64,000 nucleotides of DNA from an uncultured Opitutia bacterium. Lineage in GTDB: Bacteria > Verrucomicrobiota > Verrucomicrobiia > Opitutales > Opitutaceae. Positions within the stretch are counted from its first letter, which is position 1. Each line of letters starts with the position of its first letter. The translations under genes were made by a program, and so were the position numbers. The stretch covers positions 62,001 to 126,000 of the forward strand of contig CAIPAH010000008.1 in the NCBI GenBank assembly GCA_903862955.1. Reading direction: 5' to 3'. Positions 1-64,000 of the stretch are shown piece after piece. The notes beneath the pieces are model-generated. The model had not been told where the DNA came from and searched no databases. It saw only the letters and a list, made by a program, of their open reading frames with translations.

Positions 1-828
1 TTTCGCGACGACTGCCCCGAGATTTTCACCCCCACCGAGCTCGCCGCCCAGCTAGCGCGGGCGCCGATCTGGCTCCGGCTCCAAACAGAACGGCCCGAGG
101 ACGTCCGCAGCGAATTCGAGGCAGTCGATTGGCGCATCAAGGAGGCTCCCGCACTTCCTTCGGCTTGGCGAATTCTCGGCGACGGGGACGCCACAAAATC
201 CAAAGCCTACACCCGCGGGCTGATCGAGATCCAGGACCTCGGTTCGCAACTCGTGCTGGAGAGCGTCGGCATCGAGGACGGCGAACACTGGCTCGACGCC
301 TGCGCCGGCGCCGGCGGCAAGACCCTGCAGCTGGCCCGCCTCCTCGGCGGGGACGGGTCCGTTGATGCCCACGATATTCGCGCGACCGCCCTCGACGAAC
401 TGCTCTCGCGCGCCGAGCGTGCGGAGCTCGAGAACGTCCGCACGGTCGACGCCCCGGAACCGGCCGCCTACGACGGCGTGCTTGTGGACGCGCCCTGCAG
501 CGGCTCCGGCACGTGGCGGCGCTCCCCGCACCTGAAGTGGACCACCACGCCCGCGCAGATCGGTGAAAAAGCGTGGCTGCAGCAAACCCTCCTGGCTAAA
601 TTTGCCGGCAACGTCCGCCCCGGAGGCCGCCTGGTTTACGCAACCTGCTCCCTGAGTCCGCAGGAGAACGCCCGCGTCGTGGACGCCTTTCTGGCCGCCC
701 ACCCGGAATTCCAGTCGGTGCCCTTGGCGCGGAACTTCGGCTTCATCCCGGTGCAGAATGCGATCACCCTCCTGCCGGCGCGCCATGACACGGACGGCTT
801 CTTTGTCGCGTCGCTCCGGCGGCGGTGA
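1..828 (+). CDS. RsmB/NOP-family rRNA cytosine-C5 methyltransferase, 5' end outside window
   Basis: SAM-dependent methyltransferase that would place a methyl group on C5 of a cytosine in 16S rRNA. The reading frame is open from base 1, so the N-terminus lies outside the window; 275 codons are visible. Motif I reads DACAGAGGKTLQLA, motif IV is VDAPCSGSGTWRR with the PC cysteine, and motif VI is YATCSLSPQEN with the catalytic TC cysteine, so both cysteines of the RsmB/NOP mechanism are present. The stop overlaps the possible GTG start of scpA by four bases. Which cytosine is modified cannot be read from the sequence. Confidence 0.9.
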   Translation, partial: FRDDCPEIFTPTELAAQLARAPIWLRLQTERPEDVRSEFEAVDWRIKEAPALPSAWRILGDGDATKSKAYTRGLIEIQDLGSQLVLESVGIEDGEHWLDACAGAGGKTLQLARLLGGDGSVDAHDIRATALDELLSRAERAELENVRTVDAPEPAAYDGVLVDAPCSGSGTWRRSPHLKWTTTPAQIGEKAWLQQTLLAKFAGNVRPGGRLVYATCSLSPQENARVVDAFLAAHPEFQSVPLARNFGFIPVQNAITLLPARHDTDGFFVASLRRR

Positions 829-1652
829 TTTTCCCTTGCCGCGACCCGGCCGGGCCCAAGCATTCCCCCGTGGTTCCCGACTCCGATTATCGCATCAAGC
901 TCCAGGTCTTTGAAGGCCCGCTCGACCTGCTGCTCTTCCTGATCCGCAAGAACGAGCTGGATATCTACGACATCCCGATCGAGTCGGTGACGCGCCAGTA
1001 TATCGACGCACTGCACGCGATGCAGGAGCTGGATCTCGACCTCGCCGGGGATTTTTTCGTCATGGCCGCGACGCTGATGGAGATCAAAAGCCGCATGCTC
1101 CTGCCGAAGGGGCAGCACGCGATCGATCCCAATGCGGACGACGAGGAGATCGATCCCCGCTGGGAGCTGGTCCACCAGTTGCTCGAATACAAGAAGTTCA
1201 AGGAAGCCGCCACCGAGCTGGGCAAGCTGGCCACGCTCCGCCAGGACCTGATGGAGCGCTACGTTTCCTCGCTGTCTGGTGACCCGCTGGACCGTCCGCT
1301 GAAGAACGTCGACCGGATCGAGCTCTGGAACGCGTTCAATATCGTCCTCCGCCGCCTGGCCGAGAAGCTCGTCGTCGGCGAAATCCACGACGAACAGGTC
1401 ACGGTGGCCGACCAGATGGAATACCTGCTCGCGCGGCTGCAGACCGAAAAGACCTTCATGTTCTCTCACATCTTCCCGGACAAGGTCTCCCTGCGCAAAC
1501 TCGTCGCCACGTTCCTCGCCGTGCTCGAGCTGACCCGGCTCAAGAAACTCCGCCTGCAGCAGGACGCCGCTTTCGCCGACATCGCCTGCTCCGCCGTGGA
1601 GGAGGAAATGCCACTTGAAACCGCGACAAACCCCAGCACGGTGACCGCGTGA
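825..1652 (+). CDS. scpA: Segregation and condensation protein A (ScpA)
   Basis: Kleisin subunit of the SMC-ScpAB condensin that organises and segregates the chromosome. The N-terminal signature FEGPLDLLLFLIRKNELDIY and the following MEIKSRMLLP stretch are diagnostic; the C-terminal winged-helix part (residues about 190-255) would contact the SMC head. Two GTG starts compete: 825, in a GTGA overlap with the methyltransferase stop, and 870, which removes 15 atypical residues and puts the conserved DYRIKLQVFEG near the N-terminus as in other ScpA proteins. I favour 870 biologically but give the longer frame. No scpB is in the window. The stop overlaps the next gene by GTGA. Confidence 0.93.
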   Translation: MIFPCRDPAGPKHSPVVPDSDYRIKLQVFEGPLDLLLFLIRKNELDIYDIPIESVTRQYIDALHAMQELDLDLAGDFFVMAATLMEIKSRMLLPKGQHAIDPNADDEEIDPRWELVHQLLEYKKFKEAATELGKLATLRQDLMERYVSSLSGDPLDRPLKNVDRIELWNAFNIVLRRLAEKLVVGEIHDEQVTVADQMEYLLARLQTEKTFMFSHIFPDKVSLRKLVATFLAVLELTRLKKLRLQQDAAFADIACSAVEEEMPLETATNPSTVTA

Positions 1653-1903
1653 GCAAGAAAAAGCCCAAGTCCCCTACCAAGGTCGCCGGTCTGCTCGGCG
1701 TGGGCTTGGACAACGCCGACGGCCACAAGCGCATCACCACCGGCGAGCGCTTCGCCATCGTCGGCGGCTCCGAGGAAACCCACGGCCGCATGACGGAAAC
1801 CGTCGTGAAGACCTTCGAGGTGCTCAAGACCCGCGGCAAGAAGCTCGAGCAGGTCGAACCCACCGAGCTTGCGGAAATCCTGCACCGTTCGACGCCGCGC
1901 TGA
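1649..1903 (+). CDS. Small conserved-looking protein coupled to scpA, function unknown
   Basis: An 84-residue basic, hydrophilic protein with no signal peptide or membrane segment. It starts with GTG inside a GTGA overlap with the scpA stop, so it is probably translated by coupling. The sequence contains HKRITTGERFAIVGGSEETH followed by a helical, lysine-rich tail. I do not recognise a family. The tight overlap and normal codon use argue that it is a real gene; a role with ScpA is only suggested by position. Confidence 0.7.
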   Translation: MSKKKPKSPTKVAGLLGVGLDNADGHKRITTGERFAIVGGSEETHGRMTETVVKTFEVLKTRGKKLEQVEPTELAEILHRSTPR

Positions 1904-1968
1904 CCCTCACCTGTGTCACAGGGTTGCAACGCCGCCAATTTCGCATCTCTTTCCTTCAACCATCCATC

Positions 1969-2295
1969 ATGTCCGACAAAATCACCAACCTGACCACCGA
2001 TACTTTCAAAGCTGCCATCGCCTCGGCCACCACGCCGGTGCTGGTCGATTTCTGGGCGCCCTGGTGCGGCCCTTGCAAGGCCATCGCTCCGACGCTGGAG
2101 GAGCTCGCCACCGAACTCGACGGGAAGCTCAAGATCACGAAGGTCAACATCGACGAGAATGACGCCGTCGCCGTGGAATACGGCATTCGCGCCATCCCCA
2201 CGATGCTCCTCTTCAAGGGCGGCCAGGTCGCCGAGCAGATCGTCGGCATGATGCCGAAGGCCGCGCTCAAGGCGAAGCTCGCCGCGCATATCTGA
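1969..2295 (+). CDS. trxA: Thioredoxin
   Basis: Cytoplasmic dithiol-disulfide oxidoreductase of 108 residues, the usual length for TrxA. It carries the active site FWAPWCGPCKAIAP (WCGPC) near residue 30 and the conserved cis-proline loop AIPTMLLFKGG. The ATG at 1969 is chosen because the in-frame extension to 1924 adds residues not seen in thioredoxins. It has its own 66-base upstream gap and is followed by a strong intrinsic terminator, so it is probably transcribed alone or as the last gene of the scpA unit. Confidence 0.97.
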   Translation: MSDKITNLTTDTFKAAIASATTPVLVDFWAPWCGPCKAIAPTLEELATELDGKLKITKVNIDENDAVAVEYGIRAIPTMLLFKGGQVAEQIVGMMPKAALKAKLAAHI

Positions 2296-2322
2296 GCCGG
2301 GCTTTCGACTCCAAGTTTTACC

Positions 2323-2351
2323 GGGCGGGTCTTCGGACCCGCCCTTTTTTT
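2323..2351 (+). terminator. Intrinsic terminator after trxA
   Basis: Perfect 9-bp stem GGGCGGGTC / GACCCGCCC closed by a TTCG tetraloop (2332-2335) and followed directly by seven T (2345-2351). It lies 28 bases after the trxA stop. The UUCG loop and T run make this a textbook Rho-independent terminator. Confidence 0.95.
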
Positions 2352-2415
2352 GCTCCCGTCGCGCCGGCATCGCTCGTGTGCACGCCCCAAATCCGAGCGC
2401 CTGCAAGTGAGCGGC

Positions 2416-3300
2416 CTACAGCACGAGACCGGTCGTCAGCAGCACGGCGTAAAGCGCAAGCAGCTTGCCGGTGTCGCCCAGCAGCGCGATTTGCTGCAGC
2501 GGCTCAGTCCTGCTCTTCAGCCGGACCATATGCCACCACGCCAGTGGCAGCAGCGCCAATGGCAGCAGACGCCAGGCATTGTGATCCCGCCACGCCAGCC
2601 AAAGCGGAATCGCAGCGACAGCTACCGCTAGAGACGCAGCAAACTGCGCGCGGGCGAATCCCCGGCCAAACCGCACCACCAGCGTGTGCTTACCCGCCGC
2701 GGCGTCGGTTTCGGCATCGCGATAATTGTTCACCACGAGGATGTTGGCCGTGAGCAGCCCCACCGCGACCGCGGTGACCACGGCATCGGTGACGACAGCG
2801 CCCGCCTGCACAAAGTAGGTCGCACACACCGCCACGAGGCCGAAAAAGACGAAGACAAACACATCCCCCAACCCGTGATAGCCGAGCGGCCACGGGCCGC
2901 CCGTGTAAGCCAAGCCGCACAGGATGCTGAGCGCACCCACGAGCAGCAGCCACGGCCCGCCCCAAGCAATCAAACTCAGCCCGCACAGAAACGCCGCCGC
3001 AAAGACCCCCCACATCGCCCGGTGCATGGCGACGGGACTGATCAGGCCTGCCGCCACCGCGCGTCGCGGGCCGACCCGGGCCGCGGTGTCCGCGCCCTTC
3101 ACGAAATCGTAATAGTCGTTGGAAAAATTCGTCCCGATCTGCACCAGCAACCCAAAGCCTAAGCACAGCGCCGCGGCCCGGCCGTCGAACTTCCCATCGC
3201 GCCAAGCCAGGCCTGACCCGACCAACACCGGCGCGATGGCCGCTGGGAGTGTGCGCGGCCGCGCCGCGGCCGCCCAGATTCTCCAGTGCGGCTCACTCAT
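2416..3300 (-). CDS. menA: 1,4-dihydroxy-2-naphthoate polyprenyltransferase (MenA)
   Basis: Integral membrane UbiA-superfamily prenyltransferase that joins dihydroxynaphthoate to a polyprenyl diphosphate, giving demethylmenaquinone. The 294-residue protein has about eight hydrophobic segments. The first Asp-rich motif is NFSNDYYDFVKGAD and the second region is NNYRDAETDAAAGK, both needed to hold Mg-diphosphate. The N-terminal WIWAAAARPRTLPA-like region (residues 6-20) is typical of MenA rather than UbiA. It suggests menaquinone as a respiratory quinone; no other men genes are in the window. It converges with trxA across that gene's terminator. Confidence 0.93.
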   Translation of the reverse strand: MSEPHWRIWAAAARPRTLPAAIAPVLVGSGLAWRDGKFDGRAAALCLGFGLLVQIGTNFSNDYYDFVKGADTAARVGPRRAVAAGLISPVAMHRAMWGVFAAAFLCGLSLIAWGGPWLLLVGALSILCGLAYTGGPWPLGYHGLGDVFVFVFFGLVAVCATYFVQAGAVVTDAVVTAVAVGLLTANILVVNNYRDAETDAAAGKHTLVVRFGRGFARAQFAASLAVAVAAIPLWLAWRDHNAWRLLPLALLPLAWWHMVRLKSRTEPLQQIALLGDTGKLLALYAVLLTTGLVL

Positions 3301-3377
3301 GACGGGGCTCCGATCGATTCAGGCAACGAGGCATGGTGCGACGATTGCCGAATGACTGACCGTGCCCGCCAACCGTG

Positions 3378-4154
3378 TCAAAGCCCGTGATACGCCCGTT
3401 CCGCCGGCACGCCCAGTTCGCGCTCCAACGCCCTGATGCGCGCCAGCACGAGATCCGCTCCCGCCGCCTCGTCGCGGGCCGGCAGCGTCGGGTGCAGCCG
3501 CGCCAGCCAGGCGAGCGCCGCGGCCTTGCGCCCCAGCCGTCGCAACAACTCGGCGTGCAGCCGTGCCGCAAAATACGGCGCATCCGGCTGAGCCGCGGCC
3601 TGCCGATAGCTTTCCGCTGCTCCAGCGACGTCGCCCAGTCGGTTGAGCTGGATGTTCGCGCCCTCGATCCACAGCGCCGCGCACGCCGGGTGAAATCGCC
3701 GCGCCTCGTCCAGCAAGTCCAGCGCCCGGCGCGCTTGATCATCCTCGACGCGTTTGCGGGCGACCCGTGAAAGCACCGGCTCGCCTCGCGGCGCCGCGAA
3801 TCTGAACGCGGGCACGTCATAGGCCGTAATGCGTGCCGCGTTGAGCCAGAAGTAAATTGGTCGCGGGTCCACGGCTGTGACGAGATGCAGTAACTCCTCC
3901 ATCGCGGGAAGGTCACCAACCTCGGCCCGCTCGTTGGCTTCCAGCCAAAGCAGATCCGCCACTGGGGCGCGAAACCCGCCTAGCAACTCGCCGATGAAAG
4001 GCGACTCTCGGGCAGAGACTGTCGGCCGGCACCGCCCTCTGCTCGCCGGTTCAAGACAAGTCGTCCCCGGCGTCGTCTCGACCGGAAACAGCAGCAGGTT
4101 TGTCGCGGCGAGAATGCCGGCAGCCACGAACGCCGTGACCACGCTAGAGCTCAC
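3378..4154 (-). CDS. Membrane-anchored protein with TPR-like helices, function unknown
   Basis: About 258 residues. A hydrophobic segment right at the N-terminus (VVTAFVAAGILAATNLLLF) would anchor it in the inner membrane with the rest outside. The remainder is Ala/Leu/Arg-rich amphipathic helices with TPR-like patterns (LLDEARRFHPACAALWIEGA; AAESYRQAAAQPDAPYFAARL). The start is uncertain: GTG at 4154 overlaps the permease stop by 11 bases, and GTG at 4142 lies just after it. It is the last gene of the acyP-ATPase-permease unit, so a role linked to that exporter is plausible but only positional. Confidence 0.7.
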   Translation of the reverse strand: MSSSVVTAFVAAGILAATNLLLFPVETTPGTTCLEPASRGRCRPTVSARESPFIGELLGGFRAPVADLLWLEANERAEVGDLPAMEELLHLVTAVDPRPIYFWLNAARITAYDVPAFRFAAPRGEPVLSRVARKRVEDDQARRALDLLDEARRFHPACAALWIEGANIQLNRLGDVAGAAESYRQAAAQPDAPYFAARLHAELLRRLGRKAAALAWLARLHPTLPARDEAAGADLVLARIRALERELGVPAERAYHGL

Positions 4155-4965
4155 GGCGCTGGAAGCAAATGACCGCAAGCGCGCAGGCCGCGGCCACATG
4201 CGCTGACGCGTAGATCGCCACCCGCGCAACCTGCCCGACTGTCCACGCGCTGGGGCCCAGAGTTTGGAAGCAGTCGAACGCTTGGAAATTGGGCAACAGA
4301 CACACGAGCAGCCCGGCCACGGGAATTCCGGCGCGAGCGCTGGCTGCGTGTGCGAAATGCTGCATGTGACAGGCGACGCCAATGAGGAAACCTGTGGCCA
4401 TCGCGAACAGCTGCGTCCGGGCGTAACTCGCCACGAGCAGGGTGAGCGCGGAGAGTACCAGCAACTTGAGCCACTGCAGCACGCCGGCGAACGCTACGTG
4501 GCGGTAGTCCACCACGCGTCCCCGGTCGAACACCTCGGGCAGCTCGCGCATCAGGGTCGACTCGCGCGTCCACAAAACCGCCGCCAGCACCAGCGTGAGA
4601 CCCGCGCAAAACCCGCCCGTGATCACGGCCACGCCCGCGAATTTTCCCAGCACGAACTCCGCGCGGCAAACCGGCTTCGCGAGCAGCGTGAGCACGGTCT
4701 GGCGCTCCAGCTCGCCCAGGAAAAGCTGCGCCGTTGTCACCACCGCCAACACCGAGCCAAACAGCGCGATCGCACCGAAACCCAGATCGGCGATGAACTT
4801 CAATTCCGGCGAACCGAAGTGCAGGTCGCGGAAATACTGCGCGCCCAGCAGGAACGCCAAACCCAGCAGCACCAGGAAGTACACAACGCGCTGCCGGATC
4901 GCCTCGCGCAGCGTGTTCGCCGCGATCGACCACGTCCGCCGAAGTGAAAATACCGCCGGCGTCAT
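4144..4965 (-). CDS. ABC transporter permease, ABC-2 type
   Basis: Membrane subunit of an ABC exporter, 273 residues from the ATG at 4965, with about six hydrophobic segments (for example VVYFLVLLGLAFLLGAQYF, LGFGAIALFGSVLAVVTTA, LVLSALTLLVASYA). The motif LGELERQTVLTLLAKPV before the second half is typical of ABC-2 or NosY-like permeases. The start codon forms an ATGA overlap with the stop of the ATPase gene, so the two are coupled. A longer frame upstream would run antiparallel inside the ATPase gene and is rejected. Substrate unknown. Confidence 0.87.
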   Translation of the reverse strand: MTPAVFSLRRTWSIAANTLREAIRQRVVYFLVLLGLAFLLGAQYFRDLHFGSPELKFIADLGFGAIALFGSVLAVVTTAQLFLGELERQTVLTLLAKPVCRAEFVLGKFAGVAVITGGFCAGLTLVLAAVLWTRESTLMRELPEVFDRGRVVDYRHVAFAGVLQWLKLLVLSALTLLVASYARTQLFAMATGFLIGVACHMQHFAHAASARAGIPVAGLLVCLLPNFQAFDCFQTLGPSAWTVGQVARVAIYASAHVAAACALAVICFQRREL

Positions 4966-5900
4966 GGCTCGGGTGAGGCGCTGTCTCTCCTGGAACGCTG
5001 TGTGGCTTCCCTGACAACCTGCTGGAGTCGTCCCTGGAGCGGATTCACCGACTCCAACACCCGTTCCCGCTCCGCCAGCCACTCCCGCAACTCCGCGAGC
5101 TCGCCCTCCGGCAGCCGGCTGACCGTCAGCACCTGCCATTCCGGATCCTGCGCCAGTTCCGCCACCGCGCCTTCCACAATGAGCCGTCCGTGGTCCAGGA
5201 GCGCGACCCGGTCACACAGCTCTTCCATCTGCTCGAACAGATGTGACGTGAGTAATACCGTCTTCCCGTCGGTCCTGAGCCGGCGGATCAATCCAATGAC
5301 GGCCTCCGTCCCTTCCGCATCGAGCCCCGCCGTCGGTTCGTCGAGGATGATCAGCCGCGGATCGTTCACCAGCACTTGAGCCAGACCGATCCGTTGAAGC
5401 ATACCCTTCGAATACGATCCGACGCGCCGTTCCGAAGCCTCTCCCAGCCCGATCCACGCCAACACTTCATCGATGCGCGCCGCGAGACGCCTCCCGTAGA
5501 GCCCGCCCATCTGCCCATAAAACCGGACCAGCTCATAGCCGGTCAGATAGTGATAGAAGTACGGCGACTCCGGCAGATAGCCGACGTGGCGCCGTGCCTC
5601 CACTTGGTCACTCGGAGCGCCAAAGATCGAGCAACGTCCAAGCGTCGGCGTCAGCAGCCCGAGGATGATCCGGATCGTCGTGCTCTTGCCCGACCCGTTC
5701 GCGCCCAGCAGGCCAAAGACCTGCCCCGGCGCGATGCGCAGGCTGAGGTTGTCCACGGCCCGCAGCTTCACGCTGCGCAACCCCAGCGCGAAATCCTTGG
5801 TCACGCCCTCGAGCGCGACCGCCGGCTCAGCGGATGTTGAAGCCGTTGAATTGGGGAGCGCCCTTCCGGGCGGATCGCTCGGTCTTTCGGATGTAGCCAT
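4962..5900 (-). CDS. ABC transporter ATP-binding protein
   Basis: Nucleotide-binding subunit of the exporter, 312 residues. Walker A is GLLGANGSGKST, the signature region is YSKGMLQRIGLAQ, Walker B is LIILDEPTAGLD, and the H-loop follows in LLTSHLFEQME. A C-terminal extension of about 70 residues after the core ATPase resembles that of CcmA/NatA-type ABC-2 partners. The ATG at 5900 makes it overlap the acylphosphatase gene by 74 bases, which is unusual; the first 30 residues are low-complexity, so a later start (GTG near residue 32) is possible. Confidence 0.92.
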   Translation of the reverse strand: MATSERPSDPPGRALPNSTASTSAEPAVALEGVTKDFALGLRSVKLRAVDNLSLRIAPGQVFGLLGANGSGKSTTIRIILGLLTPTLGRCSIFGAPSDQVEARRHVGYLPESPYFYHYLTGYELVRFYGQMGGLYGRRLAARIDEVLAWIGLGEASERRVGSYSKGMLQRIGLAQVLVNDPRLIILDEPTAGLDAEGTEAVIGLIRRLRTDGKTVLLTSHLFEQMEELCDRVALLDHGRLIVEGAVAELAQDPEWQVLTVSRLPEGELAELREWLAERERVLESVNPLQGRLQQVVREATQRSRRDSASPEP

Positions 5901-6102
5901 GCATCCGCTCCTCCACCGCCGTCACGAAGGCCGCGACCTCGTCGGCGCGGCCCTCCGCCTCCAGCTGGACGCGCCCGTCCGGCAGGTTGCGGACATGGCC
6001 CGCGACCTCGAATTCCTTCGCCACCTGCAGCGTCGTGTAGCGGAAGCCCACGCCCTGCACCCGGCCGGTGAAAAAGACGGATTCCTGGTGGATTTCACTC
6101 AT
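5827..6102 (-). CDS. acyP: Acylphosphatase
   Basis: Small enzyme (91 residues) that hydrolyses carboxyl-phosphate bonds such as those in acetyl phosphate or 1,3-bisphosphoglycerate. It has the phosphate-binding loop FFTGRVQGVGFRYTT with the catalytic Arg, and the conserved Asn in GHVRNLPDGRVQLEAEG. Length and motifs match the family throughout. It is the first gene of the minus-strand unit and its 3' end overlaps the ABC ATPase start; a functional link to the transporter is not expected from known biology. Confidence 0.95.
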   Translation of the reverse strand: MSEIHQESVFFTGRVQGVGFRYTTLQVAKEFEVAGHVRNLPDGRVQLEAEGRADEVAAFVTAVEERMHGYIRKTERSARKGAPQFNGFNIR

Positions 6103-6222
6103 CGAGGCATGGCGGCATAATCGGCCCTCCGCGGAGCTTCAACCCGCAAAATATCCGTAACCGCCCAGCCCGGATTTTGATTTGCTTTCCCGGAATCGGA
6201 GGACTCAGTTTCCGCCTACCTA

Positions 6223-6918
6223 ATGAGCGACTACGATTCCGATGGCGGGCCGGAGAATGAGTGGGAGGAACGCGGCGAACTGGCGTGGAACGAATTCGAT
6301 TGGGAACGCTATTTGCGCGAGCAGGACGACACCATTCACCGCTACCTCGGCTTCTACGAGGCGTTCCGCAACCACCCGAATCGCATCGACGCCGTCGCCG
6401 AGCAGATGGGCTGGGGCCAGGGCAACTGGAGCGAAGCTCCCGCCGAGGAAGAGACCGCCGAGGTCGCCGAGGAGGACAGCGCCGCCGATGTGCCGGAATA
6501 CGGCGAGCCCGAGGTCTACACGCTGCACAAGAACCCGATTTTCGTCGCCACCAAGGCCATTTACCTGGGGGTGAAGCGCCAGTGGGAGCTAAGCGCCGGC
6601 GACAGCGCCAAGGTGCCCGCCGCGCTCGCGCTGGCCCTGCTGGCCTCGCTGCACCGCGGCGAGGAACAGGCCGTCCAAGCCATCCACGCCCTCGATTTCG
6701 GCGACTACGCCATGGCCGTCAGCCTCTTCAAGCGCGCGCTCAGCGGGCTCAACGAGTCGCTCACGCTGCTCAACGCCGCCGAAGCCGCCAAACACCCTGC
6801 CGTGATGGCCTATCGCGAAGCGACCCTGCCCCGCCTGTTTGACCTCCGCGAAATCTGGCTCCGCGTGATCGCCGAGTGCCGCGAGGAACTGGATCGTCCG
6901 GTGGACGAGGAGAGCTGA
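6223..6918 (+). CDS. Acidic protein of unknown function
   Basis: A soluble 231-residue protein with no signal peptide. The N-terminal part (residues 1-60) is rich in Trp, Asp and Glu (NEFDWERYLREQDDTIHRYL), a Glu/Ala-rich linker spans about 70-95, and the C-terminal 130 residues are predicted helical. I do not recognise the family. It sits in its own transcriptional space, divergent from acyP, 20 bases before the lipoprotein gene. No catalytic motif is evident. Confidence 0.75.
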   Translation: MSDYDSDGGPENEWEERGELAWNEFDWERYLREQDDTIHRYLGFYEAFRNHPNRIDAVAEQMGWGQGNWSEAPAEEETAEVAEEDSAADVPEYGEPEVYTLHKNPIFVATKAIYLGVKRQWELSAGDSAKVPAALALALLASLHRGEEQAVQAIHALDFGDYAMAVSLFKRALSGLNESLTLLNAAEAAKHPAVMAYREATLPRLFDLREIWLRVIAECREELDRPVDEES

Positions 6919-6938
6919 GCCAGCGCCCTCCAGCTTGC

Positions 6939-7439
6939 ATGCTCTCGCGCGACGGCATCACCGGAGAGCGTGGTGCCGGGCTGATTTTTGGAAGACTTTT
7001 CCTCCCGCTAGTGATGCTGGTACTGGCTGGTTGCGGAGCCCTCACGTTGTCGCCGCTGACCAGCGAAGATCGTTCCGTTTCGCCCGTGGTGGATGCGGGA
7101 AAGTCGGTCATCTTGAAGGAATCGATGGTTTGGTATGATCAAGAGGTGGCGACTCGTGGGATCAGGTTCCCTGAAGGCCAGTACCTGCTCGAAGCGGAAG
7201 ACGCCGAGTATTACTATTTTCGTTCCCCGTCGCCGCTCGAATACCGGATTTTCCAGAATGGAAGCCTTACCGACGGACGGTTCATGCCCGGCGGACTGTT
7301 TCTGAGCAAAGCACTTATCAACATGGTTCCGGCAGGAGCCTATCTGTCCGTCGAAGACCCCAAGCAAAAGACCCTGACCTGGAAATTGGGCAGTAATTTT
7401 CTCCGCAAGGAAGGATCGCTTTGGACAAAGAATTTCTGA
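6939..7439 (+). CDS. Putative lipoprotein, function unknown
   Basis: From the ATG at 6939 the protein has 166 residues. A basic N-terminus is followed by a hydrophobic core and the lipobox LVLAGC (cysteine near residue 31), predicting lipidation by Lgt/LspA and a periplasmic location. A shorter start at the Met just before LVLAGC cannot be excluded but would leave too little signal sequence. The mature part has alternating beta-type sequence (YLLEAEDAEYYYFRSPSPLE) and a Phe C-terminus. No family recognised. The gene is less GC-rich than its neighbours and ends 72 bases before the tRNA. Confidence 0.7.
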   Translation: MLSRDGITGERGAGLIFGRLFLPLVMLVLAGCGALTLSPLTSEDRSVSPVVDAGKSVILKESMVWYDQEVATRGIRFPEGQYLLEAEDAEYYYFRSPSPLEYRIFQNGSLTDGRFMPGGLFLSKALINMVPAGAYLSVEDPKQKTLTWKLGSNFLRKEGSLWTKNF

Positions 7440-7511
7440 ATCAGGAGCCGTCTGGGTCGAAATCCGCCTTGCACTTTCCTGTCCGCGGGTTTCGCTCGAC
7501 CCCCTGATTCC

Positions 7512-7605
7512 GGAGGGGTGGCTGAGTGGTCGATAGCGGCGCTTTGCTAAAGCGTTATAGGGGTTTAAATCCCTATCGGGGGTTCGAATCCCCCCCCCTC
7601 CGCCA
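7512..7605 (+). tRNA. tRNA-Ser (anticodon GCT), CCA encoded
   Basis: Acceptor stem GGAGGGG (7512-7518) pairs with CCCCTCC (7595-7601), followed by discriminator G and an encoded CCA (7603-7605). The anticodon loop TTGCTAA holds GCT at 7546-7548, reading AGC/AGT serine codons. The long variable arm ATAGGG...CCCTAT (about 7556-7576) is the hallmark of a class II serine tRNA, and the T arm is GGGGG-TTCGAAT-CCCCC. The 94-base length fits. The 3' GCCA also forms the first bases of the palindrome described next. Confidence 0.97.
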
Positions 7606-7641
7606 TCCTTCGCCAAGGCTACGGATGGCACGGCCATCCTT
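7602..7641. repeat. Palindrome 1 at the tRNA 3' end, with a GCCATCCTT direct repeat
   Basis: GCCATCC (7602-7608), 14-base loop, GGATGGC (7623-7629): a 7-bp stem whose left arm starts with the tRNA discriminator and CCA. GCCATCCTT at 7602-7610 is repeated directly at 7633-7641. CATCCTTCGCC (7604-7614) also has an 11-base inverted copy, GGCGAAGGATG, at 7681-7691. Confidence 0.8.
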
Positions 7642-7690
7642 ACGGTGTACGGGCTCCAAGGATGTCGGTGGGGAAACAGAGGCGAAGGAT

Positions 7691-7722
7691 GCCCTCCGAA
7701 GCTTCAGCGCAGGAGGGCTGGC
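7691..7722. repeat. Palindrome 2, with tRNA-Ser end-like sequences
   Basis: GCCCTCC (7691-7697), 14-base loop, GGAGGGC (7712-7718): the same 7-14-7 geometry as palindrome 1. The left arm contains CCCTCCG (7692-7698), as in the 3' acceptor strand of the tRNA. The right part GGAGGGCTGGC (7712-7722) matches the tRNA 5' end GGAGGGGTGGC at 10 of 11 bases. It therefore looks like a 3' acceptor strand followed by a 5' acceptor strand. Confidence 0.75.
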
Positions 7723-7760
7723 ACGGGGGCTACACCAGTTTCGAGATTTTTACGGTGCTC

Positions 7761-7786
7761 AGATGGCCTCGACGGGAGGACCATCT
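7761..7786 (+). promoter_or_regulatory. Hairpin just upstream of the GIY-YIG start
   Basis: AGATGGCCTC pairs with GGAGGACCATCT through a 10-bp stem with one bulged A and a short GACG-type loop. It ends 11 bases before the ATG at 7798 and hides the only purine-rich stretch (GGGAGGA, 7774-7780) that could serve as a ribosome-binding site. A translational control role is inferred only. Confidence 0.5.
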
Positions 7787-7797
7787 GGGACTCAGGC

Positions 7798-8040
7798 ATG
7801 CATTACGTGTACCTCATTGAGAGCGGGCTCGTCTCCGATCACCGCTACGCCGGTTACACCGATGACCTCAGGAAGCGGCTTGCCGAGCATAACACCGGCA
7901 AAAACGTCAGCACCGCCGACTTCAAGCCGTGGCGTCTCCGCACCTACCTCGCGTTCACAAGTAAACGCCAAGCCCTCGCTTTCGAACGCTATCTGAAATC
8001 CGGTTCTGGCCACGCCTTCTCGAACAAGCGCCTCTGGTAA
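7798..8040 (+). CDS. Small GIY-YIG-domain nuclease-like protein (URI-type)
   Basis: An 80-residue single-domain protein beginning MHYVYLIES, followed by the second motif RYAGYTDDLRKRLAEHN. These correspond to the GIY and YIG elements, with the catalytic Arg of RKRLAEHN, and a later conserved Glu in ALAFERYLKSGSG. The start at 7798 gives the usual compact URI-type domain; a frame open from 7645 would translate the palindromic leader and is rejected. Such stand-alone proteins are widespread and mostly uncharacterised. Its position behind a tRNA with palindromes suggests a mobile cassette. Confidence 0.85.
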   Translation: MHYVYLIESGLVSDHRYAGYTDDLRKRLAEHNTGKNVSTADFKPWRLRTYLAFTSKRQALAFERYLKSGSGHAFSNKRLW

Positions 8041-8079
8041 TTTCCACGGAGGTTGACGTGCCTCCCGTCCGTCCTACGC

Positions 8080-8109
8080 AAAAAACCCGCGCCGTTACCG
8101 GCGCGGGTT
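8080..8109 (-). terminator. Intrinsic terminator for metK-ahcY
   Basis: AACCCGCGCCG (8084-8094), loop TTAC, CGGCGCGGGTT (8099-8109): an 11-bp GC-rich stem. Read on the minus strand it is followed by a T run (complement of A at 8080-8085). It lies about 40 bases beyond the ahcY stop. Confidence 0.85.
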
Positions 8110-8149
8110 TGAAGTTGGCAGAGGCAGCCAGAGCCGCCGGCCCGGAGGC

Positions 8150-9577
8150 TCAGTACCGGTAATGCTCGGCCTTGTACGGGCCTTCCACCGGGACGCCGAG
8201 ATAGGCGGCTTGCTCCTTCGTGAGCTTGGTCAGCTTGGCGCCGATCTTCTCCAGGTGCAGGCGGGCGACTTCCTCGTCGAGGTGCTTCGGCAGGCGGTAG
8301 ACGCCGATCTTGTAGCTGTCCTTGTTCTTCCAGAGGTCGAGCTGCGCGAGCGTCTGGTTGGTGAAGCTATTCGACATCACGAACGACGGGTGACCCGTCG
8401 CGCAGCCGAGGTTCACCAGCCGGCCCTCGGCCAACAGGTAGATGCTGTTGCCCTTGGGGAACGTGTAGAGGTCGTATTGCGGCTTCACGTTGATGCGCTT
8501 CGCATCGGACGTGTTCAGGCGGTCCACTTGGATCTCATTGTCGAAGTGGCCGATGTTGCAGACGATGGCCTGGTCCTTCATCGCGCGCATGTGCTCGAGC
8601 GTGATGATGTCCTTGTTGCCGGTCGTCGTGACGTAGATGTCGGCGGTGCCGAGCGTGGACTCGATCGTGTTGACCTCGAAGCCCTCCATCGCGGCCTGCA
8701 GGGCGTTGATGGGGTCGATCTCGGTGACGATCACGCGGGCGCCAAAGCCCTTGAGCGAGAACGCCGAGCCCTTGCCGACGTCGCCGTAGCCGCAGACGCA
8801 GGCGACCTTGCCGGCGATCATCACGTCGGTAGCGCGCTTCAGGCCGTCGGCGAGCGATTCACGGCAGCCGTAGAGGTTATCGAATTTCGACTTCGTGACC
8901 GAGTCGTTGACGTTGATCGCGGGGACACGGAGCTTCCCCTTCTCGAGCATCTGGTAGAGGCGGTGGACGCCGGTGGTCGTCTCCTCGGAAACGCCGCGCC
9001 ATTCCTTCGCGATCGTCGTCCAGCGCAGCGGGTCCTCTTTGTGGACGCGCTTGAGCACGTTCTTGATGACCTGCTCCTCGTGGGAGCCGGAAGGCGTGTT
9101 GACCCAGTCGCTGCCCTCCTCGAGCTCGCAACCCTTGTGGATCAGGAGCGTGACGTCGCCGCCGTCATCGACGACAAGCTGCGGGCCCTTGCCACCGGGG
9201 AACCCGATGGCCTTGAGCGTGAGATCCCAGTATTCCTCGAGCGTCTCGCCCTTCCAGGCGAAGACCGGCGTGCCGGCCTGGGCAATGGCGGCGGCAGCGT
9301 GGTCCTGGGTCGAGAAGATGTTGCAGGAACACCAGCGCACATCGGCGCCGAGCTCCTTCAGCGTCTCGATCAGCACGGCCGTCTGGATGGTCATGTGCAG
9401 CGAGCCGGTGATGCGGACGCCCTTGAGCGGCTTGCCCGGACCGAACTTTTTGCGGACGGACACGAGGCCGGGCATTTCGTGCTCGGCGATGGAAATCTCC
9501 TTGCGGCCCCACTCGGCCAGCGAGAGGTCCTTGACTTGAAAATCGTGCGCCTTGGGCGCTTTGGATGCGGTAGCCAT
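8150..9577 (-). CDS. ahcY: Adenosylhomocysteinase (S-adenosylhomocysteine hydrolase)
   Basis: NAD-dependent cytosolic enzyme that splits S-adenosylhomocysteine into adenosine and homocysteine, removing the product inhibitor of methyltransferases. The ATG at 9577 gives 475 residues, the usual bacterial length. Visible motifs include [31 protein letters not shown], the Rossmann glycine motif [12 protein letters not shown], and the C-terminal [10 protein letters not shown] with the Lys/Tyr that contact NAD. An upstream in-frame extension to 9649 would overlap metK and is rejected. It lies 23 bases after metK in a probable operon and ends at a strong terminator. Confidence 0.97.
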
Positions 9578-9600
9578 GATGGTAGGGTTTGAAAGTTGGG

Positions 9601-10767
9601 TTACTTCACCGCCGCACGGAGCGCGGCGACCTTGTTGGTTTGTTCCCACGGGAGACCCGCCTTGCCGAAGTGACCATAGTTGGTCGTCTGGCGGTAGATC
9701 GGACGGAGGAGATTGAGCTGCTGGATGATTTCAGCGGGCTTGAAGCCGAAGACCTTGGTCACGGCGCGGGCGATACGCTCATCGGAGACCTTGCCCGTGC
9801 CCATCGTGTCCACGTAGACGCTGACCGGATCAGGATAACCGATGGCATACGCGACCTGCAGTTCGGCGAGGTCGGCGAGACCGGAGGCGACGATGTTCTT
9901 GGCCACCCAGCGGCACATGTACGCGGCCGAGCGATCGACTTTCGACGGATCCTTGCCCGAGAACGCGCCGCCACCGTGGCGGCCCCAGCCGCCGTACGTG
10001 TCGACGATGATCTTGCGACCGGTGAGACCGGAGTCGCCCTGCGGCCCACCGACGACGAAGCGGCCGGTCGGGTTGATGAGGAATTGGGTCTTCTTCGTCA
10101 GCATCCGCTTCGGGATCACCTTCCTGATCACATTGTCGATCAGGTAGCTCTCGATCTGGCGGTGCTCGACGTCGGCGGTGTGCTGCGTGGAGATGACAAC
10201 GTTCACGACCTCGACCGGCTTGTCGTTCTCGTAGCGGATCGAGACCTGCGACTTGGCGTCGGGACGCAGCCAGTCCACCTTGCCGGACTTGCGAATCTTG
10301 GTCAGCAGCCGGCCGAGCCGGTGCGCGAACATGACGGGCGTCGGCATCAGCTCGGGCGTCTCATTGCATGCGTAACCAAACATCAGGCCCTGGTCGCCTG
10401 CACCCTGCTCGGCGGTCTTCTTGCCCTTCACTTTCTTCGCGTCGACGCCCTGCGCGATGTCGGGCGACTGGGCCGTCAGGTAGTTGTTGATGAAAACGCT
10501 GTCGGCGTGAAACACGTCGTCCTTGTTGACGTAGCCGATCTCGCGGATGGCCGCGCGCACGATCGCCTCGTAGTTGAGCCGGGCCTGGGTGGTGATCTCG
10601 CCGGCGAGGATCACCATGTTAGATTTCACCATGGTCTCGCAGGCGACACGGCTGAAGCGATCCTGCGCCAGGCAGGCGTCGAGCACGCTGTCGGAAATGA
10701 GATCCGCGACTTTGTCGGGATGTCCTTCACCGACGGATTCCGAGGAGAATACGAATTTGTTGGCCAT
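9601..10767 (-). CDS. metK: S-adenosylmethionine synthetase
   Basis: Makes S-adenosylmethionine from ATP and methionine; 388 residues. The N-terminus [20 protein letters not shown] holds the catalytic His and metal ligands; [16 protein letters not shown] and the phosphate loop [20 protein letters not shown] are both intact. Together with the downstream ahcY it forms the core of the activated methyl cycle. The ATG is preceded by CCTCCT on the coding strand, the opposite of a Shine-Dalgarno, so initiation does not use a classic ribosome-binding site. Confidence 0.98.
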
Positions 10768-10966
10768 AGGAGGGCGAAAGCGAAAACCCGCCGCCCCGGG
10801 CTAGCAAGCTCAATATCAACGCATAGTGATTTCCTGATACGTTAGACCAAAGTCCAATATCCTCCTTGGCATCAATCCATTGCATTCTTGGCCCGCCACC
10901 GGAACATCCCATTAACCTCCGTCTTTCCTCGCCCCGGCCCGCCCCTTCCGCCACTGTTTCTGCCGC
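10768..10966. other. Divergent intergenic region metK / Hpt gene
   Basis: About 200 bases without a gene. The part at roughly 10805-10875 is clearly richer in A and T than its surroundings and is the likely promoter zone for metK on the minus strand. I looked for a SAM-responsive riboswitch in the metK leader and found no arrangement I could assign to a known class. Confidence 0.5.
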
Positions 10967-11326
10967 ATGCCCCCGCCCCTCGTCATCGATCCGGCCGCCA
11001 TCGAGAGTTTGCGGCAGCTCAACCCGGGAGACCACGACGAGTTTCTGCGCGAAATCGTCGGCATTTTTTTCGAGGACACCCCGCGTCGCATCGCCGAACT
11101 GGACCAGTCATTCGCGGCGGGCAACATCCCCGTCTTCACCCGCGCGGCGCACAGCATCAAGGGCAGCGCGGGCAATGTCGGCGCGATGGCCCTGCGGGAG
11201 ATCGCCGGCGTGCTGGAACATCGCTCCAAGAACGAAGGCCTCGGTCAGCTCGACGCTCCGCTCGCCCAGTTGAAGGCGGAATTCGGCCGCGCCCACGACG
11301 AACTGGCGAAAATCATCGCCCGCTGA
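10967..11326 (+). CDS. Stand-alone Hpt phosphotransfer protein
   Basis: A 119-residue histidine phosphotransfer domain that relays phosphate between a hybrid sensor kinase and a response regulator. The phosphorylatable histidine is in TRAAHSIKGSAGNVGA, the classic HxxKGxxxxxG pattern. The flanking sequence (FLREIVGIFFEDTPRRIAEL) fits the antiparallel helices of the Hpt bundle. No kinase or receiver is adjacent, so its partners must be encoded elsewhere. It converges with the glycosylase gene 20 bases downstream. Confidence 0.93.
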   Translation: MPPPLVIDPAAIESLRQLNPGDHDEFLREIVGIFFEDTPRRIAELDQSFAAGNIPVFTRAAHSIKGSAGNVGAMALREIAGVLEHRSKNEGLGQLDAPLAQLKAEFGRAHDELAKIIAR

Positions 11327-11346
11327 GCCCGCCACCGCGCGCCTGC

Positions 11347-12276
11347 TCAACCGCGGTCGAGGAAGAATCCACGCTGCTTGTCCGAGACCGGCAGCTCCGC
11401 GCGCTCCATGACTTTCAACAGGTCCTCCCAAATCAGCCGCTTCGACTGGTTCGACTGGTTGCGCAAAATGTAGCTCGGGTGGTAGGTCACCATCAGCGGC
11501 TTGCCGGCAAACTCCTTCCAGCGTCCGCGGATTTCCCCCAGCGCCTTGAACGTCCCCACCCCGAGCAGCCCCTGGGCCGCCGTCGAGCCCAGCGCCACGA
11601 GCAGCGCGGGGTTCACCACCTCAATCTGCGCCTTGAGATACGGCAGGCAATACGCCAGCTCCTGCGGCGTCGGCGGACGGTTGCCGTATTGCACGCCGCT
11701 CGCATCCACCGGCATCTCCGGCCGCCAGTTCATGATGTTGCCGATGTAAACGTCGGCGCGCTTCAGGCCCATCGCTCCGATCATCTTGTTCAGCAGCTGG
11801 CCCGCCGGCCCGACAAAGGGTTCGCCCTGCACTTCCTCGTCCGCACCGGGCGCTTCCCCGACGAACATGATCTTCGCGTCGAGGCTGCCGACACCAAACA
11901 CCACCTGCTTGCCCGGCCGCGCGCGCGCGCGGCACACCGCGTCCGCCAGCACCCGCTCGCGCAAAGCCGCCCATCGCTCCGCCTTGCTGCCTGGCGGCAG
12001 CGCGAACGGCGTGGGCTCCGGCACCGTCGACACCGGGGTCGCAACGGGCTTGATCGCAAAACTTTTCGCCGGCGGCTGGTAAGCCGGCACGCGATCGGCT
12101 TCCGGTGCGGCTGCCGGAGCGGGCTCGCTGGCTGCCGATTTCGCCTTTGCCGTGCCGCGTCCAGCCAGGGCGGCTCGCAGCTGGCCCATGGCCTCCTCGG
12201 AAACCGCCAGCGACTTCACCCCGCTGGCCTTGAGCCGTTTCAGCTCGTCGGTGATGGCGTGAAGGGAAGCGTGCAT
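11347..12276 (-). CDS. Uracil-DNA glycosylase, family 4-like, lacking two Fe-S cysteines
   Basis: Removes uracil from DNA as the first step of base excision repair. Residues about 105-309 form the glycosylase domain with motif [20 protein letters not shown] and the distal motif YHPSYILRN, both as in family 4 enzymes. Residues 1-100 are an Ala/Pro-rich extension. Family 4 proteins normally bind a 4Fe-4S cluster with four cysteines; here only Cys115 and Cys210 exist in the whole protein, Trp184 stands where one ligand is expected, and the CxxC pair is reduced to one Cys. It is probably still a glycosylase, but without the cluster. Confidence 0.88.
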
Positions 12277-12285
12277 GAGCGGCGC

Positions 12286-13664
12286 CTACTTCAATTTCAC
12301 GTGCAGTAGCGCCGTCTCGTTGCCCCGGCCGACGAGCAACACGAGTTCCGCGCGCTGCTGGTCCGCCTCGACCTCGTCGAGCTTTCGGGCCGCGTCGGCG
12401 AACGTCCTGACCTCCACGCCGTCGATCTCCTTGATCCAATCGTCCGTGCGCAGCCCCGCGATCGCAGCAGGACTGTTGGGCTTCACGAAATGCGCGATCA
12501 CGCCGGTCAGGTTGGTCGTCTTGACGCGCAGCCCCACGGCATCGCCGTAAACAAACTCCCGCGCGGTCAGCCCGATGCGGTCGTAATATTTCCGGTCAGC
12601 CTCCGTGGTCAAACGCGGCTCCTCACCCAGCACCACCGGCAGTTCCAGCCGCGTCTCGCCGCGCAGCACGGTGATGCTCATTGTCTGCCCCGGATTGCGC
12701 CGGGCCACCTCGCGCTCGAGATAACCCACGACGACGTGGTCGGGCTTGAGCCGCGGAAGCGGCGCCTTGTCGACGGCGAGCAGCACGTCGCGCGCCTTCA
12801 TCCCGGCCTTTTCCGCCGGGCTGCCCTCGAGGACTTCACTGACGACGACGGCGGACTGGCCATCGAGCTTGAGAAACTTGGCCACGTCGGGATCAACGGG
12901 CTGCAGGCCCGAAGCGCCCAGCCAGGCCAGCGGACGCCCAAAGTAATTCGTGGGCACGCGGCCCAGATACGGCAGCACCTCGCTCGTAAGCTGGAAAGCA
13001 CTGCTCTCCTCGACATTGACGAGGATCACGGGCGAGCCCCCGCGGTCCGTACGCGTGAATTGCACGAAACTCTGCCCAAACGAACTGGCCGCCAGCCCGA
13101 CAAATTCGCCGGCGAGATTGAAAACCGGCAGACCCGGCCCCGCGACTTCGTGCAGCGCGATCGCGGTGCGCTGCGGCAGCGACTGGATGAGCGCCACCCG
13201 GCTCGCGAGGAGATAGGGCGCGAAGTCCTCGTCTTTGTTGCGCAGCCCAATGCCCCAGACCTCCTGCGCCAGCGCGGGCTCACCGGCAGTCTTGGCGGCG
13301 TAAGTCGTGATCGGCACGAGATCAGGCCACAGCGACTTGTCCGCGCGCACGAAGTGCCAGCCCGTCAGCGAATCCTGGCCCAGATAGACGCCCGGCACGC
13401 TCTGCGAACTGCCGGGAAGGTAGACCTTGAACTCCTTCAACTGCGACGGCGTCACCCGCGTGTTCACTGCCACGGGCGGGAGAATGATGGTGCCGTTGTG
13501 GTCGATCACCGTGCCGTAGCACACGCTCGGGCGGCGGTCGGTTTCCGTCTCGGTGTAATATTCGACGGCCACGACCGTCTTCACGCGCTCAGCCCAGAGG
13601 ACCGGCAGGTCGGCGGCCCGGCCGGTCAGCCCGGCGAGCAGGAAAAATCCAAGGAGACGCAGCT

Positions 13665-13668
<4 letters not shown>
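12286..13668 (-). CDS. Secreted HtrA-like pseudoprotease with two PDZ domains
   Basis: Periplasmic 460-residue protein: signal peptide (1-18, cleavage near GRA-AD), trypsin-like fold (about 25-220), PDZ1 (about 235-335) and PDZ2 (about 370-460). Aligned by eye to the upstream HtrA gene, the catalytic triad is missing: the His position is Val66 (GTIILPPVAVN), the Asp is Gly103 (SLTGWHFV), and the Ser is Pro178 (EVAGPGLPVF). It therefore cannot act as a serine protease and more likely binds substrates or regulates its neighbour. Its ATG overlaps the stop of the active protease gene by ATGA, so the two are made together. Confidence 0.87.
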
Positions 13669-14984
<1,316 letters not shown>

Positions 14985-15029
14985 GATTGACCGGAAGGAT
15001 GAAAGGTTCACTGTGGTAAATTCTACGCG

Positions 15030-17603
15030 ATGGCTACCAATTGCAAAGATTACAACTTCCTTGAGATCGAGCCGTACTGGCAATCTTTCTGGGAAAAAAA
15101 TCACTCTTTCCGGGCGGAAACGGGCGCGGCAAAGCCCAAATACTACGTGCTCGACATGTTCCCCTACCCGTCGGGTACCGGCCTGCACATCGGCCACCCG
15201 GAGGGTTACACGGCCACGGACATTGTCGCCCGCTACAAACGCGCCCGCGGGTTCAGCGTGCTTCATCCCATGGGCTGGGACGCCTTCGGCCTGCCCGCCG
15301 AGCAGCACGCGGTGAAGACAGGCACGCATCCGTCGTCCAACACCCAGAACAACATCGTCAACATCAAGCGCCAGATCAAGGCGCTGGGGTTTTCCTATGA
15401 CTGGGACCGCGAGATCGACACGACCGACCCGAAATATTTCCGGTGGACGCAGTGGATCTTCCTCCAGCTTTTCAAGAAGGGCCTGGCCTATGTCGATGAG
15501 CGCCCTGTCTGGTGGTGCCCGGAGCTGCGCACCGTGCTCGCCAACGAGGAAATCGTCGATGGCAAGAGCGAGGTCGGTGGTTTTGCAGTCGAGCGCCGCA
15601 ACCTGCGCCAGTGGGTCCTGCGCATCACCGCCTACGCGGAGCGCCTGCTCGCCGACCTGAAGGACGTCGATTGGCCCGACTCGACCAAGCGCATGCAGGA
15701 AGCGTGGATCGGCCGCAGCGAGGGCGCCGAGGTGCTGTTCAGCCTGGAGAACAAGGCGCTCGGCCCGTTGAAGGTTTTTACGACGCGGCCCGACACCCTT
15801 TTCGGCTGCACCTACATGGTGCTCGCCCCGGAGCACCCGCTGGTCGACGCCCTCACCACGCCCGCGCAGAAGGCCGCGGTCGAGGCCTACAAGAAAAAGA
15901 CCGCAGGCAAGAGCGACCTCGAGCGCACGGACCTGGCGAAGGACAAGTCCGGCGTCTTCAGCGGTTCGTATGCGATCAACCCGATCAACAACGAGCGCGT
16001 TCCCATCTGGATCGCCGACTACGTGCTCATGGGCTACGGCACCGGCGCCATCATGGCTGTGCCGGCGCACGACGAGCGGGATTTCGAATTTGCCACGCAG
16101 TATTCGCTGCCGGTGGTCCAGGTCATCGACGCCGGTGACCCCGACGCCAAGCTGCCCTACGTCGGCGACGGCAAGCTCATCCACTCCGGCGCCTACAACG
16201 GGCTGCCGTGGCCCGAGGCGAAGAAGAAAATCACCGCCGACCTCGCCGCGCGCGGCCTCGGCCAGGCCACCGTCAACTACAAGCTCCGTGACTGGCTGTT
16301 TTCGCGCCAGCGCTACTGGGGCGAGCCCTTCCCGATCGTCTGGCTGAACGAGGCCGACTACCGGCGCGCCATCGCGAACCGCGCGGGCGACGTGCCGGCC
16401 AAGCCGGTGACTTTTTCCAGCGGCGGCGTCACCCAATACGCCCTGCCTCTCCCGGCAAGCGCGCTGCCGCTCACACTGCCTGACGTCCAATCCTACCTGC
16501 CGAGCGGCAACGGCGAAAGCCCGCTGGCCAACGAGACCGCGTGGCTCGAGATCTGGTTCAATGTCGACACCGGCGCCGCCGTGCCCGCCTCACAGCCAAA
16601 ACCCGCCGGTGACGCCTGGGTGCGCGGCCATCGCGAGACGAACACCATGCCGCAATGGGCCGGCTCCTGCTGGTATTACCTCCGTTTCACCGACCCGAAA
16701 AACCCGACCGCCCTCGCCTCGCCCGAGGCGCTGAAATATTGGGGCGTGCCCGACCTCTACATCGGCGGCGCGGAGCACGCCGTGCTCCACCTGCTGTATG
16801 CGCGGTTCTGGCACAAGGTGCTCTTCGACCTCGGCGTCGTGCCGCAGAGCGAGCCATTCAAGAAGCTGTTTCACCAAGGCATGATCCTCGGCGAGGACGG
16901 CGAGAAGATGTCCAAGAGCAGCGGCACGGGCCTCACGCCCGACGCGCTCGTCGCCAGCCACGGGGCCGACACGCTGCGGCTCTACGAGATGTTCCTCGGT
17001 CCGCTCGAAGCGGCCAAGCCGTGGAATTCCCAAGGCATCGAGGGCGTGCACCGTTTCCTCCACAAGGTCTGGCGCGAGTGCGTGGGCCGCGAAGGCGAGG
17101 TGCATCCCAAGATCTCCGACGATCCCCGCGCGGACTCCGCCGAGCTCATCCGCCTGCTGCACGAGACCATCAAGAAAGTTGGCGACGATATCGAGGGGCT
17201 GCGCTTCAACACCGCCATCTCGCAAATGATGGTGTTCTCCAACGCGCTGCAAAAAGCCCCGTCTGTCAGCCGTACGACCGTGCTCGCATTCCTCCAGGTC
17301 CTTGCGCCGTTCGCGCCCCATCTGGGTGAAGAGCTGTGGGAACGCGTCGGCGGCAAAGGCTCCGTGATGCAGGCTGCGTGGCCCAAATACGACGCCTCCA
17401 AGCTCGTCACCAACGAGGTCAAGCTGGTGTTTCAAGTGAACGGCAAGCACCGCGGCGACCAACTTGTCGCGGTCGGGCTCCCCGAAGCCGAGGCCATTAA
17501 GCTCGCCCAAGCCAACCCTCGCGTGGCTCCGTTTCTGGACGGTAAGACCTTGAAACGAGCGATTTACGTGCCTGGCCGGATCTTGAACTTGGTGGTGGAA
17601 TGA
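15030..17603 (+). CDS. leuS: Leucyl-tRNA synthetase
   Basis: Class I aminoacyl-tRNA synthetase charging tRNA-Leu, 857 residues, typical bacterial length. The HIGH motif is [12 protein letters not shown] near residue 53, the KMSKS loop is GEKMSKSSG near residue 628, and the CP1 editing domain (about 220-420) contains [20 protein letters not shown] with its conserved Thr-rich and Asp elements. The C-terminal region has the bacterial tRNA-binding extension. No Shine-Dalgarno is visible before the ATG. Apparently monocistronic. Confidence 0.98.
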
Positions 17604-17621
17604 TGGCATGCGACTATCGTA

Positions 17622-17649
17622 TTGCCAGCTAGGTATTTTACCCTAGTTT
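17622..17649 (+). promoter_or_regulatory. Possible promoter/operator of the exopolysaccharide operon
   Basis: The 77-base gap before the FecR-domain gene holds TTGCCA (17622-17627) and TAGTTT (17644-17649), 16 bases apart, a weak -35/-10-like pair. Between them CTAGG (17629-17633) and CCTAG (17642-17646) form an inverted repeat that could be an operator. The stretch is much AT-richer than its flanks. Confidence 0.35.
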
Positions 17650-17680
17650 ACATTTCCACGTTTTCTCATCACATTACGCC

Positions 17681-18529
17681 ATGAAATCGACCTCGTCACT
17701 GCCCCATGTCCGCCTGATTCGCGGCGGCTTATTCGCCACCGGCGCCTGTGCGTGGCTCGCGATGCTGATGGTCGGTCCCCTGGCTTCGTCAGCCTTGGCC
17801 GCGAAATTTCCCTCCCCGAAGGTCTACGTTTCCAGTCTCAAGGGCGATTCGCAGATTGTTTCCGGCGGCCGGGTGACAGCATTGTCGCAGAAGTCCGCCT
17901 TCCCCGCGCAGGGCGCGCAGATTGAAACGATGCCCCAAGGCAGCGTGGCGATGGTGTTGTCCAATGGCTCGGGCTTCTTCCTCGATCACGACACCCACAT
18001 CGACATCAAGCGCTTCACGCAGGAGCCCTTCGTCGCCAGCCGCACCGACATGGAACGCGAGCCCTCGGTCTCCCACACCGAGATCTTCCTCAATCGCGGC
18101 ACCCTCGCCGTCAGCACGAGCAAGCTCGCCGCCGGCAGCACCTTCACGATCCTCACAGCGCTCGGCTCGATTCATCTCCACGGCGGCAACCTCGTCGTCG
18201 AAATCGACGGCGGCGATGTGAAGATCAGCCTGCTCGACGGCGAAGGCACCGTCTACGGCGGCGAATTGGACCTCGGCGGCCACGTTCTCCGCAGCGGGGA
18301 ACAGGCCATCATTCGCGCCGGGCCCCCGGGTCACGCCAATATTGTGACGATCGGAAAGATTCCCGCGGACGAGTTGCCGCCGCTGCAGGAACGCGCGGAC
18401 ACGGCCTATGCCGCCCGCAAAACCGTGCTTTTCCAGACCGATGAGTCGGGCGAAATCAACGCGCTTCCCGTCGTGGTGCCCAGCGTGCCCGTGCAAGCCA
18501 CGGTCAGCCCCTCGCGCCTGCCGAATTGA
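17681..18529 (+). CDS. FecR-domain periplasmic protein, first gene of export operon
   Basis: A 282-residue exported protein with a long signal region ending ALAAKF (about residue 42). The core (about 60-215) has the beta-rich FecR-type pattern: GAQIETMPQGSVAMVLSNGS, FLNRGTLAVSTSKL, LHGGNLVVEIDGGDVKISLL. FecR domains usually act as periplasmic sensors or ligand-binding modules; in polysaccharide loci they occur without a partner sigma factor. Here it leads an operon with a beta-barrel, Wza-like and Wzc-like genes, and its stop overlaps a TTG in front of the barrel gene. The exact role is unknown. Confidence 0.82.
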   Translation: MKSTSSLPHVRLIRGGLFATGACAWLAMLMVGPLASSALAAKFPSPKVYVSSLKGDSQIVSGGRVTALSQKSAFPAQGAQIETMPQGSVAMVLSNGSGFFLDHDTHIDIKRFTQEPFVASRTDMEREPSVSHTEIFLNRGTLAVSTSKLAAGSTFTILTALGSIHLHGGNLVVEIDGGDVKISLLDGEGTVYGGELDLGGHVLRSGEQAIIRAGPPGHANIVTIGKIPADELPPLQERADTAYAARKTVLFQTDESGEINALPVVVPSVPVQATVSPSRLPN

Positions 18530-18558
18530 TCCGCGCCTCGACCGACCCTATCGCGTTC

Positions 18559-19698
18559 ATGGCACCTTGGCCCAAATCCCGTGCCGCAGCCATCGGTCTG
18601 CTGGCGGCGCTGTCGTTATCCACGCCGCTGCGGGCCCTGTTCACGTTTAGCGACGGCACGGACCACCTCTTTGTCACGGGGAGCGCGTCCGTCGCCTACG
18701 ACTCCAACATTTTTGCCCACAACGGCGGTGATGGCGACACGATCTCCAGCGCCGGCGTGGTCCTCGAATACACCCGGCATGCCGGCCTGATTGCGGTCGA
18801 TGCGACCCTCGCGGCCAACGCCTCGCGCTTCGGCAACAACACGACGCAGAATTTCAACAACCCAAGCTTCATGTCCGAGTTCAAGAAAGCCGAGGGACGC
18901 ACGACGGGGTCGTTCGTCGTGGGGGTCTTCCGGCAAAGTGAAGCCGACGCACTCGCCAACCTCCGCACCGAGTCCTGGAATTACAATGCGGACCTCAACT
19001 TCAAGTATCCGGTGATCGAGCGTTATTCATTCGCCGGCCACCTCGACTACACCGACCGGAATTACGTCCACACCGACATGCTCGCGGACCTGCGCACCTA
19101 CACGGCCGGCACGGATCTCCTCTATGCCGTTGATTCGGGACGAAACCTGCTGGCCGGCTACCAATACCGGCGGGAGAACACTTCCGAGAATTCCTCGTTC
19201 GCCGACCAGTCCTTCACAGTCGGCGTCAGCGGCCGCGTCTACTCCAAGGTCACCGGCTCCCTCCGCGCCGGCTACCAGGTCCGCTCCCCGCTGGGCGCGA
19301 CGACCGACGGCGGCTATCGCGGCCTCACCGCGTCCGCCGAGCTGACCTGCTCCATGACCAAGCAGCTGATGGTCTCCCTCCGGCTGTCCAAGGACGTGAA
19401 CGTCACGGCGGACAACCAGTCCACCAACAGCCTCTCCTCCGGGTTGGCCGCGGATTACACCTTGAACGACCGCCTGTCCGTCACCGGCAACCTCGGGGCG
19501 GGCCAGAGCGACTTCCTCAGCGCGGCCTCCGCCGGCCGCCACGACACATACTTTACTTGGGGGACCAGCTTGAAATATAAGGTGAACGACCACCTCGATT
19601 CGTCACTGGCCTACACCTACGACGAAAACTGGTCGACCTTGAGTTATTCTGATTTCACCCGGCACATCGTTACCCTTACTCTTTCGTCACGCTGGTGA
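18559..19698 (+). CDS. Outer-membrane beta-barrel of the exopolysaccharide system
   Basis: A 379-residue exported protein: signal peptide (about 1-26, ending PLRA), then alternating beta strands throughout (LFVTGSASVAYDSNIFAH, GLIAVDATLAANASRFG, ending IVTLTLSSRW with a terminal aromatic residue, the usual barrel-assembly signal). The pattern matches the barrel proteins found beside Wza/Wzc genes, probably a secretion pore or scaffold. The ATG at 18559 is preferred because it opens a proper signal peptide; a TTG at 18526 overlapping the previous stop is an alternative. Confidence 0.8.
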   Translation: MAPWPKSRAAAIGLLAALSLSTPLRALFTFSDGTDHLFVTGSASVAYDSNIFAHNGGDGDTISSAGVVLEYTRHAGLIAVDATLAANASRFGNNTTQNFNNPSFMSEFKKAEGRTTGSFVVGVFRQSEADALANLRTESWNYNADLNFKYPVIERYSFAGHLDYTDRNYVHTDMLADLRTYTAGTDLLYAVDSGRNLLAGYQYRRENTSENSSFADQSFTVGVSGRVYSKVTGSLRAGYQVRSPLGATTDGGYRGLTASAELTCSMTKQLMVSLRLSKDVNVTADNQSTNSLSSGLAADYTLNDRLSVTGNLGAGQSDFLSAASAGRHDTYFTWGTSLKYKVNDHLDSSLAYTYDENWSTLSYSDFTRHIVTLTLSSRW

Positions 19699-19702
19699 TT
19701 TC

Positions 19703-20350
19703 ATGAGTGTCCCAATGCTGCCCTTCCGCGCCTGGTGTCTTGCCCTTGGACTCCTCGTCGGCCTTGCCGTCCCCGCGATTTCGCTTCGGGCGCAGGACGG
19801 ACCGCCGAAGCCTGATTCCCGCCGAGCACTGCTCTACACCATCGCCGTCACGGACAGCCTCCAGGTCTCCGTCTTCGGCGAGGAGGATCTCTCACGGGTC
19901 ACGCGGGTGGACGCGCGCGGCATGATCAACCTCCCGCTGATCGGCGAGGTGCGGGTTTTCGGCCTCACACTCCGCGAGGCGGAACAGGCGATCGGCAGCG
20001 CGTATCGCGACGGGCGTTTTCTCCGCAATCCGCAGGTCACGGTCACCGTCGAGGTCTACGCCGTCCGCGAGATTTCCGTCCAAGGCCAGGTGAAGAACCC
20101 CCAGCGGGTGGTGCTCCCGGCCGAGTCCTCCATGACCGTACTGGAGGCGATCACCAAGTGCGGCGGGTTCACCGACAGCGCCAAGGGCACCGAGGTGCGC
20201 ATCACCCGCGTCGGTTCCGACGGGAAGGTAAAGGTCTTTACGGTGGACATCGACAGCCTCATCAAGGGCAAGGACCGCGCCAAGGCGGAGGACGATTCCC
20301 TCCTGCTGCTGCCCGGCGATATCATCTATGTGCCCGAGCGCCTGATCTGA
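19703..20350 (+). CDS. Polysaccharide export protein, Wza-like (Poly_export + SLBB)
   Basis: Periplasmic/outer-membrane export component of 215 residues. Signal peptide (1-30), Poly_export domain (about 42-120: YTIAVTDSLQVSVFGEEDLS, INLPLIGEVRVFGLTLREAE), then one SLBB domain (about 125-210: ISVQGQVKNPQRVVLPAESS, LLPGDIIYVPERLI). It is shorter than E. coli Wza and has no lipobox cysteine or C-terminal amphipathic helix, so outer-membrane passage may be supplied by the barrel protein encoded just upstream. It starts 5 bases after the barrel gene. Confidence 0.92.
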   Translation: MSVPMLPFRAWCLALGLLVGLAVPAISLRAQDGPPKPDSRRALLYTIAVTDSLQVSVFGEEDLSRVTRVDARGMINLPLIGEVRVFGLTLREAEQAIGSAYRDGRFLRNPQVTVTVEVYAVREISVQGQVKNPQRVVLPAESSMTVLEAITKCGGFTDSAKGTEVRITRVGSDGKVKVFTVDIDSLIKGKDRAKAEDDSLLLLPGDIIYVPERLI

Positions 20351-20361
20351 GGACCCCCCCG

Positions 20362-22518
20362 ATGGCCGACACCACCGCCCGCCCCTTCCCGCCGCACCAC
20401 GACAAGGAGGAGACCGCCATCGAGCGGAGGACGCTGCGCGACTACTACATCATCCTGCGGGAGAAACTCTGGATCGCGCTCCCGCTCGCCTTGCTGGTGG
20501 CCCTGGGCTTCGGCTACTGGAAGGCCAGCCAGCCCAAAATGTATCTGGCGGTCGCGACGATGCAGTTCGAGAAAGCCGACACGCTCGTCACGACCCAGGG
20601 CGTGGTCGATCCCTCGGTGCGCAGCGAGATGGAGCTGCACGCGAACCTGGAAAAGCTCACCAGCCAGCGCCTGCGCACGCGCGTCGTCGAGTCCTTCACG
20701 CCGGATGAGGTGAAAATCCTCCAGCGCCCCTACACCGAACACCTCGCGCCCGGCGGCCGGGTGCCATCCGCCGCCGAGGCGCTCGGCTCGGTCTCGATCG
20801 ATTCCACCCGCAACAGTCTCCTGATCAGCATCTCCGTCCGCCACCCCGACCCCGTCGCCGCCGCCCTCGTCGCCAACCAGTATGTCAGCCAGTTCTTCGG
20901 CTACCTGGCGGACTATTACGGCGGGCGGAATGAAACGGGCGTCGAGTATTTGCGCACGCAGGCGGATCGGCTGGGCCGGGACGCCGCCGACGCCGAGCAA
21001 AAGCTCATGGCGTATAAAAAGGAGCACAACCTCGTCTCCCTCGGCAACAGCACCAACATCGTCGGCACGCGCCTCACCACGATCAACGATGCCCTCACCA
21101 AGGCCCGGCTCGCCCGCATCGACCTCGAGACCCAATTCAACCAGGTCGAAGCCTACCGGAAGGAGCACCGCAACCTCGTCGAGATCGCCTACATCGCCGA
21201 CCACGCCACGGTTCCCACCCTCAAGAACCAGCTGTCCAACCTCCGCCAAACCCAGTCCGTCCTCGGGGAGCGCTACTTCGAACGACACCCCAAGATGATC
21301 GACCTGGCCAACCAGATCACGATCGTCCAGGAACAGCTCGACAAGGCCATCGAGCTCGCCGTCGCCGACCTGTCCACGCGCCTCAACGAGGCCCGCCAAA
21401 GCGAGGCGAACCTCCAGATCGAGTATGATCGCGCCGAGAAGGAGTCGCTGCACCTCGGCGACCTCAGCGTCGAATACAACTCCCTCGAAAACCAGGCGAA
21501 CGTCGCCAAGGCCAATTACGTCCAGATTCTCAACCGCCTCAACGAAACGACCACCACGCGCAACCTGGAGAAAATTCCCCTGCATCCACTCGATGCCGCC
21601 GTCGTGCCCGGCGCCCCCTACGAGCCGGACCTGCGCGGCATCCTCCGCACCTCGGTTGCCCTTGGGTTGCTGGTCTTCTTCGGTGTCGCCCTCGGCCTCA
21701 GTTTTCTCGATGACCGCGTCAAGAGCTCGTGGGACGTCGAGTCGTTCATCGGCGCCAACCTGCTCGGCATCATTCCCGACCTGTCCGGCGTGAAGGAGGA
21801 CGAGAAATACGCGCTGCTCCTCCACGGCCAGCAGGCCCCGGGCGTCGAGGCGTTTCTCAGCGTCTACAGCTCGGTCAAGATCCACTCCAAGCTCGATTTC
21901 CCCAAGTCCATCCTCGTCACCAGCACGATTCCCGGCGAGGGCAAGACCCTCGTCTCGTGCAACCTGGCCGGCAGCTTCGCGCGCCACGGCAAGCGCACCT
22001 TGCTGATCGACTGCGATCTCCGCCGTCCGATGCTGCATCGGAACTTCAAGCAGGAGAACATCCACGGGCTCATCCCGTGGTTCGAGGCTGGCGCGAACCT
22101 CGAAGCCGACCTGACCACCGATGCCAACCTGGGCATCATCAAGCTCGGGGAAAACCTGTGGCTGCTCTGCTCCGGCGGCCGGTCCAAGAGCCCCACCGAG
22201 CTCCTGGAAAATCCCATCTTTGGCCAGCTGCTCGAAAAGCTGAAGCGGCACTTTGACCTCGTGATCGTGGACTCGCCCCCGTTGGGCGCCGTGTCGGACA
22301 GCCTCCTGATCGCCGAGCGCACCGACGAGGTCATCTACGTCTGCCGCTTCAACCGCGCGTCCAAGAAGCACGTCCGCCTCTACATGAAGGCCCTGCGCAA
22401 CGGCAAGAACGAGGTCCTCGGCGTCGTGCTCAACGGCCTCTCGCCCCGCCGCATCGAGTATTACTCGAATTACCGCTACTACCGCAGCTACAAGAAATAT
22501 TACGGCTCCCAGGGCTGA
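20362..22518 (+). CDS. Wzc-like chain-length regulator with BY-kinase domain
   Basis: Inner-membrane co-polymerase and bacterial tyrosine kinase, 718 residues. Wzz domain with first membrane segment (IALPLALLVALGFGYW, about 38-53), a long periplasmic coiled coil (about 190-400), second membrane segment (about 430-455), then the cytoplasmic kinase: Walker A STIPGEGKTLVSCNLAGSFA, Walker A' LLIDCDLRRP, Walker B LVIVDSPPLG. The tail is a tyrosine cluster (EYYSNYRYYRSYKKYYGSQG) for autophosphorylation. The ATG at 20362 follows the Wza-like gene by 11 bases. No glycosyltransferases or polymerase are adjacent, so the sugar-building genes must be elsewhere. Confidence 0.94.
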   Translation: MADTTARPFPPHHDKEETAIERRTLRDYYIILREKLWIALPLALLVALGFGYWKASQPKMYLAVATMQFEKADTLVTTQGVVDPSVRSEMELHANLEKLTSQRLRTRVVESFTPDEVKILQRPYTEHLAPGGRVPSAAEALGSVSIDSTRNSLLISISVRHPDPVAAALVANQYVSQFFGYLADYYGGRNETGVEYLRTQADRLGRDAADAEQKLMAYKKEHNLVSLGNSTNIVGTRLTTINDALTKARLARIDLETQFNQVEAYRKEHRNLVEIAYIADHATVPTLKNQLSNLRQTQSVLGERYFERHPKMIDLANQITIVQEQLDKAIELAVADLSTRLNEARQSEANLQIEYDRAEKESLHLGDLSVEYNSLENQANVAKANYVQILNRLNETTTTRNLEKIPLHPLDAAVVPGAPYEPDLRGILRTSVALGLLVFFGVALGLSFLDDRVKSSWDVESFIGANLLGIIPDLSGVKEDEKYALLLHGQQAPGVEAFLSVYSSVKIHSKLDFPKSILVTSTIPGEGKTLVSCNLAGSFARHGKRTLLIDCDLRRPMLHRNFKQENIHGLIPWFEAGANLEADLTTDANLGIIKLGENLWLLCSGGRSKSPTELLENPIFGQLLEKLKRHFDLVIVDSPPLGAVSDSLLIAERTDEVIYVCRFNRASKKHVRLYMKALRNGKNEVLGVVLNGLSPRRIEYYSNYRYYRSYKKYYGSQG

Positions 22519-22554
22519 GTTTCCGATCTCACCTTTCAACTTTCAACTCCCCTC

Positions 22555-23403
22555 GTGCCCGCCCTTTCCGCGTTCCTGCCCGCCGGCTTTGATCCCCAGC
22601 GACCGATCACGCTGATCGCCGGCCAGGGGGTATATCCGCAGCTCGTCGCCGCCGCTATCCGTCGCGCCAAGATCCCGCTCCGGCTCGTCGCCTTCGAGGA
22701 GGAAACCCCGCCCGAACTCATTGCCTCTTTCCCCGAGTCGGAACGCCGCGTCCTTCTCGTGGGCCAGCTCGGCAAGATGCTTCGGGCCCTCGAGGACTTC
22801 AACGCCGGCTATGCCCTCATGGCCGGCCAGATCACGCCGCGACGGCTCTTCAAGGGCCTCCATCCCGACCTCAAGGCGACGAAAATCCTTCTCACGCTCA
22901 AGCGCCGCAATGCCGAGACCATCTTCGGCGCCATCGCCTCGGAAATCACCGCGCTCGGCGTCACGCTGCTCGACGCGCGGGCTTTCCTCGATGACCAGCT
23001 CGCCACCGCCGGCGTCATGACGGGCCGCAAGTTTCCCATCGATTCGGAATACGTCGACCACGGCATCCACATCGCCCGCGAATGCGCCCGCCTCGACATC
23101 GGCCAGGGCTGCGTCGTCCGCAAGGGCACCGTCCTTGCCGTCGAGGCCTTCGAAGGCACCGACGAGATGCTCCGCCGCGCCGGCGCGCTCAAGGCCGACG
23201 ACGCGCTCTTCGTGAAGACCGTCAAAGCCCGCCAGGATTACCGCTTCGACGTCCCGTGCTTCGGCCTGCGCACGCTGGAGACCATGCGCGAGGCGGGCCT
23301 CAAGGCGGCCGCCCTCGAGGCCGGACGCGTCATCATGCTCGACCGCCCCGCCGTCATCGCGCAAGCGAAGACGTGGGGTATCAGCCTCTTGGGCTTCGAG
23401 TAA
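22555..23403 (+). CDS. lpxI: UDP-2,3-diacylglucosamine pyrophosphatase LpxI
   Basis: Lipid A biosynthesis enzyme (DUF1009 family) that converts UDP-2,3-diacylglucosamine to lipid X and UMP; the functional substitute for LpxH. The 282-residue length and motifs fit: LIAGQGVYPQLVAAAIRR at the N-terminus, VGQLGKMLRALED, and the C-terminal GCVVRKGTVLAVEAFEGTDE and KTVKARQDYRFDVPCFG. Start is GTG at 22555, preceded by a tandem CTTTCAA repeat and no Shine-Dalgarno. It supports a Gram-negative envelope with LPS. Confidence 0.94.
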   Translation: MPALSAFLPAGFDPQRPITLIAGQGVYPQLVAAAIRRAKIPLRLVAFEEETPPELIASFPESERRVLLVGQLGKMLRALEDFNAGYALMAGQITPRRLFKGLHPDLKATKILLTLKRRNAETIFGAIASEITALGVTLLDARAFLDDQLATAGVMTGRKFPIDSEYVDHGIHIARECARLDIGQGCVVRKGTVLAVEAFEGTDEMLRRAGALKADDALFVKTVKARQDYRFDVPCFGLRTLETMREAGLKAAALEAGRVIMLDRPAVIAQAKTWGISLLGFE

Positions 23404-23503
23404 CCGACGGCCCGCGCCGGCGCCGCGCGCGGGACCTCGCCTCCGCATTTCTTGTGCCGTGCCGCCGCTTGCGCTTTCGCCGACGCCGTCCCATGTTCGC
23501 CCC

Positions 23504-23971
23504 ATGAAACCGGATGTCGTCGCCGTCGCCGTCAAGGGCCTCATGCCCACCGCCAACGGGTGCGCTGTGTTCCTCGGCGACGACAGCAAGACCTTCGTGA
23601 TCTACGTCGACCACGCGATCGGCAATGTCATCCAGCTGACGCTCGACGGCGTGAAAAAGGAGCGCCCGCTCACGCACGACCTCATCGGCAGCATCATGCT
23701 CGGCCTCGACACCAAGCTCGACCACATCGTCATCAACGACGCCCGCGACGGCACGTTCTTCGCCCGCATCATCCTCCGCATGGAAAACGAGCTCGGCAAA
23801 AAGATCGTCGAACTCGATGCCCGCCCCAGCGATTCCATCGTGCTCGCCCTCCAGCAAAAGCGCCCGCTCTTCGTCGCGCGCACCGTGCTGACCGAGGCCG
23901 AGGACATGACCGAGATCCTCGACCGCGTGCGGCGCGAGCAGACGGAGGAGCCCGGCGAGGATGAAGCCTGA
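23504..23971 (+). CDS. Bifunctional-nuclease (BFN/DUF151) domain protein
   Basis: A 155-residue protein whose residues about 5-135 match the BFN/DUF151 domain: FVIYVDHAIGNVIQLTLDG, THDLIGSIMLGLDTKLDHIV and the signature VELDARPSDSIVLALQQKRP. Family members have been reported with nuclease activity in plants, but the bacterial role is unclear. The ATG at 23504 avoids a 15-residue non-conserved extension. Its end overlaps the dus start by 11 bases, suggesting co-translation. Confidence 0.88.
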   Translation: MKPDVVAVAVKGLMPTANGCAVFLGDDSKTFVIYVDHAIGNVIQLTLDGVKKERPLTHDLIGSIMLGLDTKLDHIVINDARDGTFFARIILRMENELGKKIVELDARPSDSIVLALQQKRPLFVARTVLTEAEDMTEILDRVRREQTEEPGEDEA

Positions 23972-25058
23972 CCCGGTGCCTGCTTCGCTTCCTGCCGGAC
24001 ACGTGGCCGGCCTGCCACTCACCGCCTTGGCGCCGATGCAGGACGTGACCGACCTGGCGTTCATGTCGGTCGTCTCGCACTACGGCGCGCCGGATTTCTT
24101 CTTCACCGAGTTCTTCCGCGTCCACGCGCAGTCGCATCCTGAAAAACACATTCTGCGTTCCATCGAGGAAAACGCCACCGGCCGGCCGGTCTTCGCGCAG
24201 CTCATCGGCGAGGACATCACGCACCTCACGCGTACCGTCGCTGATCTCCTGCGTCATCCCGTCGCCGGCATCGACCTCAACCTCGGCTGTCCCGCGCCCA
24301 AGGTTTACAAGAAGAACGTCGGCGGCGGCCTGCTCCGCGACCCGGACCGCATCGATGAGATTCTCGGCGCGCTGCGCGCCGCGGTGCCGGGTCTCTTGAC
24401 GGTGAAAATGCGCTTGGGCTTTGACGACACGGTGAACTTTGACCGCATCCTCGAGCTGGTTAACTCCCACCGCGTCGATCTCCTCACCATCCACGGCCGC
24501 ACGGTGAAGGAAATGTATCGCAGCGAGGTGCACTACGACGCCATCGCCCACGCCGTCACCCGCGTCCGCTGCCCCGTCCTCGCCAACGGCAACGTCACTT
24601 CGGCATCCCGCGCCGCCGCCATCCTCCGGGAAACCGGCGCCGCCGGCGTCATGATCGGCCGACACGCCATTCGCAATCCGTGGATTTTCCGCCAGTGCCG
24701 CCAGCAGTTTGCCGGGCAGCCCGTCACGCCTGTGACGCTCGGCGACGTCCGTGAATACGTCGGGCGGCTCTACCGCGCGACGACTATCCCCGGCCTCGCC
24801 GAGCGGTTGCACGTGAACAAGATGAAGAAATACCTGAATTTCGTCGGGCAAAGCGTGGATCCGGCCGGCGCCTTCCTCCACGACATGCGTCGCGCGGAGT
24901 CCGAGGCTGCTTTGTTCGAGGTCTGCGACCGCCATCTCCTTGCCGATCCCAACCGCACGTTTTCGCCCGAACCCTTCGCCGGCGTGATCGCGCGGCCCAA
25001 TTGCGAGACGCCCTCGCTGCTGACGGACGGCTGCTCGCTGGATACCATTACCGCATGA
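23961..25058 (+). CDS. dus: tRNA-dihydrouridine synthase
   Basis: FMN-dependent enzyme that reduces uridines in the tRNA D-loop. 365 residues with a TIM-barrel: TALAPMQDVTDLAFMSVV, DLNLGCPAPKVYKKNVGGGL (with the catalytic Cys), LTIHGRTVKEMY, PVLANGNVTSASRA, GVMIGRHAIRNPWIF. The C-terminal domain contains MKKYLNF. It resembles the DusB group, but I cannot assign the subfamily from the sequence alone. It overlaps the BFN gene before it and larA after it (ATGA). Confidence 0.94.
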   Translation: MKPDPVPASLPAGHVAGLPLTALAPMQDVTDLAFMSVVSHYGAPDFFFTEFFRVHAQSHPEKHILRSIEENATGRPVFAQLIGEDITHLTRTVADLLRHPVAGIDLNLGCPAPKVYKKNVGGGLLRDPDRIDEILGALRAAVPGLLTVKMRLGFDDTVNFDRILELVNSHRVDLLTIHGRTVKEMYRSEVHYDAIAHAVTRVRCPVLANGNVTSASRAAAILRETGAAGVMIGRHAIRNPWIFRQCRQQFAGQPVTPVTLGDVREYVGRLYRATTIPGLAERLHVNKMKKYLNFVGQSVDPAGAFLHDMRRAESEAALFEVCDRHLLADPNRTFSPEPFAGVIARPNCETPSLLTDGCSLDTITA

Positions 25059-26317
25059 AAGTCCGACTCGACTACGGCACCACGGGACTCGAACTCGACC
25101 TCACCGGCCTCAACGCCACGGTGCTCGCCCCCAAATTCCTCGATGGCCTGCCCGACGAGGCCGCGGCCTTCACCGCCGCCGTGCGCGCCCCCATCGGCGG
25201 CCGGCCGCTCCGCGACCTCATCGCCGCCCACGAGCGCGTGGCCGTGGTCATCCCCGACGGCACGCGCCCGCTGCCGAACGATCGTCTTCTGCCATGGCTC
25301 TTCGCCGAGCTCGCGCACGTTCCGAAGGAGAATTTCACGATCATCGTCGGCACCGGCTCGCACCGCGCCAACACGCCCGCAGAACTCGACGCCATGCTCA
25401 GTCCTGCGGTCGCCTGGGCCTACCGGGTCGTGAACCACTCGTCCACCGACGCCGCCACGCTCGCCTCCGCCGGCCGTTCCGCCCTCGGCTATGACGTGCG
25501 CATGGCCAAGGACTACGTCGCCGCCGACCGCCGGATCATCATGGGCTTCATTGAGCCACATTTCATGGCGGGCTTTTCCGGCGGCTACAAAGCCGTCTTC
25601 CCGGGCATCGCCGCCCTCGATGCGATCATGCATTACCATGCCGCGTCCGTCATCGGCGACCCGCGCAGCACGTGGGGCGAACTCGAGAACAACCCCACCC
25701 AGGACCATGTCCGCGCTGGTGGCTCGGTGCTCCCCGTGGATTTCTGCGTCAACCTCACGCTGAACACGCACCGCCAGATCACGCGCTTCTTCTGCGGCGA
25801 AACCATGGCCGCGCATCGCGCCGGCTGCGCCTTCGTGAAGCAGACCGCCATGGCCGCCTGTCCCAGCGCGTTTCCCATCGTCGTCACCACCAACAGCGGT
25901 TTTCCCCTCGACCAGAGCCTCTATCAGACCGTCAAGGGCATGGCCGCCGCCTCCCGCATCGTGACGCCCGGCGGACTCATCGTCACCGCCGCCCGCTGCA
26001 ACGATGGCTTCCCTGCCCACGGCAATTTCCGCCAGCTGATCGAGGCTTCCCACTCTGCGCAGGAATTGCTCGACCGCATCATGTCGCCCGGTTTTGCCGT
26101 GCTCGACCAGTGGCAGGCCCAACATCTCGCCATGATCCTGGTCAAGGCCCGGGTCGCCCTCCGCAGTGAGCTGCCCGACGCCGACGTCCGTCGCGCCCAC
26201 CTTCAGCCAATCTCCGACGTCCGCGCCGCCATCGACGCCGAACTCGCCCGCATCGGCCGCGACGCCCCCATCGCGGTCCTCCCGGAAGGCCCGCTCACAA
26301 TTCCATATCTGGCGTAG
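25055..26317 (+). CDS. larA: LarA-family nickel-pincer racemase/epimerase
   Basis: 420-residue member of the LarA (DUF2088) family, whose prototype interconverts L- and D-lactate with a nickel-pincer nucleotide cofactor. The positions matching L. plantarum H108, H174, K184 and H200 are present at a constant offset: His103 (GTGSHRANT), His169 (IEPHFMAGFSGG), Lys179 (GGYKAVFPG) and His195 (MHYHAASV). The active site therefore looks complete. The substrate may not be lactate, since the family is diverse. No larB, larC or larE cofactor genes are in the window. It starts in an ATGA overlap with dus. Confidence 0.88.
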   Translation: MKVRLDYGTTGLELDLTGLNATVLAPKFLDGLPDEAAAFTAAVRAPIGGRPLRDLIAAHERVAVVIPDGTRPLPNDRLLPWLFAELAHVPKENFTIIVGTGSHRANTPAELDAMLSPAVAWAYRVVNHSSTDAATLASAGRSALGYDVRMAKDYVAADRRIIMGFIEPHFMAGFSGGYKAVFPGIAALDAIMHYHAASVIGDPRSTWGELENNPTQDHVRAGGSVLPVDFCVNLTLNTHRQITRFFCGETMAAHRAGCAFVKQTAMAACPSAFPIVVTTNSGFPLDQSLYQTVKGMAAASRIVTPGGLIVTAARCNDGFPAHGNFRQLIEASHSAQELLDRIMSPGFAVLDQWQAQHLAMILVKARVALRSELPDADVRRAHLQPISDVRAAIDAELARIGRDAPIAVLPEGPLTIPYLA

Positions 26318-26350
26318 CCCGGCGCAGCTGGAGATGAAAGCGCCGCGCGC

Positions 26351-26875
26351 TCACTCCAGGCCCAGCACCTTGCGACCCTCGGGCGAAATCATCTGCGGCG
26401 TCCAAATGGGATCCCAGACGATGTGCACTTTCGCGGCGGCTACAGTCGGCAAAGCGGCAATCTTTCGGCGGGCGTCTTCCGCGATCGTCGGACCCATGCC
26501 GCACCCCTGAGCCGTGAGGGTCATCTTCACGTCCACGGTGTGCTCGGTGCCGGACTTCTCGACCGCCATGTCGTAGACCAATCCGAGGTCCACGATGTTG
26601 ACCGGGATTTCCGGGTCGAAACAGGTCTTCAATGCCGCCCACACCGCGGCCTCACTGAACTCGCCAGCAGCCGCCGTCTCCTCGGTCTGGGCCGAGTAGC
26701 CGCCCAGCGCGTCGGCGTCTTCCGCCGCAACGCGCAACAGGCCGTGGTCGGTGCGCACCGTGATGCTGCCGCCGAGGGACTGCGTGACGTAAACTTCGGT
26801 GCCAGCAGGCAGCACCACGGCCGTGCCGGCGGGAATCGCCGTCGCCCGGCACTCACGGACCAGGGTGTGGTTCAT
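26351..26875 (-). CDS. sufT: SufT-like iron-sulfur assembly protein (MIP18/DUF59 domain)
   Basis: 174-residue protein with an N-terminal part (1-75) and a C-terminal MIP18 domain (about 80-170) carrying VWAALKTCFDPEIPVNIVDL, LGLVYDMAVEK and TLTAQGCGMG. This two-part layout is that of SufT, an auxiliary factor for maturation of Fe-S proteins. No suf cluster is adjacent. It lies 8 bases after sppA on the same strand, so the two may be cotranscribed although their functions are not obviously linked. Confidence 0.88.
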   Translation of the reverse strand: MNHTLVRECRATAIPAGTAVVLPAGTEVYVTQSLGGSITVRTDHGLLRVAAEDADALGGYSAQTEETAAAGEFSEAAVWAALKTCFDPEIPVNIVDLGLVYDMAVEKSGTEHTVDVKMTLTAQGCGMGPTIAEDARRKIAALPTVAAAKVHIVWDPIWTPQMISPEGRKVLGLE

Positions 26876-26883
26876 GGTCGGGC

Positions 26884-28707
26884 TCAGTGGAGGGCAAGTT
26901 CGAGCGGCAGGCGGGTGTAAATGCCCTGCGGATCGTTAAAGGTTTTCAGCACGGCCAGCTCGGCCGTGACGCGCTGCGTGATCTGGGCGACGAGTCCCGT
27001 GGACTCCGTGGACGCGCCCTGCGGGTTGATCCGCCGCACCATGTCGGCGATCTCCTCGCTAAACTCCTTGCGGCGCGGATATTCGACCAGCCGGTAATTC
27101 GAGCCCAGCCCGGCTTTCTGCGCGGCGTATTTGATGGCCGCGTCGAGACCGCCGATCTCGTCAACGAGGCCGAGCTTTACCGCCTCGGTACCCGACCAGA
27201 CGCGCCCCTGCGCGATCTCCTTCACAAAATCCAGCTTGAGGTGACGCGCATCGGCGACCTTGCCGACGAACTCGCCGTAAATCCAATCCACCATCCGCTG
27301 GAACACGGCCAGCTCCTCGTCCGTCTTCGGCCGCGAGATGGTCAGCGTGTCGGCGAATTTTCCCGTCTTCACGCTATCAAAGGTCAGCCCGAGATTGCCG
27401 GTCAGCTTCTGCACGTCGAACTGGATGCCGAACACCCCGATCGAACCCGTGATGGTGGTCGGCTCGGCAAAGATCCGGTCGCCGTAGGCGGAAATCCAGT
27501 AACCACCCGAGGCCGCGTAGCTGCCCATCGAGACGATCACCGGCTTCACCTTGCGGGTCAGGCGGATCTCGCGCTGGATCGCTTCCGACGCGCTGGCGCT
27601 GCCGCCGGGGCTGTTCACCCGGAGCACGATCGCCTTGATGCTGTCGTTCAGGCGAAGCTGGCGGAGTTCCCGCGCAAACTTCACGCCGCCAATTTCCCCG
27701 GGCTCGCCCTCGCCGTCCACAATGCTGCCCTCGGCATAGACCAGCGCCACGTGGCTGCCCCGCACCGGAGGCATCCCCCGCCGCGCGGTGTCCACCGGGT
27801 CGGGCGCAATCCGGGCGTAATTCACGAGGCTGATCTGCTTGAAGGAGTCCTTGCCCTTGCGGCCGGTCGCGACCTTGAGCTCGTCGATGACCTCGTCGCG
27901 ATAGGCGATGCGGTCCACGAGCTTGCCCGCCTTCGCGGCCTCCGCCCGGATCAAACCCTCCGCATCCACCGTCGCCTGCACCGCCGCCGGCGTGAGGCCG
28001 CGGCTGGCCGCGATGTCGGACACCAGGCTGCCCCAGACGTCATCGAGCAGCTTCTGCACCTGCTCGCGATTCTCCGGGCTCATGTTCTTCCGGGTGAACG
28101 GCTCGACGTAGGACTTATATTTGCCCACGCGCGTCACCTGGATGCCGATGCCAAATTTCTCAAACGCGCCTGCATAAAACATCGGCTCGCTCGCCAGCCC
28201 GGGCAGCAAAATCATGCCATAGGGATCGAGCGTCACCTCGTTGGCGACCGACGCGAGGTAGTAATCCTTCTTGTCCGCGAACGTCAGGTAGGCCTTCACC
28301 GGCTTGCCCGACGCCTTGAAATCCTGCAGCGCGGCGCGCACTTCCTTCAGGGCCGCGTAACCCGAGCCGTAGCCGGACGGCGCCAGCGAACCCGTCAGCA
28401 GCACGCCTGCGATGCGGTTGTCGGTCGCCGCGGCCCGAAGCGCGCGGGTGACGTTGCGCAATTGCAGCACGCCGGGACGGTTCTCCCCGCCGCTGAAGAC
28501 GCTGAAGTCCACCCGCGGCGGCGCATCGGTGATGTTGGCGTCGAGGTCGAACACCAGGTAGGACCCCGTTTCCAGCGCCGGCGTCCGGTCCTGGCCGCTT
28601 ATCGCCGCGATCGCGCCGATAAAGCCGATGAAAAGCAGCAGGCTGCCGCCCGCGAAAATGACCAGGGCCACCAGCGAGCCGAGCATGGAAGTGAAGAAAT
28701 TCTTCAT
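26884..28707 (-). CDS. sppA: Signal peptide peptidase SppA, 67K type
   Basis: Inner-membrane serine protease that degrades signal peptides released by the signal peptidase; 607 residues with tandem S49 domains. One N-terminal membrane helix (LVALVIFAGGSLLLFIGFIG). The first domain supplies the general-base Lys (FADKKDYYLASVANE) and the second the nucleophile Ser in MGSYAASGGYWISAYGDRIF, matching the Ser/Lys dyad. A long divergent spacer of 171 bases separates it from the next gene. An open frame on the opposite strand is a shadow. Confidence 0.95.
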   Translation of the reverse strand: MKNFFTSMLGSLVALVIFAGGSLLLFIGFIGAIAAISGQDRTPALETGSYLVFDLDANITDAPPRVDFSVFSGGENRPGVLQLRNVTRALRAAATDNRIAGVLLTGSLAPSGYGSGYAALKEVRAALQDFKASGKPVKAYLTFADKKDYYLASVANEVTLDPYGMILLPGLASEPMFYAGAFEKFGIGIQVTRVGKYKSYVEPFTRKNMSPENREQVQKLLDDVWGSLVSDIAASRGLTPAAVQATVDAEGLIRAEAAKAGKLVDRIAYRDEVIDELKVATGRKGKDSFKQISLVNYARIAPDPVDTARRGMPPVRGSHVALVYAEGSIVDGEGEPGEIGGVKFARELRQLRLNDSIKAIVLRVNSPGGSASASEAIQREIRLTRKVKPVIVSMGSYAASGGYWISAYGDRIFAEPTTITGSIGVFGIQFDVQKLTGNLGLTFDSVKTGKFADTLTISRPKTDEELAVFQRMVDWIYGEFVGKVADARHLKLDFVKEIAQGRVWSGTEAVKLGLVDEIGGLDAAIKYAAQKAGLGSNYRLVEYPRRKEFSEEIADMVRRINPQGASTESTGLVAQITQRVTAELAVLKTFNDPQGIYTRLPLELALH

Positions 28708-28878
28708 GTTGGGCCAAGCTACGTGCTTTCGGCCATTCCTCCAGCCGAAATACGACGAGCGGTTCTAAAGCCCCGCCGAGCGGCGCCCGGGTCCGGCTAA
28801 TATCACGCGTTCGTCACCCCGGAACGCTCAAGAACGGTTGCCGCCGTCCGATCAGAGGTCTTTTATTCGCGCCACTCC

Positions 28879-30366
28879 ATGAGCGATCCCAAGGACCTCC
28901 TGACCACCAACGCCAAGGCCCTCGCCATCAACTTGGACGGGAAGAAATATGGCACCATCGCCGAGATCGGCGCGGGGCAGGAGGTCGCGCGCTATTTTTT
29001 CCAGGCCGGTCACGCTTCGGGCACGATTGCCAAGACGATGTCAGCCTACGACATGTCCTTCAGCGACGCGATCTACGGCAAAGCCCCCCGCTACGTCTCC
29101 AGCGACCGCCTCGTCCACATGCTCGACCATGAGTATGGCCTGCTCACGGAGCGCCTCGACGGCACGCGCGGCGAGCGCACCGCGTTTTTCGCCTTTGCCG
29201 ACACCGTCGCCACCAAGAATTCCAAGGGCAGCAACGAGGCCCACGGCTGGATGGGCGTCCGATTCCAGATCAATCCCCGCGAGGAAACGAATGACATCAT
29301 CCTCCACGTCCGCATGTGGGACAAGGAGAACGTCCTCCAGCAGCAGGCCCTCGGCATCATCGGCGTCAACCTGATCTACGGCGCGTTCTTCTACCGCGAC
29401 GATCCCAAGAAGCTCATCCAGTCCCTGATCGACAACCTCAGCGCCGACCGGATCGAGGTCGACATGCTCAAGTTCTCGGGGCCGGCCTTCGCCAACGTCG
29501 ACAACCGCCTCGCGTCGCTCCACCTCGTCCAGTGCGGCCTCACCAACGCCGTCATGTTCGGCCCCGACGGCGGCGTCCTCCAGCCGTCCGAGGTCCTTTA
29601 TCGCAAGGCCATCCTTGTCGAACGCGGCAGCTTCCGGCCCGTCACCCACGTCAACGTCGACATGCTCCGCTGCGCCTGCGCGCAGTTCGTCCAGGAACCG
29701 TCCGTCAAGGGCAAGGACTTCATCGTGCTCATGGAAATCACCATGCACAACCTGCTCTCGTCCGGGGAACTCGACCCGAAGGACTTCCTCTCGCGCGTCG
29801 ATCTCCTCGCCGACATCGGGTTCACCATCCTGATTTCCAACTACTCGGAATACTACCGCCTCACCTCGTATTTCCGCCGCTACACGAACGAGATGATCGG
29901 CGTCGCGATGGGCATCAACAACCTCCTCGAGGTCTTCAACGAGAAATACTACGAGAACCTCGAGGGCGGCATCCTGGAGAATTTCGGCCGCCTGTTCCGC
30001 CAGTCGGTCAAGCTCTACATCTACCCGATGCGCCAGGAGGCCTACGACCGCTACCTCACCGGCGGCGTCGCCCCCACGAGCAAGCCCGCCGACCCCACCG
30101 CGCTCCTCGGCACCAGCGTGCTTATCACGGCCAAGAACCTCACCGTCACGCCGCACCTGCGCAATCTCTACGACCACCTCCTCGAGAACCACTACCTCGA
30201 GTGCATCACGGGCTTCAACTCGGAGATCCTCGACATCTTCTCCCGCGACGTCCTCGCCCGCATCAAGTCCCGCGACGCGACCTGGGAAACCATGGTCCCC
30301 ACCCGCGTGGCCGCCGCGATCAAGAAGCGCCGCCTCTTCGGCTACACCGAGACCGCGGCAGCGTGA
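28879..30366 (+). CDS. Large conserved-type protein of unknown function
   Basis: A soluble 495-residue protein with no signal peptide, membrane helix or recognisable catalytic motif. The N-terminal region reads KKYGTIAEIGAGQEVARYFF, followed by SGTIAKTMSAYDMSFSDAIY and a later GWMGVRFQINPREE. I recall similar proteins of about 480-500 residues in cyanobacteria and proteobacteria carrying unreliable product names, so I give no function. It is strongly coding, with an extreme third-position GC bias, and is followed by a large hairpin repeat. Confidence 0.85.
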   Translation: MSDPKDLLTTNAKALAINLDGKKYGTIAEIGAGQEVARYFFQAGHASGTIAKTMSAYDMSFSDAIYGKAPRYVSSDRLVHMLDHEYGLLTERLDGTRGERTAFFAFADTVATKNSKGSNEAHGWMGVRFQINPREETNDIILHVRMWDKENVLQQQALGIIGVNLIYGAFFYRDDPKKLIQSLIDNLSADRIEVDMLKFSGPAFANVDNRLASLHLVQCGLTNAVMFGPDGGVLQPSEVLYRKAILVERGSFRPVTHVNVDMLRCACAQFVQEPSVKGKDFIVLMEITMHNLLSSGELDPKDFLSRVDLLADIGFTILISNYSEYYRLTSYFRRYTNEMIGVAMGINNLLEVFNEKYYENLEGGILENFGRLFRQSVKLYIYPMRQEAYDRYLTGGVAPTSKPADPTALLGTSVLITAKNLTVTPHLRNLYDHLLENHYLECITGFNSEILDIFSRDVLARIKSRDATWETMVPTRVAAAIKKRRLFGYTETAAA

Positions 30367-30397
30367 GCCAGGAGTTCATCGCGAGAGCCTGAAGCAG

Positions 30398-30475
30398 TTT
30401 TTAGCCGGAAGCCAGGAAACCAGGAAACAGAACTCCGGAGGTTTGATTCCTGGTTTCCTGGCTTCCGGCTAAAAA
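30398..30475. repeat. 29-bp perfect inverted repeat made of tandem CCAGGAA words
   Basis: Left arm 30398-30426 and right arm 30447-30475 are perfect reverse complements over 29 bases with a 20-base loop. The arms contain the core AGCCGGAAGCCAGGAAACC and are built from tandem near-copies of the word (A/G)CCAGGAA. The loop itself holds the palindrome CTCCGGAG. T-rich ends on both strands mean it could terminate transcription in both directions. Confidence 0.9.
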
Positions 30476-30541
30476 ACTCCGGCTTCCGTAATTCCGCGCT
30501 TCCGCGATCCGGTTTTTTCCGCTTTGTTGGGCGCTTCGCCC

Positions 30542-31396
30542 ATGCGCTTCTACAAGTATCACGCCCTCGGCAACGATTACATCGTCCTCAATCCCGCTGA
30601 CTTCCCCACGTGGAAGCCCGCGCCCACGGTCGAGCAGATCCGCGTCGTCTGCCACCGTAACTTTGGCGTCGGTTCCGACGGCATCCTCTGGGGCCCGCTG
30701 CCCTCCAAGCAGAGCGAATTCGGCCTGCGCATCTTCAACCCCGACGGCTCCGAGGCCGAAAAGTCCGGCAACGGCCTGCGCATTTTCTCCCGCTTCCTCT
30801 GGGACCAGGGCCTCGTCAAGAAGCCCGAGTTCACCGTCGAGACGCCCGGCGGCCACGTGAAGACCGTCATCAAGGACGGCGGCAAGCTCCTCACCATCGA
30901 GATGGGCCGGGTCAGCTTCGACAGCGCCAAGATCCCCGTCACCGGCGCGCCCCGCGAGGTCCTCGGCGAGAAGATCAAGATCCAGGACCGCGAGTTCACC
31001 TTCAACGCCGCCACCATCGGCAACCCGCACTGCGTCATCGTGCTGCCCGAGATCTCGGAGGCGCTCGCCCGCAAATACGGCCCGGATCTGGAGGTGCACG
31101 CCAACTTCCCGCGCAAGACCAACGTCCAGTTCCTGAAGGTCATCGATCGCAACAACGTCCAGATCGAGATCTGGGAGCGCGGCGCCGGCTACACGCTTGC
31201 GTCCGGCAGCAGTTCCAGCGCATCCGCCGCCGTCGCCCACAAGCTCGGCCTGGTCGACAGCAAGGTCACCGTCCACATGCCCGGCGGCCAGATCGGCGTC
31301 GAGATCGGCCCCGACTTCTCGATCCTCATGACCGGCACCGTCAACAAAGTCGCCGAAGGCACAATGCACCCGGAGCTGTTTTTGGTGAAGGTGTAA
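30542..31396 (+). CDS. Diaminopimelate epimerase homologue with both catalytic Cys replaced by Ser
   Basis: 284-residue member of the DapF fold family. Conserved elements: KYHALGNDYIVLN at the N-terminus, FNPDGSEAEKSGNGLR, ATIGNPHCVIVLPE, and WERGAGYTLASGSSSS. In DapF the two active cysteines sit in the CGNG and ACG motifs; here these are Ser75 (SGNG) and Ser221 (ASGS). The remaining scaffold, including the Glu-Arg before GAG, is intact. It may be a weak or divergent epimerase, or an isomerase with another substrate. The ATG at 30542 is favoured over a TTG six codons upstream. No other lysine-pathway genes are nearby. Confidence 0.85.
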   Translation: MRFYKYHALGNDYIVLNPADFPTWKPAPTVEQIRVVCHRNFGVGSDGILWGPLPSKQSEFGLRIFNPDGSEAEKSGNGLRIFSRFLWDQGLVKKPEFTVETPGGHVKTVIKDGGKLLTIEMGRVSFDSAKIPVTGAPREVLGEKIKIQDREFTFNAATIGNPHCVIVLPEISEALARKYGPDLEVHANFPRKTNVQFLKVIDRNNVQIEIWERGAGYTLASGSSSSASAAVAHKLGLVDSKVTVHMPGGQIGVEIGPDFSILMTGTVNKVAEGTMHPELFLVKV

Positions 31397-31418
31397 AACG
31401 TGCGGGACGCGGCAAACC

Positions 31419-31829
31419 GTGATCGCGGAATATCATCGTTTGCCGGAGTGGCTGCGTTGGATACTTTTGCTTCCACTCATCCTGCTCTGCACGGCGTGCG
31501 TCTGCGAAGCGGCCGCGTGGATCGCTGGCTCGTATTATTTCATCATCCGACAAGGCGTCGCGATCGGCGCCTTCGTCCTGTTCACCTACCTATTTGTACC
31601 GCGATGGCAGAAGTGGCTTGCACTGGGCGTGTTGGTCGCGCGCGTCGTAATTTTCACTGGCCTGTTTCTTCTCATTTTGGCCGGTGGACAGAAGATAAGC
31701 CACGAGCTGTGGATCGAACTCGACCACGAGTTGCTTGGCTGGGCCGCAGGGTTCTTGGCCTTCTGGATTTTAGTTTTCCGCTCTCGCCTCCGCCCGGAAT
31801 CACTTAACACAAGCTGCGGCTCCAGCTGA
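31419..31829 (+). CDS. Small membrane protein, four hydrophobic segments, unknown function
   Basis: 136 residues starting at GTG 31419, 22 bases after the dapF-like gene. Hydrophobic stretches: LRWILLLPLILLCTACVCEA, GVAIGAFVLFTYLFV, LGVLVARVVIFTGLFLLILA and LGWAAGFLAFWILVF. The C-terminus is polar. No family recognised. GC content is slightly lower than that of the neighbours. The lack of an ATG and of a ribosome-binding site makes the exact start uncertain. Confidence 0.6.
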   Translation: MIAEYHRLPEWLRWILLLPLILLCTACVCEAAAWIAGSYYFIIRQGVAIGAFVLFTYLFVPRWQKWLALGVLVARVVIFTGLFLLILAGGQKISHELWIELDHELLGWAAGFLAFWILVFRSRLRPESLNTSCGSS

Positions 31830-32100
31830 TGGACTTAGCCAAAGGGGTCATACCTTGACTCTTGACAAGACGAAGCCCGCTGCGGGCCGGCTGCGACGTG
31901 ATCAGGAAGGAGAACGGACCTCCCGGTCCGTTGTTTGAAAACGGGGACGATGGAAACGGACCGGGAGGTCCGTTCTCCGCCGATCAAGCTGCGCTCAAAG
32001 GCCCGAAACGCTCCCAAGGTTTCGGACTTGGGGCTAACCCCTTCGCCTGCTAGCAATTCTCTGCCCCGTTTCCCGACCCCGACCCGCCCCCCCAGACAAA
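31830..32100. other. Intergenic stretch carrying palindromes, no gene seen
   Basis: About 270 bases with no convincing gene. It holds a small palindrome GCCCGC-T-GCGGGC (31875-31887) and the 24-bp inverted repeat at 31909-31978. A 63-codon open frame across the repeat is an artefact of the palindrome. Confidence 0.6.
31909..31978. repeat. 24-bp perfect inverted repeat, copy 1 (CGGACCTCCCGGTCCG core)
   Basis: Left arm 31909-31932 and right arm 31955-31978 are exact reverse complements over 24 bases with a 22-base spacer. Each arm is itself nearly palindromic around CGGACCTCCCGGTCCG. A second, diverged copy lies inside the exosortase gene at 37024-37079; the right arms of the two copies agree at 22 of 24 bases, showing a dispersed family. 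Confidence 0.9.
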
Positions 32101-32499
32101 ATGAAACCCCAAAAAACCTACAGTGAACAGCAGCTGGAGAGTATCCGCAGTGGCCAGCAAATGGTCATCGCCGCCATCGCCTTGAACCTCGGCAGTCTGC
32201 TGCTGCGCTTCGCCAGCCCATCGGGCGGACTGACGATGATCAGCAGCCTGTTTGCCCTCGCGGCGCTCTGCCTCGGGGTGATTGGCATTCTCCGGCTCGG
32301 CACCGGGCTGCAATATCCCGTCATCGGCCGTGTGTTTTGCTGCCTGGCGATGATCATCCCGCTCATCAACATCATCGTGCTCGGGATCATCAACCAGGAA
32401 GCCACGACCGTCCTCCGCAAACACGGCTACGTCGTAAAGTTGTTTGGCGCTGACAAAAAACAGCCCAGTCCGCCCCCGCCGCCCGCCGGGCCGGCCTGA
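32101..32499 (+). CDS. Small membrane protein, unknown function
   Basis: 132 residues with three hydrophobic helices (VIAAIALNLGSLLLRFA, ISSLFALAALCLGVIGILRL, FCCLAMIIPLINIIVLGIIN) and a cytosolic-type C-terminal tail ending in a Pro-rich stretch (QPSPPPPPAGPA). The layout resembles small DUF-type membrane proteins common in verrucomicrobia and planctomycetes, but I cannot name a family. It is 107 bases before tspO. Confidence 0.7.
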   Translation: MKPQKTYSEQQLESIRSGQQMVIAAIALNLGSLLLRFASPSGGLTMISSLFALAALCLGVIGILRLGTGLQYPVIGRVFCCLAMIIPLINIIVLGIINQEATTVLRKHGYVVKLFGADKKQPSPPPPPAGPA

Positions 32500-32605
32500 G
32501 CGACCGCCACGTCGCCGTTCGTGTGCCCGGAGGAAAAGCGAGGAAGCGATCACCCGGCTTCCCCGTCCTCATGACCAGCGCCGTTTCCTCCATCCCCCAC
32601 CACCC

Positions 32606-33091
32606 ATGACCCGCCGGAAGAGCATCACCGGATTCCTCATTTGTTTCATCGTCGCGTTCGCCGCTGCGGCGGCCGGCTCCATCGCGTCGATTCGGGCGGT
32701 GGCGTTCTACCAGGAGCTCACCCGGCCGGGCTGGTCGCCGCCGGCGTTTCTTTTTGGCCCGGTGTGGACGCTCCTGTATGCCTGCATGGCGGTCGCTTCC
32801 TGGCTCGTCTGGCGGGAGAACTCCCCGCGCCGGTCCACGGCGCTCGCCGTTTACGTGGTCCAACTGGCGCTGAATGCCCTCTGGTCCTGGCTGTTCTTTG
32901 CCTGGCGACGCGGGCAGTGGTCATTCGTCGAGGTGCTCGTGCTGTGGGCGGCGATCCTGCTCACCGTCGTGCTCTTCTGGCGCATCCGCCGGGCCGCGGG
33001 TCTCCTGCTCGTGCCTTACTTGCTCTGGGTTTCCTTCGCCTCGTGCCTGACTTACTCCGTCTGGCAGCTCAATCCCGGTCTGCTTCCCTAG
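32606..33091 (+). CDS. tspO: TspO/MBR-family membrane protein
   Basis: 161-residue five-helix membrane protein of the translocator/tryptophan-rich sensory family, which binds porphyrins and related ligands and is often linked to stress or tetrapyrrole control. Conserved features: RPGWSPPAFLFGPVWTLLYA after helix 1, ALNALWSWLFFAW, and the final LWVSFASCLTYSVWQLNP. The ATG at 32606 starts directly before the first helix. No tetrapyrrole genes are adjacent. Confidence 0.93.
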   Translation: MTRRKSITGFLICFIVAFAAAAAGSIASIRAVAFYQELTRPGWSPPAFLFGPVWTLLYACMAVASWLVWRENSPRRSTALAVYVVQLALNALWSWLFFAWRRGQWSFVEVLVLWAAILLTVVLFWRIRRAAGLLLVPYLLWVSFASCLTYSVWQLNPGLLP

Positions 33092-33137
33092 CTCGAACGG
33101 GAACAAAGCGGCCGCTCCGCAACTCCATCGCATCGCC

Positions 33138-33656
33138 ATGAAAACGCGCCCGCAAAAGATCATCCCCTGCCTCTGGTTCAACGGTCAGGCCGAGAAGGCC
33201 GCCCGGTATTACGTCTCCCTGCTGCCGAATTCGCGCATCGACAATATTTTCCGCTCCCCCACCGACACGCCCAGCGGCAAGGCCGGAACGGTTCTGACCG
33301 TCGAGTTCACCCTCGCCGGCCAGCGCTACCTCGGGCTCAACGGCGGGCCGCAGTATAAATTTACGGAGGCCATTTCCTTCCAAATCTTCTGCCAGACGCA
33401 GCCCGAGATCGACCGGCTGTGGGCGGCGCTGAAACGCGGCGGGAAGATTCTCGCCTGCGGCTGGCTGAAGGACCGCTGGGGCCTCACCTGGCAGATCATC
33501 CCCACGCGCCTGACCGAACTTCTCTCGGACCCCGACCGTGCGCGCGCCCGCCGCGCGATGGAGGCCATGATGGACATGGAAAAGCTGGACGTCGCCACGC
33601 TGGAGCGCGCCGCCGGACCCGCCGTTAGCCGCCGCCGAGCGCACTCCAAGCGGTGA
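33138..33656 (+). CDS. VOC-superfamily protein, PhnB/3-dmu-9_3-mt type
   Basis: 172-residue vicinal-oxygen-chelate fold protein. It begins QKIIPCLWFNGQAEKAARYY and continues with SLLPNSRIDNIFR, VEFTLAGQRYLGLNGGPQYK and the C-terminal CGWLKDRWGLTWQIIPTRL, the standard pattern of the PhnB-like group. These proteins are mostly of unknown substrate, despite frequent naming as demethylubiquinone methyltransferases. Possibly in a unit with tspO, 46 bases upstream. Confidence 0.9.
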   Translation: MKTRPQKIIPCLWFNGQAEKAARYYVSLLPNSRIDNIFRSPTDTPSGKAGTVLTVEFTLAGQRYLGLNGGPQYKFTEAISFQIFCQTQPEIDRLWAALKRGGKILACGWLKDRWGLTWQIIPTRLTELLSDPDRARARRAMEAMMDMEKLDVATLERAAGPAVSRRRAHSKR

Positions 33657-33695
33657 TTTTCCTTCGTGAATCGGGGTTAAACTCCGGCCCACGGC

Positions 33696-34433
33696 TCACC
33701 GGTCCGCATACCAGTAGCTCCATACCTGCCGGCGCATGGCCCCACGGGCGAACAACATTTTGAACGGCACGCCGAACATGATGCGGAAATAGTGCCAGTC
33801 GCCATGGTTGTCGAATTTGCGCGTCGACGTGATCGCCCGGGCCGTGGGTGTGCGCATGAATTTCGCCCCGCGCTTCCGTCCGAGCTTCTTCAGCCGCCAC
33901 ATGAAATCCACGTCCTCCGCCACCATCATCGCCTCGGTGTAGCCACTGATCGCCGCAAAATCCTCCCGCCGGCAAAACACCACCCCCGTGTCCACTCCCG
34001 CCACCCGCGTCATCGGCACCATCAGCAGCCACGTCAGCCAGATGCCGAGCGACATGCGCTCCATCTTCACCCCTGTCGCCCCAACCGCGCAGCGCCCGGT
34101 CCGCATCGCGTCGTCGATCTCGTTGAACGTCTCGGGGTGGACGATCGAGTCGCCGTCAATGAAACAAAGGATTTCGCCCCGCGCCGACGCCGCCGCGCCG
34201 TTCCGGGCCGCCGCAATCGCGCGCTTCTCCACGTCCGCCACCACACACCCCCGCGACCGCGCGATCTCCGCCGTCGCATCCGTCGAACCGTTGTTGCCTA
34301 CCACCACCTCGATCGCCTCCGCCCCGCCCCGGAAATTCCGCCGCGCCACGTCCACGCTGTCCAACAACCGCGGCAAAAGCGCCGCCTCGTTGTAAGCCGG
34401 AATGCAGAGGGAAAAGTGCGGAACGGTCGCCAT
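33696..34433 (-). CDS. Family 2 glycosyltransferase
   Basis: 245-residue GT-A glycosyltransferase: FSLCIPAYNEAALLPRLLDS at the N-terminus, EVVVGNNGSTDATAEIARSR, the DxD-type metal site CFIDGDSIVHPETF, and AEDVDFMWRLKKLGRKRG (ED acid/base region). One weak hydrophobic segment (LGIWLTWLLMVPM) may contact the membrane. It could decorate an envelope glycan; donor and acceptor are unknown. The ATG at 34433 is chosen because upstream residues derive from a repeat region. Confidence 0.9.
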   Translation of the reverse strand: MATVPHFSLCIPAYNEAALLPRLLDSVDVARRNFRGGAEAIEVVVGNNGSTDATAEIARSRGCVVADVEKRAIAAARNGAAASARGEILCFIDGDSIVHPETFNEIDDAMRTGRCAVGATGVKMERMSLGIWLTWLLMVPMTRVAGVDTGVVFCRREDFAAISGYTEAMMVAEDVDFMWRLKKLGRKRGAKFMRTPTARAITSTRKFDNHGDWHYFRIMFGVPFKMLFARGAMRRQVWSYWYADR

Positions 34434-34440
34434 GGCGGCG

Positions 34441-34622
34441 GAAGTAAGAACGAGGAAGGGGAAATTAAGAAGTCCGGAAACTTCGGAAGATGGAAGGGGA
34501 AGCCAGGAATCCACGAAAAGACCGCCCGATGCCTTGTTCCTGGCTTCCTGGCTTCTCCTTTAAACAACCTCCCTTCCGGCCGTCCCTCTCCTACCTCCTT
34601 CTTAATTCTTTCTTCTTACTTT
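34441..34622. repeat. Nested inverted repeat between divergent genes
   Basis: Outer arms: AAGTAAGAA ... AATTAAGAAG near 34442-34472, and their reverse complement in the pyrimidine-rich 34590-34621 stretch, imperfect. Inner arms: GGGGAAGCCAGGAA (34496-34509) against TTCCTGGCTTCTCC (34545-34558), 13 of 14. The right inner arm carries a second tandem TTCCTGGC at 34537, the same CCAGGAA word seen at 30398-30475. Confidence 0.75.
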
Positions 34623-34635
34623 CGGAGCACCTACC

Positions 34636-36144
34636 GTGCTGGGTGTGACCGGCTGGCTCGCCGATTTTTTCCGCCTCGCAGGAGGCCTGTTTTATTGGAA
34701 CGCACGCAAGTCCTGGTTCCAGCTGCGGCGCGGCCGCGTCCGTTGCCCCTGCCAGAGTCCCAGTGACTCCGGCCGCGCCTTTGAAACGCAGTGCGAAGCC
34801 TGTCTCCACTGGTCGTCCGTCGCCCGTTTCCGCCGCGTCTGCCCGCTGCTCGTCCAGACGCCCCAGGGCTGGCGCTGCTCCGCCAACACCGCGGACGTCC
34901 GCCCGTTCTGGGGCCGCGCGTTCGGCTACTACGGGGGCGCGCTCGGCGCGGTTTATCTGGCCGGAGCCATCGCGGTTTTCGTTTTTCTGCGCTCCGTGGG
35001 CTATCCGGTCAGCATCGTCCACGTCGTCTGGCCGCCGTCCTGGCACCGCGTCGGCGAGGCGCGGGGTTGGTATTTCATGGAGAAGGCCCGGCGCGCGTTT
35101 GCCGCCAACCACACCGCGGAAGCCATCCTCTACCTGTCCAACGCCTACGAGTTCGACCCGTCCAACTACGCCGCCGGCCTCGCCCTCGCCCAAACCCTGC
35201 AATCCGGCCAACCCGCCATCTCCAACCGCGTTTACGACCGCCTGCTGCACGAACATCCGTCCGAGCATGCCCACACAGCGCAGGATTGGTTCCGCGCGCT
35301 CCTCGCCCGCGGTGACTTCGCCGCCGTGCAATCCCTCGCCCGCGCCGAGGTCCTCGCCGGCGGCCCACACGCTTCCGTCTGGATGCGCGCCTTGGTGTTC
35401 GCCACGCGCCAGACCCGCCAGGACGCCTCGCTCCGCGCGCTGCGCGATTCACCCGACCCCAACGCCGCCACTTGGCGGCCGCTGATCGACGTGGAGCTCC
35501 TGCTGCTGGCCGGTCGCAACACCGAAGCGCATGCCGCGCTCGCTGCGGCGGATTGGGGCCGGATGCCGGCCTACGGTGTTTTCTATCAAGTCAGTGAACT
35601 CACCAATCTGGGCGACGTCTTCACCGCCCTTGACCAGCTCGCCCGCAACGGCGCGTCGCTGGACGATGAGGCGCGCGTGACCTTGCAGCTCGCAGCGTAC
35701 GCCCGCCAGGGCGCGCAGCGTCCCTTGCAAGCCTTGGTCGACCAACTGCTGGGCCCGCGCCTGACGCTGCCCGTCGTGAAGATCCTCTCGGCGCAACTGA
35801 TTCGCTCCCCTGATCCCGCGCTGCTCAACCAGCTCTACGCCCGCTTCCACACCGAAAAATTGCCCTTCACCACCGAGAGCGCCGGCACAATCTTTTCCCT
35901 GCTCTGCGCCACAGGCGTCAACGGCGACTGGGAAAAATTCGGCGAACTGCGCACCATGATCACCGCGCACGCGGCCTCGAGCCAGGCGTTCCTGGCCGCC
36001 GTGGAGGCGTTTTTCCGGGGACGCAGCGGCATCACCCGCATCACGTCCCTCCTGCCCGCGCTGCCGCTGCCGCTCGAGGTGAATTACGCGTTGATCTCCC
36101 GTTACCCCGGCCCGGCGCTCCAGCCTGCCGTCCACCTGCCATGA
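34636..36144 (+). CDS. Cys-rich membrane protein with TPR-like repeats, coupled to exosortase
   Basis: 502 residues from GTG 34636. The N-terminal part (about 30-90) has paired cysteines (RCPCQ, QCEACLHW, VCPLL, RCSAN) that could form a zinc-ribbon-like fold. One membrane helix follows (GALGAVYLAGAIAVFVFLRS, about 100-120). The rest is helical-repeat sequence (ARRAFAANHTAEAILYLSNA, VYDRLLHEHPSEHAHTAQDW). It overlaps the exosortase gene by ATGA, so it is likely part of that system, perhaps an assembly factor. No family recognised. Confidence 0.78.
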   Translation: MLGVTGWLADFFRLAGGLFYWNARKSWFQLRRGRVRCPCQSPSDSGRAFETQCEACLHWSSVARFRRVCPLLVQTPQGWRCSANTADVRPFWGRAFGYYGGALGAVYLAGAIAVFVFLRSVGYPVSIVHVVWPPSWHRVGEARGWYFMEKARRAFAANHTAEAILYLSNAYEFDPSNYAAGLALAQTLQSGQPAISNRVYDRLLHEHPSEHAHTAQDWFRALLARGDFAAVQSLARAEVLAGGPHASVWMRALVFATRQTRQDASLRALRDSPDPNAATWRPLIDVELLLLAGRNTEAHAALAAADWGRMPAYGVFYQVSELTNLGDVFTALDQLARNGASLDDEARVTLQLAAYARQGAQRPLQALVDQLLGPRLTLPVVKILSAQLIRSPDPALLNQLYARFHTEKLPFTTESAGTIFSLLCATGVNGDWEKFGELRTMITAHAASSQAFLAAVEAFFRGRSGITRITSLLPALPLPLEVNYALISRYPGPALQPAVHLP

Positions 36145-37778
36145 GCGCCGCACGCGTCCTCACCCCCTTCACGGCGCTGCCCCTGGTCGTCCGACTCAGC
36201 GTGATCCTGCTCGTCGCGCTGACGGCCGCGCTGGTCGTGCGGCTCTGGCCCCAATGGTTGCACAACCCTGATTTGTCCCACGGGCTCTTCATGCCCGTGG
36301 TCTTCCTGCTGCTCCTGCGCGAAAGCGCCAGCGGCCCGTTTCGTTTTCTCCCGGCGAATCGCCTGAGCTCCCTGGCCTCGATGGGCCTGTGGCTGCTCGG
36401 CCTGCTGACGCTTGCCGCGGGCGGTCTCTACGCCGCCGCGCTCGGTTGGTCGCACGATCTCGTCGGCTTCACGCTGACTGCCGCTCTCGTGCTCCTGCTC
36501 GTCGCGGGTCTGGTTGTTTTCTCGCTCTCGACCGTGCGTTTCCTGCCTTTCAACTGGAGCGCGCTTGTCGCAATCGGCCTGTGGCTGCTGTGCGCACCCC
36601 TCCCGCCGGGGACTTATTCGCGGCTGACGCTCAGCCTCCAGTTGATGGTCACGGAAAACGTCCTGCGTACCCTGCACCTGCTCGGGATCGGTGCGGTCCG
36701 GCACGGCAACATCCTCGAACTCGCCACCACGTCCGTCGGCATCGAGGAAGCGTGCAGCGGCGTCCGCAGCCTCATCTCCTGCGTCTTCGCCGGGCTCTTT
36801 TTCTCCGCCAGCCTCGTGCGCCGGCCGTGGTCCCGCGTCCTGCTCATCGGGCTGTCCGCCCCGCTGGCGCTGGCCATGAATTTCCTCCGTTCGCTCATCC
36901 TCACGCTGCTCACCAACTCCGGCGTGCACATCGCCGGGCTCTGGCACGATCTCACCGGTTTCGCCGTCCTCGCCGTCACCGCCGCGCTGCTCGCCGGCCT
37001 CGCGCTTCTGTTGGAACGCCGGTGCACGGACCTCCCGGTCTGTGGGTTGGAAGCAACGGGCCGGGAGGCCCGTTCTCCGTCTGCCACCGATTCGGCGCCC
37101 GGCGCCGCTCGACTCTCGTCTCCTCGACTCCTCATCGCAGCGCTGGTCCTGGCCAGCGCGCTGGTCCTTTTCTTCATCGCCAACACGCGGCCGGCCCTGC
37201 GCGGTGACGCGCCGGTGCCGGACTTGGCCGCGATCCTGCCCACGTCCGCCGACGGCTGGGTCGTCGAGCCGGGAGTGGATCTCTATCAATTCGCCAGCAC
37301 GCTCCAGACCGATCACCTGGCCCAACGCACCTACCACCGGCAAACCGCCAACGGGCCCGAGCAAGTCACTTTATATCTCGCCTATTGGCCGGCCGGCCAG
37401 GCGTCGGTCAGCCTGGTTTCGTCCCACACGCCCGACGCCTGCTGGCCGGGCGCGGGCTGGGAAGCCATGCCGGTGTCGTCGCCACGCGTGCACCTGAACG
37501 TCGCTGGTCGCCCCCTGCCCGAGGCCGAAACCCGCGCGTTCCACAGCGGCGGCTTTCCGCAAAACGTGTGGTTCTGGCATTTGTATGACGGCCGACCCAT
37601 CACGCGGCAGGATCCCCGTTCCCCGCTCGAGCTGCTCCGACAGGCCTGGCACTACGGCTTCCGCCATGACGGCGACCAGCTCTTCGTGCGTGTTTCCAGC
37701 AATCGCCCATGGCCGGCACTCGCCCAGGAACCCCTCCTTGCCCGCTTCTTTGCCCGGCTGCAGCCGCTGGGACTTTGA
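36141..37778 (+). CDS. Exosortase fused to EpsI domain
   Basis: 545-residue membrane transpeptidase-type protein that in exosortase/PEP-CTERM systems cleaves and transfers C-terminally tagged proteins, usually in exopolysaccharide producers. Residues 1-290 have about eight membrane helices with the catalytic set Cys205 (IEEACSGVRS), Arg250 (MNFLRS) and His269 (LWHDLTG). A linker at about 293-330 is followed by another helix and the EpsI domain (about 355-545; LVSSHTPDACWPGAGWE, QNVWFWHLYDGR). The linker is partly encoded by a palindromic repeat. No tagged substrate protein is evident in the window. Confidence 0.93.
   Translation: MSAARVLTPFTALPLVVRLSVILLVALTAALVVRLWPQWLHNPDLSHGLFMPVVFLLLLRESASGPFRFLPANRLSSLASMGLWLLGLLTLAAGGLYAAALGWSHDLVGFTLTAALVLLLVAGLVVFSLSTVRFLPFNWSALVAIGLWLLCAPLPPGTYSRLTLSLQLMVTENVLRTLHLLGIGAVRHGNILELATTSVGIEEACSGVRSLISCVFAGLFFSASLVRRPWSRVLLIGLSAPLALAMNFLRSLILTLLTNSGVHIAGLWHDLTGFAVLAVTAALLAGLALLLERRCTDLPVCGLEATGREARSPSATDSAPGAARLSSPRLLIAALVLASALVLFFIANTRPALRGDAPVPDLAAILPTSADGWVVEPGVDLYQFASTLQTDHLAQRTYHRQTANGPEQVTLYLAYWPAGQASVSLVSSHTPDACWPGAGWEAMPVSSPRVHLNVAGRPLPEAETRAFHSGGFPQNVWFWHLYDGRPITRQDPRSPLELLRQAWHYGFRHDGDQLFVRVSSNRPWPALAQEPLLARFFARLQPLGL
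37024..37079. repeat. Dispersed inverted repeat, copy 2, inside the exosortase gene
   Basis: Left arm around 37024-37043 (ACGGACCTCCCGGTCTGT) and right arm 37055-37079 (AACGGGCCGGGAGGCCCG plus TTCTCC). The right arm matches the right arm of the 31955-31978 copy at 22 of 24 bases. It falls at codons about 295-313, the inter-domain linker, without breaking the frame. Confidence 0.85.
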
Positions 37779-37787
37779 CCTTTGTCC

Positions 37788-37880
37788 ATGCCCCTCGCCC
37801 TCACCACTCGCGAAAAACGTATCCTCGCCGTGCTCGCCCTGCTGGTCGTCCTCGGCCTGATCGGCTTCGCCGTGCTGTGA
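37788..37880 (+). CDS. 30-residue single-helix membrane peptide after the exosortase gene
   Basis: Short frame starting with ATG 37788, nine bases after the exosortase stop, and ending TGA at 37880. The peptide starts MPLALTTREKRILAVL and continues as an uninterrupted hydrophobic helix (LALLVVLGLIGFAVL), i.e. a charged N-terminus plus one membrane span. Position, clean start and stop, and membrane character suggest a genuine miniprotein, perhaps modulating the exosortase. A chance frame cannot be ruled out. Confidence 0.55.
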   Translation: MPLALTTREKRILAVLALLVVLGLIGFAVL

Positions 37881-38033
37881 CCACCCTGCAAATCCGGTTG
37901 ATTCAATTCCGCAATTCCCGACCATGGGGCATCTTCGGATCCCGTTCATGCGTATGATGGTTGAATGTCCGCACTTGTCACCGTTTGGCCTGCGTACCTC
38001 GCCGAACCGGCGTGGGGGTTCGTCCGCGTCCGC

Positions 38034-38648
38034 ATGAAGCCGAACCCGCCCGAGCCCTCTGCCGAGGCCGCGGCCGCCACCGAGCGCGCGCACTTCGACG
38101 CCGAACTGCTCCGCCGCATGGGCCGCAGCGATCGCGAGGCGTTCGCGCAACTTTACGACCGCTTTTCGCGTCCGCTTTTTGCCACCGCCCTGCGTGTCCT
38201 CGGCAACGCCACCGAGGCCGAGGACATCGTGCAGGATGTCTTCCTCGCCCTCTGGGAAAAGGCCGCCGCGTTCGATACCACCCGCGGTTCCGCCTTTGCC
38301 TGGGCCGTGACGCTCACGCGCAACCGCGCCATCGACCGCGTCCGCATGCGCAAACGCCGCCTGGAGATTCTCGCGACGGCAACTACCGAGGATGCCGGCG
38401 TGCAACCCGCCGACTCGGGACCGGATTCCGCGGACGACCTCGTGGCGAAGGAACAGGCCGGCGCCATCCGCAGCGCGGTGGCCGCCCTGCCCGCCGAGCA
38501 GCAACGCGCCGTGGAACTCGCGTTTTTCTCCGGACTCACGCAACAGGAAATCGCCGAGAAACTTCGCGAGCCCCTCGGCACGGTCAAGGCCCGCATCCGC
38601 CGCGGCCTGCTCCGGCTGCGCGACACTTTGGGAGGCCGCCATGATTGA
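38034..38648 (+). CDS. ECF-type RNA polymerase sigma factor
   Basis: Alternative sigma factor, 204 residues from ATG 38034 (a longer start at 37965 is possible). Region 2: FAQLYDRFSRPLFATALRVL and AEDIVQDVFLALWEK, with DNA-melting residues in AFAWAVTLTRNRAIDRVRMR. Region 4: LPAEQQRAVELAFFSGLTQQ and EIAEKLREPLGTVKARIRRG, a helix-turn-helix for the -35 element. It overlaps by eight bases the gene for its probable membrane anti-sigma factor; this SigK/RskA-like pairing predicts envelope-signal control. Confidence 0.94.
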   Translation: MKPNPPEPSAEAAAATERAHFDAELLRRMGRSDREAFAQLYDRFSRPLFATALRVLGNATEAEDIVQDVFLALWEKAAAFDTTRGSAFAWAVTLTRNRAIDRVRMRKRRLEILATATTEDAGVQPADSGPDSADDLVAKEQAGAIRSAVAALPAEQQRAVELAFFSGLTQQEIAEKLREPLGTVKARIRRGLLRLRDTLGGRHD

Positions 38649-39489
38649 CGAACTGCACGAGGAACTCGCATCCCTCTACGTCCTCGGCCTGCTCGAGGGC
38701 GATGAGCTCGCGCGCTTCGAGCAGCGGCTCGCCCACGATGCCGCGCTCCAGCGCCTCGTGCACGACCTGCGCGAGACCACGAGCCAGCTGGCGTTCACCG
38801 CGCCCGCCGCGGAGCCGCCGCCGGATCTGCGCGCCCGCCTGCTCGATCGGCTCGACACCGCCGCCACCTGGCGCGCGCAGCGCAACCTCATCGCCTTTCG
38901 CACGCCGCTCTGGGTGGCCTGGGCCGCCGCCGCCTGCCTCGCCATCATGTGCGCCTGGGTGGGCCAACTTTACGTGGGCAGCCGCTTCGAGGCCGCCACC
39001 CTGCGCGACCAGCAGGCCGTGGCCGACTTCCAATTGCGCAGCGCCCGCAACCAGCTCGAGGCCGAGCGCATCATCGCCAACCACCAGCTCAGCTCGATGA
39101 CCGAGCAGCTCGCCTCCCTCGACCGCCAGCTCAAGGCGGAGGGCGACCTCGCCAAGTTCAAGATCTCCACCCTCGTCTCGCTGGCCGGCAACACCCCGCA
39201 AGCCCTCGCCGTCGCCGTCTGGAACCCCGCGAAACAGGAGGGCGTCCTCACCGTCGAGAAACTCCCCGCCCTCGCCGCGGACAAGGACTACCAGCTCTGG
39301 CTCGTGGACCCGCAATATCCCATCCCGGTTGACGGCGGCGTCTTCACGGTCGATCCCGCCACCGGCGAGGCTCACATCACCTTCAAGGCCAACAAGCCCA
39401 TCAAGACCGTCGCCAAGTTCGCCGTCAGCCTCGAGCGCAAGGGCGGCGTCCCCAAGGCCGAGGGACCGATGGTGCTGCTCAGCCAGTAA
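38641..39489 (+). CDS. Membrane anti-sigma factor, RskA-like
   Basis: 282 residues. The cytosolic N-terminus (1-85) has the anti-sigma pattern LASLYVLGLLEGDELARFEQ; one membrane helix follows (VAWAAAACLAIMCAWVGQLY, about 96-115), then a coiled-coil stretch (about 120-175) and the RskA C-terminal domain (about 185-280: ALAVAVWNPAKQEGVLTVEK, DYQLWLVDPQYPIPVDGGVF). It would hold the upstream-encoded sigma factor at the membrane until a periplasmic signal triggers release. The ATG lies inside the sigma gene's end. Confidence 0.92.
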   Translation: MIDELHEELASLYVLGLLEGDELARFEQRLAHDAALQRLVHDLRETTSQLAFTAPAAEPPPDLRARLLDRLDTAATWRAQRNLIAFRTPLWVAWAAAACLAIMCAWVGQLYVGSRFEAATLRDQQAVADFQLRSARNQLEAERIIANHQLSSMTEQLASLDRQLKAEGDLAKFKISTLVSLAGNTPQALAVAVWNPAKQEGVLTVEKLPALAADKDYQLWLVDPQYPIPVDGGVFTVDPATGEAHITFKANKPIKTVAKFAVSLERKGGVPKAEGPMVLLSQ

Positions 39490-39615
39490 GCCGCTTTCAG
39501 CGATCAACCATCAGTGGCCGGCTCTCGCGTAGTGTTTTCGTAAGCAGTGCGTTGCGTGCTTTGTGGTCTGGGCGGTGAGTCGTCCATTTTTGACACCCAA
39601 ACCCGCCACGGACTA

Positions 39616-39632
39616 TTGCCTAGGACTGGCAA
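39616..39632. promoter_or_regulatory. Palindromic site upstream of fabV
   Basis: TTGCC (39616-39620), 7-base spacer TAGGACT, GGCAA (39628-39632): a perfect two-half-site palindrome 48 bases before the fabV ATG, in a 190-base gene-free stretch. It could be an operator; no matching regulator is in the window. Confidence 0.35.
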
Positions 39633-39679
39633 AATCTATCCTCGACGCCCTCCCTGACCCCTCCGAAACTCCCGCCCGC

Positions 39680-40867
39680 ATGATCATCAGACCCAAGGTC
39701 CGTGGCTTCATTTGCGTCACGGCTCACCCCACCGGCTGCGCCGCCCATGTCCAGGAGTGGATCGATTACGTCAAGGCCAAGGGCCCGATTAAGCCCGGCC
39801 CCAAGAAGGTCTTGGTCATTGGTGCCTCGACCGGCTACGGTCTCGCTTCCCGCATCACTGCGGCCTTCGGGTCGGGCGCGGCGACCCTTGGCATTTTCTT
39901 CGAACGCCCCTCCGAGGAGGGCCGCCCCGCCACCCCGGGTTGGTATAACACCATCGCCTTCACCCACGCCGCCCGCGCCGCCGGCCTCTACGCCAAGAAC
40001 ATCATGGGCGACGCGTTCACGGACGAGATCAAGCAGCAGGCCCTCAACCTCATCCGTTCCGACATGGGCCAGGTGGACCTCGTCGTCTATTCCCTCGCCG
40101 CGCCCCGCCGCACACACCCGCGCACCGGTGTCGTGCACAAATCCTGCCTCAAACCCGTCGGCGTGCCCTACACCAACAAGACCGTCGACACCGACAAGGG
40201 CATCGTCAGCGACGTCACCATCGAACCCGCCAACGAAGCCGAGGTCGCCGACACGGTCGCCGTCATGGGCGGCGAAGACTGGGAAATGTGGATGAACGCC
40301 CTGCGCGACGCCAACCTGCTGGCCCCGGGCGCCACGTCCGTCGCGTATTCCTACATCGGGCCCGAAGTCACTTGGGCCATCTACAAGAACGGCACCATCG
40401 GCCTCGCCAAGAACGACCTCGAGCGCGCGGCGCGAAATATCGACGCCCAGCTCAAATCCCACGGCAACGGCCGTGCGTTCATCTCCGTCAACAAGGCCCT
40501 CGTCACCCAGGCCAGCTCGGCCATCCCGGTCGTTCCGCTTTATATCTCGATCCTTTACAAGTTGATGAAAGCCAAGGGGACACATGAGGGCTGCATCGAG
40601 CAGATGCACCGGCTCTTCGCCACCCAGCTTTACAACGGCAAGACTCCGACCTTTGACGCCGGCGGGCGCGTTCGCGTGGACGATTGGGAAATGCGACCCG
40701 AGATCCAGGCCGCGGTTCGCGAGGTCTGGCCGTCGGTCACCACCGAAAACCTCTCGGAGAAGACTGATATCGCGGGCTACCGCAGCGACTTCCTGAAGCT
40801 CTATGGCTTTGGGCTCGCCGGCGTGAACTACGACGCGGAAGTCGAGCCGCACGTGCCGATGGTCTGA
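39680..40867 (+). CDS. fabV: Trans-2-enoyl-ACP/CoA reductase FabV
   Basis: NADH-dependent enoyl reductase of the FabV/TER type, 395 residues, catalysing the last step of each fatty acid elongation round and often insensitive to triclosan. Signature pieces: MIIRPKVRGFICVTAHPTGC at the N-terminus, the nucleotide-binding VLVIGASTGYGLASRITAAF, and the catalytic Tyr-x8-Lys in YKNGTIGLAK, preceded by SYIGPEVTWAI. The ATG at 39680 matches the family start. No other fab genes are near; the gene appears monocistronic. Confidence 0.96.
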   Translation: MIIRPKVRGFICVTAHPTGCAAHVQEWIDYVKAKGPIKPGPKKVLVIGASTGYGLASRITAAFGSGAATLGIFFERPSEEGRPATPGWYNTIAFTHAARAAGLYAKNIMGDAFTDEIKQQALNLIRSDMGQVDLVVYSLAAPRRTHPRTGVVHKSCLKPVGVPYTNKTVDTDKGIVSDVTIEPANEAEVADTVAVMGGEDWEMWMNALRDANLLAPGATSVAYSYIGPEVTWAIYKNGTIGLAKNDLERAARNIDAQLKSHGNGRAFISVNKALVTQASSAIPVVPLYISILYKLMKAKGTHEGCIEQMHRLFATQLYNGKTPTFDAGGRVRVDDWEMRPEIQAAVREVWPSVTTENLSEKTDIAGYRSDFLKLYGFGLAGVNYDAEVEPHVPMV

Positions 40868-40901
40868 GATGTGCTATGTTTTGGGGTAGAACAAAATCAC
40901 C

Positions 40902-41306
40902 ATGCCCGGCCTTACCCTCCCTTCCCTCGCCGTCGTCCTCTGCCTGGTGACACCCTGTCTGGGCGCCAATTTTTCCAAGGGCGCGGCTGCGGCCGCGGTG
41001 GAAAAGCTGATGCCGAGCGACGGTCCCAAGGAGTTTGTCATGTTCAACATGACCGATCCCAAGTCGTCCTCCGAGCAGCTGGGCTACATGCTCAAGGAAG
41101 CCCACGAGGAGAGCGTGGCCCTCGCGATTTGCGGCCCGAAGCTCCAGCCCATCCGCGAAATGCTCGCCGCGACCCTCGCGGCCAACCCCGCGGACAAGTT
41201 GGACGGGCTCTATCTCATCATCGTCGCCGACGAAAAAGACACCGCCGGGCTGCGCGAAATGGTCAAGAGCCGCGGCATCCACGTGAAGAGCGGTGTTTTC
41301 AAGTAG
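40902..41306 (+). CDS. Small secreted protein of unknown function
   Basis: 134 residues with a clear signal peptide (MPGLTLPSLAVVLCLVTPCL, cleavage near GA-NF about residue 22). The mature part contains EEFVMFNM-like and AICGPKLQPIREMLAATLA regions and ends DTAGLREMVKSRGIHVKSGV, suggesting a small alpha/beta periplasmic domain. I do not recognise the family. It follows fabV by 34 bases on the same strand. Confidence 0.72.
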   Translation: MPGLTLPSLAVVLCLVTPCLGANFSKGAAAAAVEKLMPSDGPKEFVMFNMTDPKSSSEQLGYMLKEAHEESVALAICGPKLQPIREMLAATLAANPADKLDGLYLIIVADEKDTAGLREMVKSRGIHVKSGVFK

Positions 41307-41387
41307 CGTCCTGACCGCTTGGTCCCGACTCACTGATCCCCGCCGCTCGGAGCCGCCACCGCCATCAAGTTGATCCGAGGTTCCGCC

Positions 41388-43280
41388 ATGCCTGAGCCCG
41401 TCGTCCCATCCTTGCCGGCCGTGACCAAGCTCGTATTCGCGGTCCACGGCATCGGCGACCAGACGCAAAACAGCACGATCCTGTCCACGGCGACGCAGGT
41501 CTGCCACCATTTCGGCTACCGCGCACTGCTGCCGCTCGGTGGTTTTTATGACGCGCTGCAGGACGGACGGCCACCGTTCGTGATCAGCGATCCCTCGCCG
41601 ACTGGTGTCCTCGGCACCATGGGTTTTGCCGAGATTTACTGGGCCGATCTCGCCCGCACGATCGAGACCGCAGGCTATACGCTGCAGGAAACGAAGGACT
41701 GGTGCCGCTCCGTCGTCAGCCGCATCCGCGTGCTCGCTGAGCGCCGGCAACCCGGCCGCACCGACATCCACTACGGCCAGATCGAATACGTCCTGGAGGA
41801 AGCCATCGACGCCATCAGCGTGCTCGAATCGCTCCTGTTCCTCGCGCGCAAGGCCGGGGTGCTGGACTTTGACCTCAAGCGCGTGCTCGACGATTACCTC
41901 GGCGATGTGCAGCTCGTCACCGAGTTCGCCACGGTCCGCGCCGGCATCGTCGGACGCCTGCACGACGCCCTCGGTCGCGCGCACAAAATGTATCCCGAGG
42001 CCGAAATCTATCTCATCGCGCACAGCGAGGGCACGGTCGTGTCGTTCCTCGGTTTGCTCGAAGCCGCCAGCAATCCCGTCGCGCACCCGTGGATCACGCG
42101 CGTCCGCGGCTACGCGACCCTCGGCTCGCCGATCGACAAGCACCTCATCCTCTGGCCGGACCTCTTCACGGCATTTCACGGACCCGCCGCGTCGCTTGTG
42201 TCCGCCCCGTCGTTCAAGTGGCTCAACTACGTCGACAATGGCGACCCGGTGGGCTTCGAACTCGATACGGCCCGCTGGTGGCTGCAGCAGCACGGCTACA
42301 ACCGACTCTTCGACTTCACCGCGGCCGACGACTTCTACTTCACGCGCTACTACGTTCCGGGCAAGGCCCACACCGATTACTGGGAGGACGCGGACGTGTT
42401 CCAGCATTTTCTCATGAACGTGGTCGCCCCGCCGACCACGCCCGCCGATCCGCCGTCACCGGCGCGGCGACAAGAGCTGAAAAACGGACCGCGCCAGCGC
42501 GTCTTCGCCCGGTTCACGAGCTACGTGGTGGCTTACCTCATCCCGCTGACGGCCGTGTTCGCGGCGGTCTATTTTCTGACGAAAGGCGTCGAGCAATACC
42601 TCGATCCCCTCAGCGATCGCGAGCATCCCGACCTGCTGCGCAATGTCCTGGCGCTGGGCGTCCTGCTCGCGGGCGTCACGGTCTGGCTGCGCGTCAGCCA
42701 GCTCGTGCGCTCCTGGCGCTGGCATCTCGGCGGCGCGGTCATTTTCGCCGCCGCCGCCTGGGTCTTCTTTTTTGCCGCGACCCCGACGGAGGAACTCGAC
42801 TGGTTCAACCTCCCGGCGGCCGTTTGCGACGAGCTGTCCGATCCCCGGCTCGGGTTGGTCGCCGGCAGCATCGTGCTGCTGATCCTTGTCCGCCTGGCCA
42901 ACGCGCGCTGGCTGCGCCGCCTGCTCACGCCGCTCTTTCCCGGCTGGCTCTCCGTGAGTCCGTCCACGTCGCACCCGCCCCTGTTCCGCAACACGATCCA
43001 AGTCATGCTCGTCCTGGCCGGCCTCGCCCTGCTCACGAACGCGATTGCCTACGACTGGCTCTATCACCCGGAGCGCAGCGCGTTCTGGCCGCTCGTGCTG
43101 GCGACGGCGGCGTTTTTGTATCTGTGGCGGCTCGGGGCGCTGGTCTTCGATCTCGTCTTCATCTGGCACCGCTACATCCGCCATTCCGGCGCCCTCACCT
43201 TCCTTCGCCAAGCCATCCTGCCCCACGCCGCCACGCTGGCTCCCACGGCCACCGGCGGCAGGGGCGCCGCCCGGAAGTGA
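41388..43280 (+). CDS. Alpha/beta-hydrolase-like protein with C-terminal membrane domain
   Basis: 630 residues. The N-terminal part (about 1-345) resembles a lipase-type hydrolase: KLVFAVHGIGDQTQNS provides the oxyanion region and YLIAHSEGTVVSFLGLLEAA the nucleophile elbow with Ser in HSEG, unusual because the normal pattern is GxSxG. The C-terminal part (about 375-610) has around six hydrophobic segments (FTSYVVAYLIPLTAVFAAVY, LVAGSIVLLILVRLANARW). The enzyme would sit on the cytoplasmic face of the membrane. Substrate unknown. Preferred start is ATG 41388, with a GAGG-type ribosome site. Confidence 0.75.
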   Translation: MPEPVVPSLPAVTKLVFAVHGIGDQTQNSTILSTATQVCHHFGYRALLPLGGFYDALQDGRPPFVISDPSPTGVLGTMGFAEIYWADLARTIETAGYTLQETKDWCRSVVSRIRVLAERRQPGRTDIHYGQIEYVLEEAIDAISVLESLLFLARKAGVLDFDLKRVLDDYLGDVQLVTEFATVRAGIVGRLHDALGRAHKMYPEAEIYLIAHSEGTVVSFLGLLEAASNPVAHPWITRVRGYATLGSPIDKHLILWPDLFTAFHGPAASLVSAPSFKWLNYVDNGDPVGFELDTARWWLQQHGYNRLFDFTAADDFYFTRYYVPGKAHTDYWEDADVFQHFLMNVVAPPTTPADPPSPARRQELKNGPRQRVFARFTSYVVAYLIPLTAVFAAVYFLTKGVEQYLDPLSDREHPDLLRNVLALGVLLAGVTVWLRVSQLVRSWRWHLGGAVIFAAAAWVFFFAATPTEELDWFNLPAAVCDELSDPRLGLVAGSIVLLILVRLANARWLRRLLTPLFPGWLSVSPSTSHPPLFRNTIQVMLVLAGLALLTNAIAYDWLYHPERSAFWPLVLATAAFLYLWRLGALVFDLVFIWHRYIRHSGALTFLRQAILPHAATLAPTATGGRGAARK

Positions 43281-43293
43281 GCGTTTTTTGGGC

Positions 43294-43397
43294 GGTGTTA
43301 GGTGGAACGTTTTGCGTGTTACGAATCGGCCAAATCACGGTCCGCCACAGGCAGGCCCACCGCGCCGCCCTTGCGGCCTCACCTGACACCTAACACC
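43294..43397. repeat. Inverted repeat of GGTGTTAGGTG words between genes
   Basis: GGTGTTAGGTG (43294-43304) and CACCTAACACC (43387-43397) are an 11-bp perfect inverted pair about 80 bases apart. The right side extends as tandem words CACCT-GA-CACCT-AA-CACC. Same design as the other intergenic hairpins, with a different word. Confidence 0.75.
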
Positions 43398-43411
43398 TTC
43401 CTTTCTAGCGC

Positions 43412-45037
43412 ATGAGTTCCTTCGAACACGCCCTCATCCTCCTCCTGCTCGTCGCCGCGCTGAGCATCGTCACGCGCTGGCTGCCGTGGTGGCCGCCACT
43501 GATCACCTACCTCGCCGGCGGCGTCGGCGTCGCCCTCATCCCCTCGTTTCCGCACCTCGCCCTCGACCCGGGCTTCTTCTTCCTCTGCTTCCTCCCGCCG
43601 CTGCTGTTCTCCGACGGCTGGCTGATGCCGCTCCGGGAATTCCTCCGCGCCAAGCGCCCCATTCTGCTCCTCGCCATCGGGCTCGTCACGTTCACCACCC
43701 TCGCCGTCGGGTTCGTCGCCCACTGGCTCATTCCGGGCCTCCCGCTCGCCATGGCCTTCGCCCTCGGCGCCGTCGTGTCGCCCACCGACGCCGTCGCGAT
43801 CAACGCCATCACCGTCCGCCTCCGCGTGCCCGCGCGCCTGTCGACGATCCTCGACGGCGAGAGCCTGATGAACGACGCCACCGGCCTCGTGGCCTTCAAG
43901 TTCGCCCTCGCCGCCGTCGTCGTCGGTTCGTTTTCGATCACTACAGCACTCGCGCAATTCTCCCTGCTCTCTGTCGGGGGTTTCGCCGTCGGTCTCATCG
44001 TGGGCTATGGCATCGGACGCCTCCGTGACCTCCTCATGCATCTCCAGGTGAGTGACAGCCTCATCGAGATCACCCTGTCCCTGCTGACGCCCTACGCCGC
44101 CTACCTCGCCGCCGAGCACCTGGGCTTTTCCGGCATTCTCGCCGTCGTCGCGGCCGGACTCTACTCGGGTTGGCGCGACCCGGTCCACATGGACGCCGAA
44201 ACCCGCCAGAGCGCATTCGCGGTCTGGGAACTCCTCATCTTCTGGCTCAACGGCCTCGCGTTCGTTCTCCTCGGCCTGCAATTCCCGCACCTCGTCAGCG
44301 CCGTCAGCGACAATTACAGCACGTTCCAGCTCATCCTTTTTCCCTTTGTTGTCGCTGGTGCCGCCATCGCCGCCCGCCTCATCTGGGTCTATCCCGCGAC
44401 GTTCTTCCCGCGGTTCTTCAAAAAGATCCGCGCCAAGGAATCCAAGCCGTCCCGGGGCGCCGTCTTCATCGTCGGCTGGGCCGGCATGCGCGGCACCGTC
44501 ACCCTCGCCGGCGCACTCTCCATCCCGCTGCTGATGCCCGACGGCCGGCCGTTTCCGCACCGCGACATCGTCATCTACCTGGCCTTCGGCGTCATCGCCG
44601 TGACACTCCTCGTGCAGGGCACGACGCTCGAGTGGCTGATCCACCGCTTCGGGATCCGCGAGGATGAGAACCGCCCCAAGGAAGACCTGCTCGCCCGCAT
44701 CACCGCCGTCACGGCCGGCTTGAAGACGCTCAAGGCGATGGAGCATTCGGCCACGACACCCGAAATGACGGCGTCGCTCGACGCCGTCATCGAAGAATAC
44801 GAACGCCGCCTCGCGTCGCTGACCGCCCAGGGCGAGACGCGCACCCGCGCCCGCCGCCGTCGCAGCGCGAGTTTTCACTACCGCGCAGCCGCCCTACACG
44901 CCGAACGCCAGGCCATCGACGACCTCTGGCGCGCCGGCACGATCATCGATGAAGTTCACCGTCCGCTGCAGCAGCTCCTCGACCACGAGGAATCGCTGCT
45001 CCGCGGTTCCGCCCCCCCGCCCACGCCGGAAGGCTGA
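43412..45037 (+). CDS. CPA1-family Na+/H+ antiporter
   Basis: 541-residue inner-membrane cation/proton antiporter (NhaP/YjcE type). About 12 membrane segments fill residues 1-420; the transport core has VVSPTDAVAINAITVRLRV and TILDGESLMNDATGLVAFKF, with the Asp-containing ND motif and SPTD of this family. A soluble C-terminal tail (about 425-541) is helical, rich in Arg and Glu. It would export Na+ or K+ in exchange for protons. The gene starts 14 bases after a hairpin repeat. Confidence 0.93.
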   Translation: MSSFEHALILLLLVAALSIVTRWLPWWPPLITYLAGGVGVALIPSFPHLALDPGFFFLCFLPPLLFSDGWLMPLREFLRAKRPILLLAIGLVTFTTLAVGFVAHWLIPGLPLAMAFALGAVVSPTDAVAINAITVRLRVPARLSTILDGESLMNDATGLVAFKFALAAVVVGSFSITTALAQFSLLSVGGFAVGLIVGYGIGRLRDLLMHLQVSDSLIEITLSLLTPYAAYLAAEHLGFSGILAVVAAGLYSGWRDPVHMDAETRQSAFAVWELLIFWLNGLAFVLLGLQFPHLVSAVSDNYSTFQLILFPFVVAGAAIAARLIWVYPATFFPRFFKKIRAKESKPSRGAVFIVGWAGMRGTVTLAGALSIPLLMPDGRPFPHRDIVIYLAFGVIAVTLLVQGTTLEWLIHRFGIREDENRPKEDLLARITAVTAGLKTLKAMEHSATTPEMTASLDAVIEEYERRLASLTAQGETRTRARRRRSASFHYRAAALHAERQAIDDLWRAGTIIDEVHRPLQQLLDHEESLLRGSAPPPTPEG

Positions 45038-45136
45038 GTGCCTCCCACCCAGCCAAACGCGCCTTTGGCCCCCGCGGCCTCGCCGTTCACCGCTATCTGC
45101 TTGAGCGCAATCCATCCCTTCCCAGCATCCACCCCC

Positions 45137-46816
45137 ATGCCAAATCCCACCCGTCTCCTCGTTCTGTTGCTTGGCCTCATCGTTCCCGCCGCCTTGGTTC
45201 GCGCCGACACCAAGGTCGAATCCAAAATTGAAACCAAGGTCGACACGAAGTCGGACGCCAAGGCCGACAAGGATGATGCCAAAGCCGACGAGGAACCCGT
45301 CCTCTCCGTCACCGCCCACACCGTCATCGTCGGCGGCAAGACCATCAAGTATCACGCCACCGCCGGTTACCTCGTGCTGAAGGAGGAGGAGGGCAAGCCC
45401 CTCGTGCCCGGCGCCACGCCACCGCCCGCCGCGCCCGATGGCGACAAAGCGAAGGACGATGACAAGAAATCCAAGGATGGCCTGAAGGCCAAGGCGCGCG
45501 TCTTTTTCGTGGCCTACACGCTCGACGACGTCACCGATCCCACCACCCGCCCGCTGACGTTCTGCTTCAACGGCGGACCCGGCTCGGCGTCCATCTGGCT
45601 CCACATGGCCGCCATGGCCCCGCGCCGTGCCGCCCTCACCGAGGAAGGCGAAGCGCCGCCGCCGCCCTACAAGCTCGTCGACAACGAGTCCACCTGGCTC
45701 GACCGCACCGACCTCGTTTTCATCGACCCCGTTTCCACCGGCTACAGCCGCCCGATGCCGAAGGAGAGCGCCGCACAGTATCACGGCCTGAAGGAGGACA
45801 TCGCCAGCGTGGGCGATTTCATCCGCCTCTACACCTCGCGCAACGCCCGCTGGCTCTCACCCAAGATCGTCCTCGGCGAAAGCTACGGCACCACCCGCGC
45901 CGCCGGTCTCTCGGACTACCTGCAGACCCGTTACGGGCTCTATCTCAACGGCATCGTCCTCGTGTCGTCCGTGCTCAATTTCGGCGCGATCGAGTTCACG
46001 CCGCAGAACGAGAATCCCTACATCGGCTTCCTGCCCACCTACGCCACCACCGCGTGGTATCACAAGAAGCTCACCCCCGACCTCCTGGCCAAGCCCGTGG
46101 CCGAGGTCGCCGCCATGGCGCGCGCGTTTGCCGGCAGCGACTACACGCTCGCCCTGGCCCACGGTGACAATCTTCCCACGTCCGAAAAGGAACGCATCGC
46201 CGCGCAGCTCAGCCGGTTCACCAGCCTGCCCGCCGCCTACTACCTCAAGCGCAAGCTCCGCGTCCCGGATCGTCAGTTCTTCACCCAGCTGCTCCGCGAC
46301 GAGGACAAGATCCTCGGCCGCTTCGACGCCCGCTACACCGGCCCGCGCTACGAACCCGGCACGGACGGCGACGGCGAATATGACCCCAGCGACGAAGCCG
46401 TCACGGGCCCGCTCACGGCCGCGTTCAATGACTATGTGCGCCGCGAACTGAAGTTCGAGAGCGACATTCCCTACGAGACCGTCTGGGACGTGTTTCCGTG
46501 GAATTTTGGCGACGCCGGTGGCGGCTGGCCCAACACGGCCGAGGACCTGCGCAAGGCGATGACGCGGAATCCCTACCTCAAAGTCTGGGTGACCTGCAGC
46601 TACTACGACCTCGCCACGCCGTTTTTCGCCGCGGAAAACGTCGTCGCCGGCATGAACCTCGGCGCCAGCACCCGCGCGAACCTCCGGTTCACGTATTACG
46701 AGGCAGGCCACATGCTCTACGTCCACCAGCCGTCGCGGATCAAATTCAAGGCCGACTTCGAGGCATTCCTCCACGACGCCTTGAACCAGCAGCCCGTCCA
46801 CACGGCAGACCGCTAA
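45137..46816 (+). CDS. Secreted serine carboxypeptidase, peptidase family S10
   Basis: 559-residue exported carboxypeptidase-type protein. Signal peptide (1-22, LLVLLLGLIVPAALVRA), then a very unusual Lys/Asp/Glu-rich segment (about 23-55, with repeated KVESK/ETKVDTK/SDAKADKD units) before the S10 domain. Catalytic features: FNGGPGSASIWLHMAAMAPR, nucleophile LGESYGTTRAAGL, and the C-terminal EAGHMLYVHQPS with the His. It probably acts in the periplasm on peptides. The ATG at 45137 opens the signal peptide. A strong terminator follows. Confidence 0.9.
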   Translation: MPNPTRLLVLLLGLIVPAALVRADTKVESKIETKVDTKSDAKADKDDAKADEEPVLSVTAHTVIVGGKTIKYHATAGYLVLKEEEGKPLVPGATPPPAAPDGDKAKDDDKKSKDGLKAKARVFFVAYTLDDVTDPTTRPLTFCFNGGPGSASIWLHMAAMAPRRAALTEEGEAPPPPYKLVDNESTWLDRTDLVFIDPVSTGYSRPMPKESAAQYHGLKEDIASVGDFIRLYTSRNARWLSPKIVLGESYGTTRAAGLSDYLQTRYGLYLNGIVLVSSVLNFGAIEFTPQNENPYIGFLPTYATTAWYHKKLTPDLLAKPVAEVAAMARAFAGSDYTLALAHGDNLPTSEKERIAAQLSRFTSLPAAYYLKRKLRVPDRQFFTQLLRDEDKILGRFDARYTGPRYEPGTDGDGEYDPSDEAVTGPLTAAFNDYVRRELKFESDIPYETVWDVFPWNFGDAGGGWPNTAEDLRKAMTRNPYLKVWVTCSYYDLATPFFAAENVVAGMNLGASTRANLRFTYYEAGHMLYVHQPSRIKFKADFEAFLHDALNQQPVHTADR

Positions 46817-46845
46817 GTCCCCGAGCCGCAGCGGCCGCACCTTCA

Positions 46846-46879
46846 AACTCCGTGATGCCCGCATCACGGAGTTTTTTTT
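46846..46879 (+). terminator. Intrinsic terminator after the S10 peptidase
   Basis: AACTCCGTGATGC (46846-46858) pairs with GCATCACGGAGTT (46861-46873) over 13 bp with only CC between the arms, followed by a T run to 46879. It lies 29 bases beyond the stop. Confidence 0.93.
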
Positions 46880-46928
46880 GGGCCTCCTTCCTCCTTCCTT
46901 CGCGCGCGGTTTCCGTTCTACTGAACCC

Positions 46929-48137
46929 ATGACGCGTGCCCCGCTCGTCGTTGCCCTGCTCGGCGCTGCATTGGCCCTCAACGGCCGCGCCGTGCCCGGC
47001 GCACGGCTGCCCGGGCAATATCTCGCCCCGCCGGGCAACGTGATCCTTTTCCCGTTTGCCGACCTCGCCGGCGACACCACGCGGCAAGTCGTGGTGGATC
47101 GCGACCCCCGCCAATATCTCGGGCACCCCAGCACCGTCCTGCTCGAGGACGGGAAGACGATGCTCTGCGTCTATCCCGAGGGACACGGCAAGGGCGCATT
47201 GCGGCTCAAACGGAGCACGGACGGCGGCCTCACGTGGTCTGCCCCGCTGCCTGTGCCGGCCAATTGGTCCACGTCGCTCGAGACCCCCTCCATTCACCGC
47301 GTGGTCGACGCCGCCGGACGGAAACGCCTGATCGTCTGGTCCGGGCTCTATCCTGCGCGCCTCTCGGTGTCCGAGGACGAGGGCGTCACTTGGACGCCAC
47401 TCACACCGGTGGGAAACTGGGGCGGCGTGGTGGTCATGGGCAGCCTCGCCGCGGTGCGAGGCGCTCCGGGACACTACCTTGCCTGGTTTCACGACGAAGG
47501 CCGGTTCCTGGTTGCGCCCCCGCAGCCAGCCACTCCTCCCCACTACCAGATTTACCAGGTCGAATCGGCCGACGGCGGCCTGACGTGGGGAACGCCCCAC
47601 GCGATCGCGTCCTCCGCCACGCTCCAACTGTGCGAGCCGGGTTTTGTGCGTTCGCCCGATGGTCGGCAATGCGCCCTGCTGCTCCGGGAAAACTCACGCG
47701 AGAATCTTTCCCAAGTGATTTTCTCCAACGACGAAGGGCGCACCTGGACCGCTCCGCGCCCCTTGGGCCTCGGACTGCTGGGCGACCGCCACGTCGCGGC
47801 CTACGCACCCGACGGACGGTTGGTGGTGGTGTTTCGCGATTCAAACCGGGCGTCGCCGACCAACGGTGACTGGCTGGCGTGGGTGGGCACCTACGACGAT
47901 ATTGCCCAAGGCCGACCCGGCCAATTCCGCGCTCGGCTGGCGCGCAACACCTGGGGCTGGGATTGCGGCTATTCCGGCCTGCACTGCCTGCCAGACGGCA
48001 CTTTCGTCGCGACGTCCTACGGCCACTGGACCGACGCCGCCGAGCCCTACATTCTTTCCGTCCGCTTCAAATTGTCCGAGGTGGAAACCCATCTGGACAG
48101 CCCGGAACACCCTGCTCCCTCGGCACAAATGCGGTAA
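46929..48137 (+). CDS. Secreted sialidase-like (BNR/Asp-box) protein
   Basis: 402-residue exported beta-propeller protein. Signal peptide about 1-21. Four Asp-box repeats of the SxDxGxTW type are visible: RSTDGGLTWSAP, VSEDEGVTWTP, ESADGGLTWGTP and FSNDEGRTWTAP. These define the sialidase/exo-alpha-sialidase superfamily fold; whether it cleaves sialic acid or another glycan cannot be told, since the arginine triad is not obvious by eye. The gene is flanked by a terminator upstream and a small membrane peptide gene downstream. Confidence 0.88.
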   Translation: MTRAPLVVALLGAALALNGRAVPGARLPGQYLAPPGNVILFPFADLAGDTTRQVVVDRDPRQYLGHPSTVLLEDGKTMLCVYPEGHGKGALRLKRSTDGGLTWSAPLPVPANWSTSLETPSIHRVVDAAGRKRLIVWSGLYPARLSVSEDEGVTWTPLTPVGNWGGVVVMGSLAAVRGAPGHYLAWFHDEGRFLVAPPQPATPPHYQIYQVESADGGLTWGTPHAIASSATLQLCEPGFVRSPDGRQCALLLRENSRENLSQVIFSNDEGRTWTAPRPLGLGLLGDRHVAAYAPDGRLVVVFRDSNRASPTNGDWLAWVGTYDDIAQGRPGQFRARLARNTWGWDCGYSGLHCLPDGTFVATSYGHWTDAAEPYILSVRFKLSEVETHLDSPEHPAPSAQMR

Positions 48138-48207
48138 GCCGGAGGCAGAATCGTCGGCGCCGACCGACGGGGGTGAACCGAATGGGTAATGCGTGGTCTG
48201 TCTTGGG

Positions 48208-48366
48208 ATGAACCCACTCCTCCTGATAATCATCCTGCTGCTCCTCTTTGGAGGTGGCGGCTTCTACATCGGCGGTCCCGTCTACGGTGGCAGCGGCCTC
48301 GGACTCGTCCTGCTCATCTGTGTCATCGTCTATCTGTTCGGCGGCTTCCGCGGCCCGAAGCCCTGA
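48208..48366 (+). CDS. 52-residue DUF3309-like membrane peptide
   Basis: Short frame ATG 48208 to TGA 48366. The protein starts with a hydrophobic helix (MNPLLLIIILLLLFGGGGFY), a Gly-rich turn (IGGPVYGGSGLG) and a second helix (LVLLICVIVYLFGG). The GGSGLGLVLLI pattern and length match the DUF3309 family of small membrane proteins with unknown role. It is separated from the sialidase-like gene by 70 bases. Confidence 0.8.
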   Translation: MNPLLLIIILLLLFGGGGFYIGGPVYGGSGLGLVLLICVIVYLFGGFRGPKP

Positions 48367-48437
48367 GTTGCCTTCTCTTCGGCAGCGGCCGCACGGAGCT
48401 GCGGCCCGGCCGTTCGACTTTCACCATCGGTTGAGCT

Positions 48438-48779
48438 TCACGACGAGTGCGGCTTGCTCCAAAGCGGCTTGCCCGACACTGGCGGTTGCGGGTGCGGCCC
48501 AGTTTTTGTCGGCACTTGGGGCGCGCGCGCGTCGCGCTTCTGCAACGCAGCCTTGATCGCCTCGTCGTCGGACACTGCGGGTGTAATCTGATACTCCACC
48601 TCGCTTTCCGACGCCATTTCCCCTCTCAAACGCGTCGTCTCCGACGACGCCGGCTGGGTTAGTTCGCGCTCCGCTTCGAGCCAGATCTCCTCGTCCCGCC
48701 CGGACGGCTCGCCCCGGGACAGCCAGATTTCCCGGGCATGCCGGGCGATTTCCTCGTGCGTGGGTGTGTTTGTAATCAT
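48438..48779 (-). CDS. DUF2934-domain protein
   Basis: 113-residue soluble protein whose N-terminus (THEEIARHAREIWLSRGEPS, then GRDEEIWLEAERELTQ) is the compact DUF2934 motif, found in many soil bacteria with unknown function. The remainder is low-complexity and polar. The ATG at 48779 begins just before the motif; the frame continues open upstream antisense to the PhyH gene, which is not real. It converges with the DUF3309-like gene. Confidence 0.8.
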   Translation of the reverse strand: MITNTPTHEEIARHAREIWLSRGEPSGRDEEIWLEAERELTQPASSETTRLRGEMASESEVEYQITPAVSDDEAIKAALQKRDARAPQVPTKTGPHPQPPVSGKPLWSKPHSS

Positions 48780-48983
48780 AGAATAATAGATGGATTTCTG
48801 GTGCGGCCAGCGACGTGACAGCCGGGAAGTTACGGACCCAGCACGGTGACAACAGTTCCGGGGCCGGATCCACCGCAGGCGCTCCCGCCCCACTTCCGGC
48901 CTTGCGCGGCGGTGGTCACTTGTTAAGCCCGTTCCGCCCTCGCTCCTCCCCTCCGTTGGCCGCCCAACCCGCTGCCTTGCCCC

Positions 48984-49844
48984 ATGCTGACCACGCAACT
49001 CACTCCCGCCCAAGTCGCGTTCTACCACGAGAACGGCTACCTGCACATTCCGCGCGTCTTTTCGCATGCGGAAACCGATGAGCTCGCCTCCGAGTTGGAC
49101 TGGATGATGGACAAGTGGGCCTGGCCCGACGCCAGCTGGACCGGACCGTGGCGCAAGGTCTACATGAACGCCGACACCGAGAAGAAATCGAAGTTGGTCG
49201 GCATGCACGATCTCCCGTTCTACTCGTCCGCGTGGTCGCGCTGCGTGACCAATCCCAACCTGGTTCGCTGCATGGTCGACATCCTCGGCCGCGACGTGGA
49301 GCTCCACCACACCACGATGCACGTCAAGCCGCCGGAAACCGGGCATCCGTTCCCGATGCACCAGGACAACGCGTTCTACGAGCACACCGACGGGCGCTAC
49401 GTGGACGTGCTCATGCATCTCGACAACACCCGCCACGAGAACGGCGAGATCCGCTTTCTGCCGGGCTCCCACAAGGCCGGCTACCTGCCGCACATCACCA
49501 AGACGCCCGAGGGTCCGTGCACGCCGCACCTCCCGACCGACAAATATTCCCTCGACGACACCGTGCCCGTCCCAGCGTCGCGCGGCGACGTGGTGATCTT
49601 CAACATTTTCACGATCCATGGCTCCCACCTGAACCAGACGAGCGAGGCCCGGCGGCTGGTGCGCCTCGGCTACCGGCACGTCGAGAACCTCCAACTCGCC
49701 GGCCAGAGCAAGGGTCGCCCGGGATTGATGGTCGCCGGTCGTCGTCCCCGCCGGCCCGGCCAGGAGCTGTTCACCACCGAGATCAGCGTGGTGAATCCCG
49801 TCGCGCCGCTGAAAAAGGACCTCGAACCCGCGCTGCCCCGTTGA
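48984..49844 (+). CDS. Phytanoyl-CoA dioxygenase (PhyH) family protein, copy 1
   Basis: 286-residue Fe(II)/2-oxoglutarate-dependent oxygenase-like protein. The iron-binding facial triad is visible as HQDN (in FPMHQDNAFYEHTDG) and a distal His in FTIHGSHLNQTSEARRLVRL, whose following Arg would bind 2-oxoglutarate. The N-terminal VAFYHENGYLHIPRVF is the standard family opening. The real substrate could be a lipid, amino acid or small hydroxylatable metabolite. A second family member follows 33 bases downstream. Confidence 0.88.
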   Translation: MLTTQLTPAQVAFYHENGYLHIPRVFSHAETDELASELDWMMDKWAWPDASWTGPWRKVYMNADTEKKSKLVGMHDLPFYSSAWSRCVTNPNLVRCMVDILGRDVELHHTTMHVKPPETGHPFPMHQDNAFYEHTDGRYVDVLMHLDNTRHENGEIRFLPGSHKAGYLPHITKTPEGPCTPHLPTDKYSLDDTVPVPASRGDVVIFNIFTIHGSHLNQTSEARRLVRLGYRHVENLQLAGQSKGRPGLMVAGRRPRRPGQELFTTEISVVNPVAPLKKDLEPALPR

Positions 49845-49877
49845 TCGTCTCCCTGCTTCTTCCCAAAAACCCACCCC

Positions 49878-50723
49878 ATGAAAGTTCTGACCGACGCCCA
49901 AGTGAAAGATTTCAACCGCGATGGATTCATCATCGTGCGCCGCAATTTCAACACCGAGGAAATCTCGCTGCTCGCCCGCGCCAGCCACGAGGACAAGGCC
50001 CTGGACCAGGCCGCCACCTCACGTGACGATGGCAAGGGCAAGCCCGTGCGCCTGACGGCTTGGAATCACCCCGGCACCGGCATCTACGGCATGTTCGCCC
50101 GCTGCCGCCGGGTTGTTGATGCCGTCGAGCAGCTGCTCGAGGACGAGGTCTATCACTACCATTCCAAGATGATCCTCAAGGACGCCCGCACCGGCGGCGC
50201 GTGGGCCTGGCACCAGGATTACGGCTATTGGTATCAGAACGGCTGTCTCTATCCCGATTTCATCAGCGTGAGCACTGCCGTGGACCGCGCCACCCGGCAA
50301 AATGGTTGCATGCAGGTTCTCGTCGGTTCCCACAAGCTGGGGCGGGTCAATCACATCCTCTCGGGCGAACAGGCGGGCGCCGACATGGAGCGCGTCAACG
50401 AGGCCAAGAAGCGCCTCGCACTCGTCCACTGCGAGATGGAGCCGGGCGACTCACTCTATTTCCACGGAAACCTGCTGCACTGTTCCGCGGCGAACGAGTC
50501 CGATCATCCGCGCTGGTCGCTGATCAGCTGCTACAACGCCAGGCACAACGACCCGTTCAAGGACTCGCATCACCCGCGCTACACCCCGCTGCAAAAGGTG
50601 GACGATGCCGAAGTGCTGCGCGTCGCCCGCGAACGCTTCACGGGCAATCGCGATGGCGGAGTGCATTTCGACGACTTCAACCTGGAAAAAGACACCAGTT
50701 CCAAGAGCCTGACGCAGCAGTAG
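49878..50723 (+). CDS. Phytanoyl-CoA dioxygenase (PhyH) family protein, copy 2
   Basis: 281-residue Fe(II)/2-oxoglutarate oxygenase. The triad begins in WAWHQDYGYWYQNGCLYPDF and ends in YFHGNLLHCSAANESDHPRW, with the Arg for 2-oxoglutarate. The WHQDYGYW motif is reminiscent of ectoine-hydroxylase-like PhyH proteins, but no ectoine genes are here. It differs markedly from copy 1, so the pair is not a recent duplication. They are likely cotranscribed and may act in one pathway. Confidence 0.88.
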   Translation: MKVLTDAQVKDFNRDGFIIVRRNFNTEEISLLARASHEDKALDQAATSRDDGKGKPVRLTAWNHPGTGIYGMFARCRRVVDAVEQLLEDEVYHYHSKMILKDARTGGAWAWHQDYGYWYQNGCLYPDFISVSTAVDRATRQNGCMQVLVGSHKLGRVNHILSGEQAGADMERVNEAKKRLALVHCEMEPGDSLYFHGNLLHCSAANESDHPRWSLISCYNARHNDPFKDSHHPRYTPLQKVDDAEVLRVARERFTGNRDGGVHFDDFNLEKDTSSKSLTQQ

Positions 50724-50761
50724 AGACAGCGCTTTGGGCGCCGAATCGCGTCCGGCCAGGC

Positions 50762-51349
50762 TCATCTTTTCTTGGCCCGCTGAAGTTGGGCGATCTGCAT
50801 CTGCGCGTCGTCCAGCCTCGCCTGCAGGTCCTTGATCGAGGCGTTGGCGTCATCGAGCTTGGCCTGGATCTGAGCGGTGGTGGAATGGGCTGCCTCAAGC
50901 TGTCTTTGCACTTGGGCCGACTCCGCCGTGGCCTGGTCCGCCTGGGTCCGGAGCTGGTCGGAAAGAACCTTGGCATCATCCAGCTGCTTCTGGAGCTGCG
51001 CCACCTCGGCCTTGGCCGCGGTCAATTGCGCCTCGGTGTTGGTAGCGCCGGCCTTGGCCTCATTCAACTGCAGCTGGAGCGCCCCAGACGCGGTTTTGGC
51101 GTCGCCGAGCTGCTTTTGCAGCTGGGCCACGTTGACTTTGCTGGACTCCAACTGGGATTGGAGCGCGGAGGTGTCGGACTTGGCCTGCGCCGCTTGGGCT
51201 CCACTCTCGGTGATCTGGGCATTCAAGTCCCGCACCTTGATGCCGTGGAAAATGAGACCGGCGACGACGATGATGCAGAGAGCCGCGATCACGATGGCCG
51301 CAGCTGACGTTTTCCTAACGGGGTCGGGTAACGAAGTGGTATCGCTCAT
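50762..51349 (-). CDS. Single-pass membrane protein with long coiled coil
   Basis: 195 residues. An N-terminal membrane helix (AAIVIAALCIIVVAGLIFHG, about 17-36) is followed by about 150 residues of near-continuous heptads with repeating VAQLQKQL and AQLQKQLDDAK units. This would be a rod projecting from the membrane. One of the few genes here with a clear ribosome-binding site (AGGAG, 5-6 bases before the ATG at 51349). Function unknown; it could be a spacer or scaffold protein. Confidence 0.78.
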   Translation of the reverse strand: MSDTTSLPDPVRKTSAAAIVIAALCIIVVAGLIFHGIKVRDLNAQITESGAQAAQAKSDTSALQSQLESSKVNVAQLQKQLGDAKTASGALQLQLNEAKAGATNTEAQLTAAKAEVAQLQKQLDDAKVLSDQLRTQADQATAESAQVQRQLEAAHSTTAQIQAKLDDANASIKDLQARLDDAQMQIAQLQRAKKR

Positions 51350-51704
51350 GGAAACTCCTGTTTTTCCCGCCATCGCCGCCTCGCCGGGTTCAAGCGATCC
51401 ACGATCAAGGCGGCAAATGGGGGATTATGTCCCTTGGACAAGGCGAATGGCGAGTAGTGCCGTGGCCCGGCCGGCTGAGGCGGTCGCAGCGCGAGTTCGC
51501 GTGCATAGGTCGGGCCAATCCCCAACGCAAGTATTGCACAGCTATTTCCCCCTGCCGCATGGAGTTGGCCCAAACTTTCGGTTTGCCGGCAGCCTCCGGC
51601 CTTGCGTTACTCCGGTCAGCGCCGGGACCCTTCCCCGGCTTTTCGTCCACGCTCGACCCACTACGCGTCCGTCACTTCTGGCCTGCCCCGCGCAGGCGTC
51701 CCTC
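51350..51704. other. Gene-free stretch between coiled-coil and hydroxylase genes
   Basis: About 355 bases with divergent flanks, so promoters for both neighbours are expected. I see no hairpin, repeat or short coding frame that stands out. A plus-strand open frame across it is a continuation of shadow coding. Confidence 0.5.
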
Positions 51705-52343
51705 ATGAACAGTCAAAATCCCGCCAAAGATATCGCCGCTCCCGGGCACGAAAGTGCACCGGACCTCGGGCCCATGCACCTGAGCCGCGCGAGCTTTTTT
51801 GCCGATTTTTACGTCTACCCCGCGCTCGCCGCGATCTTCCTGGCCTTCGCCATCTTTCGGACCCCGAACCGCTGGTTCGCCATGGCCGTCGCCTTCGTCG
51901 TCGGCATGGCCGTCTGGACTTTCGTCGAATACATCATGCATCGCTACGTGCTGCACCATCTGACGTGGATCAAGGACCAGCATGCCAAGCACCACGACGA
52001 CGCGAAGGCCCTCATCGGCACCCCCACTTGGCTGAGCCTCGTCGTCATCCTGATCCTGGTGCTCGGCCCCGTCTCGATGTATCTGGATCTCGGCCTCGCC
52101 TGCAGCTTCACCGCCGGGCTCATGATCGGCTATCTGGGCTACACCCTCGCCCACTACGCCATCCACCATTGGACCGCGCACAACGGCAGTTATCTTTTCA
52201 GCCTGAAACGACGCCATGCCCTGCATCACCACTACAACGATCTGGGCAATTTCGGGGTTTCCAACGGCTTCTGGGATTACGTTTTCGGGACGAACATCAC
52301 CGTCCGGCCCGACTCCGACTCGACGCCGCTCCAGGCCCACTGA
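51705..52343 (+). CDS. Fatty acid hydroxylase/sterol desaturase family protein
   Basis: 212-residue di-iron membrane enzyme. Histidine boxes: HRYVLHH, HAKHHDD, HYAIHHW and HALHHHYND, matching the FA_hydroxylase pattern. About four hydrophobic segments (YPALAAIFLAFAIF, FAMAVAFVVGMAVWTFVEYI, LVVILILVLGPVSMYLD, FTAGLMIGYLGYTLAHYA). It could hydroxylate a lipid acyl chain or a carotenoid-like molecule. Closeness to PhyH genes hints at oxygenase-rich lipid metabolism. The ATG at 51705 sits before a polar N-terminal tail. Confidence 0.9.
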   Translation: MNSQNPAKDIAAPGHESAPDLGPMHLSRASFFADFYVYPALAAIFLAFAIFRTPNRWFAMAVAFVVGMAVWTFVEYIMHRYVLHHLTWIKDQHAKHHDDAKALIGTPTWLSLVVILILVLGPVSMYLDLGLACSFTAGLMIGYLGYTLAHYAIHHWTAHNGSYLFSLKRRHALHHHYNDLGNFGVSNGFWDYVFGTNITVRPDSDSTPLQAH

Positions 52344-52352
52344 GGCAACCCG

Positions 52353-53966
52353 TCAGTCCCCGGAATAGCCGGGAATTTGGCTGACGTCCACCGGGTCGAT
52401 CTGCGCGGGGTCCATGAATTGTTGCGCATAACGCAGGTAGACCCGCTCGCGAACAAAGATATCGAAGAGGTCGGGATCCACGTGCCCGTTCTTCCGCATC
52501 TGGCCGAGGATGTGCAGTGACTCCGTCAGGGTCTTGCCCTTTTTGTAAGGCCGGTCGCGCGCGGTCAGCGCCTCGAAAATGTCCGCGATGCCCATGATGC
52601 GCGCCGGGACGGACATCTGGTCGCGCGTGAGCCCACGCGGATAGCCCTTGCCGTCCATGCGTTCATGATGGCCGCCCGCATATTCGGGGACGTTCTTGAG
52701 CTCGCGCGGCCAGGGGAGCGCCTCGAGCATCTTGATGGTGACCTCGATGTGATGGTTGATGACCTGCCGCTCCGCCGCCGTGAGCGTGCCGTTGGGAATG
52801 GTGAGGTTTTCCAGCTCGTTGGGCGTCAGCAGATCGGCTTCCCGCCCAGTCGTGTCCTTCCAGCGGTATTTGCAGGAGATGTCATACACCTGCTCCCGGT
52901 CCGCGCTCTTCATCGTCTCGCTCCCCACGTTGCAGCGCCGGAGAAACTCCCGGTCGCGCTCAATCTCCTCCAATCGCGCCTGGTAGGCCGCCTGGTCGCC
53001 AGACTTCAGCCACGCAATTTCCGCCTCGCGCTTGATCACCTCGAACCGCGTGTCCACCAGCTCGATGCGGTCATGGATGGTCTGCAGTTTGGTGGCCTTG
53101 TCCACGACGTGAACGGGCGTGGTGACCTTGCCGCAGTCGTGCAGCAGGCTCGCGATTTTCAGCTCGTAACGGTCCTTGTCCGTCATCTGCCACGCAGCCA
53201 GCGGGCCCGCCGCCGTCTCGTGCGCGGCCTCCGCGAGCAACATCGTCAGGACCGGCACGCGGTGGCAGTGCCCTCCCGTGTAGGCCGACTTGTCGTCAAT
53301 CGCCTCGTTGATCAGGTTGATGAATGACTCGAACAGGTTCTCGAGTTGCAGCATCAACAGCCGGTTGGTCAGCGCGACGGCCGCCTGCGACGCCAGCGAT
53401 CCCGCCAGCCGCTCATCCGTCTCGCTGAACGGCACGGGAGCGCCGGTGACGGGATCCTTTGCGTTGATCAGCTGCAACACGCCGATGATCTCACCCTCGT
53501 GATTCTTCATCGGGACCGTCAGGAACGACTGCGACCGGTAGCCCGTGCGTGCGTCGAAAGCCTTGGTGCCGGCAAAATCGAAACCCTCCTCCCGGTAGGC
53601 GTCGGCGATGTTCACCGTGCGGTCGCGCAGCACGGCATACGCCGCCACCATCGTCGTGTTCTCGCGTCCCTGTGCGTCGTGCAGCGCGATGGGCTCGAAC
53701 GGTATCTTCACCCCCGTGGTTCCTCCCATGGCGATCTTGAGCGAGTCCGTGCGGATGATTTCGAAATGCAGCAGGTTGCGGTCCGACGCGTGCCGCCGAT
53801 AGAGCGTGCCGCCATCGGCCCGGGTGATCTGCTTGGCGGCGACCAGGATGGTCTCGAGCAGCCGGTCGATGTCGCGCTCCTGGGAGAGCGCGATGCCGAC
53901 CTCGTTCAGCTCGGAGAGACGCCGGATCAGCTCCGGCACCCCCGCCAGCCTGTCTGGGCTGTTCAT
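52353..53966 (-). CDS. GAF/HD-GYP cyclic-di-GMP phosphodiesterase-like protein
   Basis: 537 residues. The N-terminal GAF-type sensor (about 25-195) includes ADGGTLYRRHASDRN and MKNHEGEIIGVLQLINAKD. The C-terminal HD-GYP domain (about 230-500) has ASLLHDCGKVTTPVHVVDKA (HD), ERQVINHHIEV and the GYP-type HHERMDGKGYPRGL, suggesting hydrolysis of cyclic di-GMP under control of a ligand bound by GAF. It has an insert of about 80 residues between HD and GYP elements, typical of a subset. It links this region to sessile/motile switching. Confidence 0.92.
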   Translation of the reverse strand: MNSPDRLAGVPELIRRLSELNEVGIALSQERDIDRLLETILVAAKQITRADGGTLYRRHASDRNLLHFEIIRTDSLKIAMGGTTGVKIPFEPIALHDAQGRENTTMVAAYAVLRDRTVNIADAYREEGFDFAGTKAFDARTGYRSQSFLTVPMKNHEGEIIGVLQLINAKDPVTGAPVPFSETDERLAGSLASQAAVALTNRLLMLQLENLFESFINLINEAIDDKSAYTGGHCHRVPVLTMLLAEAAHETAAGPLAAWQMTDKDRYELKIASLLHDCGKVTTPVHVVDKATKLQTIHDRIELVDTRFEVIKREAEIAWLKSGDQAAYQARLEEIERDREFLRRCNVGSETMKSADREQVYDISCKYRWKDTTGREADLLTPNELENLTIPNGTLTAAERQVINHHIEVTIKMLEALPWPRELKNVPEYAGGHHERMDGKGYPRGLTRDQMSVPARIMGIADIFEALTARDRPYKKGKTLTESLHILGQMRKNGHVDPDLFDIFVRERVYLRYAQQFMDPAQIDPVDVSQIPGYSGD

Positions 53967-54013
53967 TGGTTCACCCTAACCCCGAGCTTGCTCGCTTCAA
54001 TGCGGATGAATGC

Positions 54014-55666
54014 TTACCCGCCGGCCTGACAGAGACAGGATGAGGTGATCGTGAGATCCGCGCGGCTCCAGGTTTTCGTGAATTCCGCCCGCACCGCGGT
54101 GGCCTCTGCGGTCTTGTGCTCGAACGTCAGCGCCTCCGCCAAGCCGAAGAGCGACCAGCCGTTAGCCGGCAGCCGGGCGAGGTCTTCACGGTAAACCTGC
54201 TCCGCCTCGGCGTAGCGCCCGTGCTTCAACAGGGCGGCGCCCAACGAATGGCGCGTGGGAATAATCCACGAAGGCGGCTCGTCATATTTCAGGGCATCCT
54301 CGGCCTTCACGGCGTCCCGCAGTTGTGCGAGTCCCTCGTCGACCTTCCCCTCGCGGACCAGGATTTCGCCGGCCAGCATCGGGGTGACGATCGCCAGGAC
54401 CGTCTGGCATGAGTTGTTGCCCGCGGCGATCTCGTCAGCCGGCACGGCCTTGGCCGCCTCGGCGTAGAGCGCCTGCTCCTTGCGCGCGCTCGCGGTGTCG
54501 CCCTTGGCCGCGAAGGCGATGCCGCGCGCGGCATGTTGAAACGCATGCGTGAACGGCTCCGTGGCCGGATGCGCCGGTTCGGCCAGCACGTCATCCCAGT
54601 GGCCGAAACGGACCATCGTCTCCATCGGCATGGCACGCCATGTCTCAGCCACCGAGCCGAATTCCTGCATGAATTCCGTGGGCAGGCCCGCCACGAGGTC
54701 CTGCATGTGCTGCAGCGCCAGCCGGCTCTGGCCGGTCATCATGGCCGCATACGCCAGCATGTGCTGGTTGTGCGCGATGTAGACCGGCAGGAAACCCTTG
54801 GGTGGACCCGCAGCACGGCGATGCGCCGCGTCGGCGGCCACGGCCTGGGTGTTGGAATCAATCGCATCCTGCCAGCGCCCCACGCGGATGTAGATGTGCG
54901 ACGGCATGTGCACGTTGTGCGCGAGGCCGGGCTGCAGCGTGCGGAGGCGGTCCGCCGCCGGAATGGCGCGCTCGGGGTGCGGCGAAGCTTCGACAGCGTG
55001 GATGTAGAGGTGATTCGCGAAGGGATGCTGCAGGTCGAGCTTCAGCACCGCGTCCAGCGTCGTCAGGATCTCGTCCGTGCCCGGCTGCGGTTGTCCAGCG
55101 GGTGTCCATTGGTCCCACGGGCGAAGGTCCATCATGGCCTCGGCAAAGAATACGCCCACGTCGGTATTGTCCGGATGTGCCTGCCACACCCGGCGCATGG
55201 CATTGGCGTAGGCCAGGTCCAGCGCGCTGCGGTCCTCGGGCTGAGGGTTGGCGTAGCGGTGACCAAGCGCTTCGATCAGGTCGCGTTCGACCGGCGACGC
55301 CCGGGGCGCCGCAGCCTGGGCCAAGGCCAACTCCTTCCAAGCCAGCTCCGCGGCCGGCGGCGGCACGAAGGGAAAATTGATGTGCGGCCCGCTGGCGAGC
55401 GCGATGCCCCAGTGCGGCATCGCGGCGGCCGGGTCCAGCCGCGCCGCCTGCTGAAACGAGCGGATGGCGGAGCCATGGTTGAAACCGAACAGCAGCCGGA
55501 TGCCTTGGTCGAAGTAACGCTGGGCGGCGGGCGAGTTGGTCGTGATCTTGAACGTGTGATTGCCGAGGCCTTCGAGCAGCGGAACCGGTGTCTCCCCTTG
55601 GACTGCCGGGCCACCGAGGCCCAGCGCGAGCAACAGCAGAAAAACCACGCGCAAGGAAGTTTTCAT
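54014..55666 (-). CDS. Secreted TPR-repeat protein of unknown function
   Basis: 550-residue exported protein, signal peptide about 1-25 (LRVVFLLLLALGLGGPAVQG). TPR-like helical pairs run through the sequence (FDQGIRLLFGFNHGSAIRSF, SFQQAARLDPAAAMPHWGIA), with several His-rich spots (NHLYIHAVEASPH, HMPSHIYIRVGRW, HNQHMLAYAAMM), and it ends TITSSCLCQAGG. Similar proteins occur in Acidobacteria and Bacteroidota, mostly unnamed. It may bind a metal through the His/Cys positions, but this is a guess. Confidence 0.82.
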   Translation of the reverse strand: MKTSLRVVFLLLLALGLGGPAVQGETPVPLLEGLGNHTFKITTNSPAAQRYFDQGIRLLFGFNHGSAIRSFQQAARLDPAAAMPHWGIALASGPHINFPFVPPPAAELAWKELALAQAAAPRASPVERDLIEALGHRYANPQPEDRSALDLAYANAMRRVWQAHPDNTDVGVFFAEAMMDLRPWDQWTPAGQPQPGTDEILTTLDAVLKLDLQHPFANHLYIHAVEASPHPERAIPAADRLRTLQPGLAHNVHMPSHIYIRVGRWQDAIDSNTQAVAADAAHRRAAGPPKGFLPVYIAHNQHMLAYAAMMTGQSRLALQHMQDLVAGLPTEFMQEFGSVAETWRAMPMETMVRFGHWDDVLAEPAHPATEPFTHAFQHAARGIAFAAKGDTASARKEQALYAEAAKAVPADEIAAGNNSCQTVLAIVTPMLAGEILVREGKVDEGLAQLRDAVKAEDALKYDEPPSWIIPTRHSLGAALLKHGRYAEAEQVYREDLARLPANGWSLFGLAEALTFEHKTAEATAVRAEFTKTWSRADLTITSSCLCQAGG

Positions 55667-55763
55667 GCGGCGGGAGTTTACCTTTCAAAAGCCGCTTGAA
55701 AAGCCCGGCTTGCGGGGAATTTGCGGGTGCGTTTCGCGGATTTAGCTGTCAGTGTCCGGACCT

Positions 55764-56561
55764 ATGCATCGCCAGCCGCTCATCGTCGAGGACCCGGTCA
55801 AGCTGAAGCATTTCGACCCGGCGTATTGCGGCGGGCTGGACAAGCATAAGACCAAGGACGCCACCGCCCGGCTCGGGCGACGCATCGATGAGCTCCAGCA
55901 GCTGTTTTATGCGAACTCCTCCCATGCACTGCTGTTGCTGTTCCAAGGCATGGACGCGAGCGGCAAGGACGGTTCGATCCGGAGTGTCTTCAAGCACGTC
56001 AATCCCGCCGGCGTCACCGTCACCAATTTCAAGGTCCCTTCCGCCGAGGAAAGTGCCCACGACTACTTGTGGCGCATCCACCGCGCGGTGCCGCCGCGCG
56101 GCACCATCGGCGTGTTCAACCGCTCCCAATACGAGGCCGTGCTCGTCGAGCGCGTCCAGGAGATCGTGCCCCCGAGGATCTGGAAAAGCCGTTACGGGCA
56201 GATCGTGGAATTCGAGCGCATGCTCGTGGAGAACCGCGTCGTCCTGCTGAAATTCTACCTCCACATCAGCCGCGAGGAACAGGCCCGCCGCTTCGAGGAA
56301 CGCTACGCTGACCCGAAGAAACATTGGAAGTTTTCCAGCTTGGACCTCCGGGCCCGGCAGCATTGGAGCGACTACATCGACGCCTACGAGGACATGCTCA
56401 ACGCCACCAGTCACCCGGCGGCGCGCTGGCACGTGGTCCCCGCGGATCGCAATTGGTATCGCGACTACGTCATCGCCCGCGAGGTCGCGTCCGCGCTGGC
56501 GGCCCTGAAAATGACGTGGCCGAAGCTGCCGAATGACCTGAAGAAGGTCCGGATCAAGTAG
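55764..56561 (+). CDS. ppk2: Polyphosphate kinase 2 family protein (PPK2)
   Basis: 265-residue P-loop phosphotransferase that uses polyphosphate to phosphorylate nucleotides. Walker A is LFQGMDASGKDGSIRSVFKH, followed by PSAEESAHDYLWRIHRAVPP, Walker B region GTIGVFNRSQYEAVLV, and the lid RFEERYADPKKHWKFSSLD. The HDYLWRIHRA and NRSQYE motifs match the single-domain class III-like PPK2 group, which can use AMP or ADP. Start ATG 55764 rather than GTG 55752. It ends in an 8-base tail-to-tail overlap with the methyltransferase gene. Confidence 0.94.
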   Translation: MHRQPLIVEDPVKLKHFDPAYCGGLDKHKTKDATARLGRRIDELQQLFYANSSHALLLLFQGMDASGKDGSIRSVFKHVNPAGVTVTNFKVPSAEESAHDYLWRIHRAVPPRGTIGVFNRSQYEAVLVERVQEIVPPRIWKSRYGQIVEFERMLVENRVVLLKFYLHISREEQARRFEERYADPKKHWKFSSLDLRARQHWSDYIDAYEDMLNATSHPAARWHVVPADRNWYRDYVIAREVASALAALKMTWPKLPNDLKKVRIK

Positions 56562-57399
56562 ACGGAATCTCCGGGTCGGATGCGTCGGCAGTCGTTTCCG
56601 CCGGCGCTTTCATGAAGCAAAAGGAGTGGTAAACAACCCGCCCCTGCTGGAGGGCGTTGTAGACGACGGATCCGGGAATACCCGCAAAGTCCCGGCCCAG
56701 GGAATGCAGCCACTTGGGCAGGCAGCGGGTCACGAGTTCCTCCGCCCGCGCAGCGTTGCGATCCAGCCCGCGCACGACCTCGGCCGAAATGGCCTGCGAA
56801 TGAATCAGCTCCAGCGGCGTGGACGTGAGCGCGAGATTCCACGCCGGCACTTCATCGTGAAACCGGAAGTCCGCATAGAGAAAATAGCCCCCCGGTCGCA
56901 GCACGCGTTCCACTTCCTTCAGGAACTGCCCGAAATCCGCGTAACAATGGGACGCCTCGATGTTGATCACCGCGTCCACGGTTTCCGCGGCGAACGGCAG
57001 CAGCTCCGCCTCGCCGCGGACGAAAGTCAGCCCGTCACCGTTGTAGCGCGCCTCGCACAGCCGGATCGCCGCGGCGTTCAGGTCGAGGGCGGTGTAGGTC
57101 GCCGGCCGCAGGGCTTGGTTCAGGTAGGCAGCGCCCCCGCCGTGTCCGCAGCTGACTTCGAGGACATGCTTTCCCCCGAGCTCCGCCTGCGTGGCGACGT
57201 GATGATACAGCTGGATGCAAGCACGGTCCGTCTCGTCCGCGGGCGCCAGCGGCAGGCCCATGGGCGGGTCCGTTTCAAAGCCGTAGTTGAGAAACCGGAC
57301 CGTCTCTTCCCGCAGGCGGCGCGTGACAAAGGGATACCACAGGCGCCAGAGCATCGCGCGCACACCACCTACCGCGTAGAGTCGGGAAAAGAGGGACAT
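56554..57399 (-). CDS. Class I SAM-dependent methyltransferase
   Basis: 281 residues. Motif I VLEVSCGHGGGAAYL (about 78-92), acidic motif II YTALDLNAAAI, motif III region AELLPFAAETVDAVINIEAS and motif IV LRPGGYFLYADFRFHDE fit a Rossmann methyltransferase of the UbiE/COQ5-like type. The N-terminal RLWYPFVTRRLREETVRFLN and the C-terminal part with HSFCFMKAP look like small-molecule or lipid methyltransferases. Substrate not determinable. It converges with PPK2. Confidence 0.9.
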   Translation of the reverse strand: MSLFSRLYAVGGVRAMLWRLWYPFVTRRLREETVRFLNYGFETDPPMGLPLAPADETDRACIQLYHHVATQAELGGKHVLEVSCGHGGGAAYLNQALRPATYTALDLNAAAIRLCEARYNGDGLTFVRGEAELLPFAAETVDAVINIEASHCYADFGQFLKEVERVLRPGGYFLYADFRFHDEVPAWNLALTSTPLELIHSQAISAEVVRGLDRNAARAEELVTRCLPKWLHSLGRDFAGIPGSVVYNALQQGRVVYHSFCFMKAPAETTADASDPEIPST

Positions 57400-57512
57400 T
57401 GCCGCCGAAACAGGGTCACTGTAACCGGGTGACGGGCTGCATGGCGAGCTGGATTGACGCCCTCGCCCTAGACCGCACGCTGCCGTGCACCACGCCGCGC
57501 CCGCACCTTCTC

Positions 57513-58109
57513 ATGCACCGTTTCGCCCAAATCGCCTGCCTCGGCCTTGTCTGCTCCGCCGCCACGTTCGCCGCCGAACCCCTCAACGCGCCCCCGCCGC
57601 CATGGGCCGCCCCCGAGTGGACCGTCGAGTCCGGCGTCCTTTGGGAAATCGGCACCGGCACGCCTTTTCCCTACCGGCTGATTGAGACGCAGCTGACCTG
57701 GAAGTCGGCCGAGTTCATCACGCACGTGAACGAGGACGGCTCCCGCATCATCATCCGCCATCGCTTCGCCCTGTTCGGCGCGCGCATGCAGCAGGGACCC
57801 GAGTCGCACTACATCGCCTTCTCCGCCTCGCCGTCGCTCGAGTGGTGGAACGCCGCGGGGACGTGGTCCGTCTTTGGCGGCATTGGCGGCGGCTTCGGGG
57901 GGCTCGATTCGCAGGGCATCAAGGGCGGCGAGGGCCAGGACTTCACCTTGAACTGGATGATGCGCGGCGGCCTCGAGCACGCCATTTCCCGGAACGGACG
58001 GCTGAGCGCCGGCATCATGTATCAGCACATGTCCAATGGTGGCCAGACCAAGCCCAACCCAGGCATCGATGCACTGGGCTTCATGATCGGGTATTCGTGG
58101 ACGCACTAA
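57513..58109 (+). CDS. pagL: Lipid A 3-O-deacylase, PagL family
   Basis: 198-residue outer-membrane beta-barrel enzyme that removes the 3-O acyl chain from lipid A. Signal peptide about 1-22 ([20 protein letters not shown]). The C-terminal active-site signature [20 protein letters not shown] contains the His and Ser of the His-Ser-Glu triad, as in PagL. Beta-strand pattern throughout ([29 protein letters not shown]). The ATG at 57513 opens the signal peptide. The presence of both lpxI and pagL supports an LPS-bearing envelope. Confidence 0.92.
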
Positions 58110-58132
58110 GCCGTCCCGCCTCCGTCCCATTC

Positions 58133-58354
58133 ATGAATGAACCGCCGTCCCGCGATCCGCTGCACGGCGTGACGCTGGAAAAACTCCTGACCGAACTCGT
58201 CGAGCATTATGGCTGGACGGAATTGGGCCAGCGCATCGACATCCGCTGCTTCAATTTTGACCCGAGCATATCCTCGAGCCTGAAATTCCTCCGCAAAACC
58301 CCCTGGGCCCGGGCCAAGGTCGAGCAGCTCTACGTCAGCCTGAAGCAGGTCTGA
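58133..58354 (+). CDS. VF530-family (DUF2132) small DNA-binding-like protein
   Basis: 73 residues, starting 23 bases after the pagL stop. The body [40 protein letters not shown] and [20 protein letters not shown] matches the VF530 family almost end to end; the Vibrio fischeri founding protein has a known helical structure, and DNA binding is proposed for the family. The function is not established. The start at 58133 gives the family's usual compact length. Confidence 0.94.
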
Positions 58355-58395
58355 ACGTTTTCACGTCGCGTCCATCGCGGGCGTCGCGAGAAACC

Positions 58396-59082
58396 TCACT
58401 CCTCCGCCCCACCGACGCTCAGCGATTTGCCGTTGTCCTTCGCGCCCAGCCCGAGAATGAACGGCGCCGCCTGCTTGGCCCACGCCTCGGCCTTGGGATA
58501 GGCCGCCGCCCCGTCCGCCCACGCCTGCCGCAGCATATCGGTGTCGATCACGCCCGGATTGAGCGGAACCGCGGCCATGCCGGCGGGCAGCTCGGCCGCA
58601 AGGGCCTTCGTCAGGCCTTCGACGGCAAACTTCGTGGCGCAGTAGGGCGCGACGTCAGGCGACACGCTGCGGCCCCAGCCGGAGCTGAGATTGACGATCA
58701 CGCCCTTCTTGGCCGCCACCATGGCGGGCACAAAATGCCGGATCACGTTCACCACGCCCCGGATGTTCACGTCGACAACCTTGGTAAACTCCTTGTCGTC
58801 CTGCTCCCAGAGTGGCGACAGCCGGTTCATCAGCGCGGCGTTGTTGATGAGGATATCCGGCGGGCTGCCCGCCTCGAGCACTTTGGCTGCCCACAGCGCG
58901 ACCTTGCTGTCGAGGGCAACATCCACGACGGAGAAATCGTGCGGCGCCCCGTGCGTCATGCGGAGGTCAAAGACCGCCTCGCCGCCCCGGCCGCAGCCGA
59001 GGACCGTGTGTCCGCCCCGGATAAATTCCTCCGCCAGCGCCCGGCCCAGTCCGCGCGTCGCACCCGTGATCACGATTTTCAT
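58396..59082 (-). CDS. Short-chain dehydrogenase/reductase
   Basis: 228 residues with Rossmann fold: TGATRGLGRALAEEFIRGGH (TGxxxGxG), INNAALMNRLSPLW (NNAA), the catalytic Ser in VNLSSGWGRS and the YxxxK in APYCATKFAVEGLTKALAAE. These place it in the classical SDR family with a Ser-Tyr-Lys catalytic set; coenzyme preference (NADP or NAD) is not obvious. Substrate unknown. The short C-terminus (ending GGAEE) is compact. A hairpin repeat lies just upstream of its start. Confidence 0.92.
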   Translation of the reverse strand: MKIVITGATRGLGRALAEEFIRGGHTVLGCGRGGEAVFDLRMTHGAPHDFSVVDVALDSKVALWAAKVLEAGSPPDILINNAALMNRLSPLWEQDDKEFTKVVDVNIRGVVNVIRHFVPAMVAAKKGVIVNLSSGWGRSVSPDVAPYCATKFAVEGLTKALAAELPAGMAAVPLNPGVIDTDMLRQAWADGAAAYPKAEAWAKQAAPFILGLGAKDNGKSLSVGGAEE

Positions 59083-59087
59083 GGGAG

Positions 59088-59170
59088 AAGTATCAAGGGC
59101 CAGGTATCACCTGCCAAGACGCTAGTCGCCGGACCCGCTTGATACTTGTGACCTGCAACCTGTTACCTGC
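59088..59170. repeat. Intergenic inverted repeat with AAGTATCAAG and tandem ACCTG words
   Basis: AAGTATCAAG (59088-59097) and CTTGATACTT (59138-59147) are a 10-bp perfect inverted pair. Inside and beyond, ACCTG-type words recur: CCAGGTATCACCTG on the left, ACCTGCAACCTGTTACCTG on the right. The region separates the SDR gene from exbD. Confidence 0.8.
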
Positions 59171-59178
59171 GCGCCGCG

Positions 59179-59577
59179 TCACTGCGACTGCAGGCTGATC
59201 TTCATCATGCCGTTCTTGCGGCAGGCGTCCCAGACGTAGGTCACCTTGCCGAGCTGCGTGGTCACGTCGGCGCGGATCAGCACGGGGATGTCCTTGTCGA
59301 CGTTGTGCACCTCGGAAAGCAGGCCCTCGATCTGGTTGTCGGCGACTTTCTTGCCGTTGAAGGACATCGACCCGTCCTTGTCGATCGAGATGGTCACATT
59401 GCCGCGAAACTCGTTTTTGCCGGCCGTTTCGACCTTCGGGAGCGTAATGTTCAGTGTCGCGGCCGACTTGAACTGCATCGTGACGAATGCGAAGAAGATC
59501 AGCATCACGAGCACGTCGATCAGCGGCACGAGGTTCAGCTCGGGCCGTTTGCGCCGTTTTTGGTAAAACCCACTCAT
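59179..59577 (-). CDS. exbD: Biopolymer transport protein ExbD/TolR family
   Basis: 132 residues: one membrane helix (ELNLVPLIDVLVMLIFFAFV) carrying the essential Asp in PLIDVLV, then a periplasmic domain (about 45-130: ISIDKDGSMSFNGKKVADNQ, DKDIPVLIRADVTTQLGKVT) that would transmit proton-motive force to a TonB- or TolA-like partner. It starts inside the end of exbB (ATGA overlap). No tonB or tolA is in the window. Confidence 0.93.
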   Translation of the reverse strand: MSGFYQKRRKRPELNLVPLIDVLVMLIFFAFVTMQFKSAATLNITLPKVETAGKNEFRGNVTISIDKDGSMSFNGKKVADNQIEGLLSEVHNVDKDIPVLIRADVTTQLGKVTYVWDACRKNGMMKISLQSQ

Positions 59578-60149
59578 GAAGATCGCCCGCGCTGGAGGAT
59601 GCGCTCAAGGAGCACGTCGAGCTGCGCCGCGTAGTTCTCGATCCGGCGCGAAAGATAGCCGCTGCCGACCAGCGACGGGATCGCGATGGTGAGGCCGATG
59701 ACGGTGGCGGACAGCGCCAGCGCCACACCCTTGGTGAAGTTGACCGGGTCCGGCAGGCCGGTGTCCGGGGCGATCTGCGAAAACACCTGCAACAGGCCGG
59801 TCACCGTGCCGGTCAGGCCGATGAGGGGCGCCGCGGCATAAATGATGTCGAGATAAGGCACACCCCGCTCCATGCGGTTGATCTCAAGGCGGGCGAACGC
59901 CTTCACGGCTTCCTCGTCCGTCTTGTGCTCCTGGGAAAAATCCACGATGCGGGCCAGCACCGAGTGGTTGCCGCCGACCAAGGGCTTGCCCGAGACGATT
60001 GCATCGACCAGATCGGGGGGCATCACCGCGCCCTGGCGCAGCGCGTAGGCGCGCTCGCAGATGATGAACGCCGCCACCACGGAACAGATTCCGAGCGGAT
60101 AAATGAGCAGGCCGGCGCCCTTAAACACTTCAATCATGGCAATGGACAT
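59574..60149 (-). CDS. exbB: Proton channel protein ExbB/TolQ/MotA family
   Basis: 191 residues with three membrane helices: GAGLLIYPLGICSVVAAFII (N-terminal), YAAAPLIGLTGTVTGLLQVF and GVALALSATVIGLTIAIPSL. The last two contain the conserved pore motifs of the family (LIGLTGTVTG and LSATVIGLTIAIPS). With ExbD it forms the inner-membrane motor energising outer-membrane transport. It is the first gene of this two-gene unit, 49 bases after leuD. Confidence 0.94.
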   Translation of the reverse strand: MSIAMIEVFKGAGLLIYPLGICSVVAAFIICERAYALRQGAVMPPDLVDAIVSGKPLVGGNHSVLARIVDFSQEHKTDEEAVKAFARLEINRMERGVPYLDIIYAAAPLIGLTGTVTGLLQVFSQIAPDTGLPDPVNFTKGVALALSATVIGLTIAIPSLVGSGYLSRRIENYAAQLDVLLERILQRGRSS

Positions 60150-60198
60150 GGGGGGAAAGGTTGCGATTAAGACGCCAGGGATTCGAAAAAGGTTCAGT

Positions 60199-60810
60199 TT
60201 ATTTTTGCGGGACAGCTAGATACGGCAATTGGCTGGCGGTAGCAATAACGGCCTCACGGCCTTCCAGCAGCTCGCCAATCGAGTCCCAACGGCCGTGGAC
60301 CAGCGCATCCCGGGCGGAATCACGCATCGTCAGCTTCACCGTCTGCACGGCGAACCGGATGACCTGCGCCGCCAGGTCGACGGTGATCTCCATCTCCGGG
60401 TGGGCGGCGATGGCCGCCTCGATCCGGGCGATGTCCGCGCGCGCGGCGCTCACGCAGGGCAGCCCGATGGTCGTGGCGTTGCCAAAGAAGATCTCGGCGT
60501 AGCTCTCCGCCACCACGGCCTTGAAGCCAAACTTCTGGATCGCCTGCGGTGCGTGCTCGCGGGAACTGCCGCAGCCAAAATTCGCGCCCGACAGCAGGAT
60601 CCGGGCGCCGCGAAACCGCGCGTCGTCCAACGGATGCACCTGGCCCGCGGCGGCCGTCGCCTTCCGGGCGTCGAAAAACAGTCCCTCTCCCAGCCCGTCG
60701 AAGGTGATGGATTTCAGGAAGCGCGCCGGGATGATCCGGTCGGTGTCGATGTCGTTGCCCGGCACGGTCACACCGCGGCCGGTGATCGAAGTTAGTTTTG
60801 CGAGAGGCAC
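60199..60810 (-). CDS. leuD: 3-isopropylmalate dehydratase small subunit
   Basis: 203-residue swivelling subunit of isopropylmalate isomerase in leucine synthesis. Signature sequence: TGRGVTVPGNDIDTDRIIPA, GANFGCGSSREHAPQAIQKF and VAESYAEIFFGNATTIGLP. It works with LeuC, encoded 99 bases upstream on the same strand. The 60811-60909 gap shows no clear terminator, so one transcript is likely. Confidence 0.97.
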   Translation of the reverse strand: MPLAKLTSITGRGVTVPGNDIDTDRIIPARFLKSITFDGLGEGLFFDARKATAAAGQVHPLDDARFRGARILLSGANFGCGSSREHAPQAIQKFGFKAVVAESYAEIFFGNATTIGLPCVSAARADIARIEAAIAAHPEMEITVDLAAQVIRFAVQTVKLTMRDSARDALVHGRWDSIGELLEGREAVIATASQLPYLAVPQK

Positions 60811-60909
60811 GAGAGGAGGGGGGTTGCCCGCGAATTACGCGAATGGGCGCAAATCTAATGCGGTTCAGGTTTCGGGCAGATTAGCGTGATTCGCGGGAAA
60901 ATGGTTTGG

Positions 60910-62337
60910 TTAGTTTTTCGCGATGCCAAACACCTCGCGGGCGTCAGCGACGGAGCCGGTGACCGCGGCGGCCGCGACCATCAGCGGGCTCATCAGCAGC
61001 GTGCGCCCCGTCGGGCTGCCCTGCCGGCCCTTGAAATTGCGGTTCGACGAACTCGCGCAGAGCTGGTCGCCCACGAGCTTGTCGGGATTCATCGCCAGGC
61101 ACATCGAGCAGCCCGCCTCGCGCCAGTCGAAGCCCGCCTCGCGAAACACCCGGTCGATGCCGAGCTCGGCGCACAGCTTGCCAACGATCTGCGAACCCGG
61201 CACCGCGATGGCTTTCACGCCGGGCGATACGTGTCGGCCCTTCAGATATTTGGCCACTTCCTTGAAATCCGACAGGCGCGCATTCGTGCAACTGCCGAGG
61301 AACGCGACATCGATCTTCGTGCCCTTGATCGGCGCCCCGGCGGTGAGTTTCATGTAGGCCAGCGCTTCCTCGATGGCGGCCTTCTCGTCGGGCGCGGCCG
61401 TCCGGGTCGGGTCGGGAATCGCCTCGGTGATGGAAATGCCCTGCCCCGGGTTGATGCCCCAGGTGACAGTCGGCGGAATCTCGGCGCCCTGGATGGTCAC
61501 CACGTCATCGTAATGGCAGCCCGCTTCGCTCGCAAAGCCGCGCCAGCGCGCCACGGCCTCGTCCCACGCGGCGCCGGCGGGCGAATACGGCCGGCCTTTG
61601 AGGTAGGCGAAGGTCGTCTCGTCGGGATTGACGTAACCGACGCGCGCGCCGCCCTCGATGGACATGTTGCAGACGGTCATCCGCTCCTCCATCGAGAAAC
61701 GGTCGAACACCGCGCCACCGTATTCGTAGGCGAAGCCGGTGCCGCCATTCACCCCGAGCGTGCGAATGATGTGCAGGATGACGTCCTTGGCGTAGACGCC
61801 CGGACCCAGCCGGCCTTCGACATTGATCCGGCGGACCTTCAGCCGCCCCAGCGCCATCGTTTGCGTCGCCAGCACGTCGCGCACCTGACTCGTCCCGATG
61901 CCCAAGGCGATCGCCCCAAACGCGCCATGCGTGCTGGTGTGCGAGTCGCCGCAAGCGATCGTCGTGCCGGGCTGCGTGATCCCCTGCTCGGGTCCGACCA
62001 TGTGGACGATGCCCTGGCGACCCGACGCGAGGTCAAAATAGGTGATGCCGTGCTCGGCGCAATTTTTTCGCAGCGCCTTGATCATCGCGTCAGCCAGCGG
62101 GTCGCTGAACGGCTCGGTTTGCCGGTCGGTCGGCACAATGTGATCCACCGTCGCGAAGGTCCGGTGCGGCATCGCAACCGACAGCCCGAGATCGCGCAGC
62201 ATCGAGAACGCCTGGGGACTGGTCACTTCGTGGATGAGGTGGGTGCCGATGAGCAATTGCGTCTGCCCGTTCGCCAGCTGGCGGACGGCATGGGCGTCCC
62301 AGACCTTGTCGAAGAGATTACGCGGTGATGTGCGCAT
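60910..62337 (-). CDS. leuC: 3-isopropylmalate dehydratase large subunit
   Basis: 475-residue aconitase-family subunit carrying the 4Fe-4S cluster. Cluster ligands appear in [20 protein letters not shown] and [19 protein letters not shown], with the substrate loop [21 protein letters not shown]-terminal [16 protein letters not shown] is typical. The enzyme converts 2- to 3-isopropylmalate. A long frame on the opposite strand is a coding shadow. leuA and leuB are not in the window. Confidence 0.98.
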
Positions 62338-62480
62338 GTCGCGAAGGGTTGACGGTGCAACGATTCAATTCCGGCGCAACAGGAAATCCAGTCAGTGGCC
62401 CTCCCACCGGCAGCCCGGCGGGCCATTTGCCTGCGGGAGGGCTTGCAGCATCCGGACGTCCTTTCAACGCTAGCCCGGTC

Positions 62481-63464
62481 ATGTCCCCGTTGCTCTGGCC
62501 GATCCTGGCCGCCGTGCGGTTTATCCTGGCGCTCATCGTCGCGGGATCCCACCTGCGATGGTTTTTCCCCAACAACCACCTGGCCATCACGCTGGAGCGG
62601 CTGTCCTCCATTGTCGCGGTCATTGGCTTCCTGATCATCTCCGGGTTTTCGATTGCCGCGTCATATGCGCGGCAACCCGCGGGATTCTACGGCCGGCGCG
62701 CACTCCGCATCATTCCCCTCTATCTGCTGGCGATCGCCGCGGGCGCGCTCTGCACGACGTTCTTTGGCGGCCGGGTCGCGGTGGCGGACGGCAGCGCGTT
62801 TGGCCCGCCTTCGCTTGGGCTGGTCCTGCAAAACGTGTTCTTCCTGCAAGGTTTCACCACTTCGAGCATGCTGACCAACGGGGTGATCTGGTCGCTCTCG
62901 ATCGAGGTGCTTTTCTACCTGCTCACGCCCCTGCTCGCCCGCCTGTCCCAAACCAGCCTTTTGCTGCTCGCCGGTTCCTCCCTGGCGTTGTTCGTCGCGG
63001 CTTCCTGGTTCGCCCTGCCCAAATACCCGGACATGCAAGGCGGCCTGGCCTTCGTGCTGCTGGGCTGGTGCTGGCTCGCCGGCTTTATCGCGTATCGCCA
63101 CGCCAAATGGCTGGAAGCATCCGCGGGCGTGCTGGTCTGTTCCCTGCTGGCCCTCACCACCTACGCGCTCAACCTTGAGCTCCACTGGCCCGTGACGCTG
63201 GTGCTCGTCGCGGTGGCCATCGGAATCGGCGACCGGCTGCGCGGTCCCCGCCGCCTCGGCGAAGTGCTCAATCTCTTGGGCGACGCGAGCTACCCGCTCT
63301 ATCTTTTTCATCTGCCTTTCTTTTTCATCCTCACCGGTCTGAAGCTGCACTGGTCGGGCTTCGCTTACCTCGGTGCCGCCGTGGTGCTGGCCGTGGTGCT
63401 GGATCGATGCTATGACCAGCCGATCAAGCACTTGGCCCGACACCTTTGGCCAAGCTTGAAATAA
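62481..63464 (+). CDS. Acyltransferase 3 family membrane protein
   Basis: 327 residues, about nine or ten membrane helices, of the OafA/YrhL/NodX group that acylates sugars of LPS, peptidoglycan or exopolysaccharide. Recognisable parts: FILALIVAGSHLRWFFPNNH near the start, with a Ser-His instead of the more usual Arg-His pair; GFYGRRALRIIPLYLLAIAA (RRxxRIxP motif), IWSLSIEVLFYLLTPLL (WSLSxE motif) and SYPLYLFHLPFFF. The start at 62481 is chosen because upstream residues are not membrane-like. Confidence 0.9.
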   Translation: MSPLLWPILAAVRFILALIVAGSHLRWFFPNNHLAITLERLSSIVAVIGFLIISGFSIAASYARQPAGFYGRRALRIIPLYLLAIAAGALCTTFFGGRVAVADGSAFGPPSLGLVLQNVFFLQGFTTSSMLTNGVIWSLSIEVLFYLLTPLLARLSQTSLLLLAGSSLALFVAASWFALPKYPDMQGGLAFVLLGWCWLAGFIAYRHAKWLEASAGVLVCSLLALTTYALNLELHWPVTLVLVAVAIGIGDRLRGPRRLGEVLNLLGDASYPLYLFHLPFFFILTGLKLHWSGFAYLGAAVVLAVVLDRCYDQPIKHLARHLWPSLK

Positions 63465-64000
63465 TTAACGCACCAGCGGGGCGGTTTTCAGATCCCGGAA
63501 GAGTCGGTCGAATTCGCCTTCGAGCTGGCTGCCGGGCGGGACATACAGCGCCGCGCGGGCCCGGTCGGCCGCCTGGCGGGCCTCGGCGGGGCAGTTGTGC
63601 TTCACGAGATACTGCACAAACGGCGTCACGATCTTGTCGTAAAAATCGATGCCCGCGCCGCGTCCCTGCGTATCCACGAGCGTGTTGTAGGCCTTGATCG
63701 CCTCGGCCGGCGGGCGGGTTTCCACGGTCTTCTGCAGGGATTCCTGCGCCCGCAGGAGCGCGAGGTCGCCCCGGGCGATCCGGTTCTTGGCCAGGATGCG
63801 CTGCTCCTCGAAATCCGCCGCGCTGAGCTGGCCTCGCGCGCGCAAGCTGGCGCACAGCCGGCCGGAAAAAGCCGCCTCCAGGTCGGGGTAGTTCCCAAAC
63901 GCCGCGATCGCCTGGTAGAGCGTGGCCTCGATCTGTTTGGGGCCGTCGCCCTGGGCCGATTGCGCCACGAGCAGCGTGGTCCAGGCATCGAGGTTGCGGG
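63465..64000 (-). CDS. Helical protein of unknown function, N-terminus outside window
   Basis: The reading frame is open to the end of the window (visible part begins RNLDAWTTLLVAQSAQGDGP), so the start lies beyond 64000; a GTG at 63968 is internal. The visible 178 residues are Ala/Arg/Glu-rich helices (LEAAFSGRLCASLRARGQLS, FEEQRILAKNRIARGDLALL), ending LFRDLKTAPLVR. No motif or family is recognised. It abuts the acyltransferase gene tail to tail with no intervening base. Confidence 0.7.
   Translation of the reverse strand, partial: RNLDAWTTLLVAQSAQGDGPKQIEATLYQAIAAFGNYPDLEAAFSGRLCASLRARGQLSAADFEEQRILAKNRIARGDLALLRAQESLQKTVETRPPAEAIKAYNTLVDTQGRGAGIDFYDKIVTPFVQYLVKHNCPAEARQAADRARAALYVPPGSQLEGEFDRLFRDLKTAPLVR

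Follow-up and report, generated by a model that had tools for sequence, protein, structure and literature searches.

tRNA genes are the best-known docking sites of bacterial islands, which enter them by means of integrases. Ssn of Neisseria is reportedly a GIY-YIG site-specific single-strand nuclease with a partner genomic repeat; we know of no association of Ssn with tRNA ends. SegB, a free-standing GIY-YIG homing endonuclease of T-even phages, homes by cleaving tRNA-containing recipient DNA, and its homologues often lie less than 1 kb from tRNAs (PMC13096335). SegB and the GTAG/CGTC REP repeats are the nearest precedents; REPs of the CGTC type were reported to occur without a dedicated transposase (PMC3733652). 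The locus described here, a tRNA-Ser(GCU) gene followed by paired hairpins and a small GIY-YIG gene, carries an element that works like a homing or a REPIN element, and neither definition fits it fully.

Layout of the locus behind tRNA-Ser(GCU)

The window (the whole 64-kb stretch of DNA analysed) belongs to an Opitutae (Verrucomicrobiota) genome, and a contig carrying the identical locus (L033) comes from an uncultured Opitutae MAG. It contains the following features at this locus:

7512..7605, + strand: tRNA-Ser(GCU), the host gene (ARAGORN; Rfam RF00005, 58.5 bits)
7603-7605, + strand: encoded CCA of tRNA-Ser(GCU), common to the tRNA and the left end of the element
7606..8040, + strand: the entire 435-bp element, starting at the first base past CCA and ending with the GIY-YIG stop codon, as delimited by empty sites of congeners (left) and, by analogy, by ectopic copies (right)
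7603..7614, + strand: arm X (CCA TC CTTCGCC; CCATCCTTCGCC), whose two post-CCA bases vary between elements and are matched in the other arms
7617..7629, + strand: right arm of hairpin 1 (GGCTACGGATGGC), pairing with arm X (covariation in 39/42)
7633..7641, + strand: additional copy of GCCATCCTT, for which the right arm of hairpin 1 is a possible pairing partner
7681..7691, + strand: arm X' (GGCGAAGGATG), a perfect complement of 7604-7614 (covariation in 47/49)
7691..7718, + strand: hairpin 2 (GCCCTCCGAAGCTTCAGCGCAGGAGGGC), the same whatever the tRNA and kin to dispersed genomic copies
7760..7787, + strand: third hairpin (CAGATGG..CCATCTG), real but unconserved
7798..8040, + strand: GIY-YIG nuclease gene, 80 aa, Slx1/UPF0213-like (PF01541, E = 1.5e-13)
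8083..8110, no strand assigned: GC-rich hairpin (AAACCCGCG..CGCGGGTTT), the host terminator between tRNA-Ser and the convergent ahcY

Reading 3' from the tRNA, the order is therefore arm X, its hairpin 1 partner, a spacer, X', hairpin 2 and the GIY-YIG gene. The first-pass annotation had described two palindromes with 7-bp stems and 14-base loops (7602-7629, at the tRNA-Ser end, and 7691-7718), an 11-nt inverted pair (7604-7614/7681-7691) and a GCCATCCTT direct repeat (7602, 7633). All of these are exact, and the 80-residue GIY-YIG gene was confirmed as well. Perfect 7-14-7 palindromes number only 10 in the 64-kb window; four of them start within 7602-8083, the last being the terminator. In folding of the DNA by itself, X is paired with X' and hairpin 2 is formed (z = -2.46).

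The third hairpin, which had been counted as part of the cassette, does exist exactly at 7760-7787 but is probably not a core part of the element, since the ATG directly follows hairpin 2 in two related loci (L034 and L036). Hairpin 2 had also been read as a permuted mimic of the tRNA ends. This does not hold: identical words stand behind Ala, Leu, Val and other tRNAs, and their invariance behind unrelated tRNAs argues against mimicry.

No known RNA family scored above the Rfam gathering score for the unit, the tRNA alone doing so. No promoter-like site was found between tRNA-Ser and the GIY-YIG gene, which, for a non-model phylum, is weak negative evidence. The tRNA promoter probably drives the gene.

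Occupied and empty tRNA ends

The source genome contains 42 matches to 7600-7797, the longest of the others lying directly behind tRNA-Ser(GGA), tRNA-Tyr and tRNA-Leu(CAG). We read the 3' flanks of the tRNAs of this genome (42 by Rfam). Units of the CTTCGC type, or a near variant, adjoin Ser-GCU, Ser-GGA, Tyr, Leu-CAG, Ala-CGC and Arg-UCU, while two-hairpin units with other arms and a second hairpin resembling hairpin 2 adjoin Phe, Arg-CCG, Leu-UAA and Leu-GAG, most of the latter group beginning at nucleotide 1 past CCA. Hairpin units thus adjoin about 10 tRNAs, of which about nine, all those besides tRNA-Ser(GCU), have hairpins only. The window locus is the only gene-bearing copy in this genome; the other GIY-YIG match, with a much longer frame (590 aa), is probably UvrC.

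The dispersed short copies in the source genome are mostly of the hairpin 2 type. Some repeats of this type (GCCCTCCTTCGCCAAGGCTACGGAGGGC) apparently lie within protein-coding genes (e.g., L007, L008, and L020) and resemble the intragenic REPs reported for Opitutus terrae.

The orthologous tRNA-Ser(GCU) site was compared in 12 genomes of the genus. The full unit is present in the window and in G153. Hairpins without the gene were found in four genomes (G059, G085, G154, and G141), short-arm and likewise gene-less versions in G151 and behind a second tRNA-Ser(GCU) gene of G153, and nothing of the kind in G124, G015, G107, and G152. In G124 and G015 CCA leads straight into the terminator, followed by the convergent ahcY; a terminator-like hairpin adjoining CCA directly is the arrangement of the empty sites. 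The left junction is clean at CCA. The same three states (full, hairpin-only and empty) were found in congeners at tRNA-Ser(GGA). As in homing elements, occurrence at a conserved site is patchy and empty alleles are present.

Relatives were found well beyond the genus. The 21 loci of one contig scan come from Opitutae and other Verrucomicrobiota, from Lentisphaerota and Alphaproteobacteria, and from a single Patescibacteria record; at the family level, the protein was detected in 60 of 150 genomes, with up to five copies each. Among 108 distinct (non-identical) GIY-YIG homologue loci, 77 have a same-strand tRNA at most 360 nt upstream, with a median tRNA-to-gene gap of 143 nt; the chance expectation, roughly estimated from about 45 tRNAs in 3.6 Mb, is well under 1%. 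These 77 tRNAs cover 14 amino-acid identities: Ser (22), Leu (11), Ala (10), Val (8), Arg, Pro, Met and Gln (4 each), and also Tyr, Asp, Gly, His, Lys and Glu. The palindrome motif starts at nucleotide 1 after CCA, i.e., at zero spacing, in 69 of the 77. A complete tmRNA gene lies upstream in six of the remaining loci, and in four more (L038, L086, L100, and L103) the unit is preceded by just a tRNA 3' half, comprising T arm, acceptor strand and CCA, perhaps because islands integrated into the tRNA displaced these units.

We also scanned 288 Verrucomicrobiota genomes with the pattern GGTTCRANTCC-N11-CCA-NN-CTTCGC. This signature, tRNA-CCA|NNCTTCGC, occurs 204 times in 102 genomes against about 2.5 occurrences expected by a simple estimate, and the reversed control pattern has zero occurrences in the same set. 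GIY-YIG homologues are present in 115 of the 288 genomes, with up to seven copies per genome. Both hairpin and gene were found in 79 genomes, the gene only in 36, the hairpin only in 23 and neither in 150. The odds ratio of this co-occurrence is 14 (Fisher p = 2.5e-22), a value that is partly circular, as the same loci enter both sets, and not corrected for phylogeny. Conservation at the window locus alone, with no copies elsewhere, is thereby excluded. The initial proposal of a small mobile, homing-like cassette aimed at the end of a tRNA gene is supported by its presence behind many other tRNAs and by tRNA-Ser loci that lack it and have a clean junction.

Several loci are arranged differently. 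In L247 (G385:C31) a tmRNA gene is followed by two different GIY-YIG units in tandem. In L248 (G364:C32) and L251 (G373:C72) tRNA-Ser(CGA) is split at the anticodon by a small GIY-YIG gene of a different kind, the order being a duplicated tRNA 5' half, a GCCCC palindrome, the gene and the complete tRNA, with two tandem copies in L248. Divergent GIY-YIG homologues in L169, L170, and L172 directly precede reading frames that look like the C-terminal part of a tyrosine recombinase or integron integrase, as though they had landed in recombinase/integrase genes.

Ends, arms and nuclease of the element

The ends of the element can be judged from copies located at different sites. Two copies in G242, 1.15 kb apart and about 97% identical, share a segment that begins at CTCCACCA and ends exactly at the GIY-YIG stop codon; CTCCACCA is the tRNA-Ala end in one copy and belongs to the intergenic CCTCCACCA in the other. 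G207 has two tandem copies in which the stop codon is joined to the hairpin. Homology is lost near the stop codon between copies at Tyr and Gly, Leu and Pro, and Ala and Val. Two copies in one Kiloniellales genome, at Ser-GCU and Ser-GGA, are 93% identical, run about 65 nt past the stop codon up to CACCGCCAC and then pass into unrelated flanks. Ectopic copies share only about 350-440 bp. By analogy with these copies, the window element would span 7606-8040 and have its right end at the stop codon. No general excess of tRNA 3'-end duplication over swapped tRNAs was found at the right junction, with such duplications in a few loci only (e.g., L104 and L110).

Another insert lies between the tRNA and the GIY-YIG unit behind tRNA-Gln/tRNA-Pro in L098, L101, and L142. 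It ends in a 19-nt stretch that duplicates the tRNA 3' end perfectly, which suggests a second kind of insert that targets tRNA ends and duplicates its target.

The pair of bases that follows CCA forms a tag, observed as TC, GC, TG, GT, AC, CG, CC, GG, and TA. X' matches it in 47 of 49 loci (mean 13 and maximum 22 in shuffles) and the hairpin 1 arm in 39 of 42 (mean 14, maximum 22). Among related GIY-YIG genes the palindromes are therefore kept with compensatory change, contrary to the concern raised at the outset that they might not be conserved. Since the tag differs between elements behind the same tRNA-Ser end, it belongs to the element and not to the target. The possibility that arm X is the native tRNA flank copied at insertion is not supported, as one and the same tRNA-Ser end is followed by different tags and the flanks of empty sites are of other sequence. 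On the nuclease tree, which has few columns and weak support, the tag is partly clustered (27 changes against 38 in shuffles); this is compatible with co-evolution of tag and enzyme and also with relatedness alone. On the same weakly supported tree tRNA identity requires 38 changes (minimum 14, shuffled mean 52), suggesting that host tRNAs were switched often, although not at random.

The protein belongs to the GIY-YIG nuclease superfamily by its PF01541 domain and its catalytic Tyr, Tyr, Arg and Glu. Among 99 homologues Y5 and Y17 are each conserved in 95%, R27 in 100% and E63 in 98%, and with H31 included all the catalytic-type residues are within 95-100%. The AlphaFold2 model (pLDDT 93) is closest to the solved folds of the UPF0213 protein BH0048 and Slx1, with TM-scores to the query of 0.67-0.76 for Slx1 and E-values of only 2e-3 to 9e-3. 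Enzymes of the Slx1 type act on branched DNA, an activity in keeping with recognition of hairpins or cruciforms by the GIY-YIG protein. dN/dS is 0.02-0.27 in most informative pairs and 0.037 for L258/L259, two copies in one genome; it is 1.5 for L039/L045, and the closest pairs carry too few changes to judge. These substitution ratios demonstrate purifying selection on the nuclease gene. An origin from phages or plasmids is ruled against, as the protein was not found in phage and plasmid collections or in PHROGs, with matches in two viral contigs only.

Competing explanations and known systems

Overall, we regard the unit as a compact mobile element that specifically targets tRNA and tmRNA genes at their 3' ends, with the GIY-YIG nuclease as its putative mobiliser, and assign this reading a probability of about 0.7. 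At the level of genome comparison, many tRNA and tmRNA 3' ends are recurrently and patchily occupied at zero spacing, and the copies testify to movement between different tRNAs, defined ends and hairpin-only derivatives. Mobility and target specificity are well supported by these comparisons, and the nuclease is the probable mobiliser. The enzyme would recognise the hairpins, the T-arm..CCA sequence shared by tRNA and tmRNA genes, or both, and cut, after which homing-like repair would copy or join the unit beside CCA. The tRNA would be left intact, because the first bases of the unit are themselves the encoded CCA. Spread would occur mostly between alleles of one tRNA, with occasional jumps to other tRNAs via the common TTCRANTCC..CCA segment, and loss of the gene would leave hairpin-only scars.

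The foremost alternative, though an unlikely one, is a miniature element of the REPIN kind that a Y1 tyrosine transposase (RAYT) would move, with GIY-YIG as a passenger gene or one acquired later. Copies with hairpins alone are more numerous than those with the GIY-YIG gene, and in 23 of 288 genomes hairpins occur with no detected GIY-YIG gene, so the gene could be a passenger. The hairpin pairs resemble REPs/REPINs in being paired palindromes dispersed in many copies, with hairpin 2 copies even inside some genes, and GTAG REPs were reported to abound in Opitutus terrae (PMC3733652). Y1_Tnp is widespread in the phylum, with 205/288 genomes carrying it. However, no Y1 (HUH) transposase gene was found with these palindromes on its flanks: both Y1_Tnp loci of the source genome lack the hairpins, and no Y1_Tnp at E<=1e-5 is present in G242, the genome with five GIY-YIG genes and the 97% identical copies. 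Y1_Tnp occurs in 88 of the 102 hairpin genomes and is absent from 14, with an odds ratio of about 3.7 against about 14 for GIY-YIG. To our knowledge, RAYT elements are not tRNA-specific either.

It is somewhat less probable that the unit is domesticated and serves the host, the hairpins acting in tRNA 3' processing or termination and the enzyme on the tRNA or its trailer. The position of a hairpin directly after CCA, the gene on the same strand, strong purifying selection and near absence from phages and plasmids would all suit such a role. It accords poorly with patchy occupancy within genus and family, with the presence of the unit at many unrelated tRNAs while most tRNAs lack it, and with off-tRNA copies and up to seven copies per genome. 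Cargo of integrase-type islands is a far weaker explanation: tRNA and tmRNA 3' ends are classic integrase sites and four copies follow tRNA 3' halves only, but the 435-bp unit has no recombinase or integrase, ectopic copies share so little, the junction is at CCA itself and not within the tRNA, general att-type duplications of the 3' end are lacking and the tandem copies consist of the small unit alone.

If the mobile-element reading is true, a 435-bp unit with an 80-residue nuclease can dock at the CCA of nearly any tRNA without harm to the tRNA. Such a unit would be very small for an autonomous mobile element and would offer a compact model of a structure-selective nuclease driving site-specific insertion. 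It would also account for the hairpins and the small GIY-YIG genes found downstream of tRNAs in many genomes, and might serve as a small site-specific tool. At roughly 440 bases the unit appears to be among the smallest self-contained mobile elements. We put at about even odds that it represents a class of autonomous mobile elements not described before. Members of this class would measure about 350-450 bp, have a single-domain Slx1-like GIY-YIG nuclease in the role of the transposase, and be aimed at the universal tRNA/tmRNA CCA end by hairpin ends with a co-varying two-base tag, in Verrucomicrobiota, Lentisphaerota and Alphaproteobacteria. No description of a CCA-palindrome/GIY-YIG unit was found in the literature searched, which is no proof of novelty.

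Small UPF0213/Slx1-type GIY-YIG proteins (PDB 1ZG2; Slx1 6SEH, 6SEI, 7CQ2) share the fold and catalytic residues but are products of cellular genes, whereas the protein described here is part of a palindrome-tRNA unit. Ssn is reportedly similar in being a small GIY-YIG nuclease partnered with a genomic repeat. As with SegB, a GIY-YIG nuclease gene lies beside tRNA genes; SegB, in contrast, is phage-encoded, lies in tRNA clusters and has no palindromic unit fused to a CCA end, while our protein has no match in the phage collection or PHROGs. The element resembles REP/REPIN systems with RAYT (PMC3733652, PMC3116915) in its short paired palindromes with matching arms and in combining an autonomous, nuclease-encoding copy with many gene-less ones, but it differs from them in being specific for tRNA/tmRNA 3' ends at zero spacing and in having a GIY-YIG nuclease in place of a HUH tyrosine transposase.
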